64,000 nt of DNA. It comes from Astropecten irregularis. Taxonomy: Eukaryota; Echinodermata; Asteroidea; Paxillosida; Astropectinidae. The stretch spans positions 17,050,001-17,114,000 of the forward strand of contig OZ020244.1 of NCBI GenBank assembly GCA_963971285.1. Direction: 5' to 3'. Each line of letters begins with the position of its first letter. Positions within the stretch are counted from its first letter, which is position 1. Made by a program: the position numbers and the translations under genes. Shown piece by piece: positions 1-64,000 of the stretch. The notes under the pieces were generated by a model. That model searched no databases. It was given only the letters and a program-made list of their open reading frames with translations, and had not been told where the DNA came from.

Positions 1-392
1 AACCGATCCACGCAACAATAGCATGTGACATCACCTACAGAACTAGTATGGGCCCGTACAACAGTATACTGCGTAGTGTTCTACAGTAAACCTTTAAAAA
101 GTCCATTTCTAATAGCCTTCATATCATCATACGAGTAGGCACTGGGAAGATTATCATAAGATTAGAAAAGTGGAACATCATCACTGAAGACAGCTTATCT
201 CTCAATGCATAATGCGGCCATGGGGATGAACGAACGAGCAGATGCAGCAAAAATGAAAAATCAGCTGTAGCATAAATATCAAACTGATATTCACAATTTG
301 TGAGTGTAGTTCTACTGATCACATCTTAAAGGTAAGTAACACTAAACCTAGGTATATTCATCATATATACCTAGAACAAATCCAAGTGTTAC

Positions 393-737
393 AGTAGCAT
401 AGCGAAACATAAATCTTCACAGATTTACCTATAACTTACAGGGTATAAAGATGGGGATGGTAGAAACTTACCGTTAAAATATTTCTGCCTGAAATTGTGT
501 ATTTATCCAGAAATTTAGTCAAACAACGACCAAAAATCTTTTTGATCTTTTAAAAGATCACAAATAAAAGAGAAAAGACTTAAGAAATACTGTGGCTGTT
601 TTTCACTGTTTTCTCAAAAAGTGGGCACAGTATGGGACTAACATTTTCACAGATGACTGTTACTGTATCTGTCTTGATATTTTTGCCCATGAATCTGTAT
701 TTCTTCAATAAAAACCAAAGTCTGATAGTACCTTTAA
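393..737 (+). mobile_element. MITE family A, 5'-truncated copy
   Basis: Contains the shared module (TTCACAGATTTACCTATAAC, then GTATTTATCCAGAAATT), the A-specific half (CTCAAAAAGTGGGCAC, then TTTTTGCCCATGAATCTG) and the right end ACCAAAGTCTGATAGTACCTTTAA. The left inverted repeat is degraded. There is no coding capacity. Confidence 0.8.
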
Positions 738-1230
738 GTGATTTCATGCAAATATTGTTAGAACTTTATGGGCAAATTTCAATAACAGGTTTTGGGAGGC
801 AATACGTGATTAGAAATTCAGGCCCCACAGAGGTTTAGAAAGATCACGCCGAATCTTGGAATCAATAAATTGATTGAAAGGCCCTGGCTTTCAATGCATC
901 TGATGAAAAAATATGACAGGGGCTACCGGAACAGTAAGTGCACTATTAAATCACATGGCATCATAAACATACAACTTGGATTCAATGTTGGCAGTCCGAT
1001 GCGGTGGGGAAAAAACATCCAAACAAGTTTGCTGCTTGACATCAGGGGCCAATTTAAAAAAACATGCTTTCTTGTCAAGTATAGAAGAGGCATAAAATTG
1101 CTTCAGCAAATTAAGAATACTTCACAAGTTAGCAAGGGATTTAGGCTGTACATTTGCGTGTTCATGATGGATTTGCACTGTTACATCACTCGTCTTATAC
1201 AAGTGATGATATGGATGAATTCACCAATTT
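738..1230. other. no recognisable feature
   Basis: An open frame of 154 codons starts at 870 but runs into the repeat at 1231. Its product has no recognisable motif or domain, so I treat it as a chance frame. Confidence 0.5.
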
Positions 1231-1499
1231 ATCTAAATTGCACATTAGGGAGACACTTAATAGCGTCTAAAAGTAAACATTTGGGAGACATCTGCAAAAA
1301 GGGAGACTTTTTGCATGGTGTCTCCCTATTATAACAGCTACCTTTTAAAGACATATTTTTACTGTCCACATTTCAATAGAAGACAAAGAATGCGCTCAAT
1401 GTGAACATATGTCAATTTCAAGTTCATTGGTTTGGAGGATGTTTAGAAATAGGTAAGTAAATTTTGTGCACGACCCAATGAGAAAGTCTCCCTAAATGA
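1231..1499 (+). repeat. repeat family O, copy 1
   Basis: Shares blocks with 25180-25415 (inverted) and 28050-28272: GGGAGACA-type palindromes, a block reading TTCAATAGAAGACA, TTGGAGGATGTTTAGAAATA and a GCACGACCC end. Short internal inverted repeats such as AGGGAGACAC/GTGTCTCCCT suggest a MITE, but the superfamily is unknown. Confidence 0.7.
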
Positions 1500-1532
1500 C
1501 CCATTCCCGGTAATTATAATTACTTTTTTATC

Positions 1533-1811
1533 TCAGGGTACGGTATTCCGGAGATCGCTGGTTCGAATCCCGCCCCAGTAAAGTTTTCTGTCTCTCTCTC
1601 TATTACAGTAAGTGCCTTGTTCTTCTAGAACGTTGGCGGCCATGGACCTCCATAATCTCCTATCCTTTGCTGTTCTTATTATTTCAATTTCACTGATCTT
1701 CATCCAGCGGCTGAGACTTGAGACGTAAGTGAGTTTCTGCCTTCCTCTAGCTCTTCTTCCTTCAATTTTTCCTGTCACTGCAATGCCTTCCAATAGGGCT
1801 CCAAGCTCGAG
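1533..1811 (-). pseudogene. LINE reverse transcriptase C-terminal remnant beside a SINE-like tRNA head
   Basis: The minus-strand frame from about 1808 gives a peptide with EGRRARGRQK followed by RTAKDRRLWRSMAANV. This is the pattern of the extreme C-terminus of many non-LTR retrotransposon polyproteins (arginine-rich GRGRQ segment, then the 'DR..WR' segment). The rest of the reverse transcriptase is missing, so this is a dead 3' fragment. Bases 1536-1580 read on the plus strand as a tRNA-like B box (GGTTCGAATCC) matching the SINE-S family below. A pyrimidine/purine-rich simple run (1588-1602) lies between. The clade cannot be set from this fragment. Confidence 0.7.
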
Positions 1812-2238
1812 CTATTTACAGAATACGCCCTTTATATCAACAGCTATAGTTACCCGGATGTTCGGACAAAATTCACAACGTTTACATGTAAGTTAATGGG
1901 GCAACGTGCGACTTGTTTGTCCGAACTTCTGAATGTGACGTCACGAGCGCGGAGCCCTAATCTTCCTTTTTCAAAGCATGACCTAGACATTGTAACTGTC
2001 TCTTAATTCCTGATTATTTCAACTAGTTTTCTTTTGTTCTTCCTCATTTGACATGTGATCTGTCCATGATATTCTGAGCATCCTTCACTTTTCAGTACTG
2101 TACAGTTGTACTGTCTCTGATTAATACATAATTAAATCAGAAGAAGCTTGTCCGTCTTGATGATAGAGGGCGCTATACTGAAAATATTGATTCTCATTTT
2201 GCAAAAATACGAAGGAAATAATAAAAACCACTTTGATG
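1812..2238. other. no recognisable feature
   Basis: Unassigned intronic sequence. It contains one TGACGTCA palindrome near 1938 but no repeat match or exon that I can support. Confidence 0.5.
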
Positions 2239-2358
2239 GGGCTTGTTTGTTTAATGCAAAGGATCCCATATTTAGGGATCCACCTCCTATGCAGGCTACG
2301 CTAAAAATGGGATCCGGATCCGCAGAATCTGTGATCTTTTGCATTAAACAAACCTTGC
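2239..2358. repeat. inverted repeat (stem-loop element)
   Basis: Arms at about 2241-2264 (TTTGTTTAATGCAAAGGATC) and 2331-2354 (GATCTTTTGCATTAAACAAA) are nearly perfect inverted repeats. The GGATCC-rich loop has weak similarity to 5325-5400. It is probably a small MITE. Confidence 0.6.
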
Positions 2359-2930
2359 CCTTGGTTCTGTTTCGACTACATGTTAGTTACTGAAAAATGA
2401 GCGGCGCGCAGAGCCACGCAGCAATCTTGTAATATCATCCGGGTTTAATTTAATAAATGTGACGGAGAAAAACCTCCAAGACCCCACGAAAATTGGATCT
2501 GGTTTAATTATCGGCCACTTCAATACTTCTCAAAAGGGCAGATGGTGGTCGCTGCACTGTGGGTTTTTTCGGCGTTGGCACGCAAATTAATAAAAACGTG
2601 CCAGTCCTTTTGAAAAGTCAGAAACTTCAGTAAAGCCTCAAAATTAATTGCATTTCTCAAGTTATTAAAAAAGAAATCATTCATTCTAAGATGTCTGATC
2701 ACATGAGTTTGTGTGGATATGAGAAATCTTTCATGGAATTGTAGAAAATTCAAATTTACGACAGGGTTTGTGTTTATTATTCATGTTAATGGCGTTTTCT
2801 CCAGCTAAAACCGAACAAATGATCTAATGGACAACCCCTAGCCCTAGTAACCACATCCATGATGTATGTACTTGCATAATGAAACATGCTATACAACAAC
2901 TGTCTGTCAAAAATGCAGACTCAAAAACCT
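2359..2930. other. no recognisable feature
   Basis: AT-rich intronic sequence without recognisable genes or repeats. Confidence 0.5.
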
Positions 2931-3289
2931 TTAAAAGTATAATACATGATTGGTAAAGGTCATAGAGCAGCACTCACACTTTGTCTGATCCAATATGTAC
3001 AGGAATTAATAAACCTGTGGAAATTTGAGCTCAATCTGAAATCTGAGTCACGAGATAATAGCAAAAACCCGACTCAATTTTTCTTATAAAACATAAAGAA
3101 TGGTTTTGATCTTACCCCAAGAAAACTCTTTTCGGTTTTTGTTTTACTAATTTCCGGATAAATACACCATTTCAGGTGAAAATATTTTAACTGTATGTTA
3201 TTTTCTACCAACTTCATACCCTGAAAGTTTTATATAATTATTTGAACATTTCTGTTTTGGTACGTTACTAATCTTGTACTGTGCCTTTA
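2931..3289 (+). mobile_element. MITE family B, copy 1
   Basis: The left end TTAAAAGTATAATACATGAT leads into the B-specific half (CACTTTGTCTGATCCA, then TTTGAGCTCAATC and CTGAGTCACGAG). The second half is the shared A/B/C module in reverse orientation. The right end is degraded (CTGTGCCTTTA). It is immediately followed by a hammerhead-like repeat. Confidence 0.85.
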
Positions 3290-3290
3290 T

Positions 3291-3346
3291 CATTCGATAA
3301 AAGATCCTGCTAGGATCGAAACAACAGGCCCTCCTAACTCCAAGCA
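3291..3346 (+). repeat. hairpin repeat HH1 (hammerhead-like 3' half)
   Basis: The hairpin GATCCTGCTAGGATC is followed directly by GAAAC and then GGCCCTCCTAACTCCAAGCA. The same arrangement recurs at about a dozen loci in this window. The upstream box reads TTCGATAAAA rather than CTGATGA. Confidence 0.7.
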
Positions 3347-3410
3347 AAATCGCAAAGCGCATGTTATATCTTTTATGCACTATGTATTTGTTGCCAGCAC
3401 TTAAGTCGTC

Positions 3411-3592
3411 TTAAAGGTACAATACATGATTGATAGGTCACAGGACTGCACTCATACTTTGTCTGATCAAACATGTACATGAAATAATAAACCTGTGAAC
3501 ATTTGAGCTCAATCGGACATCTGAGTCACGAGAAAATATCGAAAACCCGACTCAATTTTTCTTATAAAACATGAAGAATAGTTTACTTTATG
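3411..3592 (+). mobile_element. MITE family B, left half only
   Basis: Begins TTAAAGGTACAATACATGAT and runs through TTTGAGCTCAATCGGACATC to TTTTTCTTATAAAACATGAA, then stops. The shared module and right end are missing. Confidence 0.8.
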
Positions 3593-4266
3593 TTTGTTCC
3601 AAAAATCATTCGGACGAACGATCTTTGGAAAAAGACACTAAATCTTGATTTGCTTGAAAAACCCAGCATCTGATGAAACAAGATTTCCCATGGTGACTGT
3701 TTGCATGCACTGTTTACGAACTGTTGAGTTCATTTTCTGTCTCAAACTCAATAATCTTTTTTTGAGGCCTTGCACATCCTGTACGCTGCCTTAAAAGGGA
3801 CAGAAATGGGCTGAATTTCAACCCTGTACCTCTTCAAGGTGTCACTGTAAATGCCAAATGCATTTGAAAGCACAACTAGCCGGAGCACTTATCCAAATTA
3901 TCCACTCCCACATGACTCCTATTAATTTATTATATTGCCGGCCACTGAGTGTACATGCATGTAGGCTACAAATTGACTACCATCAGGTGTGCGTGTAGGG
4001 GTGTGGGGTGTGAGTGTGTCAGGCATTTTAGTCCCTCCTCCCTCAATGGGTCAGCCACATAACAGGCTAATGGCTTCACCTTCTGGTCAATTAAACAATC
4101 ACCCGTGACCTGTTTCTGCTGCTCAGCGCATCTTACTGCCGGTCCACGGTTCAATAATGTAATTGTATCGAGCTTATAAGCACTGCATCTTGCACGGTTT
4201 CAGTATCATGTCTAAAGAGGTTCAATGCGGGAGGAGGATCTCGGTGGTATAGAAAGAAGGTTAAAT
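3593..4266. other. no recognisable feature
   Basis: Nothing supportable. The short minus frame near 3966-4154 looks like chance. Confidence 0.5.
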
Positions 4267-4430
4267 TCAAGAAAGATTTGAGGCTTTGCATGGTGACAAT
4301 TGGTATGTGGATCGGTTTGCGGAAACACCATGTAAGAATCGTTCGTACTTTCGTCCTTCTATTTCATTCGTACTTCTTATAATTAGGTCTCCACATTTCG
4401 ACTAGTCTGCTCTAGTCCTCATCAGGAGAC
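4267..4430 (-). repeat. HH2 repeat with hammerhead-like core, copy 1
   Basis: On the minus strand the core at 4387-4430 reads CTGATGAG, the hairpin GACTAG/CTAGTC, then GAAA, with GTCTC/GGAGAC-type flanking arms. GAAAC has decayed to GAAATG. The remaining 120 bp (TGGATCGGTTTGCGGAAACA and neighbours) match the copies at 4919 and 48235. Confidence 0.75.
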
Positions 4431-4918
4431 GGAAGGTTTAACTATCTAAAACAAGGGGTACAGCACTCTCCAAATAAAACAGTTCCGTTAATCTAGTGAG
4501 TAATCGAGCATGAAATGCTGACAAATTTCACCTGGATTTCTTCTCCATTCAGTCAGAATGCACCGCATATAAGAAATGTATCCATCCATATACTTGCTTA
4601 TTTAATCAAATTAAGGGGAAATACATCAAAACGGGAAACAAAATTCAATTAGATAGCCGAGGCAGCCTCCTTTCTTTGTACAGTGGCCTCGCCAAGACAT
4701 CTACCAGACCAATTACGGTGTTGAACTATATCCCGCTGCACTGCACTGACAGCAAGTGGGTCACCTTAAGCAAAGGTCACATCCCACTTGAGTGAACTGA
4801 CGAGTTGCTTATCCACGAGACTTGTATCTTGAGTATTGAAATTATACTGCCATTAACTGTCTCACATACTATTTTGTTTACTTAAAAGTCAAGACGTTAT
4901 TTTGTTGAACTATGTTTG
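4431..4918. other. no recognisable feature
   Basis: No repeat match or exon seen between two HH2 copies. Confidence 0.4.
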
Positions 4919-5066
4919 TCTTTGTGGATCCGTTTGCGGAAACACCATGTAATAATCGTTCGTACTTTCGCACTTCTATATCATTCGCACTTCTATATAG
5001 TTCGCACTTCTCGCAATTAAGGTCTCAACGTTTCGACTAGCCTGCTCTAGTCCTCATCAGGAGATG
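4919..5066 (-). repeat. HH2 repeat, copy 2
   Basis: The minus-strand core at 5022-5064 keeps CTGATGAG, stem GACTAG/CTAGTC, GAAACGTT and a downstream GAGACC arm. The body (4960-5015) has about three degenerate tandem units of ATTCGCACTTCTATAT. Confidence 0.8.
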
Positions 5067-6708
5067 TTTGTCTTGCTATATTTCCATTCTTTTCCTGTAA
5101 CAGAGTGCAAATATATATTTGCATAGGGGGCTATGCAAACAGTCATTTTAGCAGCCATTTTCTGAATGATTATCCCGAACATTGCACGGCAGAGAACAGA
5201 AACATCGGGATGAAAGGAATATCAGAAAGGACATTTTTACTAATCAGAAAAGACCATAAAAAAATTGTACATAATCAAAGCATTCCGCATTATTCAACTG
5301 ATCTGAAGATTAAAGATTAAAGAAGGGGATCTTGTAGATCCACTTCCCATGCAATCCGGAGCTGCAGGATCACTGATCTCGTGCCTGAAACAAACATGCC
5401 CCAACATGGCTTCCATTAGTCCTTTTGGAGTGTGTATAGTTAGTATTGAGTCAACATTATCCGATTCTGACAGAATTAAAAACATTGCTGCAGGATTTGA
5501 GGCAACCTCATTATGCAGAACATTCACTCCCAAGGTGTACCTTTCCAGCAACCCAATTCCCCTGGCTTAAACCCCTTTCACTAAGCTGAGCGGAATTCTA
5601 CTATCCCACACCTCTCATCCTTTTTTATTTCTTCTGCAAACTCAATAGGTCGTGCGTCACAAATTCGATTGGGAACATTGCTTGTAGGTGGGAATGGAGT
5701 TGAGAGGGGTATCATTAATGGCTTCTGGAGGTTGATAAAATGCATTATTAGCCCACATTCCTAGGCAGAAATCAGGTCAAGTGAATAAACAAGCCACTTC
5801 TTGTACGTCGGTGTAATATCCATCCTGAGCGGGCAGGTGCGGAGGGATCATGGGCCGTATCTTCTCTGGGAAGACGGAAGACGGAAGGCAGGAGAGGAAC
5901 AAAACAAATTGATTGCTCAGACGAAGTCTAAACTGAATCTCTTTCGCAAACGTTCAGCGGCATAACCAAATCCGACAGCCAAATTGCCGGGGTCATCACG
6001 TGCAGGCCACGCTCATCAGGCCAATGAATTGAAGTTGACACTAGCAGTGTCCATTTTGATAAAGATTGTAAGCAATTAAGTTAAATTCATAATCATAAAT
6101 CAATTTTGACAGGAACAATTGCAGATGTTCAAGTTTGTAGATGAAAAAAAAACAAACAGACGATCCCAATTCTTTTGATGATAATTCCCCTTGTGAAATG
6201 TTAGCTTAAAATCCGCCCACGCGCAGTAATCCTCATCGGGGCTGACTCCTAGCTAAACCCTGAAACTTTTTTTTAGTATAAATTGCCCGAGCTAAAAAGA
6301 AGAACCTCGTTAATCTCTTCAAATTTGTGCAGGAAATTGCGGGTATGATCCGGTCGAGGGCCAATTGCTCTTCTGCTTGCCTCTGACGTTATTTACACGG
6401 CCAAGCAAAGACCGGACGAGATTACACTCCTGAAATTGAGTGATCACCGATTCACTGCGGAAGGATTAGAAGCCTTTTGGCTCAAATATTGCTATGCAAA
6501 GCAGTTCCAAATAACATGTTTGCTTAGACTGTACAAAGGAGATACTGCTATACAGCAATATCACACACATACCCTGCATCAATAGGACTTTACAGCGAAA
6601 TAGTTCCTATTACGTAATGTCAATTATAATAATAATATATCCAAATATAATATTTTGTTACCCTTTTTCTTAAATTGGACGTTTTTTTTTTTATTTGGAC
6701 AAAAATGC
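5067..6708. other. unassigned intronic sequence
   Basis: No exon or clear repeat. A GATCC-rich patch at 5325-5400 weakly resembles the inverted repeat near 2239-2358. The overlapping 70-85 codon frames at 5105-5570 have no recognisable motif. Confidence 0.45.
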
Positions 6709-7023
6709 TTAAAGGTAGTATCATGCTTTGGTAGAAAACCAAAACAGAAATGTTCACAGATTTACCTATAACATACAGGGTATGATGATGTTGGTGGTAG
6801 AAACATACCGTTAATATTTTTCTGCCTGAAATAGTGTATTTATCCAGAAATTAGTAAAACATTGAATGACATTTTTTTTTACCTTTAAAAGATAAAAAAT
6901 AACAATGAAAACATTAAAAAGTAATACCGTGGCCGATTTTCACTGTTACTGTATCTTCCTCGATATTTTTGCCCATGAATCTGTAATTCTTTGACAAAAA
7001 CCAAAGTATGAAATTACCTTTAA
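6709..7023 (+). mobile_element. MITE family A, copy 2
   Basis: Starts TTAAAGGTAGTATCATGCTTTGGT and ends ACCAAAGTATGAAATTACCTTTAA, giving terminal inverted repeats next to TTAA. The shared module and the A-specific half are both present. There is an internal deletion compared with other copies. Confidence 0.9.
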
Positions 7024-7216
7024 CATTGTGGACAGCTAGTGCTTCCTCAATGGCTAAACAAATTTGAGTATTTTCTCATAAAAAAACAACAACTTTATTT
7101 GGTATTGTGACCATGCTTGAGCACATGGAAAAATTGCGATTTTATGCCATGTCAATTTTTTTTTGCATGAACGATGTACTCATTATGCAGGTAGGTCATG
7201 GTGTAACAAATTTATT

Positions 7217-7378
7217 TTAAGGTATAATACATGATTGGTAAAGGTCACAGAACAGCACTCAAACTTTGTCTGATCCAGCACGTACATGAAATGAAAAACC
7301 TGTGCCAAATTTGAGCTCAATCAGACATCTGAGTCCCGTGAAAAGAGCGAAAACTTGAAAAAAAATTCTCATAAAACA
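7217..7378 (+). mobile_element. MITE family B, left half only
   Basis: Runs from TTAAGGTATAATACATGATT through CAGCACTCAAACTTTGTCTG to TCTGAGTCCCGTGAAAAGAG. The right half is absent, as in the copy at 3411. Confidence 0.8.
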
Positions 7379-7809
7379 GTCAAAACTCAATTGAAGTTAA
7401 ATACATACATCTGTATTGTCATAAAACTCAACCTGTCTATCATTGTTTGTGCTAAAATATATTGTATATATAGAAAAAAGAGGTATTTTAGACCGATAAT
7501 TTAGCACCACACTTTTCGCGACAAAAAAAACCTTGCTTACGTCACATGCAGAATGCCACGAAGTATGCTGTGGTGCGAGCCTATATACTAGTTCTGTCGG
7601 TGACATCACTCGGTATTGTTGCATGGATCGGTTCCAAGACTTTTGGGGGGGGGCGGGGCATACTTGTACTGATTTTGTAATTGTTTGGTCAAAATGAAGC
7701 ACTTACATAGAAATATAAATTCATATATAGTCATGAATTATGTATTAAGCAATAGTTTTAGAGCACTTTCACTCCTTTCCCAAATTTGAATGCAGTAAAC
7801 CTTTAATGA
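7379..7809. other. no recognisable feature
   Basis: Unassigned; includes a G-rich run at 7647-7659. Confidence 0.4.
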
Positions 7810-7963
7810 ATAGCGCTCCGCATTTAAAATAGTATCGGATCTCAGACAAACATTGCAACCTTGCAAACGTGTGTGGGTGTGCGTGTGCATGTACACTACG
7901 TGTGTGAGTCAATGTTTGTCTGACATCCGAGGATTTTGTGACGTCATTAGTGCGGAGCGATAT
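7810..7963 (+). mobile_element. inverted-repeat element M, copy 1
   Basis: Ends ATAGCGCTCCGCA and TGCGGAGCGATAT are inverted repeats, with a second pair CAGACAAACATTG/CAATGTTTGTCTG inside. Related copies lie at 31433 and 44080. It sits about 140 bp downstream of the synapsin exon. Confidence 0.85.
7939..7946. promoter_or_regulatory. CRE-like palindrome TGACGTCA in element M
   Basis: A perfect match to the CREB/ATF full site, carried by the transposable element and about 385 bp 3' of the synapsin ATG, in intron 1. Whether it is used is unknown. Confidence 0.35.
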
Positions 7964-8104
7964 TAGTGAACACAAATTGAAGACGATGAAGATTCAATAT
8001 TACACATACAGATATGAACAGATTAAAAAAAAAAAAAAGCATTGTGATGGTTGTTATTTCTTCCCAAGCTGATTTTCATATACTGAAGCCTAATGTTTAC
8101 CTAC

Positions 8105-8331
8105 CAGTCTGTGTGTTGGTCATCGATGATGAGTAAAGTCTTGCATTTTGTCCTCTCCTGTTTGCCAGTCGTTAAGGAGCTCAGGAATCCCAGATCTCTC
8201 TTAGGAGGCAGAGAGGCAGCGGCCAGGGCCTTGTCCCGGGTGTCCTGCTCCGTCCCAATATTCTGGAAGTATCCGTTGGGCACATTCCCCAAAGAGTTTG
8301 GATCCGAAAAGCGTCGGCGGAGGAAATTCAT
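8105..8331 (-). CDS. synapsin, first coding exon (domain A to start of domain C)
   Basis: Synapsin is a phosphoprotein on synaptic vesicles that tethers the reserve pool to actin and is released on phosphorylation. The peptide opens MNFLRRRFSDPNSLGNVPNG, closely matching vertebrate synapsin domain A (family pattern MNxLRRRLSDSxFxxNLPNGY). Ser9 lies in the PKA/CaMKI site RRRFS, at the same residue number as in vertebrates. Residues 22-60 form a short domain B; GFLSSL near 49-54 resembles the GFFSSL of vertebrate synapsin. KCKTLLIIDDQHTDW (about 62-76) is the start of domain C. The start is the first ATG in a GCCATCATGA context. The frame would hit TAG right after the TGG codon, but a GTAGGT donor begins at 8104, so the exon ends in phase TG|G. 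The remaining exons lie outside the window. The family assignment is firm; the exact donor is inferred. Confidence 0.92.
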
Positions 8332-9035
8332 GATGGCCGAGCCTGCCGTGTCGTTCCAGGCAGTATAACGCGAGATACTAATGCTCTGTGCAGGTTTTTT
8401 TTTTAACCAATTATGCTGAAGTGAAGCGAGTAGAGAATTATTCCGTCAGCGTTAGGGATCGCCGGATGTCGACAAATACCTCGCGGGGAGAACAACTGGA
8501 TCCGGATGGATCTTTATGGGGGGAGTCGTTATGCTAGATCTGACAGACAGTTACTGTATGTTCCTCCTGGAGAAAAAAAAAACAGAATGACACAAATTCA
8601 GTATCTTCTAGAAAACTGAGGCAAATAAAAGGACGACTCGGACAGAAATTTCACATAATTTCTCTCATTTGACTGAAAATCTTGCTTGAAAATGATACTG
8701 TGAAGTACCGGTAGTTCTCGTTCGCAGGTGACTATTTTATCCAAGAGAATCTCTGAGAGTACACATGGGGTTGTGCACCAATTTTTCACGTTTGGGAAGT
8801 ATAGGAAACATTAAAGTGAACATCAGTGAGGTAATGCTTTAAAAATCAAGATATTTTAATACAAGGGGTGGGGCACCAAGGGTGGCACAGCCATGGAAGG
8901 GGGAGGGGTATTCCACTCTACATACCCTGTCATATTTACGACACTGTGTATGGAATGTCTGATTCAGAAAAAAATTCTAAGCAAGTTTTTCCAGATCTTA
9001 ACCATTTAATTTACCTTATGTTGTCTTGTCATTAC
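8332..9035 (-). other. synapsin 5' flank / putative 5'UTR and promoter region
   Basis: This is the sequence upstream of the synapsin ATG. No TATA box, clear initiator or 3' splice site is seen; the run before 8385 on the minus strand is A-rich, not pyrimidine-rich, which argues against an acceptor immediately upstream. Transcription start cannot be placed. No repeat family matches. Confidence 0.4.
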
Positions 9036-9175
9036 AGCCTTCGATAAAGATCCTGCTAGGATCGAAACGCGTCAGGTCCTCCCAACTCTAAGCATTTTAC
9101 AAATTTCAGGTCATTTTGGCCGATGAGCAGTTTCCAGCATTTTATTACTCATATAATTCACTAGTTAACATCACT
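9036..9175 (+). repeat. HH1 hairpin repeat with 3' extension
   Basis: The box TTCGATAAA, hairpin GATCCTGCTAGGATC, then GAAACGCGTC and AGGTCCTCCCAACTC. The following AAATTTCAGGTCATTTTGG and GATGAGCAGTTTCCAGC also recur next to HH1 copies near 31800, 41170 and 54240, so the repeat unit is at least 130 bp. Confidence 0.75.
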
Positions 9176-9502
9176 TTGTTCATCTTATGCCTCATTTCAA
9201 CAAAAAATGACAAGCCCCTTGAAGGATGGAAAATATCACGCCACAGGAAGAGATGTGTGTTGAATCAATACAGTGTCTAAGAATATTCTGTGTCTGGTCA
9301 CTTATCATCATAGGCAGGGTCAATGCTTCCCCTGAAGATGGTTCTACATTAAGAGCTAAGATCTGCTGTCAAGATAGGAATCTTGGACACTTACTCCACT
9401 CAATTCATAGATAAGTTGCTATAATAAACAGGAAAACATCTAAATGCCCCCCCCCCTCTCCAATTCCAGACAAGAGAAAGACAGTAATCATTCATTACTA
9501 CA

Positions 9503-9833
9503 TGTATCATACTTTGGTAAGAAACCAAAACAGAAATGTTCACAGATTTACGTATAACTAACAGGGTATGAAGATGGTGGTGGTAGAAACATACCGTTAA
9601 CATGTTTCCGCTTGAAATGGTGTATTTATCCAGAAATTAGTAAAACAACGACCAAAAAAATAAAAGAGAAAAGACTTAAGAAATACTGTGGCTGTTTTTC
9701 ACTGTTTTCTCAAAAAGTTGGCACAGAATGGGACTGGGAATTTCACAGATGACTGTTACTGTATCTGTCTTGATATTTTTCCCCATGAATCTGCATTTCT
9801 TTGACAACAACCAAAGTATGATATTACCTTTAA
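9503..9833 (+). mobile_element. MITE family A, copy 3
   Basis: The left end is slightly eroded (TGTATCATACTTTGGTAAGA); the right end ACCAAAGTATGATATTACCTTTAA is intact. Both A modules are present. Confidence 0.88.
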
Positions 9834-10154
9834 ATGTCCACGCTGCACACTTTCTGACGCCAAATCCTGACGATGAAAGATACGTGTGTAGTCCCTCCTC
9901 CCTTAGAAAGATAATCCCTTAGTGGGTAGAGCCCTGAAGATAATCTGGCCGAGTATTTAAATTCATCTAAATTCATCTAACTGTACACAGCGTCTGTGAA
10001 CGGCAAAAGAAAAAGATAGAAAGATACACTTACAATTAGAATATAAATTACTTTTTTTATTTGATGGCAGTGTACACTGTCTAAGCCCTGGGGTGACAGG
10101 GGGCTTGTTTTTCTGAGTGGGCGTATGAAAGGCACAATCTCATTTCCTTGGGGG
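9834..10154. other. no recognisable feature
   Basis: Short unassigned stretch with a duplicated AATTCATCTAA at 9960-9980. Confidence 0.4.
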
Positions 10155-10612
10155 CGTTCAGACACAGTACTAAACGTGGTCTATCTTCGGTTTAAACTGA
10201 AAAGGGTCTACCTACTTGTGTCTGAACGGTCTATGTTAGACTCTTTTTGGTGCTGAAAACGGTCTTTCTTCGAAAACTTAGACCGTTGAGGAGGGACGGT
10301 CTGGAGTCCTACGTAGACTGGTCTACAAATGGGCCTTTAGAAATCTGAACGGTCTATCTCAACCACATCCGGTTTAGAGTGACCTTGAGCGGGTGCATAA
10401 CTCACTGGTGATTTAAGTCACTACTTGTGAATTAAGGGAAGTTTGGTTTCAGAGTTATGCAACACGAGTGACCTCTAAACACCAGAGATAGACCATTTTC
10501 AGTTTAACCCTGTGTAGTATGGACACAAGGGGTTTGGGATGAAATGTTCACCTCCCGCTGTGACCACAAAGAATAGACCTTTTTTGGTCTCCGGAGTACT
10601 GCGTCTGAACAC
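10155..10612. mobile_element. inverted-repeat element L
   Basis: CGTTCAGACACAGTACT at the left end and AGTACTGCGTCTGAAC at the right end are terminal inverted repeats. The interior is rich in GGTCTA/TAGACC blocks in both orientations. No coding potential. Only one copy seen. Confidence 0.6.
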
Positions 10613-12298
10613 ATCACACGGTGTGGGTTATACCCTACTCTTACTTGTACCACATTTGAAAATCAGCTGCAATAATAATAACCAGTTATACCTGTGACCA
10701 AACCTCGAGCATTGGTCCCAAAAAGAAACAGCTGCAAGCTTTGCTGTTCTGTCCGAGGAAGACCCGGGTAGCCTAAATGTCAAGTGTCGATCAAACCCTA
10801 ACCAATTCTCATCTGAGTACTGGTTCGTGTAAACTGCCAGACAGAGAAATCAATCGAGTAGAACTTTTGGATCTGTCTTGAACAACCAGCTTGTGCGTTT
10901 CCCTGGTCGTGCATTCCCTCTCCATTGTGCTTTTAAAATTGTCTAATACAATCATTTACGGATGAGAGAAGTTGGGGTGGAGATTCAAAAGAGTCCATGA
11001 ACTGCGGTTCTTTTTTTAAACCTGTACATGGTACAGTCAGATTAAATTGTCTCAATCCTATTAAGATTGATTTTTTTTTTTTACAGTGCAGCGTGTGATT
11101 ACGTCTTTAGGAGAAAGGGGTGCTTCTGTTAGAATCGGAAGTTCAACTTGTTATTTTGCTCTGTCTATTTTCAGGTTTTCTGGCCATTTTTTGTCAAGAT
11201 GACCAGAAACTGCTCGCTGAAATGTTGAGTTAAAAACCTTTGGTTCATTTTTATCCCCAAAAGTCACGCGGCACACCTTATATGCCTGAAATATTCCTGT
11301 AGTGCGGTTTTAAATCTTGTCATATGAATCTGCATTTCTTTGGCAAAAACCAAAGTATGAAGGTAACTTTAAAGAAGGAAAAGTGTCAGTCTTTGAGCTT
11401 CTCACTGAAATTCTTCTTTTCATTTGATATGGGTTTTGGTGGACTGCACTTCATATGACTGATCTGATCTCCATCGAGAGCGAATAAAAAAAAAATCACA
11501 GCTACGACTCTCATGTGAGCGGAAAATGCTTGGATGTACTCAAAGCAACAACGGCGCTGACAAAGTCTGCGGATCACGAGGCTGGTCGTTATGGCGATGC
11601 TGTAATAAAACATGGCCGATGATAGTTCCCTTTTAATATTGTCCTGCCGTCCATCAGGCAAAGGCTCAACTCTTCCAAATCAATGTGTTCATCAGTGAAA
11701 CGTGCCATTTCGTACGTAATCTTCTTGCCTCAAGTTTTTTCCCTAAACCCCTCGACAACGACGACCTATCCGATATTAAACATGAGTCTTCTGGGCAATC
11801 ACTGCTCGAAACCGTACATACAAATTTCATTCCTCGAGTTACATACTATATATCTAAAGTTATAATATATTCTGATTTCAATGCATCCCTCAAGACTGAA
11901 AAAACATAAAAAATTAATAAGCCGAGTCCCTTGGCGTTCAACTTAGATACAGCCAGACTTCATAATTACATTTTCCGATCAGCTTACCGCCGAGAAATTC
12001 ATGAGCGGCGAAAGGGACAGGGAGTCAATTCAAAGCCGATCTCCTAAATGTGGGAAGAGGGTGAGGCTGGGGTGTGATTGGCCGAGGGTCAGGAGACGTA
12101 ACTCTCTTCTTTCCCCGAGGCTTGTTATTAAAATGGAGGTGGCAAACGCTTCATCTCTCTGTCAGCATAGGAGGGAGGCGAGACGAGTCTTTGAAGCCGG
12201 ACGATTTTCAGACGAAAGACACAGAAAGCAGGGTGGTCAGGGATTGGCGTTAAAGCCGGCTATCACCCGCCTGCGAGAAAGAAAATGGTTAACCACCA
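10613..12298. other. unassigned upstream sequence
   Basis: No recognisable gene. 11322-11372 is a stray right end of a family A MITE (ATGAATCTGCATTTCTTTGG, then ACCAAAGTATGAAGGTAACT). Open frames at 11386-11661 (minus) and 12001-12360 (plus) lack recognisable motifs. The region is less repetitive than its neighbours and could hold an unrecognised exon. Confidence 0.4.
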
Positions 12299-12540
12299 GG
12301 GGCCAATTGCTTAAGTTGCTTAAGCACAAAATTTGCTTAAGCATGAAAAGTCTTCCTTGATCAAACAGGATTACCAACCAAATTTTCATGTGATGTTTAC
12401 CACTTTTGACTTGTAGTCGGCCATTGTTTGCTGAGCATAATATTCAAAAGGAGTTTTGGCTGGCATACTGATTTTATGTACCAAGCTTTTTGGTGCTTAG
12501 CAATTTTTTTGTGTTTAAGCAGCTCTATGAAATAGGCCCC
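12299..12540 (+). mobile_element. MITE family D, copy 1 of a triplet
   Basis: Ends GGGGCCAATTGCTTAAG and AGCTCTATGAAATAGGCCCC form a terminal inverted repeat. It is the most diverged of the three adjacent copies. Confidence 0.85.
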
Positions 12541-12541
12541 A

Positions 12542-12789
12542 GGGGCCGATTTCACTGTCCTGCTAAGCACAAAAGTTTGCTAACCATGAAATTTCAGTCT
12601 TAATAGACACAGGATTAACAACCAAATGTCCATGTGTTGTGTTTCACTTATGATTATTCTTTGGCTGTTGTTTGCTGACCATGAATATCAAATGTAATTT
12701 TTAATGGTGGTTTGTTTTAATATTGAGCAAGACATTTTGTGCTAATTAAGCAATTTTTTTGTGCTTAACAGCTACGTGAAATTGGCCCC
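12542..12789 (+). mobile_element. MITE family D, copy 2 of a triplet
   Basis: Starts GGGGCCGATTTCACTG and ends CGTGAAATTGGCCCC. Internal blocks TTCTTTGGCTGTTGTTTGCTG and GGTGGTTTGTTTTA match the other D copies. Same orientation as copy 1, separated by one base. Confidence 0.88.
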
Positions 12790-12790
12790 T

Positions 12791-13033
12791 GGTGCCAATT
12801 TCACAAAACTGTTAAGCAAAATTTTGCTTAGCACAAAAATGTCTCACCCAATAAAACAAACCACCATTGAAAATTCCATTTGATATTCATGGTCAGCGAA
12901 CAACAGACAAAGAACAATCACAAATGATACACAACACATAGAAATTTGGTTGTTAACCCTGTTTTTATCAAGACAGAAATGTCCTGCTTAGCAAATTTGT
13001 GTGCTTAACCGTTTTATCATGAAATTGCCCCCC
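12791..13033 (-). mobile_element. MITE family D, copy 3 of a triplet (inverted)
   Basis: Same element as copy 2 but reversed (AAACAAACCACCATTG, then ACAACACATAGAAATTTGG), abutting it with no unique DNA between. Copies 2 and 3 could fold into a long cruciform. Confidence 0.88.
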
Positions 13034-13246
13034 TGGTCTATTTCATCTTGGCTGTCCATACTTTTTAAGATTGAAGGATTTTCTCATCCATGAGCCATTA
13101 GTTTTCTACAGGGGATAAACCCAACATGACGACAGCTATGTAAGACTAATGCTTTTCCTGCAGCAATATTCTTTAAAAGGCTCTAAGGCCTCTCAAGATA
13201 GGCCTATATAATTGCAATTACAAAGTAAAAAGTGGGTCTGCTTATG

Positions 13247-13698
13247 AACTAGGGCATGCATTCAACTATGTAATATTGGCTGGCTTTATTAAAGGTATAA
13301 TACATGATTGGTAAAGATCACCGAACAGCACTCACCCTTTTTTGTCTAATTAATCAATCATGGACATGAAATGGTACACCTTTGAAAATTTGAGCTCAAT
13401 CGGACGTCTGAGTCGTAAGAAAATAGCGAAAACTCAACTCAATTTTTCTTAAAAAACATAAAGAATGGTTTGATCTTATCCCGAGATTGTTTTTGGTCTT
13501 TGTTTTACTGATTTCTGGATAAATACAGCATTCTATGTAGAAATATTTTAAAGGTATGTTTCTATCAGCACCGTCTTCATACCATGAAAGTTATACGTAA
13601 ATCTGTGAACATTTTTGTTTGGGTATGTTACCAATCCTGTACTGTACCTTTAAACTAGGGCATGCATTGAACTATATAATACTGCTGACTTTATTAAA
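13247..13698. repeat. 46-bp direct repeat split by a B element
   Basis: AACTAGGGCATGCATTCAAC starts a block at 13247-13292 that recurs at about 13652-13698 with a few changes. The B element lies exactly between the copies. Confidence 0.75.
13289..13653 (+). mobile_element. MITE family B, full-length copy
   Basis: Begins TTAAAGGTATAATACATGAT and ends ACCAATCCTGTACTGTACCTTTAA. It includes the B-specific half (TTTGAGCTCAATCGGACGTC) and the shared module in reverse (TTTCTGGATAAATACAGCAT). This is the best complete B copy in the window. Confidence 0.9.
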
Positions 13699-14324
13699 TA
13701 GAGTAATTTGAGCATTGGTTACAAAATATCCACACCACATTTGCAAGGATTCCAGACAAAATAGATACATTTGGAGTATGCCCAATTAAATATTAGAAAG
13801 GACTTAGCAAAAGGATCAAATGAAGAATAATTTCACGACCTGAAAGTTGATAAATGGGGTACTCCATCAAATAAGAAAGGAAATTAATCCATTTAAATTT
13901 GTTGCGCTCATAAAACACATTCCACCTGCACTATTAACAGACAGGTAATTTTCCCAAGTTTGTTATGAGTCTCCTGGGTTCAACTTGCTTGTCGTACAGA
14001 TACTGACCAGGCCTAGCGTTGCATATTAAAATACTGGGTCATTCGGACATGATGATCGATAACAGTCTATCTTCATAACCACTGTAAATGGGCCATTCAT
14101 GTGGTCATGGGTGGTTGATGATGTCTAGGGGTGTTAGCATCAGTCTCAGGGAAACAAGACTCCTGGGACGCATCTGGGGCTCTGAAGTTCCGAAGCTTTC
14201 GGGTTGGGCTCAGGTTTTGAATTTGGCTCCGTTATTAAAATGATAATAACGATATTTAGACACGCTGAATTCAATGCAGCTGTGTGGGTTGATACACATT
14301 GCTTCATTATCAAATCAAAAAATG
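13699..14324. other. no recognisable feature
   Basis: AT-rich unassigned sequence. Confidence 0.5.
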
Positions 14325-14757
14325 AATTAAATTATCATCAAATAAGCACAAGGGAAAATTAAATAGTGAATGAAGAAAAATTTACCAGAGCTGGATTTGA
14401 ACCAGTGACCTCCGGAATACCCTTCCAACGCTCTTACCAACTATCCAGCTCAATGTTAGTGATGTCCCTATATAGTTAATTATCTTTGAGCATCAAATAA
14501 CCCCAAGGGAAACTGACTAAATTTAGAGTAATTGAAAAGTGAACAAAACATTTTTTTTACTGGAGAGAGATTTGAACCAGCGACCTCCAGAACACCGTAC
14601 CAGTGCCCTACCAACTGAGCTACTCAGCGCTATGTCAGTATGTTGGTTGTGTCCCTACTTATAGTCAATTATCTTTGTTCGTTTGGCAGTCAGAAGCCAT
14701 GAATGCACTCACATACCGCTATATCCCAAGGATCATTGAAGATACATGCAGCAATAG
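14325..14757 (-). mobile_element. two SINE-S copies in tandem
   Basis: Each unit holds, on the minus strand, a tRNA-like A box (CTCAGTTGGTAGGGC in the second) and B box (GGTTCAAATC). They are flanked by ATCAAATAACCCCAAGGGAA on one side and AGTCAATTATCTTTG with TTTGGCAGTCAGAAGCCATG on the other. The break between copies is near 14485. Related copies: 36893, 40335, 50575 and 54535. Confidence 0.82.
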
Positions 14758-14798
14758 TAATTGACTTTCCAATGGCCAAACATGAACGTGCATAGACC

Positions 14799-15100
14799 TC
14801 GGGTCAATTTCATGGAATCCGTTACAGCCTATTTTTGTGCTTAAAATACAGACACTGCTACGTGTATAATCTATTTCATGGAATCTGTAAGCAAGACTTT
14901 TGGTTAGCGAAGAATTTCTAGGGTAACCGTGATTATTTTCTGCTAATGCGCTGTCATATGCATTCTGCACAAATTCCTTGCTTACCGTCACCAAAAAGAA
15001 AACTCCACCGTGAAATGTGCTAATAGTAACCAAAAAAGGTATGCTACCGTAAGCGAAGAATTTTTGCTAACGGTAACGGATTCCACGAAATTGGGCCCTG
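14799..15100 (+). mobile_element. MITE family E, copy 1
   Basis: Starts near TCAATTTCATGGAATCCGTT and ends TAACGGATTCCACGAAATTGGGCCC. Interior block AGCGAAGAATTTCTAGGGTA matches 18388-18656. A second ATTTCATGGAATCTGTAAGC inside suggests a nested or duplicated end. Confidence 0.82.
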
Positions 15101-15389
15101 TGCATTCACAATGGATATAATAGTGAACATTATGAGGTGAATTGTGAAGCTACATTTTCTGTTCACTGTGTCTATGAACAGACGGCCTAATTACAGACAC
15201 ACAGCCTAAAGTAAGATTGAAGGCTAGATGCGTGGTGGAAGAACCTTAGGTAAATGATTTTGCACCGTGTGTAATTACTCTATAGCTATCTTCAGCTAAA
15301 CAGCAAGACAGGCAAGTGATAGACATACTTGAAAAGACACAGAATAGTCACATGGGTAAGACAGCTACCAAGGCTGTAATTATCCATAC

Positions 15390-15662
15390 CAGGGCGGATC
15401 CAGGGGGGGGTGTCTGACTGTGAGGGGACGGCGTGGGGGGCATGGCCGGGGGTGCACACACACCCTTTTTTCCAGCCACAAAAAATAACAAAAAGAAAAA
15501 GGAAAAAAACAATATATATAGGGAGGGAGAAAGACTCAAAAAGAGAAGGGGGAGATAAAGTTATCCAGTTTTGATTGTCCCCGAAATTCATCTGTCATAG
15601 CAACAGAATTGGTGCATTTCATTTCAACGCCCCCCTTTTGGAAAATCCTGGATCTGCTCCTG
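15390..15662. mobile_element. hAT-like non-autonomous element with G/C tracts
   Basis: The left end CAGGGCGGATCCAGGGGGG and the right end CCTGGATCTGCTCCTG are imperfect inverted repeats of the CAG-GGCGGATC type common in hAT MITEs. Only CATAC is shared by the flanks, so the target duplication is not clean. Confidence 0.6.
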
Positions 15663-16208
15663 CATACAATATCCCTTTAAGTAAGCAATCACCTGATGAG
15701 CTCTATGTTTCATATCATTAATAGAGTAAGTGATGCTATTAGGAGGGCTAGCCAGACTATCACAATATAGAGCATCATGCTACACATTCATTTCATAATA
15801 ACAGGTATCAAAATACAGGCCTCTGGCTACAGTCTCATCAAAACAGATACTGAACAACATTTTCATTTTCATGTGGATGTCAGTTGGTCTGTGTCACCGC
15901 TTCATAGTGCCTCAGAAACATTTCTATCGCGGCGCGATGATCGCAACCACCACTTGGCGAGACCACCAGCGGGCTGTACCCATGCATATATATATGCCAC
16001 GCCCCCAACTTTGGATTTTTGCCGATGTGAAAAAAGTGTGCCGTATCTGTGGAAATTTATGTTACTTCAATGCTTTCAAACCACATAGCCTGTATGTTAA
16101 GCTTTAAGATGATGTAGATAAAGTCGGAGCTGGAGTAAATTGTAGGTAAGGTGAAAGCATACTGGCATGAATAATACATGAAAGAGTAGGGCTTTAGAGC
16201 CCCCTACC
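15663..16208. other. no recognisable feature
   Basis: Unassigned. The overlapping plus-strand frames at 15777-16107 (about 100 codons) show no recognisable motif. Confidence 0.45.
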
Positions 16209-16592
16209 TTAAAGGCATTGCATACGTTTGGTAATGACTCTGAAAATTTATGGTAATAAAAACTTACTTGGTGAGAAGTACAGCTGCTTTGGATAGTATA
16301 ATGCATATTGAGAAACGTTCAATTCGAAGTACCGCGGTTATGGAAAAATATGTCACTTTTTATCTCCAAAAATTATGAATCTGAGAAGCGTTATGGCCGT
16401 AACGCTTCTCAGCTATTGACTAACTGTTATCTGGCGTGAAATAACCGCTCTAGTATGTCGCCAAAATCTCACAAACGCTACCACCTTTTGAATTGAAACT
16501 TTCACAGGTTAGTTTTATGGTATATATATACAATTATATTGGTTTGAAACAAACAATAGGCTCAAATTACCAAACGTATGCAATCCCTTTAA
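16209..16592 (+). mobile_element. MITE family I, copy 1
   Basis: TTAAAGGCATTGCATACGTTTGGTAAT and ATTACCAAACGTATGCAATCCCTTTAA are terminal inverted repeats of over 20 bp beside TTAA. A central palindrome GAGAAGCGTTAT/ATAACGCTTCTC-like sits at about 16382-16410. Nearly identical to 49069-49452. Confidence 0.93.
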
Positions 16593-16680
16593 ACAATAGA
16601 AAGATGAATTCATTTTTAGCTTATTCAACAACAAGATGAACGTGTTCTGTTAATATAGAATTAAAACAAAAAATCCAAAC

Positions 16681-16720
16681 CAAATCAAATCAAATTAAAT
16701 CAAATTAAATCAAATCAAAT
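16681..16720. repeat. (CAAAT)n microsatellite
   Basis: Eight pentamer units CAAAT/TAAAT in tandem. Confidence 0.95.
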
Positions 16721-17521
16721 GGCTAACTAAATAACATGTCCAGTTTACTTTTCAGAAAAAAAGTCCTAACACAAAACAATAATTAGACTATGTGATATCA
16801 TCTCGTAGGAATAAGCAGTAAGTAAAAAAGACACAACTCAATAGTTACTTTGACTTGTGGTACAAATTTACAAATAAAAAACCGATGTAAAAAATGCACA
16901 ATGTCGAGAACACATTCCTCATTTCGCTTGAGCAGAGCACGTTAACAGCATTACTAATTCATTAAAAAAAGTTCAAATTTCAATTAATAATGTTCGAAGC
17001 TGAATTTTTTTCCCTTTCCTATCTCAAACACATTATGCACTGTAGCCTACACTGAGTCAAATGAATATGGCCGTATGCTGTTGCATCAAATTGCAGCATT
17101 TTTATTACGTGAGAATCACGGCGGAAGAAAATGTGCAGCCTGCCTAAGAGAAAGACATAGAGAGAGAGGCAGAAAGGTAAGAGTCAGGACTGTGATCTCT
17201 TCCCTCACAGCACGGCTTACCTGGCAAACACTGAGATTGACGAAAGTAACACCTGGATGTAAGAGTAAACCCGGACATCCAATAAGCAATGTATACTACT
17301 TGCTCAAGAAAGTGGCACCACATGGGAGACGGACAGGAGGGAATCTTATATTGTCCAAATAGACACGGCGAATCGCGGGCTTGCGAAGTCCATTCCAGTC
17401 TAAAAAAGGCACACGGCACGCAGCACGCGGCACGGCCGAACCCTACAGGGCTCATCACCATCACCAACATCATCATCATATACACGATCAATTAACCCGA
17501 TTTCTGTGCTAGTCCTTTTAT
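16721..17521. other. no recognisable feature
   Basis: Unassigned. Frames at 17075-17495 overlap on both strands and look like chance. Confidence 0.45.
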
Positions 17522-17867
17522 TTAAAGGTAGTATCATACTTTAGCAAGAAACTAAAACAGAAATGTTCACAGATTTACGTATAACTTACAGGGTATGTAG
17601 ATGGTGGTGGTAGTTAAACATACCGTTAAAATGTTTCTGCCTGAAATGGTGTATTTATCCAGAAATTAGTAAAACAACGACTGAAAATCGTTTTGATCTT
17701 TTAAAAGATCAAAAATAAAAGAGAAAAGACTTAATAAGAAATACTGTGGCTGTTTTTCACTGTTTTCTCAAAAAGTGGGCACCGTATGGGACTGAAATTT
17801 TTACAGATATTTTTGCCCATGAATCTGTATTTCTTTGATAAAAACCAAAGTATGATACTACCTTTAA
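17522..17867 (+). mobile_element. MITE family A, copy 4
   Basis: Ends TTAAAGGTAGTATCATACTT and AAGTATGATACTACCTTTAA are perfect inverted repeats of 20 bp. Both A modules are present and there is no coding frame. Confidence 0.95.
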
Positions 17868-18387
17868 TCTTAGAATTTTTGTTCTCGTTTTCGATTTTTT
17901 TTTCGGAGGGAAGATCTGATTAGAACGGAGAGCATGTTTGCGAGATGGGAATCGAGTGTATACCATGAGGGATTACTGGTCGGTATTAGAATGACGCCTA
18001 GTGGGAAATGAGGAGCAAGTAATTAGACCAAAATCTGTGAGATATAAAGCATATCGACTTGAAGAGTGAGGGGGAAAGTTACAAGGGGGAATTATATTCA
18101 GATATTGAAGATGATTTTTTTTTATTAAGGGAGTGTCTAAATTGTCAAGTGTGTTTTACTTGTACGTGCTTCAGCTGTGATATTCCACTTCCTGGGCAAA
18201 TTCTTCTTTTTCTTTTTTTTTCCCTTAAAGGTAAATCACCACAAAAACAGTTTTAAAGGTGGTACATGCATATAGGATGGTTCAAAATTGTTCACAGGGA
18301 ATGGGAATTTCACGGGGGCAACACGGTTCTAGGAAATCATCAGTTAACAGGAAATTATTGTTGTCAGTGAAAATCAGCATGAAAACA
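17868..18387. other. no recognisable feature
   Basis: Unassigned AT-rich sequence. Confidence 0.5.
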
Positions 18388-18656
18388 GGGCCCAATTTCA
18401 TGGAATCCGTTGCAGCCTATTTTTGTGCTTATGGGAGTCCATAAGCAAAACTTTTTGGCTAGCGAAGAATTTCTAGGGTAACCATGATTATATTCTGCTA
18501 ATTAGGCTGTCAATGCATTCTGCAGAAATTCCTTGCTTTAATACCGTTACCAAAAATAAAGACTCTCCCGTGAAATAATATGCTAAGTAAAGCAAAGAAA
18601 TTCTGCTACCGCTACCGTTTTTGTTAACGGTAACGGTTTCCATGAAATTGGGCCCT
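18388..18656 (+). mobile_element. MITE family E, copy 2
   Basis: GGGCCCAATTTCATGGAATCC and GGTTTCCATGAAATTGGGCCC are near-perfect terminal inverted repeats. This is the cleanest E copy. Confidence 0.9.
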
Positions 18657-18791
18657 GGTTCTCAGCACTATTTGACAGACAGTTTGGTTGATAACCCATC
18701 TTGGCTGAGCAGATGTTTTCAGTGCTCTGATGGTAAATTTGTGCATGCAGGTCATCGCACCTTAGCCAGTATACAGTGTTGAAACATATTG

Positions 18792-19141
18792 TTAAAGGTA
18801 CAGTACAGGATTGGTAACATATCCTAACAGAAATGTTCACAGATTTACCTATAACTTTCAGGACATGAAGATGGTGCTGGTAGAAACCTATATTTTTGGC
18901 TGAAATGCTGTATTTATCCAGAAATTAGTAAAACAATGACCGGAAACAGTTTTGATCTCGGGAGTGAAATCTCCAGTGAATATATTTGAAAATACTATGA
19001 GTGTTTTTCACTGTTTTCAACAGTTTCTGATGATGACATGAGCTGACAATTTCACTGGTTTGTTTATATTCCATGACAAATCAAATTATGAACAGTCTGC
19101 AGCTGTTCTGTCACCTTTACCAATCCTGTAAATGCCTTTAA
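18792..19141 (+). mobile_element. MITE family C, copy 1
   Basis: The left end TTAAAGGTACAGTACAGGATTGGTAA leads into the shared module (GTTCACAGATTTACCTATAAC, GTATTTATCCAGAAATTAGT). A C-specific half follows (ATGATGACATGAGCTGAC, AACAGTCTGCAGCTGTTCTG), then ACCAATCCTGTAAATGCCTTTAA. Confidence 0.88.
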
Positions 19142-19686
19142 AGGGCAACGGGATTTATAAAGGCATTATGTCAGCATGCATTGCTGATTGCGATATCCCA
19201 CAACAACGCAATGCATTATGGGGTGGTAAAGGGCACATCGCGTGCGCGTCGATTATAGTGGATGCGCCCTTTTAAAGGGTGCCCCCTGTTGAAATAACCA
19301 ATCAACAATAGGGTATATGGCCATATCCACCCACAGTGGGACTATGGTGGGCACAATCAAATTTTCCAAGAAACCTCTGTCCTCATTTAAATACTGAAGC
19401 AAATGGCTTGCAACTGTCTACCAGTGATCCCTGTCTACCAGTGATCGCAATCATCTCATGTACGGGCAATGCATTAGACCTACACACAATTATAATAAAT
19501 ACATCATCAATAAATAAATAAATATCATAACAACTAATTGCATCCAGTTTACTGATTTTCCTCAAGGTCAAATGTAATGCATTTTATTGCAAACTAATTG
19601 GATGGATCATTAGTACATACTGAGAACTGCTGCTTCGTTATACAGCATTTCTTTTGCTTCTATTTGTCTACTCATGTCCACCATGT
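19142..19686. other. no recognisable feature
   Basis: Unassigned; contains imperfect AAAGGGC/GCCCTTT inverted blocks at about 19140-19275. Confidence 0.4.
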
Positions 19687-20041
19687 TTAAAGGTAGTATC
19701 ATACTTTGGTAAGAAACCAAAACAGAAATGTTCACAGATTTACGTATAACTTTCAGGGTATGTAGATGGTGCTGGTAGAAACCTAGCTACCGTTTAAATT
19801 TGTCCGCCTGAAATGGTGTATTTATCCAGAAATTAGGAAAACAACGACCGATAATCTTTTCGATCTTTTAAAAAATCAAAAATAAAAGAGAAAAGACTGG
19901 CCGTTTTTCACGATTTTCTCAAAAAGTGGGCACCGTATAAGACTGAAATTTTCACAGATGACTGTGACTGTATCTTCCTTGATATTTTTGCCCATGAAAC
20001 TGCATTCTTTGACAAAAAACAAAGTATGTGATTACCTTTAA
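19687..20041 (+). mobile_element. MITE family A, copy 5
   Basis: Starts TTAAAGGTAGTATCATACTT and ends AAGTATGTGATTACCTTTAA. Both A modules are present. Confidence 0.93.
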
Positions 20042-20146
20042 TACAATATCCTATTTCATGGATTACCGGTAGCAAGGAATTTTTCAGTTGTGCGCATGTG
20101 TGCATGTAGTTCACATAACTAAGCGCAGAAATTCGGCGCTAGCCCT

Positions 20147-20505
20147 TTAAAGGTAGTATCATACTTTGGTAAGAAACCAAAACAGAAATGTTCACAGATT
20201 TACGTATAACTTACTGGGTATGAAGATGGTGTTGGTAGAAACATACCGTTAAATTTTTTCCGCCTGAAATGGTGTATTTATTCAGAAATTAGTCAAACAA
20301 CGACCGAAAATCTTTTTGATCCTTTTAAAAGATCAAAAATAAAAGACTTAAGAAATACTGTGGCTGTTTTTCACTGTTTTCACAAAAAGTGGGCACCGTA
20401 TGGGACTGAAATTTTCACAGATTACTATTACTGTATCTTCCTTGATATTTTTGCCCATGAATCTGTATTTCTTTGACAAAAACCAAAGTATGATACTACC
20501 TTTAA
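20147..20505 (+). mobile_element. MITE family A, copy 6
   Basis: Ends TTAAAGGTAGTATCATACTT and AAGTATGATACTACCTTTAA. Full length, about 100 bp from copy 5 in the same orientation. Confidence 0.95.
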
Positions 20506-21044
20506 GCGGAGAATGAGGATCATAAACGCACAGCCATGACATTGACCCTGATTACAGGAGGACAATTATTCTAAATGATGAATAAATGATGTGCTTATAG
20601 ATACTCATTATTCAAAAAGATGTATCACAAAATAAATTATCAATGAACAAATGATTGATTGCAGAATAACACTTAATGATTTCCTAATTGTTGTCACCAG
20701 TTTGACAGAACCTGCTTCATACAAAAATATTTGACATTTTATGCTAAGCAAAGATCAGCCATGGCTCACTTTAAATAAGCAATTTTATTACTTATAAGCA
20801 AGTTATGATGCAAACCTTTTTGCTTCCTGATGATAATCAGAAAATCAATGTAACTGCTCTAGAACAACTATTCATAATTGTATTCTTTTTTAGCAGGAAA
20901 ACTCAAAACTCAAAACAAAATTTTCACCTCCATAATTCACTACTAGTATAAATATTAATGATTTTTTGTCAGGGAGAAAGAAATATGCAAATTAGGCTTG
21001 CCATTCACTGATGGAGATCAGAACTGCATACTCAGTGCTTGGGA
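20506..21044. other. no recognisable feature
   Basis: AT-rich unassigned sequence. Confidence 0.5.
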
Positions 21045-21181
21045 ATGGGAGACTTTTGGAGAACCGGTCTTGAGTCAACAGCGCACGCGCAAACCATGCT
21101 TGCTCAATTGTGAGCATGCGTGCTTTGTATTGCGCATGCGTGCGCTGTTGACCCAAGACAGACTCTCCGAAAGTCTCCCAT
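21045..21181. mobile_element. palindromic element H, copy 1
   Basis: ATGGGAGACTTTTGGAGAAC and its inverted partner near 21165-21181 frame an almost continuous palindrome of about 137 bp. The centre alternates purine and pyrimidine (GCGCATGCGTGCGC). Confidence 0.9.
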
Positions 21182-21217
21182 TGCCTTACCCGCCGCAATA
21201 TTGGATTCCACTCACCC

Positions 21218-21300
21218 CGCTGACCCCAGCTAGCGGTATGACATCCGCACTCGTAAGCTGGAGGTTGTGCGCGTTCGAATCCCACCTGAGCACATGATTT
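21218..21300 (+). repeat. possible tRNA-like SINE fragment
   Basis: A B-box-like GTTCGAATCCCA lies about 60 bp after a GCTAGCGGT segment. No other copy in this window and no cloverleaf that I can draw. Confidence 0.3.
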
Positions 21301-21390
21301 TATCATGTGCACTGAACTAACATCTGGGTTGTTTCACCAAAGATCACAATGCTGTAATGGTTACCGCGGTAATCCATAAGCTTGTGCTAC

Positions 21391-21409
21391 CCCCCCCCCC
21401 CCCCCCCCA
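21391..21409. repeat. poly-C run
   Basis: A homopolymer of about 19 C, followed by TTTTCCTCCTGG-like sequence; probably a hAT fragment. Confidence 0.7.
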
Positions 21410-21751
21410 ATTTTCCTCCTGGATAGCATCACGGCATCTTCTTGGTGAAGCTGCAGATATAAATTTATTCTGACTTCACGAGCAGCAGGGAACGTGCTCT
21501 CATTAATCAAGGGATACTGGATGGACATATATATATGGATGTAACATGGCCGCTGTAATGATTTACACAGTGCTCCAACCTGATGAAATCTGTAAATCAA
21601 ATTCATCCTGTCTGCCAATTTCAGGGCCTAATTCCATGGCTCTCATCTGCTTACCGCAGAATACTGTGCTAATAATCCTCATGCTTAGCTGACAGGGTAA
21701 GCGCCAAATTTCTACAGTAGCCGAGTAATCGAAGTAATCCTTCGTTGGGGG

Positions 21752-22085
21752 CATATAGGTGGCGAAGTGCATTAGGCACTCGCCTCTCACCAATGTGGCC
21801 CGGGTTCGATCCCGGCTTGGGTCATATAATGTGAGTAGAGTTGTGCATTGGTTCTCTCCTGCTACGAGTTTTTATCTCCGGGTTCTCCGGTTTTCCTTCC
21901 TCCACAAAAATCAAACACTTTCGATCTCAGGCTGTGCTCTGTGATCATATGTGGGTTGATGTGGCTGGCAGCCAAGGGCGCCCATGAATGCCAACTACTC
22001 GATCACGTTGAAGTCGCATCCTTCGCAATTCAGCATCCCAGCTTTGAGTAAGGATGATTAGCCTCCCAAATTATTATTAATATTA
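21752..22085 (+). mobile_element. tRNA-derived SINE family R, copy 1
   Basis: The tRNA-like head has a GGCGAAGTGCATTAGGCACTC A-box region and a GGGTTCGATCCCGG B box. The body CTCCGGGTTCTCCGGTTTTC follows, with a TATTATTAATATTA tail. Partial copy at 44524. Confidence 0.8.
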
Positions 22086-22439
22086 CATGGACTACCCGCT
22101 ACGCTTGTGATTCATACGATAGATCTCGTAAACACAGAACTGTCTGCATCCGTAAGCACCGATTCCACTCTTACGGTAAAGCAGAGCCATGAACACAGGT
22201 TATCATCAAATGCTATAACATAAACTCTGTATCCCTCATGGTGCTATGGTGACATAATTACAAGGTTCATCTCCCGGCAAGACAGCCTCCATGAGTAATG
22301 GATTTTCACAGAAGAAATATTCCCCAAGCCCTCCCCAAAATCATGACTCATTCATTCCTGACAAAAAAGAAGAAGAAGATAACTACTAGTTGGAAGTGAC
22401 GAAGAAGAAAACAGAGGACTACATGTGATGCTCTGGTTT
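22086..22439. other. no recognisable feature
   Basis: Unassigned; has an (AAG)n-like run near 22367. Confidence 0.4.
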
Positions 22440-22486
22440 AAGAAGGCCCCAATGTTTCAATCCTAGCAGGATCTTTCTCTCTCACA
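22440..22486 (-). repeat. HH1 hairpin repeat
   Basis: CAATGTTTCAATCCTAGCAGGATCTTTC: minus-strand GATCCTGCTAGGATTGAAAC. Confidence 0.7.
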
Positions 22487-22854
22487 GATGGTACGTGATT
22501 TTTACTTAGACGGTTAATGGACACAAGCAAAGACACTAATAACAAATTTCAAACACACAGAATGTTACATTTCTGAATAAAACAAAAAAACAAAACATTC
22601 AATTCTGAGCAACTTCTAGTGGATAGAATGCATCCAAAACAATGCATACGGAATTCAAATTAAATAAACTTTATAAATGATGAACAGCAAAATCAATAAT
22701 TTAAACACTTAGAATGCATAAAAGAATGAAATCAAATTAACTTAATTTGCGATAAATAAATGAACAAAACTGAGCAAAGATGGGGTGGATTGCTTCCTCA
22801 AATCTGAGCTGAGCCCTAGCTTATTATTTCACATACATGCTGGATTAGAAAAAA

Positions 22855-22903
22855 GTGTCAGTGCTGTTCTGTGACTTTTATCAATCATGTGTTATACCTT
22901 TAA
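22855..22903 (-). mobile_element. MITE family B end fragment
   Basis: CAGTGCTGTTCTGTGAC followed by TATACCTTTAA is the B left end in reverse. The rest of the element is missing. Confidence 0.65.
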
Positions 22904-22950
22904 GGACCCAATGTTTCAATCCTAGTAGGATCTTTCTCGAAGGTTAAATG
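22904..22950 (-). repeat. HH1 hairpin repeat
   Basis: Minus-strand GATCCTACTAGGATTGAAAC, abutting the B end fragment just as at 3289-3291. Confidence 0.7.
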
Positions 22951-23454
22951 ACACAGGAACAAAAAAAATGTGAGTTTGAGCACACATTTAAATGGATGAG
23001 AGGAACAGAGTGAAGGGAGAAACGTTGCCAAGGCAACAGACCAAAAATGCATCACGGACCTGAGGAACAAGCAAAGTGTAAGGAACTACTTTCAACTAAA
23101 TGTTGACACGAGATATCTGACCGATTGAATCAAACTTTTTGCAATATTATGGATTCTTATTCGTTCTCTCTCTGGGTGCATATGGCTCAGGCAGAGCAAC
23201 TTAATACTTTACCATCTTATTGCAATCTGAAACCTACCCAACATACCCTGGCCAATCTCTCAGGTAAAAATAGATATAACCAATCAATTCAGGATTTACT
23301 GAGATTTCGGGAGCATAAGAAATCTTCAAATGCAGGTCATTATGCACTCATTCGATGTATCATGTACACGTACATTGACTTCACAAATACTACCCAGTTA
23401 TTCGATTTTGGTGACTGCACTAGGATAAAACATTTCTAAAGGGTCTCATTCAGC
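22951..23454. other. no recognisable feature
   Basis: A 104-codon plus frame at 23125-23439 has no recognisable domain and is probably chance. Confidence 0.4.
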
Positions 23455-23518
23455 GTGGGGTACCTTGGCCTAGTGGTCTGGCATGTCTTACTCAAGGTCT
23501 TATGGTCAATCTACAGAG

Positions 23519-24178
23519 AGGCATGAAACTTAGGCCGTGTCCGAAACGACTGTCTAGAGCTAGGTCTACGGCTATTGTCTACGGCGGCCATTTTGAAGCG
23601 CTGTCCGAAATGCTGTCTACAGCTATAGCTACGGCTACAACGTCATCAAAATCTAGCCGTAAGAAGTGTTGTCTTGATCCGCGCAAACAAAATGGCGACC
23701 GATCATGCTGAGTTTTTCGGGGTCAACGGAAACACACAAATGTGAGCTGTTGTTCGGTTCTGGTTTTACTGTCAGACTTACTGTTCTTGGATAGAGTTCA
23801 TCATATCATTATCCATCCTGATGCAGTCAATCGCCCGTTGTAAACAAACATTTGCTCAACGCGGACCCGTAACGATCGAGCAGACGATAATTCGATGACG
23901 TCAGAAAAATTTACTTAAAATATCACTTGAGGGTGTAATACGTAGCCGAAGCTGCGTCCGAATTCCAATGGCTAAAGCGCTTCCGTAGACGTAGCTGTAG
24001 CTGTAGACCTAGACCATAGCTCTAGACAACAATTTCGGACACGGCCTCAGATTTAACAAAAAACAAGGAAATTCCAATCTTTACAAGATTTTGTGCAGTG
24101 TTTTTCTATTTTCAATGGCATAAAATTGAAGTGAAAAAAAAGAGGAAATCAGCTGATTCAAGGAAAAGTTGCATGCCT
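23519..24178. mobile_element. element V inserted in the SINE
   Basis: Ends AGGCATGAAACTT and AAGTTGCATGCCT are inverted repeats. The flanks CTACAGAG (23511-23518) and GTACAGAT (24179-24186) agree at six of eight bases, consistent with an 8-bp hAT-type target duplication. About 146 bp without the U insertion. Confidence 0.75.
23533..24046. mobile_element. element U inserted in element V
   Basis: GGCCGTGTCCGAAACGACTG and its partner ending TTTCGGACACGGCC are long terminal inverted repeats. They continue into an array of CTAGAGCTA/TAGCTGTAG/CTACGGCTA motifs on both sides. About 514 bp. The target duplication is not clear. Confidence 0.85.
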
Positions 24179-24507
24179 GTACAGATTGTGGGTTTGAGTC
24201 CAGCCATGGGCTAGTGGTGCTTGCGTCCTTGGGCAAGACGCTTTGTCACATATTGCTCCTCTTCACCCAGGTGTAAATGGGTACCTGCACGGGTAGAGAT
24301 GGCTTTGTGATATGATTGGTCCTCTTGTGCACCTTATGGCATGTATGGTAGCATGGTGCTGTTTACTCCTCAGAGAGTTGAGATGGTTTCAGGAAAGTAA
24401 ATTATGGCCCGATGACCAGCGATAATAATCAATTTGTAATGTGCAGTAGAGTATATTAATAAAGTAGCTGTGCAACATAAATGTCCAATATTACTATTAT
24501 CATCCAT

Positions 24508-24723
24508 GTCTATTGCAGTGGCGCACCCAAGGGGGAGCTTGGGGGAGCCCCCCCCCCCCCCCCAAGAGGGTCCCTGAAAAAAAAAAAATGGGGGAGAGGG
24601 AAAGGGAGAGGAGGAGGAGGGGGAGGGGGTGGAGTCACAAAATGTTTGTTGGGCGTTTTGTGGGAGAAAAGTTTTCTTTGAGCCCCCCTAAGACAAAATC
24701 CTGGGTGCGCCAGTGGTCTATTG
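24508..24723. mobile_element. hAT MITE with perfect 8-bp target duplication
   Basis: GTCTATTG occurs at 24508-24515 and 24716-24723. Between them a 200-bp element starts CAGTGGCGCACCC and ends GGGTGCGCCAGTG, with C- and G-rich inner arms. An 8-bp duplication with CA-GTGGCG ends is the hAT signature. Confidence 0.93.
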
Positions 24724-25179
24724 GGATGACAAACAAGAAATTGTACAAATCTCGGGCAGTTCAAATACTGTGGTGAGTCTCTCTGTCGTGCTGCATATAT
24801 TCCGTTTCACGGTGCTGACGGCAAAGGGCGTAAGTGCCCGGAGCGAGCAGGGTTTCACCTGTCCGCTTACTTCACAAGTTCACACTGCAGAGACCCAGAA
24901 TAAGAGGACAACGGTATGAGGAAGCGTTCAGATGAGGGATAGCCCAGGAAAGGCTTTCACTGGACAAGGCAGCTGCACATACAAGTGGAGCAGGGTGCTG
25001 TAATATGTCACAGCTGATGAACTATAAGCATTGTGTCTTCCCAAGAGGAGATACATCTACTTGCATTATATCTGAGATTTTTACAAATCTCCAATTCTCC
25101 CTTGGTCAATAGCCAGCCGCATGAGACAGTTTAGGATCGTTTTGGAGGTGAAATCTCAAGATTAATAAAATTATTCCCA
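24724..25179. other. no recognisable feature
   Basis: Unassigned sequence, slightly GC-richer. Confidence 0.45.
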
Positions 25180-25415
25180 TAGGGTCATGCACAAAACTTT
25201 ACTTACTTATTTCTAAATATCCTCCAAACAAATGAACTTGAAATTGACATATGTTCATATTGAGAGCATTCTCTGTCTTCTATTAAAATATGGACGGCAA
25301 AAATATGCCTTTATATGGTGGCTAATAATACCTTAGGGAGACATCGAAACGGCTCCCTAATTCCCGAAATGTCTCCCAAATGTTCACTTTCAGATGCTAA
25401 CCTGTCTCCCTATAA
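25180..25415 (-). repeat. repeat family O, copy 2
   Basis: Reverse orientation of 1231-1499: GGGTCATGCACAAAAC, TATCCTCCAAACAAATGAAC, TGTCTTCTATTAAAATATGG, then AGGGAGACATCG blocks. Confidence 0.75.
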
Positions 25416-26092
25416 ATACCCTATTTGTGAAAATAATGATAATAAATTACATTTATTAAGTGTATGATATTTTGTTGGGGGAGCATACGTTATCATTCTT
25501 AAGACTCTTCAAGATATCCTGTGTAGGTCTCGATGCAAATACGTCTGAAACATGCAGTCAGTAACTACGGCTTTGCATTTATATTTGGGTTTTAGTAAAA
25601 GCTGCCTATAGCAGCCAATCTTAATCCCAGTTTTAGGAATGAGAACAGACAAGACAAACATGTTTCCACAGTGAAGCTGATGACATATGTCAGTATTCGT
25701 ACAGCTCCATTGAAATGAAATCCCACTTTAAATGCCAATATTGCTTCCGCAGCTGGTTTAGGATGGAAAAGTAGAGAGTGAACAGAATCCTAAATGAGTA
25801 CCTGTGTACGACTGGCAGAGTCTACACGGCAATGCACGGGCATTTTATCGTGTCACTTGCCTTTTAGCCTCGTTTTATTCACTCCCCGCCCAAGTAATGG
25901 GAGCTCGGAAAGGCATCGACCCTTACACAGACCTTTTTTATGCACTGGTTGTGAGAATATGCTAGTGGGATAAGGCAAAAACCTGTGTGGCATGCATTCT
26001 TAAGCATATTGAAAGGAAAGCCTAACTGACCGAAAGAGGTTTCGCTATCAATAGATAACAGGAAGTCACTAGCGCTGTGCTTAAACTGATCT
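25416..26092. other. no recognisable feature
   Basis: Unassigned sequence. Confidence 0.45.
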
Positions 26093-26603
26093 GGGGCCAA
26101 TTTCATAGAGCTGCTATAAAGCACACAAAAATGCTACGCAAAAAAAATGTCCTGCCCACTAAAACAAACCACCATTAAAAATTCAATTTTATATTCACAG
26201 TCAGCAATTAAAGGTAATATCATACTTTGGTTTTTGTCAAAGAAATACAAATTCGTGGGCAAAAAATATCAAGGAAAATACGGTAAAAGTAATCTGTAAA
26301 AATTTCAGTCCAATACGGTGCCCACTTTTTGAGAAAACAGTGAAAAACGGCCACAGTATTTCTTAAGTCTTTTCTCTTTTATTTTTGATCTTTTAATAGA
26401 TTAGAAAGATTTTCAGTCGTTGTTTTACAAATTTCTGGATAAATACACCACTTCGTTTTGGTTTCTTACCTTTAAACAGCCAAAGAACAATCACAAGTGA
26501 TACACAACACATGGAAATTTGGATGCTAATCCTGTTTTTATTAAGACAGAAATATAATGGTTATAGCAAATTTGTGTGCTAAGCAGCTCTATGAAATTGG
26601 CCC
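26093..26603 (-). mobile_element. MITE family D, copy 4, split by an A element
   Basis: GGGGCCAATTTCATAGAGCTG and CAGCTCTATGAAATTGGCCC are terminal inverted repeats. Uninterrupted D length would be about 240 bp; the A element at 26208-26476 accounts for the rest. Confidence 0.9.
26208..26476 (-). mobile_element. MITE family A, copy 7 (nested in D, right part truncated)
   Basis: Starts TTAAAGGTAATATCATACTTTGGT, carries the A-specific half and part of the shared module, and ends with an abbreviated TTTGGTTTCTTACCTTTAA. TTAA flanks both sides. Confidence 0.9.
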
Positions 26604-26937
26604 TGTTTGACGTCCAAGTAAGACTCCGACTGAATCATTTGACTCTGGCTTGATTTATACTCATATGGCAGGTGGTACCATCTTACACTACTGCCAATGA
26701 GTGAGCGACAATAAAAACAAATTCCATTCCAAAATGACACAATTCAAGGATGCGCAAAAACAGATTAAAGAAAACTACCGGCCAAAATAATATGCTCGAA
26801 TTTGGTATAAGTGACGATCACCTCAAGTGTACATTACAGAAAATCCCAAGTTGACCAATGAAATACGCTTGTGGGCTAACGGCAAGCATAAATTTTTTTC
26901 CTACTTTGAGTGGTGATTCCTCTTGATAATCCCACAG

Positions 26938-27083
26938 GTCGATTTCACCAAACTCATTGTAACTTACTATCAATTGTAGGACTAATGATGCATTGCAACC
27001 CTACGTAGGATACCGTGGGTTAACCTTCGTAACTCGGGTTACGATCAATCGTAGGGCTTCATGAAAATCATGGTGAAATCGTT
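26938..27083 (+). mobile_element. inverted-repeat element J, copy 1
   Basis: GTCGATTTCACCAAACTCAT and CATGGTGAAATCG frame blocks TACTATCAATTGTAGG/CGATCAATCGTAGGGC. Matches 55469-55610. Confidence 0.8.
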
Positions 27084-28049
27084 ACCAAAAAAATGCAAAA
27101 ATGTTCTAATACCGTCGACAAAAACAGAGTATGACATTTGCCAACAGACAAGACAAGACACTCTTCGGGAGATGAATTAGATTCACGGTGCAAGAAAAGG
27201 TCTCCATTTCATTCCGCCGGAAAATGAATCATTCCGGCAGCATACCACAAATCTAACAGCTCTGGGTGTGCAGAAGCGATGTGACGATGGACTAATTCAC
27301 ATTCATGCAGCGGGGCACAATGCCAGCAAGGCTATCCATCAGCCTGAACAGTTCACACAGGAGAAACGTCTGATGAGGGGTTTTGGCTTGAGACATGAAT
27401 CCACTTGATTTATACAAGGTACATTTTCTTCATCAGGGGCTTGATAGGGGTGATCAAAACATTCTCGGTGCCCTGCACACACCTTATACACGCACTAAAT
27501 TGGCTCTAAGCCAACTTACGGATGAAAACAGGTTGTGACATGTATGGCAGCTTCTTAAAATAAGAACTATGAAGTAAACGGTATGGAAATTGTTTCATTT
27601 CTGTATATAAATAAAACAATTAATTAGCTTAATTCACACCATTTTCACACCAGAAATTGAAGAATTGAAACATTTTTGGTGGACAAAAGAAGAAACAAAA
27701 TTGTCAAGGAGCATGCAGTATATATACTTTGGTAGATTTTAAATTTGTCATAGTCAACAGCCACGTTAGTTTTAAAATGTTGACTTTTATGCAGCAATTG
27801 GTTATATAAACAGCTCTGATTTTCCCAATTTAAGTGTTTATATGTCAAATTGTCAACATACACATTTATTCCATCAAACGGTTTCAGGAGCAATGACTGT
27901 ATGTATATTAGTGTGACACTAAAACTTATATCCAAAAAGAGTTTGGAACAAAAGGAAATTTGTAGTAATTCATAATCATCAAATGTTAATTTCACATTTC
28001 ACTACCTTATGTATACATTATTGTTTACAAATAAGAAAGAGTGAATATT
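27084..28049. other. no recognisable feature
   Basis: Unassigned AT-rich sequence. The minus frame at 27645-27995 (116 codons) has a Phe/Ile/Leu-rich, compositionally simple product and no recognised motif. Confidence 0.45.
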
Positions 28050-28272
28050 TTAGAGACATCTTGAATTTGGGAGACATTTCGATGTCTCCCTAAGTTATTA
28101 GCTACCTTTAATAAAGACATATTTTTAATGTCCATATTTCAATAGAAGACAGAGAATGCTCTCAATATGAACAAAATGTCAATTACTCAATTTCAAGTTC
28201 ATTGGCTGATTTGGAGGATGTTTAGAAATAATGTAGGCAAGTAAAGATTTTTGCACGACCCTTAATAGGGAT
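28050..28272 (+). repeat. repeat family O, copy 3
   Basis: GGGAGACATTTCGATGTCTCCC palindrome, ATTTCAATAGAAGACAGAG, TTGGAGGATGTTTAGAAATA and TTGCACGACCC match copies 1 and 2. Confidence 0.8.
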
Positions 28273-28648
28273 GTCTCGATCCTTGCGTACCCATCCTTGG
28301 TTATTATTATATCTACACTATTCTTCTATTGATGCTGGCACTATTTCTGACACAGACGTGACGCTTGCTTGCCTTACAAGTTGGATTGTGTTCAGATATA
28401 TACAGCCAGCCACAATCACAGTTACCAGATACATGGCTGTCTGCTCCATCCAGTCATACCATTCTTCACAGGCTCACTGATGCATCCAAGCAGAACAGAA
28501 AGCGCAAACAAACAAACAAATTCACACCCCAACGAACAAACAAACAAGTAACTCATTCCTAGAATAGGATTTAAGTTCAGCCTATATCCATGAGGCCTAA
28601 AATGCTTACGATGAATAATCCAATCGTTATAAAATTAATTTCCTTTTA
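28273..28648. other. no recognisable feature
   Basis: Includes short AAAC(A)AAC-rich simple sequence at 28505-28545. Confidence 0.45.
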
Positions 28649-28971
28649 TTAAAGGTTCAGTACAGGATTGGTAAGATACCCACAAACAGAAATGTTCACA
28701 GATTTACGTATAACTTTCAGGGCATGAAGAAGGTGCTGGAAGAAACATACCATTAAAATATGCTGTATTTATCCAGAAATTGGTAAAACAGTGACAACTC
28801 CTGTGAACAAATTTGAAAATACCGTGAGCGTTTTTCACTGTTTTCTGCAGTTTCCATGATGATGACATGAGTTGAAAATGTCACAGGTTTGTTTTTATTC
28901 CATGACAAATGAAATTATGAACAGTCTGCAGCTGTTCTGTCACCTTTACCAATCCTGTATTATGCCTTTAA
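28649..28971 (+). mobile_element. MITE family C, copy 2
   Basis: Starts TTAAAGGTTCAGTACAGGATTGGTAA and ends ACCAATCCTGTATTATGCCTTTAA. Shared module plus the C-specific half, as at 18792, with an internal deletion around 28757-28800. Confidence 0.88.
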
Positions 28972-29435
28972 ATAATTAATATGCAGTTCAATTTAACATT
29001 TGTTTTTCAAATTATTCAGGTTATAATATGTGTAAATTAAGCTGGCACTAAAACCAAAAATGAAAATTATTTTCAATGTTTTAGTTGAATTATTATCATA
29101 TTTTTGTAATGAAATGAAAAAAAAAGTTAATGTGTTACAATCCAGACTCTGTAACCTTATTATATTAAACTGATTCAAATCACATTATCAATGTCTGACT
29201 GCACTTGCCATGCAGTAGTGCACTCACTGCACTGAGTATCTGAATATGCCGTTGGACTTCGTGGGAAGGCTGATCGTTAAATTTGTTCGTCGTCATCATC
29301 GAGAGATACAGATTCATTCTACCTGAACAAATCTGCTCATTTCATTCTCGCGGGGCACCACACCTTCATCCTGAAAGGAGGCTTCGCTCGTTATTTTGTC
29401 AAATTTGGGATTGGAAATGGAATACGGCTGTGACT

Positions 29436-29625
29436 TTAAAGGTAGTATCATACTTTGGTAAGAGACCAAAACAGAAATGTTCACAGATTTACGTATAACT
29501 TACAGGGTATGAAGGTGGTGCTGGTAGAAATCTACCGTTAACATATTTCCGCCTGAAATGGTGTATTTATCCAGAAATTAGTCAAACAATGACCGAAAAT
29601 CTTTTTGATCTTTGAAAAGATTTTC
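29436..29625 (+). mobile_element. MITE family A, left half only
   Basis: TTAAAGGTAGTATCATACTT through the shared module to TTTTTGATCTTTGAAAAGAT. The A-specific half and right end are missing. Confidence 0.85.
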
Positions 29626-29859
29626 AAAATTATACCCCTCTCCCAGGACACGCATCACTGTCCCCGGATCATCTCAACAAAATATGGTCACCTTACTTAT
29701 GCTAGTAAGGAAAGCTTGTATTCTTATGCCACATAATGTTCTGGATTCAGAACATGTGACCCTCTACATGACGATGCTTTAAAGTTACCAAAACACATCA
29801 CAAACTACACTCAATGAGCTATACTTCATACAACCATGTTCACATGATGTAAACTTAAG

Positions 29860-30345
29860 TCCTTTTCACATGACGCTATAAAAAACTCTCAACCATTGAG
29901 AATTTTTCTCATGGTTGCGAAATCTGACAAAACGGTTTATGCTGGCCACTTTTGCGTCCTTTCACACGGCACAGTGTAACATTTCGCAAGCTTCCCTTGA
30001 GATGGAACGCGGGTAATCGATAAACTTTGCATTGTATGAATGTAAAACGCTGCTATATAGTACCATCACGACGCTGAAGTTGGGCGCAAAGCACGCTGTC
30101 TGCAAAGTCCATGTAACACATAGTAAACAAACGCATGCGCAGTGCAAAGCACTTCGCAAGGGTCCCTTGAGAAATGTTGCCGTTGGTCTGGACCTCGGTC
30201 AAAATCTTTCCAGGATTCACCAGGGACGTGGGTCACTCTTAAGCATTGGTGTCCTTTCACACGATTACACTTTTGTAAGATTTTGCAACCATGAGAGAAT
30301 TTCTCAATGGTTGAGTTTTTTTGGCGTCGTGTGAAAAAGCCTTTT
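29860..30345. mobile_element. long inverted-repeat element T
   Basis: Left arm: CCTTTTCACATGACGC, CTCAACCATTGAGAATTT, CTCATGGTTGCGAAATCT. Right arm: AGATTTTGCAACCATGAGAG, TTTCTCAATGGTTGAG, GGCGTCGTGTGAAAAAG. These pair over more than 60 bp, and each arm also holds its own small hairpin. Second inner pair: TCCTTTCACACGGCAC/GTGTCCTTTCACACG. No coding frame. Confidence 0.85.
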
Positions 30346-31362
30346 TTGTGAAACATCTAATAGCACTATACATACTTTAATTGTGGGATAACATTTTTGG
30401 GGGGCAAATCTTATACACATGCCAGGCAATGAACACATCATGTATTCTTTCCTCCATGATTGCACATACATAAAAACATACATGTCTTGTGGATAAAAAA
30501 ACAAAGATGCAAGTCACTCCAGGCGGTCTAATATGCAGTGAAGTATGGACAGAGAATCCTTCATGTTGTGTTCAATCTCTCTTGCGGGCATCGCAATCCT
30601 GCCATCTCTCAATATTTACACGAGGTGTTTCCCGCACCAAGACAAAAAATCTTCAGGGTGGCCCGGGGGAGACAGGAGGGAAAGAATATTGCGATATTTC
30701 GGTGAAACATTCGTGGTTCATGCCTAGCCCTAGTGTGGGAGTTATACCGGGGGATATGGTCTCTGTGAAACATGTACGAATATGATACTGGGTTAAGCCA
30801 TGGCATGAACTAGAGGTTTGAAAATGTCGGGGCTATCCCTGGGGTAACCGTGGGGTTGCCCCAGTTTTTGATCTCGGGATTTGGCACTCTGGAGTGAAAA
30901 GGCCCACAATCTGATATGTGCTCCCTTTGTGTCTCTCTATTTCCTTGTTTTTTATTTTTTTTAATGAAATTCCATACTCATCTTTTGCAATTTTTATGTT
31001 ATTGTGTTTCTTTTTCACATTTATGGCATCTTCTTTGGTTTCAATGAGGGATCCTAATCAAATTCAGCCTCATTTATGTGTTTGTTGTTATCCAAGGTCA
31101 ACACTTGTTCTTTGATTGTACATTTTTCATGCCATCTGCAAAATTAAAACAAAGCTGTTGTTTTTAATAGGCCTGCATGAACCAAACATGGCGGCCCACA
31201 CAGGGAACCCATAAAGGTGAGTCCATTCCAAGTCTTGCCTGCATTTTGCCATCCATAACTAGTAACATTTACAGAAGCAAGTTATAGCGAAATCCAACAG
31301 AAGATAGGTTACAATGCAAGCATATTACCGCTATCTGAAAATCTTCAAAAGGTTGAACATAT
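30346..31362. other. unassigned, with a possible first-exon-like motif
   Basis: At 31189-31222 ATGGCGGCCCACACAGGG is followed by AAAGGTGAGTCC, a strong splice-donor match, but the frame stops at TAA just before it. No supporting homology. The rest is unassigned. Confidence 0.3.
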
Positions 31363-31684
31363 TACAGCGGGACGCCACTATAACAAACACCACTCGAACA
31401 TTTGGCTATACCGAACATCACCTTTGGCTCCCAATAGCGTTCCGCACTAATGACGTCACACCATGCATTCACGTGCACACATACAGCTCAGCTCACAACA
31501 CGTTTGCATGGCCGGTTGCAATGTTTGTCTGAGGTTCGGTGCTATTTTTAGCGCAAGTGCGCAGTGCTATTCTTGTGTACACAACTTAACGAATATGATT
31601 ATTTATATCACTATAACGAACGACCACTATAACGGACAATATCTGTGCATCCCACCATGATCGTTATAGCGGCGTTTCACTGTA
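31363..31684. mobile_element. pogo/Tigger-like MITE N, copy 1, split by element M
   Basis: Starts TACAGCGGGACGCCACTATAAC and ends GTTATAGCGGCGTTTCACTGTA, flanked by TA. The GCCACTATAAC theme is typical of pogo-like TIRs, by general knowledge. Element M sits at 31433-31571. Confidence 0.75.
31433..31571 (-). mobile_element. inverted-repeat element M, copy 3 (nested in N)
   Basis: ATAGCGTTCCGCACTAATGACGTCA at one end and TGCGCAGTGCTAT at the other, with TTGCAATGTTTGTCTGA inside. Contains TGACGTCA at 31451-31458. Confidence 0.85.
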
Positions 31685-31692
31685 TTTTAATG

Positions 31693-31907
31693 CTTGGAGT
31701 TAGAGGGCCTGACGTTTTGACTAGAAGGATCTTTCTCATGTAGGCTAAAGTTTGCAGCAACTTATTACTTGTATAGAACTATAATATTAGTACAAGTACT
31801 GCTGCAAACTGCTCATCAGCCAAAATAATGACCTCAAATTTATAAAATGCTTAGAGTTTGGACGGCCTGACACGTTTCGATCCCAGCAGGATCTTTATCG
31901 AAGGCTT
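31693..31907 (-). repeat. two HH1 repeats with extension
   Basis: One copy at about 31693-31745 (TGCTTGGAGTTAGAGGGCC, GTTTTGACTAGAAGGATC) and a second at 31850-31907 (GACACGTTTCGATCCCAGCAG). They are separated by TTTGCAGCAACTTATTACTT and ACTGCTCATCAGCCAAAATA extension blocks, which face each other as an inverted repeat. Confidence 0.75.
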
Positions 31908-33266
31908 AATCAATGGCGAATTATAATATTACGAAGTAAAACAAGGTCGGCTTAATTTGCGGCCTTTTTTTTGCATTGAATCATTCATTAGCATGCAGTA
32001 TTTATGGAGGAAAGACAAGCAGAAAAGGGTAAGAGCATTATGCATCTAGAGAAGTCGATGTCCTAACTAGGGCAGGTGTTTTCATTATCAAGAATATCCG
32101 TCTGCTTGCGGCCACAAGCAATAAGCTTGGCCATCTCTACGCCTAGATCCCAGTACATCATCACACACAGAATGCCATTTTCACATCACATGAGCTCATA
32201 TGACTTCGACATGCGAGGCATGTACGCATTGTATGAAGCAGCATTTGTGTTGTTCTGCAGGTATAATCCTGTATGCTGCTGTCTGGACGACAATGGTGAC
32301 AAATGTCTGGCCATGGGGAGATCTACGGCCTTGACTGTGCCCTTGCACATGCAGAGACGAACTGCATATTTTTGACCTGCTCACGTTTGTATTTTTACCG
32401 CAAGTGGAAATCCCACGGAAGCGAATGTCGGCTTTTTCTTGGTATTTCTAGAAGGCTTTGGTTCGTGTTTGTTTCCCTTTGTTTTTAAAGCCTTCTCTAA
32501 TATGAAGTGCTGAAAAAAATCACTAATGTGTACGACTCGTTCAAATGCCTCATGCCCCTGATCATTCAAAACTGCTGCCACTTCAAATAAACAAATTTCA
32601 GTTTTTTTCTCACAGAAGAGCTCCTTAATATTATATCCAAATGAAAACTGCGACGGTCCTTCAAATATGCACACTTCAAGTCTGGCATGCTGGCAGACTT
32701 TTCAAGGAGCTTTTCAAAATGACACGAGGACATAATATAACAGGCTGACTTAAATAATACCAATGCACAAAAGACTTGGGTTACAACATTATTTGTCTCG
32801 GTCACGGTCTCAAAACAAGAAAAGGAGCGCGCTCTGCATATTTCATGAGAAATGACGTCACGGTACGCATTTTGCAATCACTCACATATATCCCCCGTGT
32901 ATTAATGCTATTCCGTGCATCGCCGCCGCCGTCGATGTCACTGTCGGGGCAAAATACGCGATAGTCACAAACACAAAAGAGACGTATTACGTTACCACCT
33001 CAAGGAAATGGGGCTTCACGGCCGGTTGCCACTATCATAATACCAGGTACTGCTTAACAATGGCCGGGGGATAATTCCAATGCAGTATGCAGTCAGTAGG
33101 AGATGCTTGGAGCATCCTTATATCATCATGCCGATGCCTATGTGTTTATTAGGTCAACCCAAGCCAAAGAAAGACCACATGGTCAGAGTTTAATTGTACA
33201 TCATGATGATGAAAAATCCATGGTGAAAGACGCTTTAATACAAGCTTTACAAATGGAAGAACCCAA
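31908..33266. other. unassigned sequence
   Basis: No repeat family identified. Minus frames at 32381-32674 and 32566-32877 give lysine-rich and mixed peptides with no motif that I recognise; an unrecognised exon cannot be excluded. Confidence 0.4.
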
Positions 33267-33518
33267 CGCCAATTTCATACAGCTGCTTAATTAGCACAAA
33301 AATTCGCCAAGCATGACATTTCTGTTTTATTAAAAACAGGTTTAACAACCAAATATCCATGTGTTGTGTATCGCTTACAAGTGATTATTCTTTGGCTGTT
33401 GTTGACTGACCATGAATATCAAATGCAATTTTTAAAGGTGGTTTGTTTTATTGGGCAAGACATTTTTGTGCTAAACAAAATGTTTGTGCTTAGCAGTGCC
33501 GTGAAATTGCATGGCCCC
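33267..33518 (+). mobile_element. MITE family D, copy 5
   Basis: GCCAATTTCATACAGCTGCTTA to GTGCTTAGCAGTGCCGTGAAATT and GGCCCC, with the D interior (CCATGTGTTGTGTATCGCTT, TTTGGCTGTTGTT). Confidence 0.88.
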
Positions 33519-33521
33519 TGG

Positions 33522-33838
33522 TCTAGTCCCTATTTTACGGAATCTGTTACCATAAGCAAAAATTCTTCGATAGCAATTTATTTGCTTACCGCCCAGTTAA
33601 TAGCGTAATATTTCACGGGAGAGTTTTCTTTCTTGCTATACGCTAAACATGGACTTTCTGCAAAAAGCACATGACAGTGTGTAAGCAGAAAAAAACAAAC
33701 AAGATTAGCCTAGAAATTCTTTGCGAGCTGATAAGCGCCTAAAGTCTTGCTTACGGATTCCATGAAATAGATTTCAAGCGTAGCAGTGCCTATAAGCACA
33801 AAAATAGTACCGTAACGGATTCCATGAAATTGGGCCCT
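33522..33838 (-). mobile_element. MITE family E, copy 3
   Basis: Reverse orientation of 14799 and 18388: ACGGAATCTGTTACC at the left, TAACGGATTCCATGAAATTGGGCCC at the right. Immediately follows D copy 5 and precedes F copy 1. Confidence 0.85.
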
Positions 33839-33943
33839 GGGGCCGATTTCACTAACACTTTGCAATTATCACTAAAGCCCAAATCCATCGCTAAACGGAA
33901 AATCGATCGCTATACTTTGTGTATCAATTTTAGTGAAATCGGC
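33839..33943 (+). mobile_element. small inverted-repeat element F, copy 1
   Basis: GGGGCCGATTTCACTAA and TTAGTGAAATCGGCC frame about 105 bp (AATCCATCGCTAAACGGAAA). Related to 43157-43253. Confidence 0.85.
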
Positions 33944-34719
33944 CGCATGTCTTATTCTTCTTCTTGTTTGTCCAATGTTTGTGTACTTGATATGGGGTAT
34001 TTGTCTGTTTGTTTGGTTCTTTCTTTCTTAGCTCGCTCGCTGTTTTCTTTTTTTTGGAGGGAGTACATTTCATTATTTCAAAGTAACATACACCACAAAC
34101 AAAAGAGGAATGAATTTTTCATCTGGTTTGAAAATTTCACAAATCTGATGTCCTACACAAACGTTCCTTACAGTATCCCAGCAACAACAATCACCCCCAA
34201 TGGAACATCTCAATCAATTGTCTCATTGATTGTTTTCTGCTAACCTTAAGCGGAAAAGTCCATATTCACTAACAGCAGATGCCCATAATCACGCACTCAG
34301 TTTAATGGTTTTCAGTATCGGCTTTCAGTGTCTGTTGTCCAGTGCGTGCAGCTTTGTGTGCTTTGGGCAATCGGTCCGTCTGAAACATTACTGCAATGGG
34401 CAGACTGACCTGCAAAGCCTGTGTGGAAAATGGGCCAAGCAAAGATGGCTATACAGTGTACATCCCAGATAGTGAGCTGTTTTTAAATTAATCTTCAGAA
34501 TAATGCATCGTGTTCCATAGTATTATTATTAAAATGTTAACTATAATATTAATGGGGACCAACACACACAAGTGTGTTAACTCCTCCAATCGTGAGCCCC
34601 CTATTGTTCCTCTTTTGTTTGGACTTCAACTTTTTGGCAGCAGCTCCATTGGTTTTGTACATGGTTTCCAATCCTGACCCTATTTTGTCCCAAACTCACA
34701 AATGCCAATCTCACAAATA
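33944..34719. other. no recognisable feature
   Basis: The 139-codon frame at 33824-34243 begins inside elements E and F, so it is not a gene. The rest is unassigned. Confidence 0.5.
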
Positions 34720-34884
34720 CAGTGGAATGCCGCTATTACATGAACACGCCAGGAATCCACAGAAATCGTTTGTTATAGTGGTCTTCATTATAGTGAACAA
34801 TGTTCATCAGGCCTGGATACATTGTACATAAAAATTGGGAGCCAAGGATGATGTTCGGTATATCAAAATAGCGACGTTCCACAG
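34720..34884. mobile_element. pogo/Tigger-like MITE N, copy 2
   Basis: CAGTGGAATGCCGCTATTAC and ATAGCGACGTTCCACAG are terminal inverted repeats. A TA precedes the left end. Confidence 0.75.
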
Positions 34885-35660
34885 TTACGCTTTGATAAGC
34901 AACATTAATGCACCACACAAGAACAAAAGCGAAGTACTTGTTACTTTATAACTACGATTGCTAATTGCATAGTTATTACCCTAATTACTCTTCAAGAGCT
35001 ATCTATGTCTATATACCAATCTGATGGCATGACAAAACATCCGCCATTACTGCGGTGTCCCTACCTGCCTTTTGTGTGGCAACAAAAGAATTTACGCTCC
35101 GCCACATACTGTGGGGGATACATGCAGGGCCAACTTCATGAACCGCTCGTCAGGTTCGTGTAAAGAATAAACCTGACATTTTGGATGTCGATATAAAAAG
35201 AATGCTGGAAAATTTAGTCTCAAGACTTAACTCTCCATAAGAAACAAAACCATACATCAAAGCTAACAATTAAACAAACAGACAAACATAAACATCATCT
35301 CCACAAGGAGACGGTCCTTTACACTCCCCAGCTATTACTCCCCGTTTTTAATATTACGTTCAGAATCCACTTTGCAAATTCGCCGTGATTCATCACAGTC
35401 GCTGGAAGCGCCGCACAGTGACATGCATTTAGCAGATGGTAACACGAAACCCTCCAGTAAACATGTTACCACAAAAGAAAAAGGCTTTTCCCTCCTTCGA
35501 TTTCACCTCATCCGTCTTGGTTTTTCCCTCCATTTTCAGTCCCCAGAGGAAACGAAAAAGGCAGTTTGAAAAACAAGTCTGCGGGCCCGACTCGGTCCAG
35601 TCACTCTCCTCTAGAAATTGCATGAATGTCCCTATGAGGCATGTGGGAATGTTACGGTAC
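34885..35660. other. no recognisable feature
   Basis: Unassigned sequence. Confidence 0.45.
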
Positions 35661-36018
35661 TTAAAGGTATAAATACTTTGGTGCAAACCAAAACAAAAAT
35701 CTTCACAGATTTACGTATAACTTACAGGGTATAAAGATGGCAATGGTAGAAACATCCTGTTAAAATTGTTCTGCCTGAAATGCTGTATTTATCCACAAAA
35801 GAATAAAACCATTGACCAAAAACAATTTTGAACTTTTAAAGATAACAGTGAAAATATTTTTAAAATTCTGGTTTTTTTAATCTATTTTCTCAAAAAGTGG
35901 GCACCGTATGGAGCTGAGAATTTCACAAAATGTCTGTTACTGTATATCTTTCTTGATGTTTCTGCCCATTAATCTGCATTTTTTGGGGACAAAAACCAAG
36001 GTATGATATTACCTTTAA
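35661..36018 (+). mobile_element. MITE family A, copy 9
   Basis: TTAAAGGTATAAATACTTTGGTGCA to ACCAAGGTATGATATTACCTTTAA, diverged but full length. Confidence 0.9.
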
Positions 36019-36343
36019 CCGAAGAGCTTCTGAAAAAAAATTCCATTGTAAAAAAAAAAACAAGAATATGGAAAGGGCAACTATGCAAGCAATACAGAAT
36101 GTGATTCATTTTTCTTATTCCAGCCATCATCTTCAACACATAAGCACCCTTGTATTACTAACACTGGATAAGCGTGAGCAAGAACAAAACTAATTCACAG
36201 TTAATGAAGCAATGGCCCGCGGGTAATTCAATTTTAAATTGCTAATTTTATTAGGTAGGACTGATTGTATTGACATAAAGTTGTAGACCATCAAAGGGCT
36301 TGAGGATTTTGAAAGGCTTGCCTGTCCTTTAATTTTTCATGTT
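36019..36343. other. no recognisable feature
   Basis: Unassigned sequence. Confidence 0.45.
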
Positions 36344-36488
36344 AATGGAAGATTTTTGAGACGTCAACTGAAGTCTCTTTTTGCTATCTCTGAGCATGCG
36401 CACGCATTTGTGAGCATGCGCGCGTTGTTGTGCGCGTGCCTGCGCGTGCGCTGTTGACTTGAAGACCGATGCTCCAAAGTCTCCCATT
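36344..36488. mobile_element. palindromic element H, copy 2
   Basis: AATGGAAGATTTTTGAGACG to GCTCCAAAGTCTCCCATT with a GAGCATGCGCACGC/GCGCGTGCCTGCGCGTGC centre. Same subtype as 49663. Confidence 0.85.
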
Positions 36489-36892
36489 GATTGTAAGTAC
36501 TAATGACACTGATCAGCAATTAGAATTTTAATTTCATTCAATTAAATTCACATTAATTTCCATAATAAAGCACAAAGGAAGTGATTAATTCCATGAAATA
36601 AATTTAAAACAGAAAATTTGATTTAAGTTATAAAGACATGGATCAACAAGAACAGCAGCAGAAGCATCATGGAAAAAATAAGTATGGAGGCTGTTTCTGG
36701 GAAGCCAGGGCTTATAGGGAACAGCCTATGGACAGACATGACATACAGACAGACAAAATCAAGAACAGACATGGCAAAGAGACAACACATACAAATAAAA
36801 CATGAATGAACGGATGGAAGTTCACACAAATTCTAATCAGCTAATGGAGTATCATAAAAAGGCAATGACAACCCATGAATGACGTTAAAGTT
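36489..36892. other. no recognisable feature
   Basis: Unassigned AT-rich sequence with ACAGACA-type simple patches near 36730-36770. Confidence 0.4.
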
Positions 36893-37170
36893 TAGTAATA
36901 ATCATCAAATAACCACAAGGGAAACTGACTGATCGAATTTAAAGTCATTGAAAAGTGAACCAAGAAAAATTGACTGGAAGGGGATTCAAACCGGCGACCT
37001 CCTGAATACCGTGCAGGCGCTCTACCAACTGAGCCATCCAGCCCTATGTCGATGGTGACCCCAATAGTCAATTATCTTTTTAGTTTGGCAGTAAGAAGCC
37101 ATGAAACCACGCACACACTGCCATACCCCAAGGATCATTTCACCGATACGCGCAGCAATGCTGTAACCTG
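36893..37170 (-). mobile_element. SINE-S copy
   Basis: Minus-strand GGATGGCTCAGTTGGTAGAGCG A box and GGTTTGAATCC B box. The flanks TAACCACAAGGGAAACTGAC and CAATTATCTTTTTAGTTTGG match the other S copies. Confidence 0.88.
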
Positions 37171-38210
37171 GGAACGGTACATGGGGGATCACTCGTATGG
37201 GGGATACGACTTTGTATCTATATCTCAGATTTATTAGGACAAAATTATCTAGGGAGTTCAATTGGTAGGCCTACAGCTGTCTTGCTAAAAAAAATCAAAA
37301 AGAAAATGATAAAATGGGGATGAATTTGAAGAAACTGCTCTAAGCTCTCTCATCCGACAAGTCAAGCGTATTTACAGAGTCAAACGCCTCCTCCCCAAAC
37401 CCGCATCAAGACCTTTAAGACTTCAATCTTCTGATCCATCATCAAGACGTTCTCTCCAGAGTCTTATAATGACCATGACCTTAAGGTTTCTGTGCGACAA
37501 ATTAAATTGCTTCTGCAGAAGAACTGCTTGGCCGACGACATGCATTATCAGGTTTGAGGTTGACTCCATCTAGCTACCTCTGGGGATTTCGCAGAGTCAA
37601 CTAAAAGGTCGGAGGAATTGAGGCACAGATGCACGGATGAGCGACCCCGCAGACACAAGGGTGCACTGGCATTTTGAGGACGGTGGATCATGGATGGAAA
37701 CCGGATGACATCCTTGATGTCATCAGGAGGGTAAGAAAACAAGCCGAATCTGGAATTCAATCCTAGAACGTCAGACTGAATGCCCGTTCTGGAAGTCATG
37801 CAACCTCTAAATGCTTGCAGAGGCCAGCCTCATCAGGCTTTGAAATAGTCGGAAGCGTATTCCACAAGTGCTTCGTAATGCACAGCACACACAGCCACAA
37901 TGAAGTTAAATCCCTCTTTGAACCTACGGGGCAAACTCTCAAAGACCCACTTTATTTGCATGCGGTACGGCTTTCCCCAATCAATCTTCCGTGGCTAAGC
38001 ATTTTACTCTGTCAGGTGGTTTCCCCTCTGCATCTTGTCCTGTATCCAAGCAATGGCCATTTGCAACGGAGTGAGAAGTCTCATATAACAGCTAATAGCC
38101 TTACCGCACTTCCCCTCTCCCCCAAACTATGGTGGACCAGGAAAATGGAAACATAACCCTAACACTGTCACTGGAAATCTTCCTCTGACCTACTAAACAG
38201 CTTGGCAAAC
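37171..38210. other. no recognisable feature
   Basis: Unassigned. Frames at 37548-37799 and 37815-38156 lack motifs. Confidence 0.4.
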
Positions 38211-38460
38211 TAGGGTCCTTTTCCAAACCTCGGCTCCGGCTCAGGCTCCAGCTCAGGCTCCAGCTTCATTTTGTGAAACCATTCTAAAATAACAGGTTAC
38301 ATCAAAATAGAGGCTTTTGGCTAAGGTTCGGAAGTAGATTCTCTGGTTTGAAAAGGAAAACAGAGCTTCAGCTTCAATGAAAAACCACAACCTATATTTT
38401 CAGCGTATGGATGACAGAGATGGAGCCGGAGCCGGAGCCGAGGTTTGGGAAAAGGGCTTA
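38211..38460 (+). mobile_element. MITE family G, copy 1
   Basis: TAGGGTCCTTTTCCAAACCTCGG to CCGAGGTTTGGGAAAAGGGCTTA are terminal inverted repeats, each followed by tandem GGCTCC/GGAGCC hexamers. The interior AACCACAACCTATATTTTCA is shared with the other G copies. Confidence 0.88.
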
Positions 38461-39451
38461 GGTCTCTATTGGCCATCTTTTGTGAAAATATGACCCGGAG
38501 AAGTCTGTTCAATCGAGAAATATAAAAAAAAAACAGAAGGGAAGACATTCTTCGACTGACCCTGTGCATGTACGGCAACTTGCTGAACCACAACCAACAC
38601 CCATGCACAAACACAACCCCATGATTGATTTGTAATTGGAGAATGCGTGCAACAAATCGATTTGAGAGAAACTCAAGGTAGCCAGCGAGGCCTAATAATG
38701 AAAACAAAATGTTGTGATGGCAAAAGGAGGGCAGATCTGATTGTACAATGAATTTGATGTACAAAGGATGAGGTAATTTCGATGTCAGAGAATGCAAATA
38801 TGTTTTTCTCTGCACTTGCAAACTGTTATAAAAATGAACCCATCAGATTGGTCATCTGATATTATTGGATAAGATGTAATAAGCCTTTCGAGAGTTAAAA
38901 TTGAACAATATCTGGAACACTGAATTCTTTCACTGTACGTAAACATCAAAACCTAAATTCTCCAGATTAAAAACACTGTTGCTATATCGCATGAATCGGG
39001 ACAAGCTTTTGGTTTATACATAACAGACGTCTTGTACCAATGCACTGTTCATAATGAATAAGAATGGCACAAAGGAACCAGTCCATTCCAGAGATGGGTA
39101 TCGCTATGCAAAAGCTTGCTCCAAAACCCTGTGATATAGCAACAGAGTCTTTAGTCTGGGAAATTCAAACTGGGGTGTTTATGAAGTCTGTGTACCAGAT
39201 ATTATCAGATTTAACTCACAAATGGCTATTTGGGATGTAATGCAGTGGGGAAAAGACTTAAAAGCTCACAGAGGAAGATTGATATCACTTTAGGGAGAGG
39301 ATGTGCATTTTAGTACCGGGAATACGTAACAAAATATGCTGACCAAACATTGTTTTGTTTAATACCATTTTATCAGATAGTATGAGACAATTACCAAAGA
39401 TTTTGCCATGCTTTTTTGTTTTGGGCTACAAAAATTACTTATCTATCAGAA
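38461..39451. other. no recognisable feature
   Basis: The 166-codon minus frame at 38321-38821 overlaps the G element at one end and has no domain. Otherwise unassigned. Confidence 0.45.
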
Positions 39452-39594
39452 ATGGGAGACTTTTGGAGAACCGGTCTAAAGTCAACAGCGCAAGCGCACG
39501 CACGCACAAAACAACGCGCGCGTGCTCACAATTGTGCATGCATGGTTTGCGCGTGCGCTGTTGACTCAAGACCGGTTCTCCAAAAGTCTCCCAT
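39452..39594. mobile_element. palindromic element H, copy 3
   Basis: AATGGGAGACTTTTGGAGAAC and its inverse GTTCTCCAAAAGTCTCCCATT, with a GCGCACGC/GCGTGCGC-rich centre. Same subtype as 21045. Confidence 0.92.
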
Positions 39595-39679
39595 TGAGTA
39601 TACAAAATATGCCTTTAAATTCTTTGTTTCCCCTACATGGATAAAACTGTGTACCATTTTGTAAAAGGCAACAATTTTG

Positions 39680-39782
39680 ACTTCACCATGTATATCAAGC
39701 CCTTCATTTCATTGAGGACACAAAACGGCGGTAGCAAAAGAAATCCCAAGCCTATTCTCAAGCCTCATTGTGCAAATGCCCA
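39680..39782 (+). mobile_element. element K, 3' fragment
   Basis: ACTTCACCATGTATATCAAGC, GGACACAAAACGGCGG, AATCCCAAGCCTATTCTCAA match the right half of 55449-55833. Confidence 0.7.
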
Positions 39783-40334
39783 TAATAATGTGTGTTGAGG
39801 CACAACTTATCCCTCAGTTTGATAAATTTTGTACACTTGAAGAAAAACGCTCAACTCACTCAACAAGTCAATTCTACTTAGTCTCCTGCATGATTTGAAT
39901 TCTCCATATTCTGTTCACAAATTGCTTTTGCTTTTGCAAATTTTCATCTTTACAACCACAATTTGGCTCGCATTTGTAGAAACCATTCTGTGTTTCATGC
40001 ATGACTTAATCTTAATCTAGCGACATCATATCAGCAGAACGATATCCATATTACGCATCAGAACGTCCCATAACCGACTTGAAAGTGCTTAAAAGCGCTA
40101 ATGGACGGATCCCTATCTGTAAAAGCTTTGGAAGATTAACCTGATGTTTGGATCCTTTCAAGGAGTAATAAACCTGATGCTTCTTTTTTTCTTTTATTCA
40201 AAAAAAATTGCATACTTTTCCTTGAATTTATACTGTGGAGGTGTATCGTCAGCATTTTCCCTGAAACAAATTTAACCCACTTGTTGCTGAAACATACTAG
40301 TTATGAGAAAATCAACTTTCAAGTTTAACCCTTT
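39783..40334. other. no recognisable feature
   Basis: Unassigned AT-rich sequence. Confidence 0.45.
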
Positions 40335-40490
40335 TTTAACTTCATTGAAGAATGAACAAAGAAAAATTGACTGGAGCGGGATTCAAACCGGGCGACCTTC
40401 GGAATACCGTACAGGCACTCAACCAACTGAGCTATCCAGTCCTATATTGGTGGTGTCAATTATCTTTGTTCATTTGGCAGTCAGAAGCCT
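40335..40490 (-). mobile_element. SINE-S copy
   Basis: Minus-strand GGATAGCTCAGTTGGTTGAG A box and GGTTTGAATCC B box, followed by CAATTATCTTTGTTCATTTGG. Confidence 0.85.
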
Positions 40491-40756
40491 TTTTTAACTT
40501 GAAGAATGTCTACTTCTAGAGGGCATGTTTATTATATCTATATACCAATTTTTAAGCTGAAAACTACTTGATGTACTACCTGTAATTAAAAGTTGATAGA
40601 CCACTTAATTGCGGAGTAATAAATGTTCACAGATATTTGTCTCTTCGTGAAAACTCTCACGATATGATGAGTTTCTTCTAAGTCTTCAGGGTGCCATATC
40701 CATGTTTCAAATTCAAATTTGGGGCAGACGATAAGATTTAGATTTTTCTGAAATTG

Positions 40757-40820
40757 CTTGGAGTTAGAATGGCCATGACGTGTTTCAATCCTCGCAGGAT
40801 CTTTATTGAAGGCTAAATGA
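40757..40820 (-). repeat. HH1 hairpin repeat
   Basis: TTGCTTGGAGTTAGAATGGCC, then GTGTTTCAATCCTCGCAGGATC and TTATTGAAGGCTAAATGACA. Same tail as the 42537 copy. Confidence 0.75.
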
Positions 40821-40880
40821 CAAGAGGACAAGAAATTCAAGTAAAGATTTATTTAAATGGATGAGAGGATCAGGACAGTG

Positions 40881-41440
40881 GGGGGGGGGGGGGTAAGGCA
40901 TGTATGGTCAGAAAAAGAGGGGCCTGGGGTAGGCTCCTCTATCTCTGACCATCAAAGGTGGACAACAACAAAGACGTAGAGAATAATGGAGCTGGGGGTA
41001 CTGGAATTAATTAAATTCTTAGACTTCCCAAAGAAGCTTCCACTGAGATATATGGCAAAAGAATTCCAATTTCAATTCATTGGAAAAAGAAAAAAATTTA
41101 CTACATGATGAGTGACTTGTAAATATCTGACCATTGGTGGCATTTTTTAAGCCGCCTCCTTTTGGAAGATCAAATTTCAGGTCATTTTGGCTGATGAGCA
41201 GTTTGCAGCAGTTTATTACTTGTAATGTTCTTTTGGAAGGCACAGAAATAGGGAGGTAATTTGAAAAAAACGGTGCTGACATCAAATTTTAAATACAAGT
41301 AATCAAATTGTTGGGCAAAATCGTGAAGAATACAAGCCTACATCTTTAAAAATTCAATCTGAAAGTTGAAAAATGTTGAGGAGGAAGGGAAGATTGGTTG
41401 CAAAGGGCCTGAAGGAGATTTGGATACATAGGGGGTTTAC
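40881..41440. other. unassigned, with a poly-G run and HH1 extension fragment
   Basis: A run of G at 40880-40892. AAATTTCAGGTCATTTTGGC followed by TGATGAGCAGTTTGCAGCAG at about 41172-41215 is the HH1 extension without its hairpin. Confidence 0.5.
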
Positions 41441-41651
41441 AAAATGGAGGTTCAGGCTCAGGTTCCGGCTGTCATCCATATGCTGAAAATATAGGTTGTG
41501 GTTTTTCACTGAAGCCCGAAGATCTGTTTTCTTTTTCAAACCTGAGAATCTACTTCCGAACCTCAACCAAAAGCCTCTATTTTGATACCAGTTATTTTAG
41601 AATGGATTCACAAGCCTGAGCCTAAGCCTCCGTTTCGTAAACGCCCAATAG
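41440..41651 (-). mobile_element. MITE family G, copy 2
   Basis: AATGGAGGTTCAGGCTCAGG to CCTAAGCCTCCGTTTCGTAA and the G interior (ATATAGGTTGTGGTTTTTCA), opposite orientation to copy 1. Confidence 0.85.
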
Positions 41652-42352
41652 GCACAAGGAACGAATCCAAGTCCTCAATCCTCATTACAAAACCCAAAGT
41701 TCCCTCCACGTCCCATAAGTCTTCATGCTTTCCCCCTATAATAAGCTACAGCAAAATGAGGTTAAGTATAATCCCTGGTTAACATGAAGCGTGTGCTGGT
41801 AGCCTTGATGGTGCTGCAGCATATTTATATGTAACGTCTACCAGCGAATGCTGATTGATTAATAAAGCACGGAGCAGAATGTGGAGACGGCTCCAAACCT
41901 TTCTCACGGACATGAAACCAAGCCTTGTTAAGCTTAATCAAAGGTGGAGGCCGCGGGGAGGTTTGCAAATGTTATCTCCATGCATTCAGGCTATTCTGAA
42001 TTATTTCACAACGATCCGATAAATACATAACAAAATACGCTGATAATTGAAAGGTTTAAAGAAAAAAAAGATAAGCTTTGTATAATAAGATAATGTATAA
42101 TGAAATTAACTCAGATATTGTGTGCATAAGTTGTTTACAAACTGAAAATCTTATTAAGATAGCGTCTAAGCAAATGATCTAAGTTTCCTTTCACTCTAAA
42201 AATAGAAAAGAAAAACAGACAACAAACAACAAACTGCAATGCCAATGAAATAAATAAAATCGAAGCTGAATCAAAACAAGACAGATACCCACGTCAATTC
42301 CAGATTTTGTTATGTAACCCCTCTTTGTCTGACCTATCTATCCCCACCCTCC
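41652..42352. other. no recognisable feature
   Basis: Unassigned AT-rich sequence. Confidence 0.45.
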
Positions 42353-42514
42353 TACGGCAGCCAGGGCTGTATACTCCCCAGGGAGTTGAGATTGTTTCAG
42401 GAATGTAATAATTGTAGCCCAATGACCAGGGATAATAGTAATACGCGCATAGAGACGTCATACGTTGATTGTGATATGCGCTATATAAAAACGGTTTATT
42501 ATTATTATTATTAC
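42353..42514 (+). mobile_element. SINE family 1, 5'-truncated 3' end
   Basis: TACGGCAGCCAGGGCTGTAT to ATGCGCTATATAAAAACGGT and an (ATT)n tail. By eye identical to 62518-62675 across about 155 bp. Confidence 0.9.
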
Positions 42515-42536
42515 CCTTCTTGTCCTCTTGTCATTT

Positions 42537-42605
42537 AGCCTTTGAGAAAGAGGTCCTGCTAGGATTAAAACCTCAGACCATCCAAACTCCAGACAATTTA
42601 TGCAT
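42537..42605 (+). repeat. HH1 hairpin repeat
   Basis: CCTTTGAGAAAGAGGTCCTGC, AGGATTAAAACCTCAGACC, AACTCCAGAC; decayed at GAAAC. Confidence 0.65.
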
Positions 42606-42952
42606 TTGTAAGTTGACAAGATGGTTAAGAATATTCCAAGATCAGACAATCACAACAAAATGTCTAGACGGCATTATAATATGCATTATAATATGTATGG
42701 GACACAAATGCCAACAGAAAGGCATGGAAAATCTCATTGAAATCAACGTCCATGCTGACAATAGCAGAAATCTTGTTTTGGATACCGACGCAACTGATCA
42801 CTGACAATGATCCCAGTGCAATTAGAAATCAATGCTATCCATAGATATGCTTTTATAACTACATGAACAAGGATAGACCAAAACAACTGGACAAGGCTTA
42901 ATACTATGAGAAGGCTTCACATTCTTTAACAAACGGCATAAGATTATTTTGT
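42606..42952. other. no recognisable feature
   Basis: Unassigned sequence. Confidence 0.45.
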
Positions 42953-43365
42953 GGGGTGCCATGGCCTATAGCGGTCTGGCGTGTCGTATTCAAGATCTTG
43001 TGGTCAATCTACAGATTGTGGGTTCGAATCCAGCCATGGGTTTGTGGTGCTTGCAAGATGGGCAAGATGCTTTGTCACATAATTGCTCCTCTTCACCCAG
43101 GTGTAAATGGGTACCTATGAGGGTAGAGATAGCTTTGTGCTTGATAAGCCTTTGTGTGATAGAAAATCGATCGGTACTTTGCGTAGCAATTTTCCGTTTA
43201 GCGATGGATTTGGCCTTTACGATGATCGCAAAGCGTTAGTGAAATCGGTCCCCGGGCTGTATACTCCCCATGGGAGTTGAGATGGTTTCAGGAATATAAA
43301 TGTAGCCTAATAACCAGGGATAATGATAATGCACAGTAGAATATATGCACATAGATTATATTAGA
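42953..43365 (+). mobile_element. SINE family 1, split by element F
   Basis: tRNA-like head with TATAGCGGTCTGGCGTG and GGGTTCGAATCCAGCC, body CACCCAGGTGTAAATGGGTA. After the F insertion come GGCTGTATACTCCCC and GAGTTGAGATGGTTTCAGGA. Tail diverged. Confidence 0.88.
43157..43253 (-). mobile_element. element F, copy 2 (inside the SINE)
   Basis: ATAGAAAATCGATCGGTACT, TTTCCGTTTAGCGATGGATT and GTTAGTGAAATCGGTCCCC are the reverse of 33839-33943. The left end is shortened. Confidence 0.85.
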
Positions 43366-44044
43366 TAAATCTTGAAATGCATGCCAGTTTTTAATTGCTA
43401 AGGAAAGAGTCATGTCACAGAACAAGTAACTATGGCGATACCTATTCATCTCAAACATGAATTGCAAAGCTTTGTGATGGAAATCTAGTCCTGAAGACAG
43501 AGAAAATATAAGAGATGCACTCAAGACACGACTAAAGATAGAATTCCACAGCAAATTGTAAAAGAGCAAATTACCAACATACAGTCTAGAGTTACAATGT
43601 ATTCTGCGCTCCATCCCTAAAAAAAAAAAAATATACAAACCAAAATTACAACTGGCAGTACTTCTGTGAATCTGTCAAATACATCACGCATTACAGCTAT
43701 CCAATTACGACATTCCAATATATCCCTACCCAGGTTGCCACTCAGAAGTATTCAATGATAATTATTCTTGAAAAGGGGACCTGGGGCTGTGTCTTTACTA
43801 AAACAACAGTGCATCCCCAATGCAACTTCAAAACTCCTTCATCATAATGCACTTTAAGCAGTCCGTCTCCAACTGCCACAGGTAAAAAGTGTCTTATCTC
43901 ATTAGAACCCAATCCAATGTGGCACAATCATCCCATTAATGGCGTTAATTCAATTAACGCGTGTTGGATATGACAACTCAATCTGTGTGCGCACACAGTA
44001 ACATGTTCTAGGGGGAAAATACTTAATGTGCGCCGGTCAGTGAA
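43366..44044. other. no recognisable feature
   Basis: Unassigned. The minus frame at 43288-43638 begins inside the SINE tail. Confidence 0.45.
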
Positions 44045-44270
44045 TTTGCTTGGAGTTAATAGGAGGGCCTGACGTTTCAATAGTGCTCCGCACTTGCGCT
44101 AAAAATAGCACCGGATCTCAGACAAACATTGCAACCATGCAAACGTGTGGTGAGTGCGCACGTGCTACTACGTGTACTTGTGTGAGACTATGTTTGTCTG
44201 ACATCCGGGGATTTTGTGACGTCATTAGTGCGGAGCACTATTCTAGCAGGATCTTTCTCAAAGGCTGAAC
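44045..44270 (-). repeat. HH1 repeat split by element M
   Basis: TTGCTTGGAGTTAATAGGAGGGCCTGACGTTTCAAT stops at element M and resumes TCTAGCAGGATCTTTCTC at 44242. Confidence 0.8.
44080..44241 (+). mobile_element. inverted-repeat element M, copy 2
   Basis: ATAGTGCTCCGCACTTGCGC and TTAGTGCGGAGCACTAT are terminal inverted repeats. TGACGTCA at 44217-44224. Confidence 0.9.
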
Positions 44271-44275
44271 AAAAA

Positions 44276-44520
44276 GATTTAGCCTTTGAGAAAGATCCTC
44301 GAATGACTAAGTCTTGCGGTGACACCATGTATAATACTCTTTTAAGGGAGATGTGTGGTCCTGAAAAGGACCGATGAGAGTGGATTCTCAATGTTTCGAC
44401 TAGTGTGCTCTAGTCGTCCTCAGGAGAGAGAGAAAGAAAGAGAAAGATCCTCCTTGAATCGAAACGTCTGGCTCTCGTAACTTCAAGTATTTTGTATACT
44501 ATTTTTTTTATTTTATAAGG
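44276..44520 (-). repeat. HH2 variant flanked by HH1 pieces
   Basis: The minus-strand core at 44391-44431 reads CTGAGGAC, stem GACTAG/CTAGTC, GAAACATT, GAGAATCC. Its body contains GGTCC/GGACC hairpins and ATGGTGTCACCGCAAG, related to the HH2 body. HH1 pieces flank it at 44276-44296 and 44445-44500. Confidence 0.65.
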
Positions 44521-44523
44521 GGA

Positions 44524-44700
44524 GTCAGGTTGGCGTAGCGGTTCTCTCCTCGCCTTTCACCTCTGTGGACCGGGTTCAAGTCCAGCTCGGTTCACAAGTG
44601 GATTGGGTTTTCAGTCCCTGCCTGATTCCGTGGGTTTTACCCAGAATATTACTCTGGGGTTTTACGTCCCAACAAAAAAACAGGGATTCATGTTTGGATC
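44524..44700 (+). mobile_element. tRNA-derived SINE family R, copy 2 (head)
   Basis: TTGGCGTAGCGGTTCTCTCC A-box region and GGGTTCAAGTCC B box, then GGGTTTTACCCAGAATATTACT, analogous to the body at 21752. It runs straight into a LINE 3' end. Confidence 0.65.
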
Positions 44701-44704
44701 TTGC

Positions 44705-45113
44705 ATTGGCTATTCTGCCCATTTTATTCTGTCTGACCCAACTCATCCTCTGTTTGACTGTTTTGTTTTTAATAGATCTGGTTTTAGACTTTGTGTTCCT
44801 CGTACAAACCTTACTCGTTATAGGCAATCCTTTGTTCCCAACTCCATTCATTTATTCAACACTCTTGTTGTTCGTAAATAGGGTAATTATTTGTGTGATT
44901 GTTGCTCGCTCTTGTGGATTTTAATACTTTGAATATTTCGTCTTTTGAAGTGTGTAATTTTTGTAATTTTAATTGTTTAATTTTTGTGGAATGTTTTTCA
45001 TATTTGATCGTATTTATATATATATATATTTTAAATGTGCCAATGGAAACAAAATTTCTGTATTGTATTATTATGCAGACAATAAAATCTCTAATTCTAA
45101 TTCTAATTCATGA
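44705..45113 (+). pseudogene. LINE 3' end: reverse transcriptase C-terminus plus 3'UTR
   Basis: The frame to the stop at 44879-44881 encodes FILSDPTHPLFDCF, then FRLCVPRTNLTRYRQSFVPN and SIHLFN. This is the hallmark C-terminal block of many CR1/L2/Jockey-type reverse transcriptases ('VPRTRT.R...SF.P..I.LWN'). An AT-rich 3'UTR follows and ends AATAAAATC plus TCTAATTCTAATTCTAATTC repeats, a typical LINE tail. All upstream domains are absent, so it is a 5'-truncated dead copy. The clade is inferred from pattern only. Confidence 0.8.
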
Positions 45114-45223
45114 GCAATATCAGAATGATGTCACTACCATCTACCAATTCATGCTTATCTGCACATAACATCACACCACATAGGATGCATTTTTCACTGG
45201 ATGTCCATCTCTCAAAGCTCACT

Positions 45224-45475
45224 TGGCCCAATTTCATAGAGATGCTGAGCACAAAAAAATTGCTTAGCACAAAATGTCTTGCTCAATATAACAACAAACC
45301 ACCATTCCATTAATACCAAATACCATTTGATATTCATGGTCAGCAAACAACAGCCAAAGAACAACCACAAGCGATACACAACACATGGAAATTCAGTTGT
45401 TAATCCTGTTTTCATTAAAAGACAGAAATTTCATGGTTAGCAAATATTTGTGCAAATCAGGGTCATGAAATTGGT
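45224..45475 (-). mobile_element. MITE family D, copy 6
   Basis: GGCCCAATTTCATAGAGATG to AATCAGGGTCATGAAATTGG with the D interior (GATATTCATGGTCAGCAAAC, ACACAACACATGGAAATTC). Confidence 0.88.
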
Positions 45476-46392
45476 CGCAGGTCTTGCTCTTATTCAAATT
45501 TTCAGAATATTGTCATTGCAAGTCAGATCCTATGCATATGTAATCATGGACACTCAAACATATTACCTAAATTAAGCCCACGACGCATCTTTACATATAT
45601 AAACCTCTCAACTAAAATTGCTCATTTTCTAAATAGGATTTTGCAATTTGTTAAGTAATACCATTTTAATTATTCAGATGATTGATGGAGATGAAATATG
45701 AAAAACAAAAGGAACAGACGTTAACAGCCGTGTCTAGCCGACCGACAGAGAGTGCATGGACCCCAATATGCCAGACTGTTCTTAATGAATTCGGTTCCAC
45801 GAATATTGAGCTGTTTGTTCCTAAAGAAGGAATCCCCCCGAGAAGCCAAATTAACTTTATTATTGTAACGCCCTAAAGACAGGGAATAATGCTGAGTCGA
45901 TTCAGTTATCAAAACAACAAAACGGACGAAAAGATAAATAATAAAAAAAAAGAGGAAGAACAAAAAAAAAGAGAAAAGAATTCTTGCCCGGAGGGGCTTT
46001 TGCGGAATGGATTTTTACACATGAGTTGCATTAGTCCTAGTAGTAGCTATTGCTTCTTTTTTTCTTTTTGTCTTTTTCTCAATGCGGTGGTATTGAATAT
46101 TTCATGGCATCGCAGGACAAACTGCTTTCTGTTCATCCCTGGCTCTTTTTGAAAAGGCTGATTTTCTTTTTCTCGCCGTGTTATAAATATTGCCGGGCAC
46201 AAGAATGGTTATCTGTCATTGAGACCAGCATAGTACGAAGCCTGTGGGTTTGGGTGTAGTGTGTATACCTGAGTGACATACAGTGTATACACGGTCAGTG
46301 CCTTGCACTATGATTGAGCTAACATCATTGCATCGGTACATGAAAATATGATGAAATTTTTGTGAAAGAAAGAAGAATTTTGAGGCTGTCTA
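45476..46392. other. no recognisable feature
   Basis: Unassigned. The A-rich stretch 45930-45985 is low complexity. Confidence 0.45.
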
Positions 46393-46754
46393 TTTAAAGG
46401 TATTAACATCATACTTTGGTTTTTCTGTCAAAGAAATGCAGATTCATGGGCAAAAATATCAAGAAAGATACAGTAACATTCATCTGCGAAATTCCCAGTC
46501 CCATACGGTGCCCACTTTGTGAAAAAAAAAAGTGCAAAACGGCCACAGTATTTTAACATTCTTTTCACCGTTATTTTGTATCTTTAAAAGATCATAATTG
46601 TTTTTGGACACTAGTTTTACTCTTTTCTGGATAAATACAGCATTTCAGGCAGAACAATTTTAATGGTATGTTCATACCATCACCATCTTAACACCCTGTA
46701 AGTTATTGGTAAATTATGTTTTGGTATGCTACCATAGTATGATACTACCTTTAA
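46393..46754 (-). mobile_element. MITE family A, copy 10
   Basis: TTAAAGGTATTAACATCATACTTTGGTTT to ACCATAGTATGATACTACCTTTAA, reverse orientation, both modules. Confidence 0.92.
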
Positions 46755-47655
46755 TTGCAATGAGATATAGGGCCAATACTTCCATAGGCATTTAAAAGAA
46801 GTGAATGTTATTTCTACAAGATATTGTGGCGAACAGGATATTAATTATGGTCACAATCAATAATTACACCAACATGATTAGAAAACAGAAAAAGCAATGT
46901 GTCACTTCATATGTTGATGTATTTTGGAAGTAGACAGACGCAGAAATCAATCAAAGTTGAACAGTTCACACCGTCGTTTTGCAATATCACCTACCTGCAA
47001 ATAACAACATGACTGAGACAAAATTCTTTCTTATATGTCCGCGGCATGGAAATCATTTTCACAATCAGAAAGGCTTTTCTTTTCACCATTTCAATTTCCT
47101 TTTTTTGAGTAACCGCCGCCGGCATGCAGTATAGCACACAAGATCTATCTAACCCCCCCCCCCCCCCACCGTGCATGTGAGATCACATCAGAATTGCATT
47201 AAATTCAATTGCATTAAATTAAGTTAGCTTCATGCCATATATATACCCCGGTCGCCATTCCGTTATGATAAAAATGGAATGAAGAAGACAAGAGACCATA
47301 TAATTCACGGTTGCAAATTTACAGCGGAGAAATCAATGCAAACGTTTGAGGAATGCGTAAAGAAAATTATGATTTTTTTTTTCCCCAAAAAAATTAACAA
47401 ACAAATCATGAGGTACGGATAGAAAAATCAATAAAAACATTTTATGTACACGTGTACAAAGACGTGTACAAAGGCGGGTATGGGCAGACACATGACACAA
47501 GGGTAGAGTAGATAGCAGAGATTGAAATGAATATGATTTGAATGTGCTGGTTGTAAGTTGTACATGTAAGTCACAATCACATACTTGGGGATAAGATACT
47601 GCATCTAAGAAATTAATAAGATTTCCCCGATGAAGGTTAGCAGTCCTAGCAACTT
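46755..47655. other. no recognisable feature
   Basis: Unassigned; poly-C run at 47153-47167. Confidence 0.45.
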
Positions 47656-48100
47656 AAAGTAGAGGCTTTTGACTGCGGTTCAGAAGTAGATTCTCTGGTA
47701 TGAAAAACCACAACCATTTTCAGCATATGGTTGACAGACAGTGGCGGATGTACGGGGGGGGGGGGGGGTTAGGAGGTTCAAACCCCCCCCCCCCCCTTGG
47801 GCTCCCCTAAAAAATTTTTAGTACATCAATCCTGCATTTAAGAATTGTAGAAATGATGACTAAAGTATGCATCAGATTGCACCATATCAAATGTCAAATT
47901 GAAAAAGCTCCCAACCAAAGAAGGGGGACACCCCCTTTCCACACCTTCCCCCCCTCGGGCTTGGTCGCTCCGCTCCCTCCAAGTGCCTGGCTACAAAATT
48001 TCACTCCGGGTAAACCCCCCCCCCCCCCCTTAGCAAAAAGCTAGATCCACCCCTGATAGAGACGAAGCCGGAGCCTGAGTCTCCGTTTCCTAAAAGCCCA
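47656..48100 (+). mobile_element. MITE family G, copy 3, split by a hAT-like element
   Basis: The G interior (AGAGGCTTTTGACTGCGG, AACCACAACCATTTTCAGCA) stops at 47738. GAAGCCGGAGCCTGAGTCTC and the end CCGTTTCCTAAAAGCCCA resume at 48061. Confidence 0.85.
47739..48055. mobile_element. hAT-like element with G/C tracts
   Basis: The left end CAGTGGCGGATGTACGGGGG and the right end CTAGATCCACCCCTG are imperfect inverted repeats; two C runs and a G run lie inside. I could not align an exact 8-bp target duplication. Confidence 0.7.
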
Positions 48101-48234
48101 TAGTTTCTCTATTTGGCTCCATGTCGGGGAAAAACAGGCCATTGAACCTGAAACATATATCATGATTGAACAAATCTGTTTCTCACATTTGTTTCTTTTT
48201 AGGAATTGTCAGGCTTAGTCTGAGGAAATTGCCC

Positions 48235-48410
48235 TCGTCTCCTGATGAGGACTAGAGCAGACTAGTCGAAACGTTGAGACCTACTTGCGAGAAGTGCGAA
48301 CGATATAAAAGTGCGAAAGTACGAACGAATATTACATGGTGTTTCCGCAAACCGATCCACGTACCAATTGTCACCATGCAAAGCCTCAAATCTTTCTTGA
48401 AATTGCCCTG
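48235..48410 (+). repeat. HH2 repeat with best hammerhead-like core
   Basis: Stem I arms GTCTC (48237-48241) and GAGAC (48276-48280) enclose CTGATGA (48242-48248), an extra G, stem II GACTAG (48250-48255)/CTAGTC (48262-48267) with loop AGCAGA, then GAAA (48268-48271) and CGTT. This is the hammerhead order stem I, CUGAUGA, stem II, GAAA, short stem III, stem I. The body continues with GAAGTGCGAACGATATAAAA and GGTGTTTCCGCAAACCGATC. Activity is untested; the extra G and the minimal ACGT stem III are concerns. Confidence 0.75.
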
Positions 48411-48547
48411 CTTTCTAAAAGTGCCAAGAAGAGATCGATGCCTTGTGCTTTGATATATATCCCTAATTTGACCTCAAGGACTAACAGCGATGAATACGGC
48501 TCACGTCTCTTAACTGGATATTCATTCATTCAAATTTAAGGACAGAG

Positions 48548-48896
48548 GTAAAGGTATAATACATGATTGATAATGGTCACAGAACAGCACACTCACACTT
48601 TGTCTGATCCAATATGCACATAAAATAACACACCTCGTGAAAAATTTGAGCTCAAACGGACATCTGAGTCACGACTTAAATTTGTTTATTAAACATAAAG
48701 AATTGTTTTGATCTAACCCCGAGATCAAAACTGTTTTTGGTCTTTGTTTGACTAATTTCTGGATAAATATAGCATTTCAGGTGGAAATATTGTAACGGTA
48801 TGTTTCTACCAGCACCATCTTCATACCATGAAAGTGATACGTGAATCTGTGAACATTTCTGTTTGGATATGTTACCAATCCTCTACTGTAACTTTA
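48548..48896 (+). mobile_element. MITE family B, copy 5
   Basis: TAAAGGTATAATACATGATTG to ACCAATCCTCTACTGTAACTTTA, with a B half (TTTGAGCTCAAACGGACATC) and a reversed shared module. Confidence 0.9.
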
Positions 48897-49068
48897 CAAA
48901 AGGAAAACAACCACTGATTTATAGGGGATACTGCAAGACATGTATCATTGAGGCATCTGCAACCAGATTTTTTCAGGGACATTCCAACCTGGGAAAACAA
49001 ATAATAAATGGCTTAAGTTTCAAAAATGACGTTGCCTTGAAAATCCAATTTGTCAATCAGGCCCTTTT

Positions 49069-49452
49069 ATGAGGCATTGCATACGTTTGGTAATGACTCT
49101 GAAAATTTATGGCAATAAAAACTCACTTGGTGAGAAGTACAGCTGCTTTGGATAGTATAATGCATATTGAGAAACGTTCAATTTGAAGTACCGCGGTTAT
49201 GGAAAAATATGTCACTTTTTATCTCCAAAAATTATGAATCTGAGAAGCGTTATGGCCGTAACGCTTCTCAGCTATTGACTAACTGTTCTCTGGCGTGAAA
49301 TAACCGCTCTAGTTTGTCGCCAAAATCTCAAAAACGCTACCACCTTTTGAATTGAAACTTTCACAGGTTAGTTTTATGGTATATATATTCAATTATATTG
49401 GTTTGAAACAAACAGTCGGCTCAAATTACCAAACGTATGCAATCCCTTTAAC
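49069..49452 (+). mobile_element. MITE family I, copy 2
   Basis: GGCATTGCATACGTTTGGTAATG to CATTACCA-type end AAACGTATGCAATCCCTTTAA. By eye only about ten differences from 16209-16592 over some 380 bp. The left TTAA is altered to TTATGA. Confidence 0.93.
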
Positions 49453-49662
49453 CATTGCCTCACTCGAGACCCGCCTTAAATTGACACACTGTCGCTGTAT
49501 TTTACCATCTTGAGGCTCATGTAATTTATAGACATAATCAAACTGATGCCCTTTCTGAATTTGTTTGGTGTAATCCTGTTACTACGATCCTATTAATGCT
49601 ACAAAGTATTTGCACATGCTGCTGTTTATGCCATTTTCCTCTCTTATATTCATTTGCTTCAA

Positions 49663-49806
49663 ATGGGAGACTTTGGAGCTGGGTCTTCAACTTGATAGCG
49701 CAAGTGCACAACAACACGCGCATGCTCGCAATTGCGCACGCATGCTCAGATCTAGCAAAAAGGAGCCTTCAGTCTGCTGCCTCCAACGTCTCAAAAGTCT
49801 CCCATT
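49663..49806. mobile_element. palindromic element H, copy 4
   Basis: ATGGGAGACTTTGGAGCTGG to CAACGTCTCAAAAGTCTCCCAT with a GCGCATGCTCGC/GCGCACGCATGCTC centre. Subtype shared with 36344. Confidence 0.88.
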
Positions 49807-49857
49807 GTGACTGGTTCCTTTCTTTCTTAACCTTTGTTGGTTTGGATGGACAAACAT

Positions 49858-50097
49858 AGGGCCTTTTCGAAATAGAGGCTTAGGCTCAGGCTCAGGCTCA
49901 GGCTCCAGCTCTGACATCCATATGCTGAAAATATAGGTTGTGGTTTTTAATTGAAGCTGAAGCTCTGTTTTCCTTTTCATACTAGAGAATATACATTCAA
50001 AAGTCTCTAGTTTTTTGCCGTTGTTTTAGAATGGATTCATGAAATGGAGCCGGAGCCTGTATTGGAGCCTGAGCCTCCGTTTCGAAAACGCCCATAG
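49858..50097 (-). mobile_element. MITE family G, copy 4
   Basis: AGGGCCTTTTCGAAATAGAGGC with (GGCTCA)n, interior ATATAGGTTGTGGTTTTTAA, and CCTCCGTTTCGAAAACGCCC at the far end. Confidence 0.9.
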
Positions 50098-50202
50098 TCC
50101 CTGTCTATTGGGCATGCTCGCCTGTTTTTTTTTGGTTTGCCTTCTGCACCAGGGAATAATTTTGTGTTTAGTGCAATCAAAATATGATTAAAGGAAACAA
50201 AT

Positions 50203-50340
50203 TAACGATAAGAATATAAAGGACATCCACATCTGGTGCCTAGTGGAGAGACTGAGCGCAATATGATGAATATGTCTCCACAGGGAAATTCATCATATTG
50301 AGGCTTTCAAAAAAATGGTATATTTGGAATTAAAAGGGCT
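50203..50340 (-). repeat. repeat family P, part 1
   Basis: ATATGTCTCCACAGGGAAATTC and TATATTTGGAATTAAAAGG are the reverse of blocks at 61540-61620. ATGATGAATATG/CATATTCATCAT-type inverted blocks occur inside. Confidence 0.6.
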
Positions 50341-50344
50341 CGAT

Positions 50345-50575
50345 TTTTGTGAAAAAAAAGCACTGGACAGCAGGTCTAGTAATAGAAGCATTTTACTAGA
50401 CCTGAACTTTTTTCACTAGATCTGTGGCATTGCTTAATAGGAAAACCGTAAACTTTGTATGGAAAAGGGAAACAAAATCACTAGACAGCCGGACTAGTGC
50501 AGTACACACTTTACTAGACCGACACTGAAATCACTAGACTCGGTCCAAGGTCTAGTGGATATTTCAAGCCCTGAT
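50345..50575. repeat. CTAG-rich hairpin cluster
   Basis: At least eight CTAG-centred motifs in 230 bp (GGTCTAGTAA, TTACTAGACC, TCACTAGAT, GGACTAGTG, TTTACTAGACC, CACTAGACTCGG, GGTCTAGTGG) alternate in orientation and can pair as several hairpins. Only this copy seen. Confidence 0.75.
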
Positions 50576-50705
50576 TAATCATAAAATGACCACAAGGGAA
50601 ACTGACTGAATCTAAAGTCATTGAAAAGTAAAAAAGAAAAAGAAAAATTGACTGGAGCAGGATTCAAAACAGCGATTTCCGGATTACCGTACTGGCGCTC
50701 TAACT
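50575..50705 (-). mobile_element. SINE-S copy, truncated
   Basis: GACCACAAGGGAAACTGACTG, AAAAATTGACTGGAGCAGGATTC and CCGTACTGGCGCTC. The A-box end is lost. Confidence 0.8.
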
Positions 50706-50960
50706 ATGCCCTTTTGAAATTAACTCAAAAAGGAGGAATTTCAAAGGTATACATACTTATCTGTCACAAAGAGATATGTTTCCCCAATATAAGGGACGCT
50801 CGATAGAAATTTCAACCCAGGAATGTGATTCTAGTTCAAATGGGAGCAATTTCAATTCTGCTCTTCGGAGAGTGTTCATTAGTACACGAGAACAAATCCA
50901 TGTCTCCACAAGGATACAAATTCTGGAATGTGTGAGCATGTGTGCGTCACTTTGGTGATG
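50706..50960 (-). repeat. repeat family P, part 2
   Basis: AATTAACTCAAAAAGGAGGAATTT, AGAAATTTCAACCCAGGAAT, TCAAATGGGAG and GGAGAGTGTTCATT are the reverse of 61380-61560. Together with part 1 it is one element split by the CTAG cluster and SINE-S. Confidence 0.65.
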
Positions 50961-51987
50961 AATATCTCAAAGGCTGAACGCCAGTTAACCTCATCCCGAC
51001 AATGGAAGTGAAGCATTCAAAATGGCCGACTTGCAATGCTTCCTTCATCACAATTATGATAAGGACAAACCAATTTAATTTTTAGATATCATTCTTGACC
51101 TTTTGGGAATACAGGGTTCACAGAATTTCAATCAATATTATTTTCTTAATTTAGCTTTTTTAGTAATTACTGGCAAAAAAGGTTGCCTTGAAGTTTAGAG
51201 GGGCAGAATAATTTGAGAAATACGTTCAAAATTTATGATTAAAAACAAACAAAACAGTATTACAAAAATAATTTACTGATAATAAATAAAAAAAAAAACC
51301 AGGTAAAATAGAAATAGAAATTGTGACAAATCAATAAAAAAAAAAAGATCACTGTAATGTTTGGGAATCAAATTGCGATGAAAAATTTGGGAACAAATAC
51401 AAAAAAATGTACCGGTATACGTTTTCTAGCAAACGCATTGTAATAGGGTGACTATTTCTAACGTGTGGCAACTACCACATGCTAATTGTAATATTGTACG
51501 TTCAATGTAAATAGGCTGGACTGGTGTTACCCGACTAGCACTCGGCCGGCCGTGGCTATAATACGCGATAAAATGACGGCCAATTTGTCAAAACACCCCC
51601 TGCAGGTGAAGTCACGGCAGTCCTGTGAAAATATCCGCTCTGAAATATAACCAACTCGCCTTATGAAACTTTAACTAGTTTTCATGAAATACCTATCTGT
51701 CTATTCTAGCCCAGTAATGTCAAAAAGGGAAAAAAAACTAAGTAAGTGCATTTCCCCATTACAGCGGATAATGCATCATTTTCTGAAGCAGACGTTTATT
51801 CCATGTTGGCATGGAAACAAGCGAAATACAAAACAGAATGCAAATACATCCTACCCGCATGTACAATATGAATAAATGATAACATTGTGAAAAGGGTAAT
51901 AGCGTTTCCATACATTTCCCAACAAAAATGCAAAGAAAAAAGAAAAACAATTTCCACTAAAATGTCAAGACATTATTAGTTAAACCT
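50961..51987. other. no recognisable feature
   Basis: Unassigned AT-rich sequence. Confidence 0.45.
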
Positions 51988-52045
51988 TGGAGTTAGGAGG
52001 GCCTGACACGTTTCGATCGCAGCAGGATCTTTCTCAAAGGCTAAC
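51988..52045 (-). repeat. HH1 hairpin repeat
   Basis: TTGGAGTTAGGAGGGCCTGAC, ACGTTTCGATCGCAGCAGGATC, TTTCTCAAAGGCTAAC. Confidence 0.75.
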
Positions 52046-54224
52046 ACAAAGTTAACCCTAATAGATATACAGGAAAAATTAAACAAATTGTTATAACAAA
52101 AATTTGATTTCACAACACATGATCTATTGCTGAACATGTTTTTTCTCTTACAATTGAATAAATTAAGTCGCATGCCAAATTATATTCATCTGTAAGATGG
52201 GAGAATTATTGGATTAGAAAAATCAGAAGCACAACGACCACTTTCAATGTAGGACAGAAATGTGACACAGATTCAAGCTGAAAGATGTTGCAGTCGTGCA
52301 GCCCTTTAAATGTTTTCTATCTTTTCTAAGACCAACAATTGGGTTTGAATTAATATCATAATTAAAAATTGTGTTCATCAAGGAATATCTGCATACATCA
52401 TCCTTTAATTCTTTGACAGTGAATGTTTCAGCTTAAATGATATTACCAAATTATAGTGAAGTGGAATAAAATGCTATTATTTCAAAAAAATGAAAATAAA
52501 TGGAATAAGAAAATTAAAATGTGGATGTGTGTCATTGCCTTTATGTGGCAAAGGTAATTGGAAGTGTTAAGCAAGGCTACACATAATGTTTGTTTGTTTC
52601 TGTTTAATAAATAAAAACATCTTGAATTAGAATTTCTTTTGTTTTCTGTTTTTGTTTCTATTTTGTTTTATTTTTTAATTGTTATTATTATTATTTTTTA
52701 TTGGGGGGCCTTAGGTTTATAATATTTTTATTATTCTTTAAACACTGTGTTGTAAGTTCTAATCCCACCTAAGCCATCGTCTCTATTAAATTTCGCTCCT
52801 TACTGGAGCATATATATTTCCAAGAATGACTCCCTGAAATTTCACATTCGTAAAAAGAAAATTAAAAAACCAATTCCCAGTTTCGTCATCACTTGACTAA
52901 TGGGTCCCTGAATGCCTTCAAGTGAACATGAGTGCATTGCACCTATGGGACTGACACGAGTAAATAAGAAATCATAATAAGAAAACTATTGTCAACGAAC
53001 CACTGGCAGTGCTGCCTCAATTTACCGATGTGTACACAAACCTGCTAACATCACATGCTATGCAAACAGTGCACAAACTGCCGACTACAAACATGAAGTG
53101 TGTGGCGCACTGTCGATGATGAATTTCCAAACCATCAAATTGACAAAAGAATTCCTTATTCCTTACCGAGCAACGATCTCCAGTGTAATTAAGAATCCAG
53201 TTCCATGGAAGTGTGGGATGAAACATCAAGAACAACAAAATTCCATGAGATGCTGTCTTCGAGGACAGAAGCGATGATGATAATATAAATCCTTGACCGT
53301 CCAGTGAACATGTGGAGTGTACCGACGTCCAATTCAGTGGCTGTGTAGTCTCATAGACGTATCACAAGGGTTTGTAGGGTTTTAATTCCTCAGCGCGCTC
53401 TGCATGCATGCACTGTATTAAGGCTCTCAGTACACATGTGCGTCAGCCAGTGAGCCACCACACTACTGGGTGGAAACACACATCCCACGTTGTAATTAGT
53501 GAATCAATATTACCACCGGTGGTCGGGGCTGGCGTACGTTCTCGATTTCTCTTAATGCGATTTTGCGTCAGGTCTTGGCTAACGTCGGCCTGGCTGGTTG
53601 GCCGGGGAGGTTGGGAGGTATTTGTATGGAGGTAGGGTTGAGAATGCTGCTTAGTCATCCAGTGCAGAGCCAGTGGTCGTGGTAGTGGCTCGGTTACATG
53701 AAAAAAAAACCCCATGAACCAAAATGTGAAGGACGGCGGCTACGGTGAGACATTCATAATTTTAGAGATTACTGGAATGCCCATGCAGCACTTGCACCAG
53801 ATGAAGCGTGAATTTATTACGGCCTAATTCTGGGTTCTCAGTATGCATGGGGTCACTTCATCCGATCGATATCTGAGCGGTGTCATTTGAAGCCGAAATT
53901 TAATTTGATTCTGGTAATAATACAAGGTCACATTATTAATCAGTGGCAAATTTATGTTAGCGTAATAGCGTGGCACGTAGTAAGCAGGTTCTGTAAACAA
54001 TTATTGACACAGAAATTGCTGAAGCACATTTGGGTACATTGCTTGATTCAACATACAGCTTTTAAAAATACATTGTTCTATTTTTCACTCATGGCTTCAG
54101 CACAAAATATGGAATTGTTTTGATACATGTACTTTAACAGGGACTTTTCTAATGTTCGGCACTGTCACAAAACATGGCAAATATTTTCTTCTTCTTTTTT
54201 TAGTCAATGCAAATAATAAACTGC
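52046..54224. other. unassigned sequence
   Basis: AT-rich to about 52.8 kb with T-rich simple runs near 52660-52720, then more balanced. Overlapping frames at 53408-53715 lack motifs. Confidence 0.45.
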
Positions 54225-54350
54225 TGTAAACTGCTCATCAGTCAAAATAATGACCTGAAATTTAGAAAAATGCTTGGAAATAGGAGGGCCTTCGATAAAG
54301 ATCCTACAAGGATCGAAACGCGTCAGGCCCTTCTAACTCCACACATTTTT
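54225..54350 (+). repeat. HH1 repeat with long stem I
   Basis: AGGAGGGCCT (upstream) can pair with AGGCCCTTCT (downstream) around TTCGATAAA, hairpin GATCCTACAAGGATC and GAAACGCGTC. The upstream half is an inverted HH1 extension (ACTGCTCATCAGTCAAAATA), so this is a head-to-head junction of two copies. Confidence 0.75.
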
Positions 54351-54534
54351 TTTTTAAATCAAATGTTGTCACTCGCATAGGTTTAATAAAGTGGAATCGA
54401 ACCACAGCCACCAATCACAAGTATTTTACATGGAGAGATGCTTAAACTAGAAAACTGAAGGTTGTAGGTTCACATGCCCACCTTGTAGACATTTCATTGC
54501 TTACTTAATACTACCTAGAGTGGGTATAGGGAAA

Positions 54535-54890
54535 CTGACAAGGGAAACTGACTGAATTTAAAGTCATTGAAAAGTGAACACAGAAAAAATGTCTGGAGCG
54601 GGCAGTGGCGTAGCCAGGATTTTTTAATAGGGGGGGCCAATATGTACATTTTAGCCAATACCGGCTTGACCAGGCCTGCGCATTGGATGCACTAGGCCTA
54701 CTGAATATGCGCGCCAGCATTGAGGCACGTTGGTGTTGTCTTGGGGGGGGGGGGGCGGGGTGCGGGGTAGGAGGAGGAGCCCTCAGACCTTCTTTTTTTT
54801 TTTTTAGGGGATGAATAGGGGGGGGGGACCCTGGCCCCCCCTGTCTACGCCAGTGGGAGCAGGATTCGAAAAGGCGATTCGCTCCTAGAC
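54535..54890 (-). mobile_element. SINE-S copy split by a hAT element
   Basis: GGGAAACTGACTGAATTTAA and AAAATGTCTGGAGCGG stop at 54602. GGAGCAGGATTCGAAAAGGCG resumes at 54856. Confidence 0.88.
54603..54855. mobile_element. hAT MITE with 8-bp target duplication
   Basis: Ends CAGTGGCGTAGCCAGG and CTACGCCAGTG (253 bp). Flanks GGAGCGGG (54595-54602) and GGAGCAGG (54856-54863) match at seven of eight bases. G and C tracts lie inside. Confidence 0.9.
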
Positions 54891-55448
54891 TGAAACCTAA
54901 TTTGGAATTGTATTCTCTAAAAAGAAAATACACAATTGGCTACTCCTGTTTAAGTTCACATTATAGATGTTCTTTTACCTGTTTTGTTTTCAAATTTTCA
55001 TAATAAAGGATGATGCTTAAGGAAGAAACAAGTCAATGATTCTTAGGACAGATAACAATTTTGTAAAAGATTCAATTTTGATAAGTAACCTGGGGTTTTC
55101 CTGTTCAGCAAGGAGAGAAAAAAATACTACGAATAAATGAAAAGTAATGACTCAGCCATTGAAATCGGTCAATAATGTGATCATAATGAAGGTACAACAA
55201 CATGCACGGTAACCTTTAGAGGTATAATGCCATGCTAATCACAAAGTCTGGGCAATTAATCAGGGATTTGTACCACAAGCGTTACCATGGTTTCACTACA
55301 AAGCCTTAGACTTTACCAAGTCATACGAGCGTAACAGCAAAATATACACATAATATATAATAATAACAGTGTAATAAACCATAATAGTCGCAAATAGTTG
55401 TAAATGTTCACTATAAGAAAACATGTCTTATATGGGCCTAGTAATTAT
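54891..55448. other. no recognisable feature
   Basis: Unassigned AT-rich sequence. Confidence 0.45.
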
Positions 55449-55833
55449 GGGCCTTTACAAAACTTGGAGTCGATTTCACCAAACTCATCGCAACTTACTA
55501 TCAATCTTAGGACTTATGATGCATTGCAGCCCCAGATGTAGAACTCGTAGGTTACGATGGGTTATCCTTCGTAACTCGACCTACGATTGATTGTAGGGCT
55601 TCGTGACATCTATAATACCCCAGGCTTGAGGCTAGGCTTGGACTTATTTCACAACCGCCATGAGGCCCACAATTTGCCACAAACAAAATGAAGGGATTGG
55701 ACCACATGACAAAGCCAAAGAAAGGCCCCAGCTTCGCCATGTATCTCAAGCGCTTCATCATCACATAGGACACAAAATGGCAGGAGCAAAATAAATCCCA
55801 AGCCTAGCCTCAAGCCCCATTTCGTAAAGGCCC
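55449..55833. mobile_element. inverted-repeat element K containing element J
   Basis: GGGCCTTTACAAAACTTGG at the left and CCCCATTTCGTAAAGGCCC at the right pair. AGGCTTGAGGCTAGGCTTGG at 55623 and CCAAGCCTAGCCTCAAGCC at 55798 are the inner arms, displaced by the J insertion. Confidence 0.85.
55469..55610 (+). mobile_element. inverted-repeat element J, copy 2 (inside K)
   Basis: GTCGATTTCACCAAACTCAT, TTACTATCAATCTTAGGAC, CGACCTACGATTGATTGTAG match 26938-27083. Confidence 0.85.
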
Positions 55834-57010
55834 GTAGCCTAGAGAAATGTACAGAGGGACTGCTGATGGGATTATCATTTTTCTCAGCTGCATAATGTAC
55901 CAGAACCTCCCCTCCTAGCACCCTTCATCTTAAGCCCATGGCATTCCAAGTTGACTCCCGTCAGCTCTCCTCCCAACATCGGCTTTGCTCTCAGTTGCCC
56001 CAGGAGAAACTGGAATTTGGCTCTCCACTGTCCAGATACAGTGCGAATGCATGACCTTTTTAATAGGCGGAGTAGACCTACGGATCGTGGCAGTTCAATC
56101 TGCCACTCGGATTCAATTTACTCAGAAGCCAAATCTGATGGCTGGAGTGTGCTCTTCTGAAATTCCGCACACTCCATGGGCTGGGGGTAAAACAATTCAA
56201 GTGGTTTTTCTGTTTGGGCTGTTTATCTTCAGCTGTCATTTTTCTCTTGTTTTCATGAACATGTTGCTCTGTTGTATAGTGTAGCATTTTACCATTTGAG
56301 CAGATGGTTAAATAGGACATTCATGTGATCAGCCATTAATGTAAAATACCATGATCGAGAAGTAATTTAATTGTTTCAGCTGGCCTGTTTTGATTTAGTA
56401 TTGTGTTATTATATTACTATTATTAATTTGTTATGGATTTTAAATGAATAATGTAAACATGAGTATTATAATAGGTTTTTAATGTGTTAACTGATTAAGG
56501 TTAAGTATATTGTGTAAAGCGCATTGAGGAATCTTTGATTCATAATGCGCTATACAAATGCAGTTTATTATTAACTACAATAACAAGAACAAAGTCACAA
56601 TCTGGGGCACAATCCGTCTTATTAAAAAATGAATATCAACAATTTCAAAAATCTGAATGATTTCAAACAATCTATATGTTCTTATAAAAGTAAATATTAT
56701 AATCACTTTTACAAGATCTGAATTTGTCGGATGGGTGAATAACAAGAATAACGCTTTTCATTCCAATGTTTGGTTTTACTTTAAAAAGGCCTGAATGTCA
56801 CCCTGGGTATCAAATATCAATGACGGATTAAGTGCTATGTTACATTATAATGATATTCATAACAAAACAGAAAGCATGGACCACTGGGACAGTGACTGAA
56901 TTTGGCACAGATTGAATTTGCATGTTTTTATGGTAGGGGCTGTATGTGTACTTGTGTAATTTAGTCATGGTCTGAGCAAGCTGGTTAATTTAACATCACC
57001 CAGGAGACCA
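55834..57010. other. unassigned sequence
   Basis: No exon. AAGCGCATTGAGGAATC and ATGCGCTATACAAATGCAG at about 56515-56570, followed by TTATTATTAA, look like a diverged SINE 3' tail. Confidence 0.45.
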
Positions 57011-57373
57011 TAAAAGGTATTATCATATTTTGGGGGGTTTTTTGTCAACAAAAAAAAGCAGATTCATGGGCAAAAATATCAAGAAAGATACAGTAACAGT
57101 CATCTGTGAAATTTTCAGCCCCTATACGGTGCCCACTTTTTGAGAAAACAGTGAAAAACATTTCACTGTTAATTATGTATTTTTTATCTTTAAAAGATCA
57201 AAACTGTTTTGGGGGTATTTGGTTTAACTCTTTTTCTGGATAAATACAGCATTTTAGGCAGAAATATTTGAATGGTATGTTTCTGATCTCACCATCTTTA
57301 TACCCTGTAAGTTATAGGTAAATCTGTGAAGATTCTGTTTCGGTGTGTTACCAAAGTATGATATTAGTGCCTT
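57011..57373 (-). mobile_element. MITE family A, copy 11
   Basis: TAAAAGGTATTATCATATTTTGG to ACCAAAGTATGATATTAGTGCCTT; both modules, eroded ends. Confidence 0.88.
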
Positions 57374-57800
57374 GAAAACAAACCAATGATGTTTTTTTGT
57401 CTCAATCTTACGAGGATTGTCTCAGTTTCACAACGTGTCCATGCTTTCGCATCTACAAGTCATGGACTCTAGCATAAAAAGATTTCAACCTCTACATTTC
57501 AACTTGTGAATGCAAGTTAGCAGGCGATAAGAACACTTCTCAGGAGTAGAAACCTCAGAAATGTAACCACAATCTTGCCACATCAGCTGTAGCCTCGTGC
57601 CTGGGCAAAAACAGCCTACCTACCCGAAACACGGCTTCATTAATATTGGCTTAGTCCGAGAAATCACTTGGCAGGGATCCATGTTTGAAAGAAAAGATTT
57701 CTTTAATAATTTGCACGGAGATCTTCCTTCCCGCCACAAATGGACCCTTCTGGCCTGTCAATCAAACACTGTGCATTGACCAATTGGAGTCTGACTCCTT
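57374..57800. other. no recognisable feature
   Basis: Unassigned sequence. Confidence 0.45.
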
Positions 57801-58149
57801 TTAAAGGTAATGTCATACTTTGGTTTTTGTCAAAAAAATTCAGATCCATGGGCAAGAATATCAAGAAATATACAGCAACAGTCATCTGTGAAAATATCAG
57901 TCCCATTCGGTGCACACTTTTTGAGAAAACAGCAAAAAACGACTTCAGTATTTCTTAAGTCTTTTCTCATTTATTTTCGATCTTTTAAAGATCACTGGTT
58001 TGACTCTTTTTCTGGATAAATACAGTATTTCAGGCAGAAACATTTTAACGGTATGTTTCTACCATCACCTTCTTTATACCCTGTAAGTAATAGGTAAATC
58101 TGTGGAGATTTCTGTTTCCGTATGCTATCAAAGTATGATACTACCTTTA
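57801..58149 (-). mobile_element. MITE family A, copy 12
   Basis: TTAAAGGTAATGTCATACTTTGGTTT to ATCAAAGTATGATACTACCTTTA; both modules. Confidence 0.92.
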
Positions 58150-58611
58150 TCAGGTGACCATGAAAGCCTCGGTCAAACTCGGTCACATGCAGTATGTAAA
58201 ACACACGTGGGCGGGGCTTAAGAACAAAGGCTGGAATGGTAGATTATTATCTGAATCTATAACGAAGACAGTAGGCACACAGCACAGAAGAACACACATT
58301 ATGACAAGTGTAGGTTTTCCACTCTGATCCACTGTGACACTTTGTACAAATATCACTCCCGTCGTTATTACACACTCCAGTTCAATTTGAAGTCCTCTTG
58401 CCACTGTAACAACACAAGATGATATTTTCTCACCCAGGTCGATCTGACTCGTCAAATCAAAATATTGTCTTACATTTGTGACTACAAGTATGGCAGCTTC
58501 CTAGCTGAGGCCAGCTTTAACAACAAAATGAATAGAACAGAAAACTTGTGTAGATTGAGGAAGCTGTAATTATTCGAGGCCCGTTTTTTCTTTTCTTTCA
58601 GAACAGTGCAG
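58150..58611. other. no recognisable feature
   Basis: Unassigned sequence. Confidence 0.45.
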
Positions 58612-58925
58612 CCCAGGCACGGTTCTAAAGGGGTTTTGTCTAGCCCCCCCCCCCCCCCCCCAATAGCAATTGAAAAAACAAATGCAAAAAAAATGGGAAA
58701 ATACTGGATCTTTTCAGTTATTACGCGCCAATTACTTGAAAACATGCTGTGTAGGGCTATAGGTTGCTTTTCTACACCTGATAAGACAGCAGAAGCGAAT
58801 GTTAGAAGATGACGTCACGTGGGAAGGGTCTAGCCCCCCAAAATGTTAGTCTTCTATAAACCCTCCCCAACATTTTTGGTTCTTCTAGCCCCCCAAAGTA
58901 TTGGCTCTAGAATCGCGGCCGTCTA
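58612..58925. mobile_element. possible hAT-like element with poly-C tract
   Basis: GGCACGGTTCTAAAGGGG and CTCTAGAATCGCGGCC are weak inverted repeats around a poly-C run and several TCTAGCCCCCC blocks. Confidence 0.45.
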
Positions 58926-59216
58926 CAAAAGAGACAAATTCAATATAGGCATGCACTGTGCTAGGCCCCATGATGTGATTAACATGTTCATCAACATCAA
59001 ATATTGACGCTGAACTGGAAACTGGAAAGTGGCAACGTCTGAGCATGGACACGTAATCTAATAACATTGATATAATGTGAGGAGTAGGACATGAATCCAA
59101 ACTGTGGAATTATTTCCAGTTCCGCTGACATATGTAGGTAAATAGAGGGACATGTTCTACAACCACGATTCAGGGCACGAGAATGGAAATACAATGCTCA
59201 TGGATTTTGCTGATTT
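58926..59216. other. no recognisable feature
   Basis: Unassigned sequence. Confidence 0.4.
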
Positions 59217-59579
59217 AAAGGTATAATATGATTGGTAGAGGTCACAGAACAGGCTACAGCACTCACACTTTGTCTGATCTAACATGTGCATGAAATAATA
59301 CACCTTTGAAAATTTGAGCTCAATCAGACATCTGAGTCACAAGAAAATAGCGAAAACCCGACATTCAGATTCATGGGCAAAAATATCAAGAAATATACAG
59401 CAACATTCATCTGTGAAAATTTCAGTCCCATCTGGTGCCCACTTTTTGAGAAAACAGTGAAAAACGAAAATTGTAAACGGTATGTTTCTACCATCACCAT
59501 CTTTATACCCTGTAAGTTATAGGTAAATCTGAGAAGATTTCTGTTTCAGTATGCTACCAAAGTATGATACTACCTTTAA
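59217..59579. mobile_element. chimeric MITE: family B left part, family A right part
   Basis: 59217-59362 is the B-specific half (AAAGGTATAATATGATTGG, CACTTTGTCTGATCTAACAT, CTGAGTCACAAGAAAATAGC). From 59363 it switches to the reversed A-specific half (CAGATTCATGGGCAAAAATA, CCCACTTTTTGAGAAAACAG), then the shared module, ending AAGTATGATACTACCTTTA. Confidence 0.9.
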
Positions 59580-60663
59580 ACAACGGCAATTTTTTTGTAC
59601 ATTGGAGAAGCGGGATATCGAAACAGTCACTGAGGTGATTTCTTAAATTCACAATCGTTCACTAACAGCGGTGGGGTATATATCTCATCACTCAACTGAC
59701 CTCATGTGAGAATGGCTGAGGGTACAAGAGTTGAAGCAGAATGCCTGGACCAAGATAAATCGATCAGTGAACACTGTGACCTTTTCAGTAAGGAAGGTTA
59801 TTCAGCACACAGTGCCTTCATTAATCTCAAGAATTATTCTCAAACATGTCTCTCTCGATAGGTGTGGCTTCTTACGCCCACATTATAGGGTCAAGGCATG
59901 TTATAATCTCACTGGCTTGAGTTTCAAAACATTAATTAAGTGCGGGAAATTCCTAGCGGGAGACAATTTTGCATTTTCACATTCAGGATCTGATGATGAG
60001 GTACGATACATCAGGCTAGATCTGACATTGATGTTGAATACAGGAGTGTGATGTGCAGCCTCCTTGTAGTTCACGGGAGGAGAACTACCCTCGGAGCATC
60101 CCGCCTCGACCATCCCACAACCTCCATTCAGATTCCATTACTAGGGAGGTTCAGACACTACTCTCTCTCTCTCTGAGTCTCACACAGCCGAAGTATCCTC
60201 CGGCGAGCTCCCGTGCTTCAAGAGTACGGCAGGTACAATACATAAGACTTCCAATGTGCCCAGACTAGAGTGGGCAGCTGAAATGAAAAGCTCTGATGGT
60301 AGAGAGTATCTCTTGTGCACTCCAATCATACTGCCACGGGGCAACGTCTAACTGCACTCATCTCTTTCCTAGAGCTTCTACTTATAAATGCATTAGAATA
60401 CTATCTAGGTACTGTACTGAGATACCTGGTGCTCAGGCTTGATGAAAAACATGCATAGACAGACATAAAGACCATCACATCAAATCATAATGGCACAATG
60501 GCAATTCCACAGTAACCAAGTATACCTGTTACTTTGACCTATTCCTTGATCATCATTCTTGAAAGACTCCAATTTAAATTTACGTTTTATTGGAATCAGC
60601 AAGAAGACCATTTATGGTTCCTTAGAAATGCATGCAAATATGCAAAAATAGATAATGTACCGC
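59580..60663. other. no recognisable feature
   Basis: The 106-codon frame at 59731-60051 has no domain. A short (CT)n run lies at 60158-60176. Otherwise unassigned. Confidence 0.4.
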
Positions 60664-60740
60664 AGTAGCGGATCCTTTATTTTCCAAAAGGGGCGGTGTG
60701 TGAAAAAAAATGCGGCAATTCAATAGGGACGGATGCATAT
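60664..60740 (+). mobile_element. hAT-like 5' end fragment
   Basis: CAGTAGCGGATCCTTTATTT followed by AAAGGGGCGG resembles the left ends at 15390 and 47739. No partner end found. Confidence 0.45.
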
Positions 60741-61289
60741 CAGCTTGATCAAAGCTAATTAATTTTGTCTCCCCATCTTTTTCTTCTCTTTTTGAGTCTT
60801 TATCCCTCCTTACATGTATAAATTGTTTTTTCCTCTGTCTTTACCGTTCAAAATGATATATGACATTTTCACGCAAACCCAAGAGATGTCGGGAAATAAA
60901 AGTTCCAAAATCTTCTCCTCAACTTGAGAAAAAGTTTGGTTGTAAAAAGTTTGGGAAAAGTGAAGTGAAGAGGGTTGAAAATAGGAAATTTCCTGAGTAC
61001 TAAGCGCTTTGTGATGTCTTCGACATGGAAAGCGTTTTTTAAGTATTTATAATTATTATTAAGTCTATGGTTTCTTCTCTTTAACAGTAAACTAGAGTTA
61101 CAAGACGCTCATATACCTTTTCAAGAGCCACTGAGGTTAGTTATTATTGAAACTTCAAAATATTAACTATAGAACTATGAGATTCCAGTAAAATATCAAT
61201 ATTTTCTATGATAACTACAACTGTGACAATATGGACAAGGATGTTGGTATATTTTCTGTTTTATAAAGTGTTTGCCACTTGTCTGGAAT
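60741..61289. other. no recognisable feature
   Basis: Unassigned. AAGCGCTTTGTGATGTCTTC near 61002, then TTATAATTATTATTAAG, may be another SINE-like tail. Confidence 0.4.
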
Positions 61290-61640
61290 TTTGTGTAGTC
61301 ACTTAGCCAAAAACTGTCCACTTTCTTACACATCCATGAACAAACTTACTCTCCTTGTAGAGGCATAGCTTTGTTCATGTGTATTATTAAATGAACACTC
61401 TCCAAAAAGCAATATTGAAAAATCTCTCCCATTTGAACAAGAATCATTTTCCTGGGTTGAAATTTCTAACGAATGCCCCTTTTAGGCCTAAAATATTTCT
61501 CTTTGCGATGGATAAGTATACTTTTTAAATTCCTCCTTTTTGAGTTAATTCCAAATATCAGTTTTGCAAAAACCTTGTGGAGACCTAAACACCTTTAGAA
61601 TTTCCCTGTGGAGACATATTCAACCTACTGTGCTTGTTCT
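61290..61640 (+). repeat. repeat family P, more complete copy
   Basis: GAACACTCTCCAAAAAGC, CTCTCCCATTTGAACAAGAA, TCCTGGGTTGAAATTTCTA, AATTCCTCCTTTTTGAGTTAATT and AATTTCCCTGTGGAGACATATTC match the two parts at 50203-50340 and 50706-50960 in reverse. Confidence 0.65.
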
Positions 61641-62304
61641 CCACACGGCACTGGATATGTGTTTCAAAGCATGCAGCCCCTGTTTGTGCCGGTTTATAAT
61701 AATCAGATACCACAGCAAGCGCAAAACAGGGTCTCTGACACTCATTGACATTTTACATGCAAATCAAGGAGGCTTGCTTACGGGCTTGAATGTCATCTTG
61801 TTTGTGGTAGATCTACTCTGTGAGTGTTTCGTCACGACCTGATGCCAATGCTCCTTAGGGAAGCAGCACATGGGAGGAGGACTGTAAACTTATATAATCT
61901 TCTCCAATTATCCATCCTTGATGTCCACGGATGAAGAAGCCTATGACGGTATGACCAGGGAGTTGGAAAAATACCATATTAATATTACTACAATGCTAGC
62001 TCTGTGTTCTCCGTGCATAGACGTTTGGAGTTGTCCTGGGTGCAGTCATTTTGAATTTGAGTGAGTGTCTGTGGAACAAGAAAACTTTGACTGGAATGCC
62101 TTTTGAAGAGTGTACTCTATATGCAACGCGCAAGTGCGTGCAAACGATACCGGTAGCGCGTCTTGATGACGCTTGCAATCACTGCATGACTGACACTGAC
62201 AGAAGTGCAGCGCTTGTGCACACACTGCACAGAATTTACCAAAGGCGCATCGGATTTTTGGCGTATTGGGCTTCGATAACGCACCTGTATAGAACACAAA
62301 TGGA
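61641..62304. other. no recognisable feature
   Basis: Overlapping frames at 61996-62345 on both strands have no recognisable domain; the minus ones run into the SINE. Confidence 0.45.
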
Positions 62305-62690
62305 GTGGAGTGCTGTGGCCTAGCGGTCTGGCGTGTTGAACTCAAAGTATTGTGGTCAAATCTACAGATTGTGGGTTCGAATCCAGCCGTGGGTTAATGG
62401 TGCTTGCGTCCCTGGGCAAGACGCTTTGTCACATATTGTTCCTCTTCACCCAGGTGTAAATGGGTACCTGCGAGGGTAGAAATGGCTTTGTGGTTTGATT
62501 AGCCTCTGTGCGCTGAATACGGCAGCCAGGGCTGTATACTCCCCAGGGAGTTGAGATTGTTTCAGGAATGTAATAATTGTAGCCCAATGACCAGGGATAA
62601 TAGTAATACGCGCATAGAGACGTCATACGTTGATTGTGATATGCGCTATATAAAAACGGTTTATTATTATTATTATTATTATTATTATAT
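62305..62690 (+). mobile_element. SINE family 1, full-length copy
   Basis: tRNA-derived head: TGGCCTAGCGGTCTGGCG A box and GGTTCGAATCC B box about 50 bp apart, Leu/Ser-like spacing. The body follows (GTGCTTGCGTCCCTGGGCAA, CACCCAGGTGTAAATGGGTA, GGGAGTTGAGATTG). The 3' end ATGCGCTATATAAAAACGG leads into (ATT)n at 62663-62690. Reference copy for the family. Confidence 0.92.
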
Positions 62691-62811
62691 GCAAAAAGAT
62701 GTACAAAAGACGAACACATTTTGTGTTTTCCATGGGTTTGTGCACAAACATGGATGCGCCCAGCAGGCATCACTCTGTACATGGAGCAAACGCTCTAGTT
62801 ATTTTAATACA

Positions 62812-63252
62812 GCTCTATGGAAAATACTCAGTGTCAGTTGTTTGGGATGGAATGGTCATATTTTAAGGTTTACGTTAAGTAAAAGGTACACCGCCATCAT
62901 TGGAGAGTATGAGCCTCTGGTAGGAATAGTAAGGAGGCAGAAACTTGAATGGTTTGGCCATTTGACAAGAAGAACAGGTTCACTAATGCACACAGTCATG
63001 CATGGTTCTTTTGAAGGTGAAAGAGGCAGAGGACGTCCGATGAGAACGTGGGCTGACGATGTGAAAAAGTGGTGCTGTACGAGTATGACAGAATGTGTTA
63101 GAGCGGTAGAAGAGTTGGACAGCAAAGTGAAAGTGCCCCAACAGCCAAGCAGCCATGGGAGTGACCTGACATGACTCTTCGGGCAAAGAAAGAAGATGCT
63201 GACATGTGTGGGTCCATGGAAGGGTCATAAATGAAATGAAATGAAATGAAAT
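62812..63252 (+). pseudogene. LINE 3' end: reverse transcriptase C-terminus with (ATGAA)n tail
   Basis: The frame ending at 63174 encodes RRQKLEWFGHLTR, then GERGRGRPMRTWADDVKKW. This is the 'R..L.WFGH..R' plus 'GR.RGRP...W.DD...W' signature near the end of many non-LTR (RTE-type and related) polyproteins. After the stop, a short 3'UTR ends in an ATGAAATGAAATGAAATG run (about 63231-63252), the tail style of RTE-like LINEs. The upstream catalytic domain is absent; the longer open frame starting at 62551 begins inside the SINE, so it is not one gene. Confidence 0.8.
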
Positions 63253-64000
63253 ACTGGCGACATCCTTTCCATTTAGGGAAGACTTGATAGGCCTACACTC
63301 CTCAAGTTAAGGAGGAAGACGCTTGGCCAGAGTGAGGCCGGGTGAGTGTCAGGATGATAACTGATTCTGACAGATCGGTGGTGTTTTGTTGTACCAGGAG
63401 GCAGGGATGTGATTCCAGCCTACCCCGGGTGACCACTGAAGAGTAGTCACTGTCTCCTGCCTTGGGACATGATACGTCATGGAAGCAGAGAAGTCCTCCT
63501 ACATCAACAAGCCCTGACAGGTGGTTTTGTCTCAAGGGAACATCCACTGACTTTGCCGCATCCATCTTGGCATTCATTCTTCCTCAGTCACACTCAATCA
63601 GGCGAAATCTTAGATCACAGTGTGGAAATGTGAATGGACCTGGCACCCAGGTGACCACAGGTTTACACGATCACCACTAATTACACGATGCCATCAATCA
63701 TAACCTTGGATGAAAAATTCCCAACTTGGTTGGACTGAGAAATGTGGAATGAGAAGGCATTGGATGGTACATCCGAACAGAGGGTCTTCACAATCTGAAA
63801 GGTGACTTTTCATTCAACCAACAGAGTGTCATCAAGGGGGAGATTGAAGGTGAACTTAAAAATTATGCTGGTGTTTCAGGCAGTCTTGGCTTCTGAACCG
63901 GAGCTGGGATCTTTGGTTTTTCTACCTGTCATATGGATGGGCTGCTTAGTAATAATTATGTATGTCAGTTCTAGCAATACAAAGGTAAGACCAAGCTCAA
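63253..64000. other. no recognisable feature
   Basis: Less AT-rich. Frames on both strands at 63302-63680 lack recognised motifs. Could be non-repeat intergenic DNA or part of an unrecognised LINE. Confidence 0.4.

What the first reader, a model, noticed from the sequence alone, without database searches (positions are those of the whole stretch)
48235..48410. Dispersed repeat HH2 with a hammerhead-ribozyme-like core
Stem I GTCTC/GAGAC encloses CTGATGA, stem II GACTAG/CTAGTC, GAAA and a minimal ACGT stem III. Copies on the minus strand at 4387-4430 and 5022-5064, and a variant at 44391-44431, conserve stem II exactly. Penelope-like elements and retrozymes are known to carry hammerheads with very short stem III that act as dimers, so HH2 could be a non-autonomous retroelement of that sort. 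An extra G after CTGATGA is a deviation.
Basis: partly seen in the sequence, partly recalled or inferred. Interest (0 to 1): 0.75.

Follow-up and report, generated by a model that had tools for sequence, protein, structure and literature searches.

The report
Ribozyme mini-retroelements, some with histone signal
HH2 is one of a group of very short jumping genes that carry a stripped-down self-cutting RNA motif and look as if they are copied by Penelope-type enzymes, and its sister families also carry the RNA end signal of histone genes, a combination not seen in the paper listings searched here.

Summary
The motif at 48237-48280 is a type I hammerhead with 5 bp stem I, 6 bp stem II, an unpaired extra base and a palindromic ACGT instead of stem III. 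It occurs 678 times exactly in the genome; reversed control 0. Stem II covaries among 9 HH2-like sequences. Rfam hammerhead models do not detect it. The unit is a ~128 or ~163 bp insertion with 10-14 bp duplications. It has the published insertion signature of Penelope-like elements (PLEs): two 3' ends 35 nt apart and head-to-head twins. All 37 twins with both ends classifiable (33 independent) have one long and one short arm. Open-frame GIY-YIG PLEs exist in the genome, but none was shown to share the HH2 unit. HH2 is best read as a PLE pLTR-only non-autonomous element. Unexpectedly, sister subfamilies, including the window's 'variant' at 44391, hold a histone pre-mRNA 3' stem-loop and purine-rich element between hammerhead and tail. 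The stem-loop word has 684 genome matches. Rfam Histone3 passes in 9 of 10 family-D and 4 of 4 family-E loci tested, not in the window copy. Function is untested.

The parts
48225..48235 (.). Target-site duplication, left copy (GAAATTGCCCT)
   Evidence: 11 of 11 identical to 48399-48409
48236..48398 (+). HH2 copy A: full element, long 3' end
   Evidence: 97% to working family sequence, positions 2-163
48237..48280 (+). Minimal type I hammerhead: stem I 48237-48241/48276-48280, core 48242-48248, extra G 48249, stem II 48250-48255/48262-48267, GAAA 48268-48271, ACGT 48271-48274, predicted cut after 48275
   Evidence: stem II covariation among related sequences
48333..48398 (+). Tail region with the two alternative 3' ends of the family: short at about 48363, long at 48398
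   Evidence: bimodal ends
48399..48409 (.). Target-site duplication, right copy
4269..4430 (-). HH2 copy C, long 3' end; duplication 4432-4441 / 4256-4265, 9 of 10 identical
4923..5064 (-). HH2 copy B, short 3' end; duplication AAGACAAACAT 5064-5074 / 4912-4922, 11 of 11
44301..44439 (-).
   Evidence: the scan with the A-family probe missed it; genome family
44394..44423 (-). Hammerhead core of copy D (CTGAGGA C GACTAG..CTAGTC GAAA)
44357..44372 (-). Histone-type 3' stem-loop GGTCCTTTTCAGGACC
   Evidence: Rfam Histone3 above gathering score in sister copies, not in this copy in the whole-window scan
44337..44343 (-). Purine-rich element AAAAGAG like the histone downstream element
   Evidence: same word after the stem-loop of host histone genes

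Best explanation
HH2 is a pLTR-only, non-autonomous derivative of a Penelope-like element. Its RNA most often starts at the 5' strand of hammerhead stem I and ends in a tail holding two reverse-transcription start sites about 35 nt apart. Inferred from the ends: a PLE RT-endonuclease cuts both strands with a 10-14 nt stagger. Each cut end can prime cDNA internally on the element RNA, one at the long site and the other at the short site. When both cDNAs are kept they join head to head; when only one is kept a single copy results. Extra upstream units arise by template jumps back to the 5' end. The hammerhead can only complete stem III (ACGT with ACGT) by pairing with a second copy, so it would cleave as a dimer or with protein help. 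Copies that start at stem I came from uncut RNA, so cleavage does not make the usual 5' end; a few D-family copies do start at the predicted cut site. In sister subfamilies a histone-type stem-loop plus downstream element lies between hammerhead and tail. The most likely role is 3'-end processing or SLBP binding of the RNA, which would sort transcripts between processed non-polyadenylated RNA and template RNA that keeps the tail. Shown: sequence anatomy, copy numbers, ends, duplications, twin orientation, long/short rule, stem II covariation. Inferred: the enzyme, the order of steps, ribozyme activity, and any role of the histone module.
For: 678 exact copies against 0; 1742 exact tails against 0. 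Duplications: score 11 or more in 18 of 50 clusters against 5 of 977 mismatched-flank controls. Orientation: of 76 clusters, 32 head-to-head and 0 tail-to-tail. With 11 loci fetched as pairs added: 43 pairs of 87 clusters; the 37 with both ends classifiable are all one long, one short; 6 have a truncated end. Singles: 28 short, 12 long, 4 other. 5' ends: 12 of 36 tail-selected A pieces and 21 of 61 D pieces start at positions 1-2. PLE protein PAc cuts and extends both strands and starts RT internally at two sites bounding the optional 30-40 bp tail (PMC11167929, section 3 read). [quoted passage not shown] The same genome has GIY-YIG + RT PLEs with an HHR-like motif in the pLTR and two preferred 3' ends. 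Stem II: 3 of 6 pairs with changes on both sides, covariation score 0.463 against 0.249 shuffled, 0 of 500.
Against: No HH2 copy was found joined to an RT gene, and no PLE with an HH2-type pLTR was found, so the mobilising enzyme is inferred. The one PLE whose ends could be read has a different tail. Rfam finds no hammerhead. RNAfold and cofold prefer other folds to the dimer hammerhead. Duplication scores of 9 or more occur in 32 of 43 pairs but only 16 of 44 singles. Most pieces do not start at positions 1-2, and 4 of 61 D pieces start within a base of the predicted cut site (L085, L091, L096, L113), so cleaved RNA may sometimes be copied. No RNA data.
Confidence: 0.83

Rival explanations
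1. Canonical metazoan retrozyme: tandem units are transcribed, cut by the hammerhead, circularised by tRNA ligase and reverse transcribed from the circle.
For: Type I hammerhead, small size, tandem arrays (21 units spaced 54-58 bp in L010), animal host; the coral Acropora millepora has such elements (PMC7229834, abstract, parts 1-2 of 6 and passages). 4 of 61 D pieces start at the predicted cut site.
Against: 43 of 87 clusters are head-to-head. No A-family piece starts near the cut site (0 of 36 tail-selected and 0 of 33 HHR-selected between positions 38 and 49), while positions 1-2 are preferred. In the 74- and 86-bp arrays only the last unit has the tail, and the point where upstream units stop differs between arrays, which fits template jumps better than a circle. 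No internal loop in stem I for loop-loop contacts.
Confidence: 0.1
2. HH2 copies are simply severely 5'-truncated copies of a full PLE, not an independently propagating element.
For: PLE insertions end in just this order (hammerhead, then tail), and the published PAc template needs only the start of the ORF. Truncation at one preferred place could come from a strong stop.
Against: The 5' end is preferred: 12 of 36 (A, tail-selected) and 21 of 61 (D) pieces start at positions 1-2. None of 39 A-family and 26 D-family loci held then, nor the window, matched the L058 PLE protein (flanks of 1.5-3 kb in 25 of these loci, shorter in the rest; divergent PLEs would be missed).
Confidence: 0.25
3. A SINE mobilised by a LINE through its 3' tail, with the hammerhead as an incidental 5' part.
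For: Short, dispersed, duplications of LINE-like length, preferred 5' end.
Against: No A-rich or simple-repeat tail in the copies read; both target ends primed with tails outward; long-plus-short ends in all 37 classifiable twins; hammerhead of the PLE kind.
Confidence: 0.06
4. For the histone stem-loop: a passive fossil, captured once from a histone gene and carried along without function.
For: Within family D no listed copy shows a change on both sides of a pair: 67 of 100 listed are identical and 33 carry scattered changes. Family A does without it.
Against: D and E keep it with two paired changes in the stem, identical loop and 9 of 9 bases of AAAAGAGAT, while the first spacer keeps 3 of 13 bases (D against one E copy). 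The second spacer keeps 9 of 12, so the contrast is not uniform.
Confidence: 0.4

Closest known systems
Penelope-like elements of the Penelope/Poseidon clade (GIY-YIG, EN+), pLTR and tail (PMC11167929 section 3; PMC3846280 passages)
   Same: Minimal hammerhead in the terminal unit, two RT start sites with an optional 30-40 bp tail, tail on one of the inverted copies, head-to-head arrangement, duplications near 10 bp, AT-rich targets, partial tandems.
   Different: HH2 has no ORF; the whole unit is about 128-163 bp; sister families hold a histone-type stem-loop and downstream element.
Dispersed minimal type I hammerheads associated with PLEs (Cervera & de la Pena 2014; Lunse et al. 2017, titled 'cleave RNA as dimers'; both seen only as cited in PMC7761336)
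   Same: Little or no stem III, no loop-loop contacts, thousands of dispersed copies, expected to act as dimers.
   Different: As summarised in PMC7761336 (passages), the dispersed copies have no known role; here the unit around them and how it inserts can be read.
Metazoan non-LTR retrozymes (PMC7229834)
   Same: Small non-coding type I hammerhead elements in an animal genome, some in tandem.
   Different: In Acropora millepora those are 220-240 bp tandem units with canonical hammerheads and circular RNA; HH2 is dispersed, often head-to-head, minimal, and usually starts at stem I.
Replication-dependent histone pre-mRNA 3' end (Rfam RF00032 Histone3)
   Same: Stem-loop GGYYYU-UUUC-ARRRCC with ACC or ACA after it, and AAAAGAG 12-13 nt downstream (11 nt in the host histone genes read).
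   Different: Sits inside a non-coding retroelement, 3' of a hammerhead and 5' of the reverse-transcription start sites, with no histone ORF.

Membership tests
Hammerhead ribozyme, type I | Conserved core CUGANGA ... GAAA with NUH cleavage triplet | tested here: met
   core as required in most copies; triplet GUU in family A (T in 25 of 25), GUC in most of D (C 22, T 6, A 1 of 29)
Hammerhead ribozyme, type I | Stems I and II supported by covariation | tested here: met
   stem II, 3 of 6 pairs change on both sides in 9 HH2-like free-stem sequences (9 others of the 18 shown were set aside). Stem I rests only on TCTC/GAGA against TTTC/GAAA in one copy (L121)
Hammerhead ribozyme, type I | Stem III closed within the monomer | tested here: not met
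   only palindromic ACGT; would need a second copy
Hammerhead ribozyme, type I | Score above the Rfam gathering threshold | tested here: not met
   a phage hammerhead with the same stem II and a full stem III also stayed below threshold, so the test is insensitive
Hammerhead ribozyme, type I | Self-cleavage | not testable with these tools
   needs in vitro transcription
Penelope-like element (as a non-autonomous member) | Two 3' ends bounding an optional tail of 30-40 bp | tested here: met
   ends near 128/163 (A) and 135/166 (D)
Penelope-like element (as a non-autonomous member) | Inverted head-to-head terminal copies with the tail on one of them, and target-site duplication | tested here: met
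   37 of 37 classifiable pairs long + short (43 pairs in all); duplication score 9 or more in 32 of 43 pairs
Penelope-like element (as a non-autonomous member) | Linked RT + GIY-YIG ORF, or an autonomous partner with the same pLTR | tested here: inconclusive
   PLEs with open frames exist but none was shown to share the HH2 pLTR; flanks of the most divergent PLEs could not be fetched
Metazoan retrozyme | Tandem units of 150-450 bp with canonical hammerhead and circular RNA | tested here: inconclusive
   tandem arrays of 54-86 bp occur but are shorter than that; hammerhead is minimal; circular RNA not testable
Histone 3' UTR stem-loop (RF00032), sister subfamilies | Covariance score at or above gathering threshold 34 | tested here: met
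   family D: L080, L089, L101, L103, 5 of 6 loci (not L119), i.e. 9 of 10 loci; family E: 4 of 4 loci (L121 and L122 in one of two copies each, L123, L126); L125 not; the window copy not
Histone 3' UTR stem-loop (RF00032), sister subfamilies | Purine-rich downstream element at histone-like distance | tested here: met
   AAAAGAG 12 nt (typical D) or 13 nt (window copy, E) after the stem, 11 nt in host histone genes L106, L107, L109
Histone 3' UTR stem-loop (RF00032), sister subfamilies | Actual processing by SLBP and U7 | not testable with these tools
   needs RNA

The most novel reading that the evidence does not exclude
The PLE lineage behind these elements uses the histone pre-mRNA machinery: SLBP and U7 snRNP process or carry its RNA, so RNA supply is tied to S phase and, since processing would remove the tail, the stem-loop acts as a switch between mRNA-like and template RNA. 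This would be a retroelement family with two built-in RNA-cutting signals, a ribozyme and a histone-type 3' end, inside about 90 nt. The strict long-plus-short pairing would further mean that a PLE dimer occupies both start sites of one RNA.
Probability: 0.4. Interest if true: 0.9.

Novelty: new variant of a known kind. Interest (0 to 1): 0.7.

Why it matters
Thousands of dispersed minimal hammerheads in animal genomes are on record, and the role of the PLE-type minimal hammerheads is called a mystery (PMC7761336, passages). Here the unit around one such family can be read: it has the parts of a minimal PLE template and inserts by PLE rules, and the long-plus-short rule in twins gives a testable constraint on how PLE enzymes use one RNA. 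How PLE transcripts get their 3' ends is, to my knowledge, open; a histone-type 3'-end module in the same position in hundreds of copies makes a specific, cheap test possible (RNA 3' ends, SLBP binding).

Tried and rejected
Rfam as the test for the hammerhead: rejected as insensitive, since a phage hammerhead with an intact stem III and the same stem II scored 19.6 bits (RAGATH-1-hammerhead, threshold 56.3) and its neighbour 18.6 (Hammerhead_1, threshold 34).

Covariation inside family D or A: too little variation. Half of the 18 sequences shown by the free-stem search (9 of 18, 6 distinct) belong to another repeat, CTGATGAAGTATTG..., with 58% of stem II cells paired and no covariation. I set them aside as not hammerheads, so speaks only for the 9 HH2-like ones.

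Partner search: the HH1-type PLE has a different tail; L032 looked Slx1-like and L030 UvrC-like, not PLEs (names recalled from the sequence). Among the listed places I saw no HH2 or histone-loop place near a listed PLE, by eye, but the listings show 100 places only. DNA search for the 67-nt tail returned nothing although the exact 25-nt part of it has 1742 matches, because that mode skips common words. Scans of viral and prokaryote collections for the histone-loop word and of viral contigs for the tail gave 0; one phage hit for the hammerhead. Dimer fold: not the predicted minimum (-31.1 against -36.9 kcal/mol).

One search shows 4 of 61 D pieces starting there, so this was softened, the main confidence lowered from 0.84 to 0.83 and the retrozyme rival raised from 0.08 to 0.10. 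The count of identical stem-loops is 67, not 72, of 100.

Full report
WHAT IS THERE. The window lies at G000:C1:17050001-17114000 of an unnamed 476-Mb genome in 168 contigs. A stony coral is likely, from genome size and repeat types, but that is inference and was not tested. The motif at 48237-48280 reads GTCTC-CTGATGA-G-GACTAG-AGCAGA-CTAGTC-GAAACGTT-GAGAC. Copy A is an insertion of 163 bp between two exact 11-bp duplications. Copies B and D also have exact duplications (11 and 13 bp), and copy C one of 9/10 (D read by eye).

COPY NUMBER. The exact hammerhead word occurs 678 times (337+/341-) and its reversed control 0 times. The exact 25-nt tail occurs 1742 times, control 0. A pattern with the whole of stem-loop II free (19 N) gives 594, control 1.

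IS IT A HAMMERHEAD? The core is complete, the cleavage triplet is GUU (A) or mostly GUC (D), and the base after CTGANGA is unpaired and varies (G 11, T 8 of 19 in A; C 23, T 1 of 24 in D). Letters were shown for 18 of the 100 places listed by the free-stem search; 9 are HH2-like. In these, 96.3% of stem II cells pair, three of six pairs change on both sides, and the covariation score is 0.463 against 0.249 in shuffles (0 of 500), while every slid register falls to 41% or less paired. The other 9 are a different repeat without the stem. Stem III is only a palindromic ACGT, so a monomer cannot close it. Rfam does not see HH2 at E up to 10, but it also scores two phage hammerheads with full stem III at 18.6-19.6 bits, below threshold. 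Predicted folds do not favour the dimer hammerhead. Activity is therefore plausible and unproven.

HOW IT INSERTS. I examined HHR-selected (L011-L029), tail-selected (L060-L079, L120) and histone-loop-selected (L080-L105, L110-L119) loci. Taking the 5'-most piece of each run, positions 1-2 (the start of stem I) hold 19 of 33 HHR-selected A pieces (a biased set), 12 of 36 tail-selected A pieces and 21 of 61 D pieces. No A piece starts at 38-49, but 4 of 61 D pieces start at 42-44, next to the predicted cut. 3' ends are bimodal, near 128 and 163 in A and near 135 and 166 in D. Before any pair was fetched on purpose, 32 of 76 clusters were head-to-head and none tail-to-tail. With 11 loci fetched because they were pairs, there are 43 pairs in 87 clusters. 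In 37 both outer ends can be classed, and all 37 are one long and one short; six pairs have a truncated end (4 Lx, 1 Sx, 1 xx). By their duplications, L025 repeats L017, and L105, L114 and L115 repeat L104, so 33 are independent. Singles are 28 short, 12 long, 4 other, so chance pairing would give 42% mixed. Where the duplication is clear (score 10 or more, 36 clusters) its length is 10-14 bp in 34, with 72% A+T. Against mismatched flanks, duplication scores of 11 or more are 18 of 50 against 5 of 977. Scores of 9 or more occur in 32 of 43 pairs but only 16 of 44 singles.

This is the published anatomy of Penelope-like insertions. PAc of Anolis cuts and extends both strands and starts RT at two internal sites that bound the optional 30-40 bp tail; hammerhead mutants insert normally; the hammerhead cuts only with protein present (PMC11167929, section 3 read). 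[quoted passage not shown] So the long/short asymmetry is known in kind; I have not seen the 37-of-37 count elsewhere. My inference: two enzyme subunits on one RNA cannot share a start site, so one takes each.

TANDEM FORMS. L010 holds 21 hammerhead units spaced 54-58 bp; L017 and L025 have 74-bp and L022 86-bp units. In the 74- and 86-bp cases each unit starts at GGTCTC or GGTCCC, only the last carries the tail, and the point where upstream units stop differs between arrays, which fits template jumps. A PLE hammerhead-like motif (HH1) also forms an 8-unit array of about 60 bp in L012.

PLE PARTNERS. GIY-YIG hits gave 60 matches. L058 encodes RT (PF00078, 29.3 bits, just below its cut-off 29.6) and GIY-YIG. 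Of 76 protein matches (73 of 1289 candidates scored), 12 cover the whole 598-aa query at 97% or more without a stop; three divergent ones (41%, 35%, 35%) also have open frames. The main PLE carries GCCTTTGAGAAAGATCCTGCTAGGATCGAAACGCGTCAGGC before its 3' end, and its copies mostly end near probe position 363-383 or 428-445. None was shown to carry the HH2 pLTR, and no HH2 or D locus held matched the L058 protein.

THE HISTONE MODULE. The variant at 44391 continues into GGTCCTTTTCAGGACC-ACACATCTCCCTT-AAAAGAG. The word TCGGTCCTTTTCAGGACCACACATC has 684 matches at up to 2 mismatches, control 0. From the 36 D loci read, 20 full-length hammerheads were recovered, in 18 loci; others are truncated. 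Rfam Histone3 passes its threshold in L080 (36.9 bits), L089, L101, L103 and 5 of 6 further D loci. Host histone genes score 36.4-42.8 in 3 of 4. The window copy itself did not pass. A further family E (L121, L122, L123, L126) has the host-like loop GGCTCTTTTCAGAGCC and a CAAAAGAGA-like word; 4 of 4 loci pass. A hammerhead CTGAAGA-N-GGCCAG.. is seen in two of the four (L121, L126). L125 is a decayed relative and L124 looks like a true histone gene. D and one E copy differ by two paired changes in the histone stem and keep 9 of 9 bases of AAAAGAGAT, while the first spacer keeps 3 of 13, the second 9 of 12 and the tail 21 of 28. A regular-expression match to such a loop arises in 3 of 200000 single-base shuffles of the D sequence. 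Inside D the loop shows no paired change: 67 of 100 listed copies are identical. Literature searches (open-licence PMC only, listings only, some capped at 15-20 rows) showed no title or abstract that links a histone stem-loop to a retroelement; the three papers holding all of Penelope, histone, stem-loop and hammerhead were not opened for this.

VERDICT. HH2 is a real, abundant, probably recently active, pLTR-only PLE derivative with a minimal hammerhead: by itself a new member of a known kind. The sister families with a histone 3'-end module are a new variant, and their function is the open point.

Noticed in passing
window 9049 (+), 3303 (+), 54300 (+), 31893 (-); L057 about 2123-2165: Second hammerhead-like family (HH1) in a PLE pLTR: stem II GATCC/GGATC, then GAAACGCGTC. 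Read as a hammerhead, the core has C3 to U and G8 to A, which would keep the 3-8 pair; this reading is tentative and activity unknown.
   Followed up: partly
L031 151-1788, L036 232-1812: Open frames joining other domains (B-box in L036; NHL and a sub-threshold B-box in L031) to a PLE-like GIY-YIG domain, i.e. possible host-gene fusions with a PLE nuclease.
   Followed up: partly
L001 3241-3308 and 4257-4317: A viral contig carries two type I hammerheads, by eye just ahead of coding regions; one has the same stem II (GACTAG/CTAGTC) and extra G as HH2 but a full stem III. Both are below Rfam thresholds.
   Followed up: partly
window 36971-37043 (-), 40368-40441 (-), with related copies near 14373, 14548, 50640: tRNA-like, probably SINE, repeat family; two copies pass the Rfam tRNA threshold.
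   Followed up: no
G000, e.g. C1:903716, C1:1777782: Another repeat, CTGATGAAGTATTGCA.TTT.CA.A.GAAACGTC, mimics the hammerhead ends but not stem II.
   Followed up: partly
G000:C9:23298389-23300122, C19:4589020-4590774, C1:14668198-14669952: Divergent PLEs (41%, 35% and 35% identity to the main one) with open frames; flanks not fetched, candidates for the HH2 partner.
   Followed up: no
window, e.g. 370-554, 6707-6891, 20145-20329 and inverted copies at 48722-48878, 57801-57989: Large interspersed repeats, at least 8-10 copies in the window in both orientations, not identified.
   Followed up: no
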